34,352 bases of DNA from a bacterium (GTDB lineage: Bacteria; Spirochaetota; Spirochaetia; Treponematales; Rectinemataceae). Location of the stretch: positions 1-34,352 of the forward strand of contig JAJXVS010000005.1 in assembly GCA_021782015.1 (NCBI GenBank), written 5' to 3'. Below are positions 1 through 34,352 of the stretch, piece after piece; position 1 is the stretch's first letter; every line of letters begins with the position of its first letter. A model generated the notes under the pieces. That model did not search any database, was not told the origin of the DNA, and saw only the letters and a list, made by a program, of their open reading frames with translations. The translations under genes and the position numbers were made by a program.

Positions 1-237
1 GGCAGGACCAATCGATCGGTGCACGCGCTCGTCGAGATCAAGGTGGGCCAGGTCCTTGACGAAACAAACACCGCTCTTCTCCGGACGGAAAAGCTCCTCA
101 GGCCGGGGCTCGAACCCGGCCAGTGGACCCAGGTCCTGGGTCGATTGGCGCGACAACCGATTCCCGCGGGCGAGGGAATTCGGTGGGAGGATGTGGGAGA
201 CCTCTCCGAGGGAGGAAGAGGCGAATTGCGGCCTTAG
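1..237 (+). CDS. neuB: C-terminal fragment of N-acetylneuraminate/pseudaminic acid synthase (SAF domain), truncated by left window edge
   Basis: Frame is open from base 1 (GRTNRSVHALVEIKVGQVLDETNTALLRTEKLLRPGLEPGQWTQVLGRLARQPIPAGEGIRWEDVGDL); matches the C-terminal SAF pattern of NeuB/PseI-type synthases (RPGxxxxxxxxVLGRxARxxIxAGxxIxWxDV). Stop TAG 235-237. The GTG at 19 is probably internal. Confidence 0.7.
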   Translation, partial: GRTNRSVHALVEIKVGQVLDETNTALLRTEKLLRPGLEPGQWTQVLGRLARQPIPAGEGIRWEDVGDLSEGGRGELRP

Positions 238-2066
238 GCGTTCTCGCGTTGCCGTTGCTTCCGCTCGATGGCGGAAAGGACGCTTTTGCGGAGCCGGATC
301 CATCTCGGCGTCACCTCGGCCATTTCGTCGTCCTGGAGGTAGAGGATCGCCCGCTCCAGGGAGAGGGGCTGGATGGGCGTGAGGGTCAGGGCCTCGTCCT
401 TCAGCACGGAACGCATATTTGACAGCTTCTTTTCCTTGCTGGGATTGACCACGAGATCGGAATCGAGATTGTGCTCGCCGATGATCATGCCCTCGTAGAC
501 CGGATCGCCGGGCACGACGAAGAGATTGCCGCGGGGTTCGAGATGGTACAGGCCATAGGTTACGCAATTGCCCGATCGGTCCGAGACCAGAAAGCCCCTG
601 CGTCGACCGTCGAATTCACCCCGGAATTCCTCGTAGCCCGTCATGTAGGAATTCATCATGCCCGTGCCCTTCGTGTCGGTGAGAAAACTGTCGCGATAGC
701 CGATCAAGGAACGCGAGGGCACGGAGAATTCGAGGTGGACGCGGCCGCCCTCGTGGCAGGTGTAGACGAGCATCCTTCCCTTGCGGCCGGTGAGTTTTTC
801 CGTGACGATGCCGGCGTATTCCTCGGCGCAGTCGACGTACAGTTGCTCGATCGGTTCCAGTTTGCGCCCGTCCTTGAATTTGCAGATGACCTCCGGGCGG
901 CTGACGCAGATCTCGAAGTTCTCGCGCCGGAGCATCTCGATGAGGATGACGAGCTGGAACTCGCCGCGGCCGCGCACGATGTAGCCTCCGCCGCCCTTCA
1001 TCTCCTCGACCTGGATCGACACGTTGCGGAGGGTTTCCTTGCGAAGCCTCTCGAACAGCTTCATCGACTGGATGTTCTTTCCGTCCTGACCCGAAAGCGG
1101 CGAATTGTTGACGAAGAAGCGCATCGCCACGGTGGGTTCGTCGACCATGATGCGCGGCAGGGCCTTGGGAGAGTCCTTCGTGCAGATGGTATCACCTATG
1201 AACACATTTTCGATGCCCGAGAGGACGACGATGTCGCCGGCCACGGCGCTGTCCGTCTCGACCAGCTTCACTCCGGCGTAGGTATGGAGTTTCGACACGC
1301 TCAGGCTGCGCTGGACGTCGCCCTCGCCGATGCAGACGAGATTGTCCTTGGAATGGGCCCGCCCGTTGATCACCTTGCCGATGGCTTGTCGTCCGAAATA
1401 GTCGGAATAGGAAAGATCGGAGACGAGCATCTGGAAGGGTTCGTCCTTGGCGTAGGCCGGCTCGCCGATCTTCGCGAGAATGGCCTCGAACAGGGGCTTC
1501 AGGCTTTCGCCCTCCTCCTCGAGGCCGCGCTTGGCGATACCGGCCTTGCCGATCGCGTAGAGGACGGGGAATTCAAGCTGCTCCTCGGTCGCGCCCAGGT
1601 CGATGAAAAGATCGTAGATCGCGGAAAGAACCTCAGCCACGCGGGCGTCGGGGCGGTCGATCTTGTTGATGACCACGATGATCGACAGACCGTTCGCGAG
1701 AGCCTTGGCCAACACGAAGCGGGTCTGCGGCAAGGGACCTTCCGACGCATCGACGAGGAGGATGGCGCCGTCGACCATCGAAAGGGCCCGCTCCACCTCT
1801 CCCCCGAAATCGGCATGTCCCGGCGTGTCGAGGATGTTGATCTTGACACCTTCCCAGACGACGGAGCAATTCTTCGCGGCTATGGTGATGCCGCGCTCGC
1901 GCTCGAGGTCCATGCTGTCCATGAGGCGCTCGGGCACCTCCTGGTCGGCCCTGAAGAGTCCGGACTGGCCGAACATGGCGTCGACGAGGGTGGTCTTTCC
2001 ATGATCGACATGGGCGATGATGGCGATGTTCCGGATGCCGGGATTGGTGCTGTCGGGCTTGGGCAT
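234..2066 (-). CDS. typA: Ribosome-associated translational GTPase TypA/BipA
   Basis: G1 AHVDHGKTTLVDAMF, RGITI, DTPGHADFGGEVER, NKIDRP; C-terminal BipA region (GRGEFQLVILIEMLRRENFEICVSRPEVI). Start at 2066 preferred over 2180 because of AGGAAG just upstream and the conserved N-terminus. Confidence 0.95.
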   Translation of the reverse strand: MPKPDSTNPGIRNIAIIAHVDHGKTTLVDAMFGQSGLFRADQEVPERLMDSMDLERERGITIAAKNCSVVWEGVKINILDTPGHADFGGEVERALSMVDGAILLVDASEGPLPQTRFVLAKALANGLSIIVVINKIDRPDARVAEVLSAIYDLFIDLGATEEQLEFPVLYAIGKAGIAKRGLEEEGESLKPLFEAILAKIGEPAYAKDEPFQMLVSDLSYSDYFGRQAIGKVINGRAHSKDNLVCIGEGDVQRSLSVSKLHTYAGVKLVETDSAVAGDIVVLSGIENVFIGDTICTKDSPKALPRIMVDEPTVAMRFFVNNSPLSGQDGKNIQSMKLFERLRKETLRNVSIQVEEMKGGGGYIVRGRGEFQLVILIEMLRRENFEICVSRPEVICKFKDGRKLEPIEQLYVDCAEEYAGIVTEKLTGRKGRMLVYTCHEGGRVHLEFSVPSRSLIGYRDSFLTDTKGTGMMNSYMTGYEEFRGEFDGRRRGFLVSDRSGNCVTYGLYHLEPRGNLFVVPGDPVYEGMIIGEHNLDSDLVVNPSKEKKLSNMRSVLKDEALTLTPIQPLSLERAILYLQDDEMAEVTPRWIRLRKSVLSAIERKQRQRENA

Positions 2067-2243
2067 GCTGCTTCCTGAGGGATTGGGCGACTGTCTAGCA
2101 GAATCTGTGCTGGCTGGCGGGAGATTAGGCGTAGATGCTTGAATCTTAGCGATTTGGCCGATGGGTGAATAGGAGGCCATGCGAGGCCCCCGGGACGATT
2201 CTGCAGCCGTGGAACCCTGACCTCAGCTATAATCGCCCCGACC

Positions 2244-3230
2244 ATGAAAAAGGCCGCCTGGTTGCTCGCCATCGTCTTCGGTCTCGTCTTCCTCGGCGCG
2301 ACCCTTCTCAACGCCGACCTGATCGGCAAGAGCCGCAGCGCCCTGGCCCATGGCATGGCCCTTTCTCCGAACTCGGCCAAAGCGGAGCGTTACCAAATCA
2401 TCGTGGTGATGCCAGACACGGACGATTCCTTTTTCAGGGGCCTGATCGAGGGGATAGGTGACGGAGCGCGCAGATCCGAGGCCGCGATCCAGGTTTTTCG
2501 CTATCCGGGTTCATCCTCTTCGGATGCCGAGCGCTACTTCGAAATCGCCTTACGCGCCAAGGTGGACGGCCTGATCATGTACACGCCACGCAATGATCTC
2601 GTGTCCGATCGTTCCGAACGCGCGGCCCAATCCGGGGTCGTTTTCATACCCGTGGGCACCGATGCGCCCGATGGCGGCAGGCTCAATTTCATCGGCTCGG
2701 GATCCTTCCTCCAGGGATCGGAAGGAGGAAAAACGATTTGCGCGGCACTGGGTCCCTCGGCGCGCATCGGCGTGATACTCCCGGCCACCAGCACGGGCGA
2801 CCTGCGCGACGAACTCCTCTATCGAGGCATGGCCTCCGCGATCAAGAGCTACGCCGGAGCCGCGATCGTATCGGTGGTGCGAGCCAGGCCCGGCATTCTC
2901 TCGGGTGAAGAAGCTGCCGCGCGGATGCTGCGAAGCGCTCCCCGGGTAAATGCCATTTTCTGTTCCAGCGCCCAGGATACGGAGGGGGCGGCCCAGGTGG
3001 TGATCGACGCCAATCGGGTAGGTCGAATTTTCATCGTGGGAGCCGATGAGACGCCGGACATCGATCACTACATCGACAAGGGAGTGGTCGGCGCCAGCAT
3101 CGTCCGCGATTCCCACAGGATAGGACAGGAGGCGGTGGGCGCCTTCACCAGGCTCAAAGAAGGACAGGCGCCTCGGGACGCGATCGAGGTGGGCTTCATG
3201 GTCAAGAGGGCGAAGGGAGTGGGCAATTGA
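2244..3230 (+). CDS. Periplasmic sugar-binding protein, RbsB/XylFII-like, with N-terminal membrane anchor (probable co-sensor)
   Basis: N-terminal hydrophobic helix MKKAAWLLAIVFGLVFLGATLL without lipobox Cys; type I periplasmic-binding fold (YQIIVVMPDTDDSFFRGLIEGI, DGLIMYTPRND, GVVGASIVRDSHRIGQEAV); directly precedes and overlaps a LytS/YesM kinase. Confidence 0.75.
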   Translation: MKKAAWLLAIVFGLVFLGATLLNADLIGKSRSALAHGMALSPNSAKAERYQIIVVMPDTDDSFFRGLIEGIGDGARRSEAAIQVFRYPGSSSSDAERYFEIALRAKVDGLIMYTPRNDLVSDRSERAAQSGVVFIPVGTDAPDGGRLNFIGSGSFLQGSEGGKTICAALGPSARIGVILPATSTGDLRDELLYRGMASAIKSYAGAAIVSVVRARPGILSGEEAAARMLRSAPRVNAIFCSSAQDTEGAAQVVIDANRVGRIFIVGADETPDIDHYIDKGVVGASIVRDSHRIGQEAVGAFTRLKEGQAPRDAIEVGFMVKRAKGVGN

Positions 3231-4729
3231 TCCTCGGCACGGTTCGCGGCAAAATCATCGCCAACTCGGCCCTCATTCTTCTCATCACCGCCGCGGCCAC
3301 CCTCTATACAGGGCTCGCCTCCTCGGAGCTCGCCAAGAGCGTCGAACTCCTGTTTCGCAACAATCTCCTCATGGAAAACATGAACGCGACCCTCGACCTA
3401 ACCGAAACGGGACTGACAGGCTACCTTACCTCACGAAGCTCCGATTCGCTCAAGGACTACATCAAGTATTCCACCATCCTCTCCGATCAGGCATCCAAAC
3501 TCAACCGCGAAATCCGTTCCGACGAATTGCTGCTCCTCCAGCGCGATCTCGCGGGCCTTCTCGACAGCTATCTGCGCGACACCGAGGCCGCCGTGACGGC
3601 GAAGCGCGGTCGCGATGTCGAAGGGTACGCGGAACTCTACGCCAGTTCGGAAAAGGGGGCCAACCTCGCCCGCTTCCTGATAGGCCGAATTGAAGGCATG
3701 TTCATGTCGGAGTCGCTCAAGGCCTTTTCGGGCTTCAATTCGCGCATTCCCGCGGTGATCACCTCCAACGCACTCCTCGTCGTCGCCGCGACATTGATGG
3801 GCTTCATGTTGCTCGTGCGCTTTTCGTACGCGCTCACGGCGCCCCTGTCCAGGCTCGCGGAAGCGGCGCGCGCCGTGGGCCGGGGCGATTACGGCTCCGA
3901 ACTCAGCCTGCCGTCCTCGAGCGACGAGATCGGTACGACAGCCCTCGCCTTTACAAGCATGCGCGAGAGCGTGAGGCGCTCTTTCGAGGAAGTCACCTCG
4001 AAGGCCGAGGTCGAGAAACGGCTCATGGAGGAGCGCATGCGCGTTCTGGACATGAGCCACAAGCTCAAGGACGCCGAGCTCCTCGCCCTCCAGACTCAGA
4101 TCAATCCGCATTTTCTTTTCAACACCCTGTCTGCCGGCATCGGTCTGGCCATGTCGGAGGATGCCGACAAGACCGCCGACTTTCTCGAAAACCTCGCGGC
4201 CTTCATCCGCTACGCGCTCCGCCCTCCCTCGCGCTATGTCAGCATCGGCGACGAGATCGAATGCGCGGAGCGCTACATCTGGCTCCTCAAACTCCGCTTC
4301 GGCGAGCGCTACCGCTTCGAAATCCAGGTCGAAGAGGACCAATCGATCCTTTCGGTCGAGACCCCGGCGCTCATCCTCCAGCCCCTGGTCGAGAACGCCA
4401 TCGCCCATGGTTTGCACAATTATGAGGAAGGCGGTTCGGTCCGCGTGGCGGTGCGGATGGACGGCGAGGAGGCGATCCTGACGGTCAGCGATTCCGGCGA
4501 GGGAATGGAGAAGGCAGAGGTGGAGCGGGTGCTTCGCGAGGCCTCCGAGGAGGAATCGCGCTGGGGGGGAGACGGTGCGGGCGCGGCCGAGGCGGGCATC
4601 GGATTGTGGAATGTCATCCGCCGCGTCAAGCTTTCGACCGAGGGACGCGGGCGGGTCGAGCTTGAGAGCGAACCAGGAAAGGGAACGACCGTGATCATAC
4701 GACTTCCGAAGGAGCGAGAGTCCCGATGA
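3227..4729 (+). CDS. LytS/YesM-type sensor histidine kinase (two TM, HAMP, His_kinase, HATPase)
   Basis: Two hydrophobic segments, HAMP-like region, LQTQINPHFLFNTLSAGIGLAM H-box, HATPase motifs (LILQPLVENAIAHGL, VSDSGEGM, GIGLWNVIRR). TTG start overlapping upstream TGA. Confidence 0.9.
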   Translation: MILGTVRGKIIANSALILLITAAATLYTGLASSELAKSVELLFRNNLLMENMNATLDLTETGLTGYLTSRSSDSLKDYIKYSTILSDQASKLNREIRSDELLLLQRDLAGLLDSYLRDTEAAVTAKRGRDVEGYAELYASSEKGANLARFLIGRIEGMFMSESLKAFSGFNSRIPAVITSNALLVVAATLMGFMLLVRFSYALTAPLSRLAEAARAVGRGDYGSELSLPSSSDEIGTTALAFTSMRESVRRSFEEVTSKAEVEKRLMEERMRVLDMSHKLKDAELLALQTQINPHFLFNTLSAGIGLAMSEDADKTADFLENLAAFIRYALRPPSRYVSIGDEIECAERYIWLLKLRFGERYRFEIQVEEDQSILSVETPALILQPLVENAIAHGLHNYEEGGSVRVAVRMDGEEAILTVSDSGEGMEKAEVERVLREASEEESRWGGDGAGAAEAGIGLWNVIRRVKLSTEGRGRVELESEPGKGTTVIIRLPKERESR

Positions 4730-6327
4730 AACGCATTCTCGTGGTGGACGACGAACGTCCCGTCGTCGACGGGATACTCCACATCGTCAAGCGCGATCTT
4801 GCGGACGAGTTCGAAATCGTCGGCACGGCGTCCACGGGAAGGGAGGCGATCGACCGCGCCTCGACACTTGGCCCGGACATCATCCTCCTCGACGTGCGGA
4901 TGCCGGGCCTCTCGGGGCTCGACGCCGTGAGGGAGCTGCGCCGGAGGGGCTCGGAGGCTGTCTTCATACTTGTGACCGCCTACGAGCGCTTCGATATCGC
5001 CCTCGAGGCGGTCGAGCTCGGCGTGCTGGATTACCTCCTCAAGCCGGTCACCAGGGAAATGCTCGCCCGTTCCCTCCGCGCGGCCGCCGCCTTTGTCGAC
5101 CGCCGGGGCGAACTGGAGCACAGGGAGATCGAGCACAAGGAGCGGGAGGAACGCCTCCATGCCTTCGTCGAGACGGCTTTTCTCCATGCCGTCGTGCTTG
5201 GAGAAAAAATCGGCCCCCAGCTCGAAAAGTATCGGAAGGCCCTCGCCCTGGAGGAGGAAGTCTTTCTTGCGGTCGCGATCGCCTTCAGGTCGACGGAGGG
5301 CTCGACCCAAGTGGAGGAAGCCGCAGCCATGCACGAAAGGATCAGGGAGACCCTGCGGTACAAGTCCCGGGCCCTTGTGGGCCCTCTCTTCAGGAAAATG
5401 TGTATTGTGATCATCCCCCTCAAGGAAGAGGCCGAGGCCCTCGCTGCCGAAGCGGAGTTGCGCGAGATCCTTTCCCAGGCCCTGGAGACGAAGGTGGGGC
5501 GCGGGCCCCTGCGGCTCGGGTTCGGCCGGGTTGCAGACGGCGACGAACTTCACGAAGCGTGGAACGAGGCACTGCTCGATCTCTGGGGCGAGGGCGCCAG
5601 GTCGGAAATCCAGCGTGGGTCTCCGCGCGGCCACAAAGGCGGTACTGACGCCGTCGATAAAGACCATGAAGACTATGCCGACCATGAGGCCTACTCGGCC
5701 GCCATCGTAGAAGGTTCGGCGGAATCGGCCCGCGAGGCCCTCGAGCGGATTGTTCTTTCGCTGCGCTATCGGACCGGCCTTACGATGGCCGAACGTTTCC
5801 GCCTGGCGTCCCTGTTCGGAGGAGCCTATAGGTCGCTCGAAAAGCGCAAGGCGCTTGGGACTGACCAGGCGAACGAAGAGTTCGACATGCGAGACCTTCT
5901 AGAGGTCGCCGATGGCCCCGACATGGAGTTGGCCCTGCGCGCGCGGCATGAGCGGGTGGCCGAGTGGCTCGGTCTCATGCCGCGCCACTCGGTTGCGGTT
6001 GCCGGCGCGATCGCGTTCGTAAGGGACAACTTTGGAGGAAGCATAACCCTGGAGCTGGCCGCCGATGCCGTGGGTCTATCGCCGAATCGTCTTTCTCGGC
6101 TCTTCGTCGAGGAAACGGGGAAGGGTTTTTCGGACTATCTCATCCAATTCAGGATCGAAAAGGCCAAGGCGATGCTGCTCCTCCCCGAGGCGAGCATTAA
6201 ACAAGTGAGCGTCGCCTGCGGCTATCCCGATCCTAATTATTTCTCCCGGCTATTCAAGAAAGTCACCGGCCTCACGCCGACGGCTTTCTCTTCCGGCACA
6301 ATGGAGGCGAAAAATGAAGCGCAATGA
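4726..6327 (+). CDS. YesN-type response regulator with AraC-family DNA-binding domain
   Basis: Receiver ILVVDDERPVV...DIILLDVRMPGLSGL...LVTAYERFD...LDYLLKPV; C-terminal AraC HTH (ITLELAADAVGLSPNRLSRLFVEETGKGFSDYLIQFRIEKAKAMLL...IKQVSVACGYPDPNYFSRLFKKVTGLTP). Confidence 0.93.
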   Translation: MKRILVVDDERPVVDGILHIVKRDLADEFEIVGTASTGREAIDRASTLGPDIILLDVRMPGLSGLDAVRELRRRGSEAVFILVTAYERFDIALEAVELGVLDYLLKPVTREMLARSLRAAAAFVDRRGELEHREIEHKEREERLHAFVETAFLHAVVLGEKIGPQLEKYRKALALEEEVFLAVAIAFRSTEGSTQVEEAAAMHERIRETLRYKSRALVGPLFRKMCIVIIPLKEEAEALAAEAELREILSQALETKVGRGPLRLGFGRVADGDELHEAWNEALLDLWGEGARSEIQRGSPRGHKGGTDAVDKDHEDYADHEAYSAAIVEGSAESAREALERIVLSLRYRTGLTMAERFRLASLFGGAYRSLEKRKALGTDQANEEFDMRDLLEVADGPDMELALRARHERVAEWLGLMPRHSVAVAGAIAFVRDNFGGSITLELAADAVGLSPNRLSRLFVEETGKGFSDYLIQFRIEKAKAMLLLPEASIKQVSVACGYPDPNYFSRLFKKVTGLTPTAFSSGTMEAKNEAQ

Positions 6328-7384
6328 GAGGCATTCAGGCAAGGCCAGCCGGCACTCACCGCGTCCTTTTCCCCTCGCCTTTGTCGCCGTCCTCCTGATC
6401 CTCCTCGCAGGCTGCGAGCCCCGACAGCATCGCCTTCAGCCGGGCCAGACCCCCCTCATCGGCTTTTCGATGGATTCTCTGGTCGTGGAGCGCTGGAAGC
6501 GCGACATCGACGTGTTCGGGCGCTCGGTAAAGGAACTCGGTGCGGACATGATTCTCGAGGTCGCCAACCAAGATGCCAGCGTCCAGGAATCCCAGGTTCG
6601 AGACCTCATCCGCAAAGGCGTCGACTGTCTCGTAATAGTGCCCAACGACGCGGACCGCCTTTCGGCGGTAGTGAAGGAAGCGCGAGCCAGGGGCATTCCC
6701 GTACTGAGCTATGATCGACTCGTGCGAAAGGCGGGAGTCAACCTTTACATTTCATTTGACAACGTCAAGGTCGGCAGTCTCATGGCCGAAACCATAGCGC
6801 GCGCCGTACCCGCGGGCGGTTATATCATCGTCAACGGCGCAAAGACCGACAACAACGCCAAAATGCTCAATGAAGGTTTTCATAGCGTCCTGGATCCCCT
6901 TGTGAGCAGCGGAAAGATCAACATCGTCGCCGAGATATGGCCTTCATCGTGGGACAGCGACGAGGTGAAGGCCGACCTTGAACCGGTCATCGCCCGCAAT
7001 CGCGGCATCGATGCGGTGATCGCCGGCAACGACATGCTCGCCGAGGCAGCGATCAATGTGCTGTCGGAGAACAGGCTGGCCGGTCGGGCAAAAGTAGCCG
7101 GCCAGGATGCCGACCTCGCGGCATGCCAACGCATTGCGGAAGGGTCCCAGTACGCCACCATATACAAACCGATCGACCGTCTTGCGCTCAAGGCAGCAGG
7201 CTTCGCGGTCATGCTCGCCAAGGGCGAAAAGATCGAGACGGATTCCACGATTGACGACGGCGCGGGCAAGGTTCCCTATGTCCGGCTCGAGCCTATCGTC
7301 GTGACCAAGGATCTTCTCGAAGCGACCGTGATCAAGGATGGCTTTCACAGCGCCAAGGAAATCTATCGCAATGTAGGGCCTTAA
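6314..7384 (+). CDS. xylF: XylF-like D-xylose-binding lipoprotein
   Basis: Lipobox ILLAGC; XylF-type motifs VERWKRDIDVFGRSVKELGAD, YDRLVRKAGVNLYISFDNVKVG, GQDADLAACQRIAEGSQYATIYKPI, TVIKDGFH. Confidence 0.8.
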   Translation: MKRNERHSGKASRHSPRPFPLAFVAVLLILLAGCEPRQHRLQPGQTPLIGFSMDSLVVERWKRDIDVFGRSVKELGADMILEVANQDASVQESQVRDLIRKGVDCLVIVPNDADRLSAVVKEARARGIPVLSYDRLVRKAGVNLYISFDNVKVGSLMAETIARAVPAGGYIIVNGAKTDNNAKMLNEGFHSVLDPLVSSGKINIVAEIWPSSWDSDEVKADLEPVIARNRGIDAVIAGNDMLAEAAINVLSENRLAGRAKVAGQDADLAACQRIAEGSQYATIYKPIDRLALKAAGFAVMLAKGEKIETDSTIDDGAGKVPYVRLEPIVVTKDLLEATVIKDGFHSAKEIYRNVGP

Positions 7385-7594
7385 GGCCGGGTGTCGATTC
7401 GATCTGGACTATTTCACGAGATTTAGAGCGGAAAAGTGCTAGCCTGGTCGAGCGGACGATCGACCTCGTTCCAAGTGAAGCCTTTTGACCGAATCTTCCT
7501 GATGACCACTTCATGAATGGGGTAGAGAATGCTTCCGGCGGTCACCGACCGCCCGCGGCTTAAAGAGCCGCGCACGCAGTAAGGAGGTCATCAC

Positions 7595-8674
7595 ATGAAG
7601 CGCATCTCTCTTATCGTAGCTGCACTCGCCCTCGGAGCAGCCGCTTTCGCCCAGCAGGTCCAGGTAGGCGTCGTTCTTCCGACCAAGGACGAGCCCCGCT
7701 GGATCCAGGATCAGACCAGGTTCCAGACCGCTCTCCAAAATGCCGGCATCAGCTCCGAAGTCCTTTTCAGCCAGGGCTCCTCGGCCACTGAGAAGACCAA
7801 CGTCGAGAGCCTCATCACCAAGGGCGTCAAGGTCCTCGTGCTCTGCCCGCAGGATGGCAGCGCCGCCGCCGCCGCCGCCGACGAAGCTCGCCAGGCTGGC
7901 GTCAAGGTCATTTCCTACGACCGGCTCATCCGCGACACCGCCGCTGTCGACTATTATGTCACCTTCGATTCGGTCCAGGTCGGAGCCGCTTGGGGCAAGT
8001 ATCTCCTGAGCAAGGTGCCCGCCGGCAAGAAGGGCAACAATCTGTTTATCTACACCGGTGCCTCTTCCGACAACAACGCCTTCCTCTTCTTCCAGGGCGC
8101 CTGGCAGGTGCTCCAGCCCAAGATCGCCGACGGCACCTTCATCGTTCGCAATTCTTCCAGGGCTGTGGCGCTCAAGAACAAGGCCAACCTTACCCGCGAT
8201 GAGCAGGCCGGCATCATCGGACAGACGACGACGAACTGGAACTTCAGCGACGCCAAGAACAAGGCCGAAGCCAACCTCACGTCGACCGGCAAGAGCGACA
8301 AGGGCACCGTGTTCATCTGCGCCCCGAACGACGGCACCGCGCGAGCCATCGCCGACGCCTTCGCCGCCGACAAGGACGTCACGAAGTACTACATCACCGG
8401 CCAGGATGCCGAAATCGCCTCGATCCAGTACATCATCGACGGCAAGCAGTCCATGACCGTCCTCAAAGACGTCCGCACCCTCGTCAAGGACGCGATCGCG
8501 GCCGCCGAGGATTTCCTTTACGGAAAGACCCCCGAGCAGACAACGACCTACAATAACGGCGCGATCAATGTTCCCGCCAAGCCGACCGCCATCGTCACGG
8601 TCACCAAAGACAACGTCCAGAAAGAGGTCATCGATTCCGGTTACTGGCCCGCCAGCGACTTCACCGGCCTCTGA
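7595..8674 (+). CDS. chvE: ChvE-like multiple-monosaccharide ABC transporter substrate-binding protein
   Basis: Signal peptide MKRISLIVAALALGAAAFAQ; VGVVLPTKDEPRWIQD, ITKGVKVLVLCPQDG, YDRLIRDTAAVDYYVTFDSVQVG, GQDAEIASIQYIIDGKQSMTVLKD, TYNNGAINVPAKPTAIVTVTKDN. Strong SD AAGGAGG. Confidence 0.8.
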   Translation: MKRISLIVAALALGAAAFAQQVQVGVVLPTKDEPRWIQDQTRFQTALQNAGISSEVLFSQGSSATEKTNVESLITKGVKVLVLCPQDGSAAAAAADEARQAGVKVISYDRLIRDTAAVDYYVTFDSVQVGAAWGKYLLSKVPAGKKGNNLFIYTGASSDNNAFLFFQGAWQVLQPKIADGTFIVRNSSRAVALKNKANLTRDEQAGIIGQTTTNWNFSDAKNKAEANLTSTGKSDKGTVFICAPNDGTARAIADAFAADKDVTKYYITGQDAEIASIQYIIDGKQSMTVLKDVRTLVKDAIAAAEDFLYGKTPEQTTTYNNGAINVPAKPTAIVTVTKDNVQKEVIDSGYWPASDFTGL

Positions 8675-8682
8675 TCGCGGTT

Positions 8683-8769
8683 GACGGCAATTGCCGTCGA
8701 TCCTGGCCGCGGACGGCAAGGCGCCGTCCGCGGCGCTCATAGGAGGATAGTGGCGTTTACCGCCGCTAT
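8683..8769 (+). promoter_or_regulatory. Cluster of three inverted repeats between chvE-like and ABC ATPase genes
   Basis: GACGGCAATTGCCGTC perfect palindrome (8683-8698); GCCGCGGACGGC-AAGGC-GCCGTCCGCGGC (8706-8734, 12-bp stem); ATAGTGGCG-TTTAC-CGCCGCTAT (8747-8769, 9-bp stem with one G-U). Confidence 0.75.
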
Positions 8770-8816
8770 CCTTATAATTGCATAGTATCATCGATACTCT
8801 CGGAGGCGGGGCAGCC

Positions 8817-10337
8817 ATGAATACTCCCATTCTCGAGATGAAAAATATCACCAAGGACTTTCCCGGCGTCAAAGCCCTCAGCGACGTGAGCTTCGAGGTC
8901 AGAAGCGGGGAGATCCATTGCCTCGTCGGAGAAAACGGTGCGGGCAAGTCCACATTGATGAAGGTATTGAGTGGGGTCTACCCCTACGGCGACTATTCAG
9001 GCGACATCTTGTTCGAGGGAAAGACCCAAAAGTTCAAGAGCATCGCCGACAGCGAGCGGGCGGGCATCGCCATCATCTATCAAGAGTTGGCCTTGGTGCC
9101 GGAATTGTCCGTGTACGAGAACATTTTGCTTGGACACGAGATAAAGAGGGGCCCCTCGGTCAATTGGAACGAAACCATCAAAAAAGCGAATGAAATGCTC
9201 AAAAAGGTCAGGCTCGACATCAATCCGGCATCCAAGGTCAAGGATCTCGGCGTGGGTCGACAGCAGCTCGTGGAAATCGCCAAGGCCCTCAGCAAGGACG
9301 TCAAGCTTCTCATCCTTGACGAGCCCACGGCGGCCCTCAACGAGGACGATTGCGACAATCTCCTCGATCTCCTCCGCCACCTCAGGGACGAGGGAGTCAC
9401 GAGCGTCCTCATCTCCCACAAACTGAAGGAAGTCATCAGGATCGCCGATACCGTCACCGTGCTCCGCGACGGAAAGACGATCTGCACCCTCGACGCAAAA
9501 CGTGGCGAGGTGAGCGAGCAGATTCTCATAAAACATATGGTCGGCCGGGAGATCAACAATATCTACCCCGAGAGGAAGGGCCGAAAATCGGATGAGGTCG
9601 TGCTCGATGTGCGCGATTGGAACGCCTATGACCCCAAACTCGGAAGGGTCGTCCTGAAAGATGTCACCTTCAATTTGAAAAAGGGCGAAATTGTGGGCTT
9701 CGCCGGCCTCATGGGGTCGGGCCGCACAGAGCTTGCCAAGAGCATTTTCGGCAATCCCGACGGGTACGAAATCCGGGGCGAGCTCCGGATAAAGGACCAG
9801 GTAGTTCATCTTCGCAGCCCCAAGGACGCGATCGACGCGGGTATTGCCTATGCCACCGAGGACAGGAAGGGCAACGGGCTCATCCTCATCCAGGATGTCA
9901 AGCAGAACATCACGCTCGCCAATCTCCATCAGATTTCCAGGCGGGGTGTGGTCGATGTGAACGCGGAAGTCAAGACGGCCACCGAGTACAAGGAAGCCCT
10001 CAACATCAAGACGCCGAGCGTCGAGCAGCAGGTCGTCAACCTTTCGGGCGGCAACCAGCAAAAGGTGTCCGTAGCCAAGTGGCTCTTCGTCGACCCCGAC
10101 GTCCTCATCCTCGACGAGCCGACGAGAGGCATCGACGTCGGGGCGAAGTTCGAAATCTACACCATCATGAATCGGCTCGTGGAACAGGGGATGAGCATCA
10201 TCATGATCTCTTCCGAATTGTCAGAGGTACTGGGCATGAGCGATCGCATCTACATAGTTTCTTCCGGCCGCATAACCGGCGAGTTGCCCACCGTCGAGGC
10301 GACACAGGAAAAGATCATGCAACTGGCGACGAGCTAG
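8817..10337 (+). CDS. mmsA: Sugar ABC transporter ATP-binding protein (XylG/MmsA/GguA-like, two ABC domains)
   Basis: Walker A GENGAGKSTLMKVLSGVYPYGDYSG, signatures VGRQQLVEIAKAL and LSGGNQQKVSVAKWL, Walker B LLILDEPTAAL/VLILDEPTRGID. Start 8817 (SD GGAGG), not 8778. Confidence 0.9.
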   Translation: MNTPILEMKNITKDFPGVKALSDVSFEVRSGEIHCLVGENGAGKSTLMKVLSGVYPYGDYSGDILFEGKTQKFKSIADSERAGIAIIYQELALVPELSVYENILLGHEIKRGPSVNWNETIKKANEMLKKVRLDINPASKVKDLGVGRQQLVEIAKALSKDVKLLILDEPTAALNEDDCDNLLDLLRHLRDEGVTSVLISHKLKEVIRIADTVTVLRDGKTICTLDAKRGEVSEQILIKHMVGREINNIYPERKGRKSDEVVLDVRDWNAYDPKLGRVVLKDVTFNLKKGEIVGFAGLMGSGRTELAKSIFGNPDGYEIRGELRIKDQVVHLRSPKDAIDAGIAYATEDRKGNGLILIQDVKQNITLANLHQISRRGVVDVNAEVKTATEYKEALNIKTPSVEQQVVNLSGGNQQKVSVAKWLFVDPDVLILDEPTRGIDVGAKFEIYTIMNRLVEQGMSIIMISSELSEVLGMSDRIYIVSSGRITGELPTVEATQEKIMQLATS

Positions 10338-10351
10338 GGGAGTGGTGAATC

Positions 10352-11539
10352 ATGACAATCAAGGACCTGCAAAAGGCGCTGCGCCAGAACATCCGCGATT
10401 ACGGGATGTACATCGCCTTGATAATCATCATGGCGATTTTTACCTTCCTCACCAAGGGAATCTTCATCTCGTCGCGCAACATCGCGAACCTCCTCAATCA
10501 AACGGGGTATATCGCGGTGCTCGCCGTCGGCATGACCCTGGTCATCATAATACGTCATATCGATCTCTCGGTCGGCTTCCTTTCGGGCTTCCTCGGGGCC
10601 ATCGCCGCCGTCATGCTCGTCAATTGGCACATGTCGGTCTGGGTGACCCTGCCGGCCGTCCTCGTCCTCGGCATCCTGGCCGGACTCCTGACCGCCCTGC
10701 CGGTGGCCAAGCTCGGGATTCCCTCCTTTGTCGCGAGCCTCGCGGGCTGGCTGATCTATCGCGGCGCCCTCCTCATGGTCACGTCGAGCACGGGCACGAT
10801 CGTCATACCCGACAAGGTTTTCACCGCGATCGGCAACGGCTACATCCCTGACTTCATGCCGGCCGACTCGCCCTTTCTGCCGGGCTTGCACAAGCTCACC
10901 CTCCTTCTGGGTCTATTCGCGATCATCTGGTTCATCATCAGCGAAATCAACGCGAGAAAAAGCAAACAGGCCTATAACTTCGAGGTCCCTCCCTCCGACA
11001 TGTTCGTGCTCAAGCTCATCTTCATGACCATAATCCTGGGACTCATCACCTGGGTCCTGGCCGGCTACAACGGCCTTTCCTGGACGGTCGTGATCATGCT
11101 TGTGGTGGTGCTCGTCTTTGACTACATCGCCAAGCAAACCGTCGTCGGCCGGCACATCTACGCCGTCGGCGGCAATCCCGAAGCGGCCGAGCTTTCGGGT
11201 ATCAGCGTCAAGAAGGTCACCTTCATGGTCTTCGGCGCCATGGGATTCCTCACAGCCCTTTCGGGAATTCTCTTCGCCTCGCGGCTCCAGTCGGCGACGC
11301 CCACGGGCGGCACCCTCTTCGAGCTGGACTGCATCGCGGCGGCCTACATCGGTGGCGTCTCGGCCGCCGGCGGAGTGGGCAAGATCACCGGTTCCTTGAT
11401 CGGCGCCCTGGTCTACATGTCGCTCATGAACGGCATGAACCTCCTCGGCACGGATATTTCGCTCCAATATGTAATTCGAGGCGCCGTGCTCGCGGTCGCC
11501 GTCATCTTCGACGTCACGACGCGCAAGGTCAGGCGCTGA
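10352..11539 (+). CDS. mmsB: Sugar ABC transporter permease (XylH/MmsB/GguB-like)
   Basis: Multiple TM segments; GYIAVLAVGMTLVIIIRHIDLSVGFLSGFLGAIAA, TVVGRHIYAVGGNPEAAELSGI, LDCIAAAYIGGVSAAGGVGKITGSLIGALV typical of BPD_transp_2 permeases. Confidence 0.9.
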   Translation: MTIKDLQKALRQNIRDYGMYIALIIIMAIFTFLTKGIFISSRNIANLLNQTGYIAVLAVGMTLVIIIRHIDLSVGFLSGFLGAIAAVMLVNWHMSVWVTLPAVLVLGILAGLLTALPVAKLGIPSFVASLAGWLIYRGALLMVTSSTGTIVIPDKVFTAIGNGYIPDFMPADSPFLPGLHKLTLLLGLFAIIWFIISEINARKSKQAYNFEVPPSDMFVLKLIFMTIILGLITWVLAGYNGLSWTVVIMLVVVLVFDYIAKQTVVGRHIYAVGGNPEAAELSGISVKKVTFMVFGAMGFLTALSGILFASRLQSATPTGGTLFELDCIAAAYIGGVSAAGGVGKITGSLIGALVYMSLMNGMNLLGTDISLQYVIRGAVLAVAVIFDVTTRKVRR

Positions 11540-11554
11540 GCGTTATTCACTATT

Positions 11555-11590
11555 GAGAAGGGTTTCCGCTGGAAGGTGGAAACCCTTCTC
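11555..11590. terminator. Hairpin between convergent permease and cyclase genes (probable bidirectional terminator)
   Basis: GAGAAGGGTTTCC (11555-11567) / GGAAACCCTTCTC (11578-11590), 13-bp perfect stem. Confidence 0.75.
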
Positions 11591-11592
11591 GG

Positions 11593-14500
11593 TCAAATGG
11601 AATTCCACTCGCTTTCCATCTTGGCGAGGGTCTTGGCCGCACCGAATTTGGCGAACAGATCCCTGGCAGAAGAGTAAAAAGCGCTGGCCTTTTCCTGGTT
11701 CCCGCTTCTCTTTTCGAAGAAGGCCCAGGTCCGGAGTGTTTCAGCAAGGCCATCTTCGTTCCCCGACTCGGTCGAAATCCGAACGCTTTCGGCAAAGCAT
11801 TCCCCAGCCGAAACCATGCCGCCCTCATGAATGGATGGATCGACGTCGATGACACCACCGGGCATCTCTGATGCAACGACACCGAGGGAATGCCAGGCCA
11901 GGCTCAGGTCTTCGGGGCTTGAGTTGTCCCTTGCGATTCGAATGGCCTCGAGTGCCTGCGCCAAGCCTTCATCGAATCGTCGAAGCCGGGTAAGAGCCTC
12001 GGAGAGGATCGAGCGGACGACTCCCCCGAGGAGCCATTTTCGCTCTCCGAAAGACATCATAATTGTCATGCTATCCGAGACGATCGCTTCGGGGGATCGT
12101 CCCAATCTGAGCCTGACCGATAGAGCGTTGATGAAGGCGAAGGCCTCCATGTCGCGGTCACCAATCTGTTGGCTGAGCCTCACGTTCTCTTCATGTCGAG
12201 CGAGGGATTCCTCGTCCTCTCCCAGCATCCTCTGTATGATTCCGAGATTGTTGAGGACGGCAACTTCATGATTTCTGTCGCCGAGGAGTCGGTGGAGACC
12301 AAGCGCCTGCTCGAAAAGTTCGCGGGCCCGTAGTGTCTTTCCCTCGGTAGTCTCGATCATGCCAAGCAGGTTGATCGCATGGGCCATTTGGTCGCGCGCT
12401 TCAAAATTCTCGGCAATCGACAGGCTCTCTTCCCCCGCTTTTCGAGCCTTGGCCAGCATTCCAAGATTGAAAAGGGCGTTGCCCTTGAGGCCAAGCGCCC
12501 GCGCCATCAAGAGGAGGCGCGATCTTTCTTCCAACCCTTCCGCCGATCCCATTATGCCTGCCGCATCTTCGGCACTCGCGAGCATCGCGGCGTAATCTCC
12601 TTGGCTTTCGCGCACTCTAGCCAGACCGATGAAAGCCCGAGCCATCCATTCTTTCTCTTCAGCTCTCCCCGCCATTTCCGCAAGAGATTGATAGACATGG
12701 ATTGCCTCGTCATACCGAGCCCTCTTGGAAAGCATTCCTCCGAGCCCGTCGCGCCACGAATATTCGAGTTTTGAAATCTCCTCATAGCTGGTTGATTCTA
12801 TCGCCCCTTCGAAGCGATAGTCCGACTCTCGATTTGGTGACGAGAGCAAAAACAGGTTCAGGGCCTTTTGATAGAATTCGATGGCAAGCTCGGGAGCGTA
12901 GGTAGCTCGCGCGTGATCGGCGGCTCGACCGAACCAGAGCGCCGCATCGATCGTGAGGTTGGCCCTCTCGAAGTGTTCTGCAATCAATCCGGCATAGTCG
13001 GGAGCCCCTTCGCCGCTCGAGGTGAGGAGCCATTGAGCGGCCTTGCCGTGGAGAATTTTCCTGTCACGGAGAAGGACAGACTCATAGGCGACATCGTGGA
13101 GAAGGGAATGCCTGAAAATGAATTCCGCAGTGCCTTCAAAGGACGAATCCTTTCTCGCCCGGATCAGGTCCTTGGCCTCGAGGTTACCGAGGGCCTGGCG
13201 AGTTGAAGTGTCCCTTGTGTCTTGAGTCTCTATCTGGGTCAAGGCAGATACGGCATCATCCCAAAACACCTTGCCGATAATCGCCCCTTTCCTGATGGCT
13301 CCTCGTTCCGCCTCGGGAAGTCCCTGCAAGCGAGCCTGGAGGATGCCGGCCAATGTGGGAGGCACCTTGAGAAGGGAAAGCGGCCTGGGCGAAAAACGCC
13401 ATCGGTCAGGCCCGAGCACGATGAAACCTTCATCCACGAGCATATTGACCAGTTCTTCGACATAGAAAGGATTCCCGGCGGAGTTGTCGACAATCAGGTC
13501 CTCGAGCTCCTTTGGAGCGCCATCCGCCATCTGGAAAATGTCTGCGACAAGTCTTCGGACCTCATCTGACGCGAGAGCCTGAAGATCGATGCGCCGATTC
13601 GACTCTTTTATTCCATCTGATCGGAGAATGGACACACCATCCCAGTCGGCATGTGCCTCGAAAAAAGTCGGTCGTGCAGTGCAGACAATCATGATCGGGC
13701 GATCGCTACAGGCAGACCGAAGCCAGGCCGTCGCATCGAGAGACCCTTCGTCGATCCAGTGGATATCTTCAAGAATTATCTTGACAACTGCCCCTTCACC
13801 TTCTGCCTGGACTGCTGCCTCGAAAAAGCCGGCCATGTGGTGAAAGGCTATATTCCTTATCTGAAGCGGGTCTTCAAGAATTCCCTTGAGCCAAGGACTG
13901 TCGCGATAGTCGAAGCCGAGAAGGTGACCTATGAAATGGGCCTTCTCAAGGCCATCAGGCCCCATTAGGCCCGCTATGCCTGTTTCGAGCAACTCGCGGC
14001 ATCGTACCGATCCCTCGCTCTCGTTTATTCCGAAATGCGAAAGAAACAGATCCCGCATCAGGCGAAATGGGATATTGCGAGTCTGTTCGACGCAACGGCC
14101 ATGGAACAATGCGACCCTTCCGGCCTGCGCTTCCCTCCAGAGCTGAAACTCATGGATAAGGCGGCTCTTCCCCATCCCGGCATCGCCCGAAACGGTAACA
14201 AGGTGAAAACGCCTTTCCTCGCGAGTTTCGAGGAAGGCATTTTGCATGCTGCTGAGAGCTTCATCACGGCCCACCATTTTCGTGGTGATGCCTTCTATTC
14301 CACGATTGGCCGAGCGGAAAGATCTCGGTCGCTTGGCTTCCACAACAAAGGTCTGGACCGGATCCTTTTTCCCTTTGACCATCAAGGGCGCCTGTGCTGC
14401 GACCACATACAGTCCCCGCACATGCCGATAGGTGTTATGCGAAACCAGGATTCCGCCAATTGGAGCCGCATGTTCCATCCGGCTCGCAAGATTTACGGCG

Positions 14501-15072
14501 TCCCCCATGGCGGTAAATTCCCGATTCGAGCCCATCCTTCCGAGGAGCACAAGTCCCGTATTCACTCCGATGCGCATCCGGAGCGCCGGCCGCCCATTTA
14601 CAGCACCTTCGCGATTCGCCATCCCCTCCATCAATCTATCGTTATAGCTAAACTCTTCCATGACCTTCCGCATCGCCAACGCCGCATCGAGGGCAAGCTC
14701 GGGATGGTCCTCGCGGGGCCCGAGCGCCCCGAAAAGCGCCATGACGGCATCACCTATATGCTTGTCGATCATGCCTCCATTATCGATGATGGCTTTGTCC
14801 ATCTCCCGCCAGAGGTTGTTCATGATTTCGGCCACTTCCTCAGGATCGAGGGTCTCGGACAGGGCGGTGAAACCGGAAACATCGGCAAACAGGATTGTCA
14901 CGTTCTTCCGTTCCTCGGCAGGTGAAATCTGGGCAGACTTTGCAATTCCGGAAAGACTTGCGAGTTTCTCGCGCATCGGCCCGAGTGCCGAGTCGACAAC
15001 CGCATCTCCAAGTAGCTGGCGCCGTGCCTCGAGGGCCGCTATCGCATCCGCGAGTTTTTCCGCTTCCGTCAT
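11593..15072 (-). CDS. Class III adenylate/guanylate cyclase fused to AAA ATPase and TPR repeats
   Basis: VTILFADVSGFTALSE, GGMIDKHIGDAVMALFG, FTAMGDAVNLASRME (catalytic residues present); VSGDAGMGKSRLIHEF Walker A; KIILEDIHWIDEGS Walker B-like; long TPR-like C-terminus (e.g. ARELFEQALGLHRLLGDRNHEVAVLNNLGII). Confidence 0.9.
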   Translation of the reverse strand: MTEAEKLADAIAALEARRQLLGDAVVDSALGPMREKLASLSGIAKSAQISPAEERKNVTILFADVSGFTALSETLDPEEVAEIMNNLWREMDKAIIDNGGMIDKHIGDAVMALFGALGPREDHPELALDAALAMRKVMEEFSYNDRLMEGMANREGAVNGRPALRMRIGVNTGLVLLGRMGSNREFTAMGDAVNLASRMEHAAPIGGILVSHNTYRHVRGLYVVAAQAPLMVKGKKDPVQTFVVEAKRPRSFRSANRGIEGITTKMVGRDEALSSMQNAFLETREERRFHLVTVSGDAGMGKSRLIHEFQLWREAQAGRVALFHGRCVEQTRNIPFRLMRDLFLSHFGINESEGSVRCRELLETGIAGLMGPDGLEKAHFIGHLLGFDYRDSPWLKGILEDPLQIRNIAFHHMAGFFEAAVQAEGEGAVVKIILEDIHWIDEGSLDATAWLRSACSDRPIMIVCTARPTFFEAHADWDGVSILRSDGIKESNRRIDLQALASDEVRRLVADIFQMADGAPKELEDLIVDNSAGNPFYVEELVNMLVDEGFIVLGPDRWRFSPRPLSLLKVPPTLAGILQARLQGLPEAERGAIRKGAIIGKVFWDDAVSALTQIETQDTRDTSTRQALGNLEAKDLIRARKDSSFEGTAEFIFRHSLLHDVAYESVLLRDRKILHGKAAQWLLTSSGEGAPDYAGLIAEHFERANLTIDAALWFGRAADHARATYAPELAIEFYQKALNLFLLSSPNRESDYRFEGAIESTSYEEISKLEYSWRDGLGGMLSKRARYDEAIHVYQSLAEMAGRAEEKEWMARAFIGLARVRESQGDYAAMLASAEDAAGIMGSAEGLEERSRLLLMARALGLKGNALFNLGMLAKARKAGEESLSIAENFEARDQMAHAINLLGMIETTEGKTLRARELFEQALGLHRLLGDRNHEVAVLNNLGIIQRMLGEDEESLARHEENVRLSQQIGDRDMEAFAFINALSVRLRLGRSPEAIVSDSMTIMMSFGERKWLLGGVVRSILSEALTRLRRFDEGLAQALEAIRIARDNSSPEDLSLAWHSLGVVASEMPGGVIDVDPSIHEGGMVSAGECFAESVRISTESGNEDGLAETLRTWAFFEKRSGNQEKASAFYSSARDLFAKFGAAKTLAKMESEWNSI

Positions 15073-15445
15073 GTGCGTCGCCCGATCGTTGGGAGGAGCT
15101 GAAGGATAGACCCTACTTGAGAGTTCTGCACAAGGCCGCCTTTGGCGGGAGGAGATGTTGTGCCAGCCATTGCCGATTCCAGTCCTCCTATTGGCCCTAT
15201 TCTAAATACAATGCTATCGTATACCGCAAGGGGCCTTGATGCGCGGATCAAGCTGGAAAAGAAAGCGAAATGCACCGAAAAGCGAAAAGGCTTCATCTGT
15301 GACGACAGGGCTCAAGACAGTCAAGCGACTGCCAGACATGCCCTAAAAGAAATGAGAAAAGGGCTTTCGACCGCGACACGGCGACCTGCCCTTTGTATCT
15401 TTGACTTCGCACTGAGTCACCTTCGCGTGAAGGAAAGGAGTCACC

Positions 15446-16417
15446 ATGAAAGCAATCGTCGTCCATGAATTCGGCGAACCTGAGGTCATGAAGTTCGAGG
15501 AAGTGTCCACGCCCCTTCCGTCGAAGGGCCAGGTTCTCGTTCGCATCGGAGCCGCGGGGGTAAACCCCGCCGACACCTACACGAGGTCCGGGACCTATGC
15601 CATCAAGCCGGCCCTGCCCTATACCCCGGGGACGGACGCGGCAGGCAGCGTCGAAGCCGTCGGTGCGGGAGTGACTCGCGTAAAACCGGGCGATCGCGTG
15701 TATCTCGCACGTTCGATCTCGGGCACCTATGCCGATTTCGCGCTGGCCACTGAATCCCAGGTACACCCGCTTCCCGATTCCATTGGCTTCCCCGAAGGCG
15801 CGGGAATCTTTGTTCCCTACGGCACGGCCTATCACTCGCTGTTCCACCATGCCCAGGCTCTTCCCGGCGAAACGGTGCTCGTGCACGGCGCCTCAGGCGG
15901 CGTCGGCATCGCGGCCCTTCAGTGGGGCCGCATGCGCGGCCTTGCGATGTACGGAACGGCGGGCAGTCCCAGGGGACGAGAACTCGCCCTCCGCGAAGGC
16001 GCCCTCGCCTCCTTTGATCATACCGGCGCAGAGTATCGGGATCAGCTCCTCGCGGCGACGGGAGGCAGGGGTTTCGATGTGATTCTCGAAATGCTGGCCA
16101 ATGTCAATCTCGGTCACGACCTTAAGCTCCTCGCGCCCCGGGGCCGAGTCGTGGTCATCGGCAGCAGGGGCGATGTCACGATTACGCCGCGAGATCTCAT
16201 GAGCAAGCGCGGCACGGTCCATGCGATGACGCTGTGGGCTGCCACAGAAGCGGAAGAGGCCGAAATTCACGCGGCACTCGCCTCCGCAATGCGCCTTGAC
16301 GCCATCAAGCCCGTCGTCGGGAGGGAATTGCCCTTAATGCAGGCTCCGGAGGCGCATCGCGCCGTAATGGCCAAGGGCGCCTACGGCAAGATCGTCCTGA
16401 TTCCGCCCTCGGAATGA
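15446..16417 (+). CDS. NADPH:quinone oxidoreductase / zinc-type MDR family
   Basis: MKAIVVHEFGEPEVMKFEEV, GVNPADTYTRSGTY, PGTDAAGSVEAVGAGV, VLVHGASGGVGIAALQ; SD GGAAAGGAG upstream. Confidence 0.88.
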   Translation: MKAIVVHEFGEPEVMKFEEVSTPLPSKGQVLVRIGAAGVNPADTYTRSGTYAIKPALPYTPGTDAAGSVEAVGAGVTRVKPGDRVYLARSISGTYADFALATESQVHPLPDSIGFPEGAGIFVPYGTAYHSLFHHAQALPGETVLVHGASGGVGIAALQWGRMRGLAMYGTAGSPRGRELALREGALASFDHTGAEYRDQLLAATGGRGFDVILEMLANVNLGHDLKLLAPRGRVVVIGSRGDVTITPRDLMSKRGTVHAMTLWAATEAEEAEIHAALASAMRLDAIKPVVGRELPLMQAPEAHRAVMAKGAYGKIVLIPPSE

Positions 16418-16421
16418 TCGG

Positions 16422-16838
16422 ATGGCTGGATCCATGAATACGACCGGAGTCGCCCTCCCCGGCACCGAACCGGCCCTGCGGCTCGTGCCCATGCCCGCCG
16501 ACGCGAATGTCTATGGCGATGTCTTCGGCGGCTGGGTTATGGCCCAGGTCGACATCGCCGGGAGCATCAGCGCGCGGCGTGTGGCGGCAGGGCGGGTCGC
16601 CACCGTCGCCGTCACCAGCTTCGCCTTCAAGGAACCGATTTCGGTCGGTGACCTCGTCTCCTTCTACTCAAAGATAGTGAGAATTGGGAAGACTTCGATC
16701 ACCGTCGGGGTCGAAGTCTTCGCCGAAAGGCACGACAGCGATCTTGAAAGCGTCGTCAAGGTGACGGAAGCCCAACTCGTCTATGTCGCGATGGATTCCA
16801 AAGGCAAGAAAAGGGAGCTGCCGAAAGGGAGGGCCTGA
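16422..16838 (+). CDS. Acyl-CoA thioesterase, hotdog fold (YciA/BACH-like)
   Basis: NVYGDVFGGWVMAQVDIAGSISARRVAAGRVATVAVTSFAFKEPISVGDLVSFYSKIVRIGKTSITVGVEV; start could be 16434. Confidence 0.85.
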   Translation: MAGSMNTTGVALPGTEPALRLVPMPADANVYGDVFGGWVMAQVDIAGSISARRVAAGRVATVAVTSFAFKEPISVGDLVSFYSKIVRIGKTSITVGVEVFAERHDSDLESVVKVTEAQLVYVAMDSKGKKRELPKGRA

Positions 16839-16844
16839 CTTGGG

Positions 16845-18422
16845 TCAAGGTCCAATCGTCGCGAGAAAGGCCTGCGCCAGGCCGATGATCGCGCCGAGGA
16901 TGCCTCCGAGCGCGGTGATCCAGAAGAGTTCACGGTCCACGACGGCGAGAATCATGCGTTCAATTTCTGCCATCTCCAGCTCATCGATGCGTTCGACTAC
17001 CATGGCTTTTACGTCAATTCCTTCGAGAATTCGCGTGGCTTGGGCCGACACGAGATCGAGGGCCTGACGGGAAAGCCATGCCGCCAAAGAAGCCTGCCCT
17101 TCCTCGTCGAGGCCAGCGAGGGCCCCGAGCGTCGTGCCCCTGAGCCCGTGGACCAGGGCCTTCGCAAAACTTGCCGAGGCAGCGGAGAGGTTGAATCCTG
17201 CTTCGCCCGTTCCGGCGCCGGGGGCCGAAAGAAAGGCGGCTACGGATTGGGCGGCACCACGCGCAAGTTCGCCCGAAGACAGGCCAAGGACGCCCATGAG
17301 CCCTCCGATCGTTGCGTCGCCCCGCGACACGGCCAGGGCAGCCAGGCGTTCTACGAGCTCGGGTCCCCGGTCCCGCAGGGCCCCGATGAATTCGCCGGCC
17401 GCCGCCAGGGCGGCCTCGCGCGACACGATGCCCGAAACGGCCCGGGAGAGAGGTTGCCTCGCCATCTCTTCGAAAGCCGCAAAAACCGCTTCGGAGGCGC
17501 GATCCGGCATCTCGGGCTCGCGCAGCAGGCGCGAAAAGGCTGCGACAAGGTCATCCACCGTTTGTGGCATGGTCTCGGAAAACCTTCGCTCGTAGCCCGC
17601 GATGCCGACGAAAAGGCGCTGCACGAGGCCCAGCCGCTCGATTGCCTCATGGACGATGTGCCGCGCCTCTCCTTCGAGTTCGAGCTTGAGTGACGGAGCC
17701 CGCAGAAGCTCCACGAGCCCGGGAACAGCCAGTCGATAGAAGCCGCTGGCAAGGGCCCGGACGAAGGGCTCCAGCACTTCCGGCGGAAGGATCGCGGAAA
17801 GGCCTTTTTTCCGCCCTGCCTCGCCCGGAGTCTCTTGTGCAAAGATAGATTCTATTAGTTGCGATATTCTTGCCCCAAGTCGTTCGGCGTTTTCGGGCGC
17901 AAGGACACGCGAGGCGAAATCGCGGGTTTTGTCGGGTGGCAGGACGACGGCGAGGGGCACCGACGCGATGGAGGCCAGCCCCTCGACGAGGGCCGCTTCC
18001 AGGGCCTGGGTAAATGCCGGAGCGGCGATGAGGTTCCTCCAGGCGGTGGCGGCCAACAGCCCCAGAGGGCCTTCTCCCGCTCCCTTGGTGGCAGAAGCGA
18101 GAAGTTCTCCCGAATCCAGCCTCGCAAGGTCCGAAAGGCCTTCATAGGTGGCCATGTCGAGGGCTGCAATGACCTCGGGCGCCGCGAGCCGAGCCCTGAG
18201 GACATCGGGGGTGAAAAGCTCCGCCGCGACGATTTCGCCGATGCTGACCGAGAGCCGGGCCCGGCCCCGCGGCAAAATACCCGGCGTAAAGGGCAAGCGA
18301 AGTCCGAAAAGCCGTTTTTCCCTGAGCGGGCGAAAAAGCATCTTGATGGCAAGCCAGTTCGTGAACCAGCCGATGATGCCGCCCACAAGAGGCGGAAGTA
18401 TCCAGACACGAAAAATATCCAA
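16845..18422 (-). CDS. DUF445 family membrane protein
   Basis: GGIIGWFTNWLAIKMLFRPLREKRLFGLRLPFTPGILPRGR N-terminus and C-terminal GILGAIIGLAQ hydrophobic segment; TTG start with AAGGGG upstream. Confidence 0.8.
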   Translation of the reverse strand: MDIFRVWILPPLVGGIIGWFTNWLAIKMLFRPLREKRLFGLRLPFTPGILPRGRARLSVSIGEIVAAELFTPDVLRARLAAPEVIAALDMATYEGLSDLARLDSGELLASATKGAGEGPLGLLAATAWRNLIAAPAFTQALEAALVEGLASIASVPLAVVLPPDKTRDFASRVLAPENAERLGARISQLIESIFAQETPGEAGRKKGLSAILPPEVLEPFVRALASGFYRLAVPGLVELLRAPSLKLELEGEARHIVHEAIERLGLVQRLFVGIAGYERRFSETMPQTVDDLVAAFSRLLREPEMPDRASEAVFAAFEEMARQPLSRAVSGIVSREAALAAAGEFIGALRDRGPELVERLAALAVSRGDATIGGLMGVLGLSSGELARGAAQSVAAFLSAPGAGTGEAGFNLSAASASFAKALVHGLRGTTLGALAGLDEEGQASLAAWLSRQALDLVSAQATRILEGIDVKAMVVERIDELEMAEIERMILAVVDRELFWITALGGILGAIIGLAQAFLATIGP

Positions 18423-18517
18423 TTGTACCCCTTCGCGCCATCGCCGATGGCCCGTGGCAAGGATCCGACCCGCTCGCTATGATGATCGTCGGCCGCTCAG
18501 GCGGCAAGGAGGATGCA

Positions 18518-19675
18518 ATGACCGGACGCGAACGCGTGCTCGCCACCCTCGCTCACGAGGAGGCCGACAGACTCCCCATCGTCATCGGCGGAACCAATGC
18601 CACCGGCATCAAAATGAAGGCCTATCGCGCCCTCGCCTCTCGCCTGGGCGAGGAGCCCGGAGATCGCTACATCTACGACTGGCCCGAACTCGGCACAGCC
18701 CTTCCGACCGAGCGAATTCTCGAACGTCTCGATTCCGACACGAGAGCCGTGCTCGATCGCTTCCCGGCCTTCGTCTACGAGCGCGCCTTGGCGCGGCAGC
18801 CCCACGCGGATTTTATCGACGATTGGGGCGGTGGCGCAAAGGAGATCGATCCGGGCAATTGGTACCCGGGCATTCATCCGCTCGCCCAAGCCACTTCGAT
18901 CGCCGATATAGAAGCCTACCCCTGGCCCGATATGGACGATCCGACACGAGTTGCCAATGTCAAGGCAGAGGTCCAGGGCCTCGCGGCCCAAGGCCGCCAT
19001 GCGACCTTGGGCTGCCCCTGGCTCCTCTTTCCCTTTGAGCGAGCCCAGGCGATGCGCGGGCTGGACAATTTTCTCGCCGACATGGCGGGCGAACCGGAAT
19101 TCGCCTCGGCCCTCCTCTGGAAAATCGAGGGCCTCTGCAAGACGCTGATGGGCCACTTTCTCGACGAGGCAGGCGATGATCTGGACATCATCAAGATCGG
19201 GGATGATCTCGGCATGCAGGAAAATCTCCTCATATCCCCCGCGACCTATCGGGAGATCCTCAAACCCGTGCACGCAGATTTCATGCAATTCATACGATCG
19301 AGGACCAAGGCCAGGATTTTTTTCCACACCGACGGCGACGTCTATGACCTCGTGCCCGACCTCATCGAACTCGGCGTCGACATCCTCAACCCGATCCAAT
19401 CGGGGGCCGGGCGGATGTCGGATCTCGTGCGGCTCAAGCGCGAATTCGGAAAGCACCTCGTATTCTGCGGCGCGATCGACACCCAGCGCATCCTGCCCTT
19501 TGGCAGCCCCTCCGAGGTGCGCGCCGAGGTACGGCGGGTTATCGAGGCCCTGGCTCCCGGAGGCGGCTATATGCTCGCCGCCGTGCACACGATCATGAAC
19601 GAGGTGCCTCCCGAAAACATTCTGGCGATGGTCGACGCTGCAAAGGAATTCGGAAGCTATCCCTTGCGGCATTGA
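18518..19675 (+). CDS. Uroporphyrinogen decarboxylase (URO-D) superfamily protein
   Basis: MTGRERVLATLAHEEADRLPI, FFHTDGDVYDLVPDLIELGVDILNPIQSGAGRMS, LKREFGKHLVFCGAIDTQRILPFG, GGGYMLAAVHTIMNEVPPENILAMVDAA. Start chosen at ATG after AAGGAGG. Confidence 0.85.
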   Translation: MTGRERVLATLAHEEADRLPIVIGGTNATGIKMKAYRALASRLGEEPGDRYIYDWPELGTALPTERILERLDSDTRAVLDRFPAFVYERALARQPHADFIDDWGGGAKEIDPGNWYPGIHPLAQATSIADIEAYPWPDMDDPTRVANVKAEVQGLAAQGRHATLGCPWLLFPFERAQAMRGLDNFLADMAGEPEFASALLWKIEGLCKTLMGHFLDEAGDDLDIIKIGDDLGMQENLLISPATYREILKPVHADFMQFIRSRTKARIFFHTDGDVYDLVPDLIELGVDILNPIQSGAGRMSDLVRLKREFGKHLVFCGAIDTQRILPFGSPSEVRAEVRRVIEALAPGGGYMLAAVHTIMNEVPPENILAMVDAAKEFGSYPLRH

Positions 19676-19761
19676 TCGGAGGGCCCTGGCAAGAAAAAAG
19701 CGCCCCAGTCCGGGCGGCGGGGGCAGCGGGCGTCAATCCAGGAACGGGTGGCTCAACTGCA

Positions 19762-19793
19762 GGGGGGCGACCGGCGATGGCCGGTCGCCCCCC
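19762..19793. terminator. Strong hairpin in convergent intergenic region
   Basis: GGGGGGCGACCGGC-GATG-GCCGGTCGCCCCCC, 14-bp perfect stem, followed by more C and TTATT. Confidence 0.75.
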
Positions 19794-19804
19794 CCCCCTT
19801 ATTC

Positions 19805-20959
19805 CTAAATCTGGACCCGCAGAGCCAGGGTCAGGCCAAGCCCGTTCAGAGTCGTGCCCGAAATCAAGGATGCAGAGCTGAGATTCGAAAGGCTCGGCAA
19901 CTGGACAATCGGGCGCTCAAGATCGAGCGAGGTCGCGATGGTCAACACGGCCGCGACTATCTTGACTTCGAGTCCACCCGAAAGCACCAAAGAGGCATCC
20001 TCTGAGTGCAAAGAGACCGGTGCGCTCAAGGTCTGGGAGATTGTGGTTGCCGAGGTCGTGGAGGTCGTGGCCGATGTGACGGTAGCTTTCACATCGAAAT
20101 TGGAGGAATAATCAGTAATATGATAATATGCTCCCACTTTGGCGAATGGCGTGAGCACCCAAAGCACGGTCTTGGACGCGCTGAAAAGCGCACCGATGGT
20201 ATTCACGCGGGAATGGAAGCCGAGGCTCCCACTCATATCGATCGTGCCGAGCCCTTGAAGTACAGGGGCCTGCATTCCAATTCCCCCAAAACTGAAATTG
20301 CTTACCGAGAAATCGAAACTCGAATAGGTGTAACTCAGTCCCAAGGAAACTGAGGGAGTGAAATACCCGGTGCTGTCCGAGAGAATGACCTTCCTGACAA
20401 GGCCCCCTGCGGATAGTACACCCATGTCCGCTCCCAATTTCTTGAGGTCGATGGGCATGCTGGCGCCGAAAGCGTTGACAGCCGATTCAGTCATGGCCGT
20501 TGAAAGATAGAAACCATTGGCGAAAGCCTCAAAGCCCCCCGGCAGAGCGAGACCGGCACCAAAGCGAAACGCCGGAATCGCGAAGGCATTCGTGGTTGCC
20601 ATGGTGAAAACATCGGCCGGCATGTTCGCCGACACCAGATTGGGGATCGAAAGAAGCGAAAACTTCCAGACATTAGGCGAGTTGCTCCCCAGCGCTTTCG
20701 AAAAACCGTCCATGGTCGCTATCGAAACACCGGCGAATGTCAAGGTGAGTCCAACTCGGCCTTTCAATTTGGCCTCACCCACAAAATCGTTCCCGGAAAT
20801 GGCGAGTTGATGAAGCCGAGGGCTGAGATCCTGGCCTATTGACGTAAACAGAGTCGTGACATCGGTATTGAGCGCGCTGAAATCGAGGAGGGACTGGGCA
20901 AAAGCTCCGAATGCAAGCGGAACCAAAAGGAAAAATGCGAGGACCTTCGATCTAATCAT
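19805..20959 (-). CDS. Hypothetical exported, probably outer-membrane protein
   Basis: Signal peptide MIRSKVLAFFLLVPLAFGAFAQ; alternating beta-type composition, SD AAGGAG upstream; last gene of minus-strand operon. Confidence 0.65.
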   Translation of the reverse strand: MIRSKVLAFFLLVPLAFGAFAQSLLDFSALNTDVTTLFTSIGQDLSPRLHQLAISGNDFVGEAKLKGRVGLTLTFAGVSIATMDGFSKALGSNSPNVWKFSLLSIPNLVSANMPADVFTMATTNAFAIPAFRFGAGLALPGGFEAFANGFYLSTAMTESAVNAFGASMPIDLKKLGADMGVLSAGGLVRKVILSDSTGYFTPSVSLGLSYTYSSFDFSVSNFSFGGIGMQAPVLQGLGTIDMSGSLGFHSRVNTIGALFSASKTVLWVLTPFAKVGAYYHITDYSSNFDVKATVTSATTSTTSATTISQTLSAPVSLHSEDASLVLSGGLEVKIVAAVLTIATSLDLERPIVQLPSLSNLSSASLISGTTLNGLGLTLALRVQI

Positions 20960-20981
20960 GCCGGTGCTCCTTGTCTCGCCA

Positions 20982-22604
20982 TCATGGGGCTTGGTTCACC
21001 TGAGCATAGGTCAGGAGAACGACACCATTGGTTCCCGAGACCATGAGGCCCTGGGTCGTCCAGGAAAGATCGCCGGTCGCCTGGGCATCGCCGCCAAAAT
21101 CGGGGAGTCCCGAAAAGAAGGGATAGCTCTTGAATAGCCCCCCGTCCTTAAGGAGGTAAAGGGCCCCGCCCCTGCCGAGAACCGCGATCCAGACGTGACC
21201 ACCATTGATCGTGGCCCTCAGTTTGGCGACCGAAACGGCCTTGCCCAAAACGATGGGCTGGGCTGCAAGGGGTGTTCCGGCGCTATCGACAAGCATGCCG
21301 TCCGAACCAATACCTTCTATTGCGAAGACACCACGGTCACTGCCCACATAGAGAGTTCGCGTGGTACCTGAGATGACTTCGGAAACGCTCGTGGCCAGAG
21401 GTGCCGCGCCGGAAACCGAGGGAAGCGAAATCGTATTGTTCTTGAGCACCGCATTCAGCAAATCGGAAAACTTGGGATTCTGCCCGAGGGCATTGATGGT
21501 CGAGACCACATCGCCTCCGACCCGGAAGTTGTTGATCGCCGGCACGGCGAGATAGCCAAAGTCGTTCGTCGCGTCGATCGAATAGTCGGCGATTATCGGC
21601 TTGTCGCTGCTGGTGATCGAATCCTTGAGGGTCGATCCCAGTTGATCGAGGTTGGCTGCAAGATCGAACCATCCCCACCCGCCGTTGGAACTGTATGCCC
21701 CGCCCAAGGTGCCCTTTGGACCTTCATAGAAGATGACATTCTGGGCCTTGCTTACAGATGGCGTCACGGTGTTGTCCACATAGTTAAGAGGAATGGCGCC
21801 CGCCGCATCGACTTCTCCCACTGCGAGCGGGTTTCCGGAGGCATCCTTGATTGAAAGCTGAGAAATACCCATTGATGAGCCTGTTCCGCCCAAGGCCCAA
21901 ACACCCCTGTCCGTGCAGATCCAAAGAGCATCGGCCCCGAAACTCCCGTCGCTGTTCATTACCTTGCCCGCACCGAGGCCGTTTGCTTGCGTAATACCAT
22001 TCGTGCCGGCGATCGAGAGCGTCCCGGTCTGATTTCCGGCGTCGTCAAATACACTGAGCACACCATTGGCGAGATAGTAAGTGGCGGAGCCAAGGGCGAG
22101 CGCTCGAACCCCGCGGAGATCACTTGTCGTAAAACTGTCCTGGAAGGGGCTTGGCTGGACCGTCAGGTCAACGGTGGTGGTGGTGCCGGCGACGATATTG
22201 AAAGGGTCCTTGGATACGGCGAACTTCACCGCCCGAAAATCCGTTCCACCTTTTGCGCTCAAAGCGAGGTACAGTGAGCAATTCTGAAGTTGCGGCAAAC
22301 CATCGATGGTCAGAGCGCCATTCAGGGGAACGGGCGCCTCGAAAACGGGAGAGGAACCGGCAAGGGGGACGAGCCCTCCCCTCGATTCAAGGTATATCCG
22401 GACAACCTGGGCCCCCATCCCTGCAGGGAGCATCGCGCGTGATGCGAGTGCATTTTTCGAGAGCCCCGTGTTTGATTCCAAGATCGCCGAAGGAAAGGGA
22501 ATGCTCAACTTTCCGCTCGGCGGCCCCATCAGGGAGCAAGAAGACACAGCCGTGGCAATCAAAAGAGAGAATACTATGTGCGAAACTACACCGTGTCGTT
22601 TCAT
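20982..22604 (-). CDS. Hypothetical lipoprotein with beta-propeller-like repeats
   Basis: MKRHGVVSHIVFSLLIATAVSSCS lipobox; recurring DRGVWAL / DRGVFAI / GGALYLL / TNGVVLL segments. Start 22604 follows AGGAGG. Confidence 0.65.
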   Translation of the reverse strand: MKRHGVVSHIVFSLLIATAVSSCSLMGPPSGKLSIPFPSAILESNTGLSKNALASRAMLPAGMGAQVVRIYLESRGGLVPLAGSSPVFEAPVPLNGALTIDGLPQLQNCSLYLALSAKGGTDFRAVKFAVSKDPFNIVAGTTTTVDLTVQPSPFQDSFTTSDLRGVRALALGSATYYLANGVLSVFDDAGNQTGTLSIAGTNGITQANGLGAGKVMNSDGSFGADALWICTDRGVWALGGTGSSMGISQLSIKDASGNPLAVGEVDAAGAIPLNYVDNTVTPSVSKAQNVIFYEGPKGTLGGAYSSNGGWGWFDLAANLDQLGSTLKDSITSSDKPIIADYSIDATNDFGYLAVPAINNFRVGGDVVSTINALGQNPKFSDLLNAVLKNNTISLPSVSGAAPLATSVSEVISGTTRTLYVGSDRGVFAIEGIGSDGMLVDSAGTPLAAQPIVLGKAVSVAKLRATINGGHVWIAVLGRGGALYLLKDGGLFKSYPFFSGLPDFGGDAQATGDLSWTTQGLMVSGTNGVVLLTYAQVNQAP

Positions 22605-22615
22605 CTCGCTACCTC

Positions 22616-23566
22616 CTAATTCCACTGCACGCGAATGCTGCCGCTCTGCTGCCCGCCATGAGGTCGAACGACCGGCGGCAGCATGAAGCCTCCGCCAGGC
22701 ATCGGCTGGCCCGAACCGCCACCCATCCCCCCGCCTTGGCCTGGCAAGGCAGGACCACCTCCGACGATTTGAGACGGCTTGCCACGAGCGGGGCCGCTCT
22801 GTGGAGCAAAATCAATCTGGAGCGCCGCGGAATATCCTCTGCCCACGAAAACAATTTGCCCGGGGATATTCGACGAAGACTGGCCGGGCATGGAAGAAAG
22901 CGGGGCTCCTGACGGGGTAATCGACTGACCAGCCGAATTCACAATAGAAAACGAATCTCCCTGAAACTCTCCCTGCAAGGCCGTCATTAAGGCTGCGGTA
23001 TTCGAAGACCCGCTCGAACCAGCACCCTGTTGGGGTGATCCGCTCTCGCCAGCCTGGGAGGAAGTCCCTCCCCCCATCGATGCCGGCATAAGAATATCTC
23101 GAACAGGACGTCCCGGAATGAAGGCAACCCGGCCATCGCGCACCTCAAGGGCGAGTCCATCATAGGTGAATTGGGTCCCTCTAACGGAAGCCGTCGAATA
23201 GGGACTTGTCACATTGAACTCCTGTGCGATGCCAGCCGATGATTTGACCTGCGCCGACACCGAACCAACCCGCAGATTTAGGTTCGTCCGAAGCGACCCC
23301 GCCTGGGACAGGATCTTGTCGATGGTAAGGCGCGTCAGAGGCGCAACCGAAACACGATTTTCCGCGATGGCAAGCACGGCCGTCGAGTCGAAACCTGTCG
23401 AAACGGTCGCGAGCATGTCCAGTTTCATTCCGTTCGTCGCGGGCTTCCAAGCGCCGCCCAAAGCTTTCACCTCTACCTTGCCTTTGATGTCTTGGAGGAC
23501 AGCCGTTTCGGCCGCGAGTGCGAGAGCCGAAATGAGTGAAAGGACAACCATCAAGATCTGTTTCAT
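22616..23566 (-). CDS. FecR-domain exported protein with Gly/Pro-rich C-terminus
   Basis: Signal peptide MKQILMVVLSLISALALAAE; GFDSTAVLAIAENRVSVAPLTRLTID, LRVGSVSAQV, FNVTSPYSTASVRGTQFTYDG typical of FecR domains; C-terminal GGGMGGGSGQPMPGGG. Confidence 0.8.
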   Translation of the reverse strand: MKQILMVVLSLISALALAAETAVLQDIKGKVEVKALGGAWKPATNGMKLDMLATVSTGFDSTAVLAIAENRVSVAPLTRLTIDKILSQAGSLRTNLNLRVGSVSAQVKSSAGIAQEFNVTSPYSTASVRGTQFTYDGLALEVRDGRVAFIPGRPVRDILMPASMGGGTSSQAGESGSPQQGAGSSGSSNTAALMTALQGEFQGDSFSIVNSAGQSITPSGAPLSSMPGQSSSNIPGQIVFVGRGYSAALQIDFAPQSGPARGKPSQIVGGGPALPGQGGGMGGGSGQPMPGGGFMLPPVVRPHGGQQSGSIRVQWN

Positions 23567-23575
23567 CGATTCCTC

Positions 23576-24931
23576 CTACAGCGCGATCGAGAGACCGGCG
23601 CTGACCGCGTACCCGAAAGGCGATTTCTGGATGTACGAAGAGTCGTAACTGCCAGCAAAAGGCACATAAAAACCAAACGAAGTAGTCAGATTCACATCGC
23701 TGAGCAAACGAACAGTTCCTCCCAGATCTTCCTCAACCCCGAGAAGTCCAAGGCCCGCCGTGGGGAGCACGCCCGATAACGATACGGGCCCCGTTCCATT
23801 CTTGACATAGAGAAGCGTCTTTGAACTCGCTTGCACGGCTCGCAGGCCGATTAGTTCAGAAGGAAAGGGCTGGAAGTAGAAATCAGCTTCAATCTGCGTG
23901 AGATTGGCCGGGTCCGGGGACAGCACGAGGCCAACCGGTACCGTTATGGGAACAAATTCCGTGGCATTGCCGCTTGTGTTGCCTGAAGTTGCTGTCTGCG
24001 CATCTGGATCGCCGGAGCCATAGAGTGCGCGAAGCCCCCCCGACATGCCGGGGCCGAGGGCGAGTTGAGCCTGGGCCCCGAAGCTCCAGGCGCGAACGGC
24101 CGCATATTCATATATATAACCAGTTGTCGAGGTCGCGCTGGTAACATAAGACAAACTTCGTCCAAATTCGAATATTCCGAATGCCGAATACGAGAGCATG
24201 GAAGTAGGATTTCCCGTGAAACCGGCCGAAAGGTAAGCTGAACTGGCCGGACCGCTGCTCGAAAGGTTTTGCACAGTCTGATATTCTTGAATTAATTGGT
24301 TAGGATTTCGGAGATCTTCCTGCACAGTGAAGGCAAAAAACGCGTCATGATTGCGAATCCTGGGACTTCGAAGGCCGAAAGTGGCGACGGCGCGCGGAGG
24401 AGCGAAGTCGGGATCACCATAGGTCGAATCGGCCGTCGTGGAGATCAGCGGAGCCGTAGAGGGAAGCAAACCTGTATATCCGAGCACGACCCTTAGGGAG
24501 AGAATCGGATAGACAGCCTGGAAATTGAATCCGTCCAGCCTGTAGGCGAAGAGCGACCCGGTCGGATCCACATAATAGAAACGTCCGATCGCGAAGGCGA
24601 GCCGGTCGAGCCCCTCCTTTTCGCGAGGGGCGGAATAGGATAGGTTTAATTCAGGGATATCAATTCCCGACAGGGTCCAGGGGAGGGTCGGCGTCGTCGT
24701 ACCGCTGGCGCCATCATAACTTCCGCCAACCGTGAGGGTTAAGCCCGATCGGAAGCTCCATCCTTTACCAAGAGGGCTGGAAAAGGTGAGACCGGCCGAC
24801 TGGTCAAGCTGGCCGCTGACATCAGCGAGCTTGGTGTACAACCCGCTCGTCGAAAGCGAAAAATCCAGGCTCTGCGCCTGAGCAGCGGCGAGGACAGCGA
24901 CCATAAATAAAGTAAATATTATTTTCTTCAT
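23576..24931 (-). CDS. Hypothetical outer-membrane beta-barrel-like protein
   Basis: Signal peptide MKKIIFTLFMVAVLAAAQAQ, many short amphipathic beta-like segments, aromatic-rich; SD GAGGTG. Confidence 0.65.
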   Translation of the reverse strand: MKKIIFTLFMVAVLAAAQAQSLDFSLSTSGLYTKLADVSGQLDQSAGLTFSSPLGKGWSFRSGLTLTVGGSYDGASGTTTPTLPWTLSGIDIPELNLSYSAPREKEGLDRLAFAIGRFYYVDPTGSLFAYRLDGFNFQAVYPILSLRVVLGYTGLLPSTAPLISTTADSTYGDPDFAPPRAVATFGLRSPRIRNHDAFFAFTVQEDLRNPNQLIQEYQTVQNLSSSGPASSAYLSAGFTGNPTSMLSYSAFGIFEFGRSLSYVTSATSTTGYIYEYAAVRAWSFGAQAQLALGPGMSGGLRALYGSGDPDAQTATSGNTSGNATEFVPITVPVGLVLSPDPANLTQIEADFYFQPFPSELIGLRAVQASSKTLLYVKNGTGPVSLSGVLPTAGLGLLGVEEDLGGTVRLLSDVNLTTSFGFYVPFAGSYDSSYIQKSPFGYAVSAGLSIAL

Positions 24932-25383
24932 TTTTTCACCTCGCTCAAGGCCGAGACCTTGCCGAGCATGCGAACGACTTCATCGCCTGAAAGAATCCGC
25001 TTCGGACCGCCCGAAGCATTGGCGATGCCTTGGGCTATCAGCTCGCGATAGGCGTAACGTCGTGTTGCAAAAAGGCTCCAGCCCAAGCCGCCCTTTACCT
25101 TAAGCGCCTTCATGGACAGAAAGCAGAATGATTCCAAATCTACCGGATCACCGGCCGCGACCGATTTTCCTATCCAGCCTTTGGACTGGGCCATGTCGAA
25201 GGCCGCGCCAGGTTCCGCAGACTCGTCTATCCAACCTCCGCCGACCATCGCAAGGTAAGCGGAATCGGCGAAATCAGCCTTGGGCTGGGCGAGAAGCGAA
25301 TCCATCACCTGGTTCGACTGCCCCGCGACAGCCCCTCCCACCAGGCAGAAAAAAGCCAGGAGCGTAACGCAACGTGGTTTCAT
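24928..25383 (-). CDS. Hypothetical small exported protein
   Basis: Signal peptide MKPRCVTLLAFFCLVGGAVAGQ; stop overlaps the next gene's start (ATGA); GGAGG upstream of ATG 25383. Confidence 0.6.
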   Translation of the reverse strand: MKPRCVTLLAFFCLVGGAVAGQSNQVMDSLLAQPKADFADSAYLAMVGGGWIDESAEPGAAFDMAQSKGWIGKSVAAGDPVDLESFCFLSMKALKVKGGLGWSLFATRRYAYRELIAQGIANASGGPKRILSGDEVVRMLGKVSALSEVKK

Positions 25384-25403
25384 CGCCACATCTTCCTCCA
25401 TTT

Positions 25404-25432
25404 TTGACCACAAGCTCGCGGCGAACTATAAT
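25404..25432 (+). promoter_or_regulatory. Sigma70-type promoter for CHASE2-cyclase gene
   Basis: TTGACC (25404-25409), 17-bp spacer, TATAAT (25427-25432); ATG at 25474. Confidence 0.75.
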
Positions 25433-25473
25433 GGCATATTGTATCTCATGGAAGTGATTTTTGGGAGAGTTCC

Positions 25474-28185
25474 ATGCCGGAAAAATTGCGGCCCTTGGTC
25501 ATTCCGTCCCTTGTTGCGATCGCGGCGGCTCTCGCGACGCTCTTCGGTCTTTCCTCATCCCTCGATTGGAAGCTCTATGATCAGATGCTTCACGTACGAA
25601 AGGCACCAGTCGAGGACCCGGCCATGCTCCTGGTGGACATCGACGACCCAGCCATCGCCGAAATAGGCACCTGGCCCATCGGCAGGGATGTCATCGCCGG
25701 CGGACTCGCCACCCTAGGCGAATTCGGCGCGAAGAGCGTGACCTTCGATATTGAGTACGTCGATCCGAGTCCCCGAGGCATCGATGGGCGGTATCTTTCT
25801 GAAAATGTCCCCGAGGCCTTCGCCGAGGGCTTCGGCTCGCTCTCTACGAACATCCAGGCGCTTTTCGACGCCCTCGCGAAGAAACAAATTCCCCTATCCG
25901 CGGCCGAAGGCTACGTCAAGGATCTGACGGGGTTGACGGACAAGGTGCGCGACGATCTTCTCGCGAAGGTCCGCGAAATCGCGTCCGACAACGATACCGA
26001 ACTCGGCAGGGCGGCGCTCTATAGCGGACAAGCCTACTTTACCGTCAACATGCGGCGTGATGCCGGCTCCGCGAGTTCGCGGCCAGCGGTGGCCATCGCG
26101 GAAAAGATCGCGGGTCATGCGCTCCCCCCGTCGGCATCCGGATACCTGGCCCGGGCAAAAGGCATACTACCCACGATTTCTCCCATCCTCCAGAATGCCG
26201 CCGGGGCTGGATTCCCCAACGTCTACATCGATCCGGACGGCGTGCGTCGCAGGATCGATCTCTTCTATGAATATAACGGCAAGCTCTATGCCCAACTTGT
26301 CATGGAGCCTATCCTGGCGATGCTGGGGCCGACCTCCATCGATGTCGAAAAATCGGAATTCGTCCTAAAAGGGGCGAAACTCCCCTCGGGCGAAATCACG
26401 GACATCACCATACCACGGACGGATGATGGCAGGATGCTGATCGATTGGCCCCACAAATCCTATCTGGAGAGCTTCAGGCATCTTTCGTTCAGGGAACTGG
26501 TGGTGTACGACAAGCTCTTTGGCGACCTCGCCCAGAATCTCCGAATTCGTGACAATTGGGGCTATTATTCGGCCTACCAGGGTTCAACCTCCCTGGCGGC
26601 CCAGGCGGCCGCCATTCAGGAGCGGCGTCGGACCGACCTGACGGGGAGCGATTCGCTGCCGCCGGACGAGGCCGCCCAGGTGGGCGCCGCCCGCGATGCC
26701 TTGATCGCCGCATGCAAGGCCTTCCTGGCCACGAAGCCCGAAGATGCGATTCTCGCCCAGGTGAACGCCCTCCTCGCCTCCGGGCAACTCGACGCGGCGA
26801 CGCGCAGCCAGTATGAGACAATACAGAAGGACGCTCCGAGCTACTTCGCAGCCACGCGGGGCATAGTAAACGACCTGGCCACCATCCACGACGATTTGGC
26901 GCGCCGCGTCGGGAAGGCCTTCTGCGTCATCGGCTATACCGCCACGGGGACCACCGATATCGGCGTCAATCCCTTTTCCGGCGAGTACGTCAATGTCGGC
27001 ACCCATGCCGCCACCTTCAACACAATCCTCCATCGCAGCTTCATCGTCGAACTGCCTTCATGGGTTGCCCTCCTCCTCGCCATCGCCATTTCGTTCGCCC
27101 TCGCCTTTATCGTCAGGGGCAAGGTGCCTGCCCTGGCGATGGGTATCGGCCTCGGAACCACGGTGGTTCTGGGAGGGGGGATCGTGGCGCTCTTCACAAC
27201 TGCCAGTATTTTCCTGGCCCCTGCCCTCCCCATCCTTTCGGCCTTCGTGACCTTTCTGAGTTCGACCATCGTGGATTTTCTCAGGACGGAACGAGAAAAG
27301 GGCTTCTTGCGCAACGCGTTCTCGCACTACCTCTCCACCGATGTCATCAAGGAAATCGTGGCGAACCCGGAAATGCTGAAGCTCGGCGGAACGAAACGGG
27401 TAATGACGGCCATGTTCACCGACATACGAGGCTTCTCCACCGTTTCCGAAAAACTCGCGGCCGAGGACCTCGTCCGCCTCCTCAACCGCTACCTGACGGG
27501 GATGAGCGACGTCATACTCGATCTCAAGGGGACCATCGACAAGTATGAGGGCGATGCCATCATCGCCTTTTTCGGGGCACCACTCGAGCTGCCCGACCAC
27601 GCGGCGCGAGCCTGTTCTGCCGCGGTGCGCATGAAGCGGATCGAAGCCGAGCTCAATGCGCGATTCCTTTCCGAAGGGATCGCACCCTCGCCCCTCCTGA
27701 CGCGCGTGGGAATCAACACGGGCGAAATGGTGGTCGGGAACATGGGCACCGACCGCAAGATGGACTACACGATCATCGGCGACGCGGTGAACCTCGCGGC
27801 CCGGCTCGAAGGCGTCAACAAGCAGTACGGCACCTGGGTCTGCGTGGCCGAGGAAACGATGGCGGCGGCCGGCAAGGATTTCATTTTCAGGAGGCTCGAC
27901 AAGATACGCGTCGTCGGGAAGAGCAAACCCGTCATCCTCTACGAATTGGTAGAAGAAAAAGGTTCCGCGACTGAGAAACAGAAGGCCCTGCTCGGGCGCT
28001 TCGATGAGGCGCTGCGCCTCTTCGAAGACCGCGACTGGGCAAGGGCGAAGCAGTCATTCCAGGCCTGTTTCGCCGAGGTTCCGGACGATGGTCCTTCAAA
28101 GACCTATATAGGACGATGCGACGCTTTTATCCTGAAACCTCCGGCGGCGGACTGGGATGGGGTTTACAACCTCACGATGAAATAG
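25474..28185 (+). CDS. CHASE2-domain class III adenylate/guanylate cyclase
   Basis: N-terminal TM then CHASE2-like extracytoplasmic domain (DPAMLLVDIDDPAIAEIGTWPIGRDVIAGGLATLGEFGAKSVTFDIEY), TM helices around 27060-27270, cyclase domain MTAMFTDIRGFSTVSE, GTIDKYEGDAIIAFFG, DYTIIGDAVNLAARLE. Confidence 0.92.
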   Translation: MPEKLRPLVIPSLVAIAAALATLFGLSSSLDWKLYDQMLHVRKAPVEDPAMLLVDIDDPAIAEIGTWPIGRDVIAGGLATLGEFGAKSVTFDIEYVDPSPRGIDGRYLSENVPEAFAEGFGSLSTNIQALFDALAKKQIPLSAAEGYVKDLTGLTDKVRDDLLAKVREIASDNDTELGRAALYSGQAYFTVNMRRDAGSASSRPAVAIAEKIAGHALPPSASGYLARAKGILPTISPILQNAAGAGFPNVYIDPDGVRRRIDLFYEYNGKLYAQLVMEPILAMLGPTSIDVEKSEFVLKGAKLPSGEITDITIPRTDDGRMLIDWPHKSYLESFRHLSFRELVVYDKLFGDLAQNLRIRDNWGYYSAYQGSTSLAAQAAAIQERRRTDLTGSDSLPPDEAAQVGAARDALIAACKAFLATKPEDAILAQVNALLASGQLDAATRSQYETIQKDAPSYFAATRGIVNDLATIHDDLARRVGKAFCVIGYTATGTTDIGVNPFSGEYVNVGTHAATFNTILHRSFIVELPSWVALLLAIAISFALAFIVRGKVPALAMGIGLGTTVVLGGGIVALFTTASIFLAPALPILSAFVTFLSSTIVDFLRTEREKGFLRNAFSHYLSTDVIKEIVANPEMLKLGGTKRVMTAMFTDIRGFSTVSEKLAAEDLVRLLNRYLTGMSDVILDLKGTIDKYEGDAIIAFFGAPLELPDHAARACSAAVRMKRIEAELNARFLSEGIAPSPLLTRVGINTGEMVVGNMGTDRKMDYTIIGDAVNLAARLEGVNKQYGTWVCVAEETMAAAGKDFIFRRLDKIRVVGKSKPVILYELVEEKGSATEKQKALLGRFDEALRLFEDRDWARAKQSFQACFAEVPDDGPSKTYIGRCDAFILKPPAADWDGVYNLTMK

Positions 28186-28194
28186 GAGCTTCGA

Positions 28195-28223
28195 TCGGTG
28201 AAGTCGGTCTCAGGCTTCACCGA
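28195..28223. terminator. Possible convergent hairpin at 3' ends of cyclase and response regulator genes
   Basis: TCGGTGAAG (28195-28203) / CTTCACCGA (28215-28223), 9-bp stem; no clear U tract. Confidence 0.4.
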
Positions 28224-28953
28224 AGGGGTCGAGGAGGACAAGGGATCCCAGGTCTTCGTCAAGTGCGCCGATCAGGGGTTTCGTGCGCATCGTGAACTGC
28301 CGGACTGCCCCATCGGCTGCCACGGCGAAGCGGACCGCATCGGGCAAAGGGCTTGAGGATTTTCTGTTGCCGGTTCCCATGTCGATGAAGCGGGTAAGCG
28401 GCTCGCCGCGCAGGTCGTCGAAATCGACGAGTCCGAAAATGGCAAGAGCAGCCTTGTTGGCGCAGACGGCCAGGCCCGAGGGATCGAGGATGATGGCCGG
28501 CTCATCGAGGGCCATCAGAAGCGGCGCGCAGGCGAGGAGGGACGCGGAACCTCGAACAGGGGGCGACGCCGCAGGCTTCTTGCGAAAGGACGCGAGAGCC
28601 ATGGCTATATTGGCGGCCAGTTCCCTTTCGTTGAAGGGCTTGAGCAGGTACGCGGAGGGCGCTGTGAGCATGGCCCGCGCCAGGGTTTCCTGGTCGGAAT
28701 GGGCGCTGAGGAAAATTACCGGAAGGTCGAATTCTGCCTTTAGCCTGAAAGCGGCGTCTATTCCATCGGCCGACCCTTCGAGCCGGATGTCCATGAGAAT
28801 CAGGTCCGGTTGACACCGATTGACCTCCTCGGCAATTCCGTCGCTCGTCGAAAGAAGCTTCGGAACGACATAGCCGAGTCGTTCAAGGTCCTCCCGAATT
28901 TCCTCGCCCACGAGGGGCTCATCCTCCACCACCAGAATCTTTTCCTTTGACAT
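28210..28953 (-). CDS. Response regulator: receiver plus PAS-like domain
   Basis: EKILVVEDEPLVGEEI...PDLILMDIRLEGSADGIDAA...PVIFLSAHSD...APSAYLLKPFNEREL; C-terminal PAS-like DEPAIILDPSGLAVCANKAALAIFG. Start 28953 after GGAGGG. Confidence 0.85.
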   Translation of the reverse strand: MSKEKILVVEDEPLVGEEIREDLERLGYVVPKLLSTSDGIAEEVNRCQPDLILMDIRLEGSADGIDAAFRLKAEFDLPVIFLSAHSDQETLARAMLTAPSAYLLKPFNERELAANIAMALASFRKKPAASPPVRGSASLLACAPLLMALDEPAIILDPSGLAVCANKAALAIFGLVDFDDLRGEPLTRFIDMGTGNRKSSSPLPDAVRFAVAADGAVRQFTMRTKPLIGALDEDLGSLVLLDPFGEA

Positions 28954-28991
28954 TGTTCCTCCCTGCCAGGGCAAATTCCCAATGTGGGCAC

Positions 28992-30992
28992 CTACCTTAA
29001 GCCTGCCACTTCATGAATATGTGTTTCCGCGACAATCTCGCTCTTCCTGAAGGGCAGGCGGACCTCCACGCAACCGCCTGCGCCCGCGATGATTTCCACT
29101 CGCCCACCCCTCGCCATCACGATGCTCGTAACAATCTTGAAGCCAACGGATGAATCGGTCTGAATCGAGAAATTCTCAGGAAACCCCGGCCCACTGTCGC
29201 AGACCGACAACGAGAGCCCTCCGTCGATTGCCGCAATCTTGACCTTCATTCGCCCTATGCCCCCATCGGGGAGGGCGTGCCTGAATGCGTTGGCAGCGAG
29301 CTCCGCCAGGACGAGGCCGAGATCGATGCAATAGGACGCAGGTATGCGCAGCGGGGCACATTCGAGTTCGATGCGAGAACTCTCCTGACCGCCGAGCCCC
29401 ATCGAGAGCCTGTCGAGAAGCTCGCGGGCGTAGGTGAGAACGTCCAGCTTGTCCTCGGAACCGGACTCGTAGAGCTTTTCGTGAACAAGACTGATCGCCC
29501 GAATCCTGTCTCGGAGAGAAGACAGCGCCCTCGCAGCGGTCTCATCTTCGATCCGATGCGACTGGAGTCCCGCGATGCTCGAAACGATTTGCAGGCTGTT
29601 CTTGATCCGATGATGAATTTCCTGGAGGTGGGTTTCCTTTTCGGCGACGAGAAGTTCGAGGTGCCAGCGAGCCTCGCGGTGGCCCTCGATCTCCCGCGAA
29701 AGCCGCAGGTTCGATTGCCGTAGTTCGACCGACAAACGCTCGTTGTCGCTGAAGGCCTGCGAATAGCGACGAGCGAGGACAAAGTCCTGCATTAGTACAA
29801 ATATTCCCATCGCTGCCGGAATCGCATTAAAGGTAGAAATTATAAAGGATGAAAAGAGCATATCGTTGACGGCCGCGACGGCGACAATGGCGCTGGCGGC
29901 GAGAAGGATACCGCTGCCGGGTCTTCTCCGCGAAGCCGCCCTTGCGAGAATCAGCACAATGGTGCAGCACATGAGGATCAGGGCGACAGGGTAATAGTAG
30001 GAGATGCTTCGTGTCAGAAGACTGAGCGGGGCCCACGCAATGAGCAAGGCAAAGGGCACATGCGGAAGGACGAGAAGAAGGAGCAGCTTCCGGCTTATCT
30101 CGGTCGAGAATAGCGAAAAGAAAAAGAGGGTCGCGAAGGGAATCAAGAGAAAGGCTGTCAGGTATTCTATCCTGATCAGTGAATCAAAGGGCAGGCCGGG
30201 AAAAAGCGCGACAAGGACATACTCCCCGGTGACGAGACTGCGGAGGGCGACGAGGAGGGAAAAGACCGCAAAATAGAGGTAGCTCCTTTCTTTCGACCTA
30301 TGGGCGAAGAGAAGCAGGGCGTGAATCGACATGGCCGTCAGGGCGGCGGCGAGGCCGATCGCGAATGCCGAGTCGAAAAAGCGGGCGTTCACGAGATCCG
30401 AATGCCTTCCGATGAAGATCGGCCTCCAAAGCCCACCGGAACGATATGCGTAATTGGATACTTCCACGAGGAGATGAAGTCGGCCATCCGGGCTGGCCGG
30501 GAGGGCCAGGATGCCGGGGCGATAAGCCGGTATCGCAAGACGTGGATCGAGGGAAGGCCTCCCGGCGCCGCCGATCACCCTTCCATCCGCGAAAAGGGTG
30601 AAGGCCGTCGAGACCGTAGAATACCGCAGGGCGAGTCCGGTCGAATCGGGAGGAAGGAGAATATCGAGGCGGTAGGTACCGGCGCCCTCTCCCTTCATCA
30701 CGCCTCCCGCCGCCCCCTGCCATCGATCAGGGACATGGCGGGGGACAAAGTCGCCGGCGGTGAGGGCCTCCGCCGGGTCGTAGAGTCTGCCGCGAGCGAA
30801 ATACCAGCTGCCGATGAGGGCCACGGGTCCCCTGTCGAAATCCCAGGCCCTCAGGTCGATGGTACCTTCCCTGGCCCTGGGCGGCGCGGACAGCCCTCCC
30901 TCGACTTCGGCATGTGCCGGAAAAGCGAGCAAAGGGAGGGCGGCAAAAACGACTATGGCGGGATGCCAAAGACGCGGCCGGAAAGAGATCAT
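28992..30992 (-). CDS. 7TMR-DISM sensor histidine kinase (HisKA_2/HATPase)
   Basis: N-terminal jelly-roll-like extracytoplasmic region, about seven TM helices, LQEIHHRIKNSLQIVSSIAGLQSHRIED H-box, HATPase (LAELAANAFRHAL, VCDSGPGFPENF). Confidence 0.87.
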   Translation of the reverse strand: MISFRPRLWHPAIVVFAALPLLAFPAHAEVEGGLSAPPRAREGTIDLRAWDFDRGPVALIGSWYFARGRLYDPAEALTAGDFVPRHVPDRWQGAAGGVMKGEGAGTYRLDILLPPDSTGLALRYSTVSTAFTLFADGRVIGGAGRPSLDPRLAIPAYRPGILALPASPDGRLHLLVEVSNYAYRSGGLWRPIFIGRHSDLVNARFFDSAFAIGLAAALTAMSIHALLLFAHRSKERSYLYFAVFSLLVALRSLVTGEYVLVALFPGLPFDSLIRIEYLTAFLLIPFATLFFFSLFSTEISRKLLLLLVLPHVPFALLIAWAPLSLLTRSISYYYPVALILMCCTIVLILARAASRRRPGSGILLAASAIVAVAAVNDMLFSSFIISTFNAIPAAMGIFVLMQDFVLARRYSQAFSDNERLSVELRQSNLRLSREIEGHREARWHLELLVAEKETHLQEIHHRIKNSLQIVSSIAGLQSHRIEDETAARALSSLRDRIRAISLVHEKLYESGSEDKLDVLTYARELLDRLSMGLGGQESSRIELECAPLRIPASYCIDLGLVLAELAANAFRHALPDGGIGRMKVKIAAIDGGLSLSVCDSGPGFPENFSIQTDSSVGFKIVTSIVMARGGRVEIIAGAGGCVEVRLPFRKSEIVAETHIHEVAGLR

Positions 30993-31107
30993 CCCGGAAG
31001 TATAGAGCATTTCACGGACCGAAAGCCATCATGAGGTCATTCCATTCCGGAAAGGCAGCGTAAGGATCGCCCCCCGGTCAGGCCGTCTCACTCTGGAAGA
31101 AAACGAC

Positions 31108-31133
31108 AGGGCCCGGCCATCGGGCCGGGCCCT
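31108..31133 (-). terminator. Rho-independent terminator of cytochrome b gene
   Basis: AGGGCCCGGCC-ATCG-GGCCGGGCCCT 11-bp stem, followed on the minus strand by GTCGTTTTC. Confidence 0.75.
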
Positions 31134-31142
31134 CAATTCGGC

Positions 31143-32576
31143 TCAGCCTTTGCGTCGCTTCCTCTGGAATATCGTGTAGAGCCTGAGTGCCACGGGGATC
31201 CTGTTGACCCCGGGAATAAAGGGTATCGCGGCGAGAATGAGAACGAGGATGCCGAGGAGATAGGCCCCGTCGCGGTCGCCATTGTCATCGCTTGCGAGAA
31301 TGGTCTTGTTGAGAAGGCCGATCGGAGCGAGCCACCAGGCCCCCGGCCGCCCGCCCTCCTCCTCGCGGAGCATGCCCCACTGCTCGGTGAGCATATGGAG
31401 TTTGTCCGCCTTGTCTTCGAGCACACCTAGATCGGCGAGGAATCTGAGTTGATAGGTGCTGTCGCCCGGCTGGCCCATGCCCTTGAGCGCGCTGTCGTAC
31501 CAGCCCGAGGCGGCCACGGCGGTGAGGCGTTTCGCGACACCGATGAGCTTGTTGTCGGACTCTTTCACCCCTCCCTTGTTATCCCCGAAGAAATCGATAG
31601 CCCCATCCACAAGCTTCTTCTGATCGTCGGCCGAAAGCCCTTCGATTGCCGCGAGATCGTCCGTCTGCTGCCCGGCCGCTACCAACTGCTTCCATGGCTC
31701 ATCGACATAGACGAGGCGAGTATCGTAGTTGTAGGGCTGGATGTTGTCCGAATAGCCGGTGGTGAGCCCGCGGCCGTCGGGATCCTTTCCAATCTGTTCC
31801 AACCTGCCGAATTCTCCAACCAGGGTCTGGGCGACGAGATTGGGATCGCTTTTGGCGACTTCGGCAATGCTGACGGGTTTGAGATAGGGCGATGGAAGCG
31901 CGATGGCGAGAAGGATGATGATCGCGAGGACGACCCCGCCGCGAAGGAAGAGGGCGGTGTGATTCGCCTTCTCTACCTGGTATTCGGCATCAGGCACGGG
32001 AGGTGTCGCGATGCCGAGGAAACGGACAAGCATATAATGCAAAGAGAGAAGGAGAATGATGATGAGCGGCACGATGGCGGCATGAATTCCGAAAATCTTG
32101 AGCTCGTTGAGGGGATTGATCCACCAACCCAATCCCGAACCGTTGAAGAAATCCGCTCCCTGCAGGGCTCTCCATTGGGTCGAAAAATCGCCGCGCAAGG
32201 CGTAGCCGAGCTCGGTCTCGATGAGGGCAAAGAAAAACATGAACACGCCGAAGACCCAGGTTATTCGACGCGGCCCCCTGTACCCCATCGTGCAAAACAC
32301 GACGACAAGGTGCAGCAGGATAAAGATGACAAAAGCCTGCGTCGACCACAGGTGCAAACTCCGGAAGAAGACTCCGGCGGGTTTCGTAAGCCACCACGAA
32401 GCCCCAAAGAAGACCTCAACCACCCCGGTGACCACGAGCATCGCGAAACTCGTGGCCGCGAGAAAGCCGAGCGAGTAGAAAAAGCGATTGGCGTAGTGCG
32501 GTGCTTCGTCGATCATGAGGCTGGCAAATTGCGGACCGAGCTTCTTCTCTGCTAATTCCCTGCCATCGCGCTTCAT
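31143..32576 (-). CDS. Cytochrome b (b/b6 N-terminal domain) protein with long hydrophilic insert and C-terminal TM
   Basis: Haem-ligand His pairs in RSLHLWSTQAFVIFILLHLVVVF and FGIHAAIVPLIIILLLSLHYML; GYRGPRRITWVFGVFMF, ETELGYALRGDFSTQWR; SD GGAGGT. Confidence 0.85.
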   Translation of the reverse strand: MKRDGRELAEKKLGPQFASLMIDEAPHYANRFFYSLGFLAATSFAMLVVTGVVEVFFGASWWLTKPAGVFFRSLHLWSTQAFVIFILLHLVVVFCTMGYRGPRRITWVFGVFMFFFALIETELGYALRGDFSTQWRALQGADFFNGSGLGWWINPLNELKIFGIHAAIVPLIIILLLSLHYMLVRFLGIATPPVPDAEYQVEKANHTALFLRGGVVLAIIILLAIALPSPYLKPVSIAEVAKSDPNLVAQTLVGEFGRLEQIGKDPDGRGLTTGYSDNIQPYNYDTRLVYVDEPWKQLVAAGQQTDDLAAIEGLSADDQKKLVDGAIDFFGDNKGGVKESDNKLIGVAKRLTAVAASGWYDSALKGMGQPGDSTYQLRFLADLGVLEDKADKLHMLTEQWGMLREEEGGRPGAWWLAPIGLLNKTILASDDNGDRDGAYLLGILVLILAAIPFIPGVNRIPVALRLYTIFQRKRRKG

Positions 32577-32639
32577 CGATACCTCCGCTTGCGGTTTGCC
32601 CGTCTGCGACGGACCATTGTCCGGAGTATCTCACCAAAA

Positions 32640-32715
32640 TGGCAGGATGTGTATTATCAATTATTAATTTTTTAATAAGTAGCATTATTATAGATATTTT
32701 TTGTTATTCATAAGG
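32640..32715 (-). promoter_or_regulatory. AT-rich upstream region of cytochrome b gene with putative -10 and inverted repeat
   Basis: Sharp AT-rich stretch; TATAAT on minus strand at 32692-32687; TTATTAA-TTTT-TTAATAA at 32661-32678; no clear -35. Confidence 0.45.
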
Positions 32716-32736
32716 GATATTTCGTTCCTGAAGTTG

Positions 32737-33924
32737 TTAATTCAGACAGAGTTTCCCGATGGCGCCGATACGCAGGATGCCTTGAGCGATGCTTGGGTAG
32801 GCTCCCAGTTCCAGCCGTGCGGCCTTGGGTGGCCTCGCCCCAATTCCACCGGTCAACCCGGTCGCGACCGCCTGCCCCAACAGCGAGCCGGCCCCCATGA
32901 CGGCGCTTGCAAACCGGCCGTCAAGAGATGGCTCGATCCCGACGGCAATCATGTTGATGCCGGCCGCGAAGAGGAGTCCCGCGATTCCACCGACGGAGAC
33001 GAGGCCCGAACGATAGGCGCTCCATCCCAGTCTGTCCCAGCCAAGGGCGCCGAGAGCCAGGGCCGAATCGGCTGCTCCAACAAGTGTAGTTGTGAGCACT
33101 TTTTGGTCCCGGACCTCGAGGATGCCTTGCAGGAGGACAAAGGAATAGAACAGGGTCCATACCGACGCCTGAGAGGCGAAAGCCGCCCGACCCAACTCCG
33201 GTCGGGTGTCGCGGAGGGTCGCCCAGGTGATTCCTCGACCGAGCACGAGGGCCGTCGCGAGACCAAGTGATTGGACGCGATCCCGCGCCGAAAGGGGGAC
33301 AGCCGGATCGAAGGACACGCCGGTCACGCGGACCGGCGGCAGCCAGGCATCATAGAGGAAGTACCAGGTGGAGGCGGACGCGGCGGAGATGCTGTCGATC
33401 CATATTTCCTGAGCCAGGGGAAAATCGCCTCCGGCGGACATGAGCCACGCCGTCCCGAGTCCCGTGGCTGCCCCCGCGAGGTAGAGGCCGCCATTGATCG
33501 CCTGATTGGAGATGTTCACACCGATGATGTTTGCGGGAATGAGCGCCGAAAGGAGGGTGCCGGTAACGAGATTGCCGATATAGAAGGGTACAATGCCGGA
33601 GCTATCGCGACGACGGCCATGGTCCTTTATCAGTGCCTCGGCCTTGCTCAAATATGTGGAATGTGGCCACGTCAGCCTGAGCCTTTTCAGGTCGGCTTCC
33701 GCCTTCGGAAAATTCCCCGCCACAAGGCTCTCAAGAAAATCCATATAGAGGACGGCATCCGGGCTGGCGGTTGAGACACCTTCAACCCTGGAGCCAGGGG
33801 TCATCCCGGATCCATCCTGAACCGAGCCGGGAAGGGCCGGTTCTTCACCCTGCGCGGTGCCCTGGGACGCAAGAATACTCACACCGCCGAACAAACACAG
33901 ACACAGGAAACAGGATCGTACCAT
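32737..33924 (-). CDS. Hypothetical exported/membrane protein
   Basis: Signal peptide MVRSCFLCLCLFGGVSILASQGTAQ, short helical segment (LESLVAGNFPKAEADLKRLRLTWPHSTYLSKAEALI), several hydrophobic segments; SD GGGAGGA. Confidence 0.6.
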   Translation of the reverse strand: MVRSCFLCLCLFGGVSILASQGTAQGEEPALPGSVQDGSGMTPGSRVEGVSTASPDAVLYMDFLESLVAGNFPKAEADLKRLRLTWPHSTYLSKAEALIKDHGRRRDSSGIVPFYIGNLVTGTLLSALIPANIIGVNISNQAINGGLYLAGAATGLGTAWLMSAGGDFPLAQEIWIDSISAASASTWYFLYDAWLPPVRVTGVSFDPAVPLSARDRVQSLGLATALVLGRGITWATLRDTRPELGRAAFASQASVWTLFYSFVLLQGILEVRDQKVLTTTLVGAADSALALGALGWDRLGWSAYRSGLVSVGGIAGLLFAAGINMIAVGIEPSLDGRFASAVMGAGSLLGQAVATGLTGGIGARPPKAARLELGAYPSIAQGILRIGAIGKLCLN

Positions 33925-34105
33925 CCTGTCCTCCCTCGCGCCGACTCAAGCCGCGAAGCCAATTTGCATAAAGATTGTCGGCCCGCCGCAGTGATTATTC
34001 TATTATAGCACGAAGAACTTCCTCGATCGAGCCATATCCCTCGCCTTTCACAGGCACGCAGCGCTTTGGGCGCAGGGTTTTGACTTCGCCGCAAGGGCCA
34101 GCGGC

Positions 34106-34352
34106 GCTCAGCCCCTAAAGCAGAGCACCGGGCTTCGCGCCGCATTGGGGCGGGTCGCAAGGCCTTGCCTTGCGACCCGAGAGTCGCCGCGACGCTCAGC
34201 CCCTAAAGCACAGCACCGAGCTTCGCGCCACATCGGGGCGGGTCGCAAGGCTTCGCCTTGCAACCCGAGAGTCGCCGCGACGCTCAGCCCCTAAAGCAGA
34301 GCACCGGGCTTCGCGCCGCATCGGGGCGGGTCGCAAGGCCTTGCCTTGCGAC
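34106..34352. repeat. 88-bp tandem direct repeat, at least 2.8 units, each with an internal hairpin; runs off right edge
   Basis: Units begin GCTCAGCCCCTAAAGCA at 34106, 34194 and 34282 (period 88). Hairpin CGGGTCGCAAGG-CCTTG-CCTTGCGACCCG at 34151-34179 (12-bp stem). Confidence 0.9.

Follow-up and report, generated by a model that had tools for sequence, protein, structure and literature searches.

A conserved four-gene set in Spirochaetota pairs a predicted outer-membrane barrel and an SLH-like protein with a FecR-domain protein and a CHASE2 adenylate cyclase

We found that a divergent CHASE2 cyclase gene and the first three genes of a neighbouring operon, which encode a small protein, a first barrel and a FecR-domain protein, form a conserved module of four genes in spirochaetes. 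The preliminary description of this DNA had taken all five exported genes of the operon as one set beside the cyclase; the last two, for a lipoprotein and a second barrel-like protein, turned out to be accessories that occur mainly in close relatives, so that the conserved module has four genes and not six.

The window, that is the whole stretch of 34,352 nucleotides that was analysed, is part of a 3.85-Mb spirochaete draft genome. The layout reported earlier was confirmed throughout, with five tightly packed genes running from 25383 to 19805 on the minus strand. The gene for the small exported protein (151 aa, 24928..25383) overlaps by ATGA (24928-24931) that of the first barrel (451 aa, 23576..24931), and 9 nt separate the barrel stop from the gene for the exported FecR-domain protein (316 aa, with a variable Gly/Pro-rich tail, 22616..23566). 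The TAG stop of the FecR gene does sit within the Shine-Dalgarno sequence of the next gene, ATTAGGAGGT, and this next gene (20982..22604, starting with the ATG at 22604) encodes the lipoprotein that had been called propeller-like, with the lipobox ...ATAVSSC; its stop lies 22 nt before the last gene, for the second barrel-like exported protein (384 aa, 19805..20959). All five products have an apparent signal peptide when read by eye, in agreement with their earlier description as exported, and the fourth has the lipobox in addition. Downstream of the last gene, on the same strand, lie two hairpins (19701..19793), the second followed by CTTTTTTCTT, and with this T-run they are likely to be the operon terminator. 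The CHASE2 class III adenylate cyclase (903 aa, 25474..28185) is encoded divergently on the plus strand, behind a sigma-70-like promoter (TTGACC-17-TATAAT, 25404..25432, plus strand) that agrees at 11 of 12 consensus positions and is a consensus match only; no CRP-like palindrome was found above chance. Elsewhere in the window, a 7TMR-DISM histidine kinase gene followed by a response regulator-PAS gene (28210-31010) is convergent with the cyclase gene and appears to be an ordinary two-component pair, and another class III cyclase of 1159 aa, with AAA_16 and TPR regions, is encoded at 11593-15072.

The conservation of this set was examined by scanning the profile of each protein in six frames over relatives; longest-ORF calling had hidden real genes in GC-rich loci. 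In most of the loci fetched by the cyclase, the small gene, the first-barrel gene and the FecR gene (hereafter the triad) were found together beside it, and the core genes are adjacent in 35 four-gene cassettes. Since the loci of this first scan had been picked by the cyclase, two further checks were made, one on 39 whole related genomes and one by a search with the barrel only. In the 39 genomes, each of the 20 barrel genes had the small gene upstream and the FecR gene downstream, both adjacent, although FecR matches number no more than about 109 in the 120 Mb of these relatives; the linkage is far beyond chance. The long CHASE2 cyclase was present in 13 of the 39, and the triad in 12 of these 13 and in none of the other 26 (12 with both, 1 with the cyclase alone, 0 with the triad alone, 26 with neither; Fisher p 3e-9, shared ancestry ignored); the genome with a cyclase in which the triad was not found is 88% complete. 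Nine of the 20 triads of this sample lie away from the cyclase. The barrel-only search found relatives of the barrel in 117 of 296 Spirochaetota genomes, and we read 40 barrel loci, of which 39 were taken from this search so as to cover different families and one came from a search of Brocadiia. The small gene was the barrel's most constant neighbour (40/40), followed by the FecR gene (within 1.5 kb in 37/40) and the cyclase (within 7 kb in 27/40); about a third of these loci had no cyclase within 7 kb, some of them at contig ends. Loci picked by the barrel alone show several gene orders, and the linkage to the cyclase has thus survived rearrangement. The gene-neighbourhood check proposed in the preliminary description therefore came out in favour of co-occurrence of the operon core and the cyclase, both by genome and by locus. 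Furthermore, the genome of the window carries a second cassette, on contig C200, and within either cassette the four genes largely share their nearest relatives, as expected if the cassette is inherited as a unit.

Some of the loci deserve separate mention. Full four-gene cassettes were present in two genomes labelled or grouped as Ca. Brocadiia (L144 and L198), which may reflect horizontal transfer or mis-binning. A 4.06-Mb genome in a single contig has four triads (L151, L152, L153, L059), each in a different neighbourhood and only one of them near a CHASE2 cyclase. In a 1.14-Mb relative without CHASE2 (L161, 3223-8565), the genes for a HAMP-type cyclase and a P83/100 homologue are followed by a FecR gene, which here adjoins a different type of cyclase.

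The two accessory genes have relatives only in part of the lineage, those of the lipoprotein being confined to L034-L037, L071, L072, L081 and L182. Elsewhere other lipoproteins, some with GLUG or InlB-like repeats, fill the neighbouring place, and a good part of the triads have lipoproteins beside them. A link between the N-terminus of the window's lipoprotein and the lipoproteins of other cassettes was considered and rejected, as no profile link was found and what is left is a motif-level likeness.

The earlier FecR and CHASE2 cyclase assignments were upheld by Pfam. The FecR-domain protein matches PF04773 (E 6.7e-7, 30.1 bits against a cut-off of 24), which identifies it as such, and its SVRGT motif is invariant. 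The cyclase matches PF05226 (CHASE2, E 6.3e-32) and PF00211 (Guanylate_cyc, E 5e-19), and D650, K690, D694, N773 and R777 are invariant in 18 relatives. Class III cyclases use such residues as a metal-binding Asp pair, an adenine-type Lys and a transition-state Asn and Arg. With a CHASE2 domain and a class III catalytic domain that has these key residues, the protein can be assigned, by its sequence, as a CHASE2 adenylate cyclase. The other four products, namely the small protein, the two barrel-like proteins and the lipoprotein called propeller-like, gave no Pfam match above the cut-off.

For the first barrel, AF2 predicted 18 strands (mean pLDDT 77.7), and its 17 best PDB fold matches are all AlgE (E 1e-16), followed by the SLH-porin OmpM1, which is also the only outer-membrane protein among the five PDB sequence hits of the barrel profile. 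The Pfam family Alginate_exp (PF13372) matches 5 of 21 barrel relatives, the best with 1.2e-11, and does not match the window barrel. While AlgE, the alginate exporter, is its best fold match, identity to the first barrel is 11-14% and no alginate genes lie near the window cassette. Of the two proteins described earlier as barrel-like, the first can thus be regarded as a predicted outer-membrane barrel; for the second, the support consists of a strand-like alternation in its sequence (z 3.6 against shuffles).

The preliminary description had missed that the small protein has an SLH-like predicted fold. The AF2 model is helical (mean pLDDT 92.2). SLH domains account for all 14 of its best PDB fold matches, and below these the scores collapse; the 14 matches have a probability near 1, but E values of 0.03-0.3 and TM of 0.5-0.57. 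Neither a Pfam SLH match nor the TRAE motif supports SLH by sequence, PF00395 having no match in 21 members of the small-protein family or anywhere in the window's own genome; the likenesses that did turn up, to one SLH protein (weak and local) and to SpaA-SLH (near E 1), are not significant. Because the fold E values are only of this order and the sequence tests fall short of significance, we call the protein SLH-like and not SLH. Canonical SLH is itself almost absent from these bacteria (2 of 30 genomes searched). An independent hint at the place of the small protein at the cell wall comes from four relatives (L045, L075, L087, L155), in which its domain and an OmpA peptidoglycan-binding domain (E 1e-18 to 1e-21) are fused in one protein.

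Parts of this arrangement resemble systems known from other bacteria. In Sinorhizobium meliloti, cyaK is preceded, with a 1-nt overlap, by a gene for a 1190-aa protein that combines FecR and TPR with a barrel-like C-terminus and which from its position next to cyaK we take to be NsrA. The CHASE2 cyclases are reported to produce cAMP in response to a plant protein, with the outer-membrane barrel NsrA as the mediator (PMC13001267). The NsrA / CyaD1, CyaD2, CyaK / Clr system is like the spirochaete set in that a FecR domain, an outer-membrane barrel and a CHASE2 adenylate cyclase are encoded together, and the FecR domains align by profile (E 1e-5); it differs in that FecR, TPR and barrel are joined in one protein, whereas the spirochaete has separate genes, an additional SLH-like protein and no TPR domain that we could find. 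Homology between the barrels themselves was rejected, since no significant profile match was found and they belong to different families. Just upstream of the S. meliloti operon there is a PycTM (Pycsar effector-like) gene (L175, 1934-2476). In Campylobacterota a CHASE2 adenylate cyclase is clustered with phosphodiesterase, FecR and TPR, which were proposed to act in one pathway (PMC9239204); the cyclase is likewise beside a FecR-domain protein, but the phosphodiesterase and the TPR protein belong to that cluster, and an SLH-like protein and an AlgE-like barrel were not reported there. The Burkholderia BiofilmReg operon has a LysM-FecR wall-binding protein beside a CHASE2 receptor, but there CHASE2 belongs to a histidine kinase that comes with a response regulator, and there is no barrel (PMC5192318). 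OmpM and the SLH-porins of diderm Firmicutes also pair an SLH-type module with an outer-membrane barrel, as one polypeptide forming a 16-strand trimeric porin with canonical SLH (PMC10628300), whereas in the spirochaete there are two genes with a cyclase as partner, the barrel has 18 predicted strands and a canonical SLH sequence is lacking. FecR/CHASE2 neighbourhoods were also present in Geobacter-, Pelobacter- and Nitrospirae-labelled loci. The system is therefore not undescribed in kind, as had been suggested, given the neighbourhoods reported in Campylobacterota and Burkholderia and the barrel reported to act through CHASE2 cyclases in Sinorhizobium. The open-licence papers searched contained no description of the spirochaete set, whose novelty lies in the separation of its parts, in the SLH-like protein and in its distribution across the phylum.

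We hypothesise that the set is, rather probably, a wall-anchored trans-envelope sensor that controls cAMP. The AlgE-like barrel, in this lineage with a lipoprotein and perhaps a second barrel, would meet a signal from outside, possibly a ligand, while the SLH-like small protein would bind the wall and hold the complex there. The periplasmic FecR-domain protein would touch the barrel, read its state and pass it inwards to the inner-membrane cyclase through the latter's large periplasmic CHASE2 domain, and the cyclase would then raise or lower cAMP, its presumed product, to be read by CRP-type proteins; the genome has 13 matches to cNMP-binding domains. The earlier proposal of an outer-membrane part with a matching inner-membrane CHASE2 cyclase is supported by the co-occurrence of core and cyclase and by the prediction for the first barrel; for the core, neither of the two refuting outcomes named with that proposal was observed. 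Compared with a same-genus relative, identity is 81% for the catalytic domain of the cyclase, 61% for its periplasmic part and 37-49% for the five exported proteins, and within the FecR-domain protein it is 72% for the domain but 26% for the tail; such faster divergence would be expected of exported and periplasmic parts exposed to a varying outside. Classical FecIRA surface signalling was set aside, as neither an ECF sigma factor FecI nor a TonB-dependent receptor FecA is encoded among the six genes, and the receiver would be the cyclase.

The same parts could also be read as a monitor of envelope integrity, which we consider possible but distinctly less probable than a sensor of outside signals. 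The small protein and the barrel would be a split SLH-porin tether of the OmpM type, and FecR and CHASE2 would report slack or damage in the link between outer membrane and wall and not an outside ligand. The SLH-like predicted fold, the OmpA wall-binding fusions, the constancy of the small gene beside the barrel and the place of OmpM1, next after AlgE in fold and alone of its kind among the sequence hits, all agree with this, as does the union of tether and porin in OmpM (PMC10628300). However, the barrel fits AlgE better than OmpM, and the variable lipoproteins and fast-diverging exported parts look more like sensing of the outside.

If the likeness to AlgE and the Alginate_exp family, the best Pfam family for the barrel, is given more weight, the barrel could move a polysaccharide, a lipoprotein or a nutrient, with the cyclase regulating transport or being regulated by it and with no dedicated sensing complex. 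The lipoproteins that accompany many triads would suit such an export or uptake machine, but we regard it as unlikely, since the constant partners FecR and CHASE2 are sensor parts and the flanking genes examined (dehydrogenase, DUF445, URO-D, histidine kinase/response regulator, cytochrome b-like) include no polysaccharide-synthesis gene. That some triads lie far from a cyclase would be compatible with genes for exported proteins that stay together because they are regulated together and that have no pathway in common with the cyclase; this is very improbable in view of the genome-by-genome co-occurrence and of a linkage that has held through changes of gene order and strand, both across the phylum and in two genomes from a different lineage.

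More speculatively than for the wall-anchored sensor itself, the split SLH-anchored barrel, the FecR-domain protein and the CHASE2 cyclase might together be a phylum-wide device of Spirochaetota that ties the attachment of outer membrane to wall to cAMP, in which interchangeable surface lipoproteins would set what is sensed. The small protein also points to the use by spirochaetes of an SLH-like module beside an outer-membrane barrel, in genomes that almost lack canonical SLH. Moreover, little is known of the input of CHASE2, a common sensor domain of bacteria, and the set gives it defined partners across a phylum, with which a route from the outer membrane to cAMP becomes testable.
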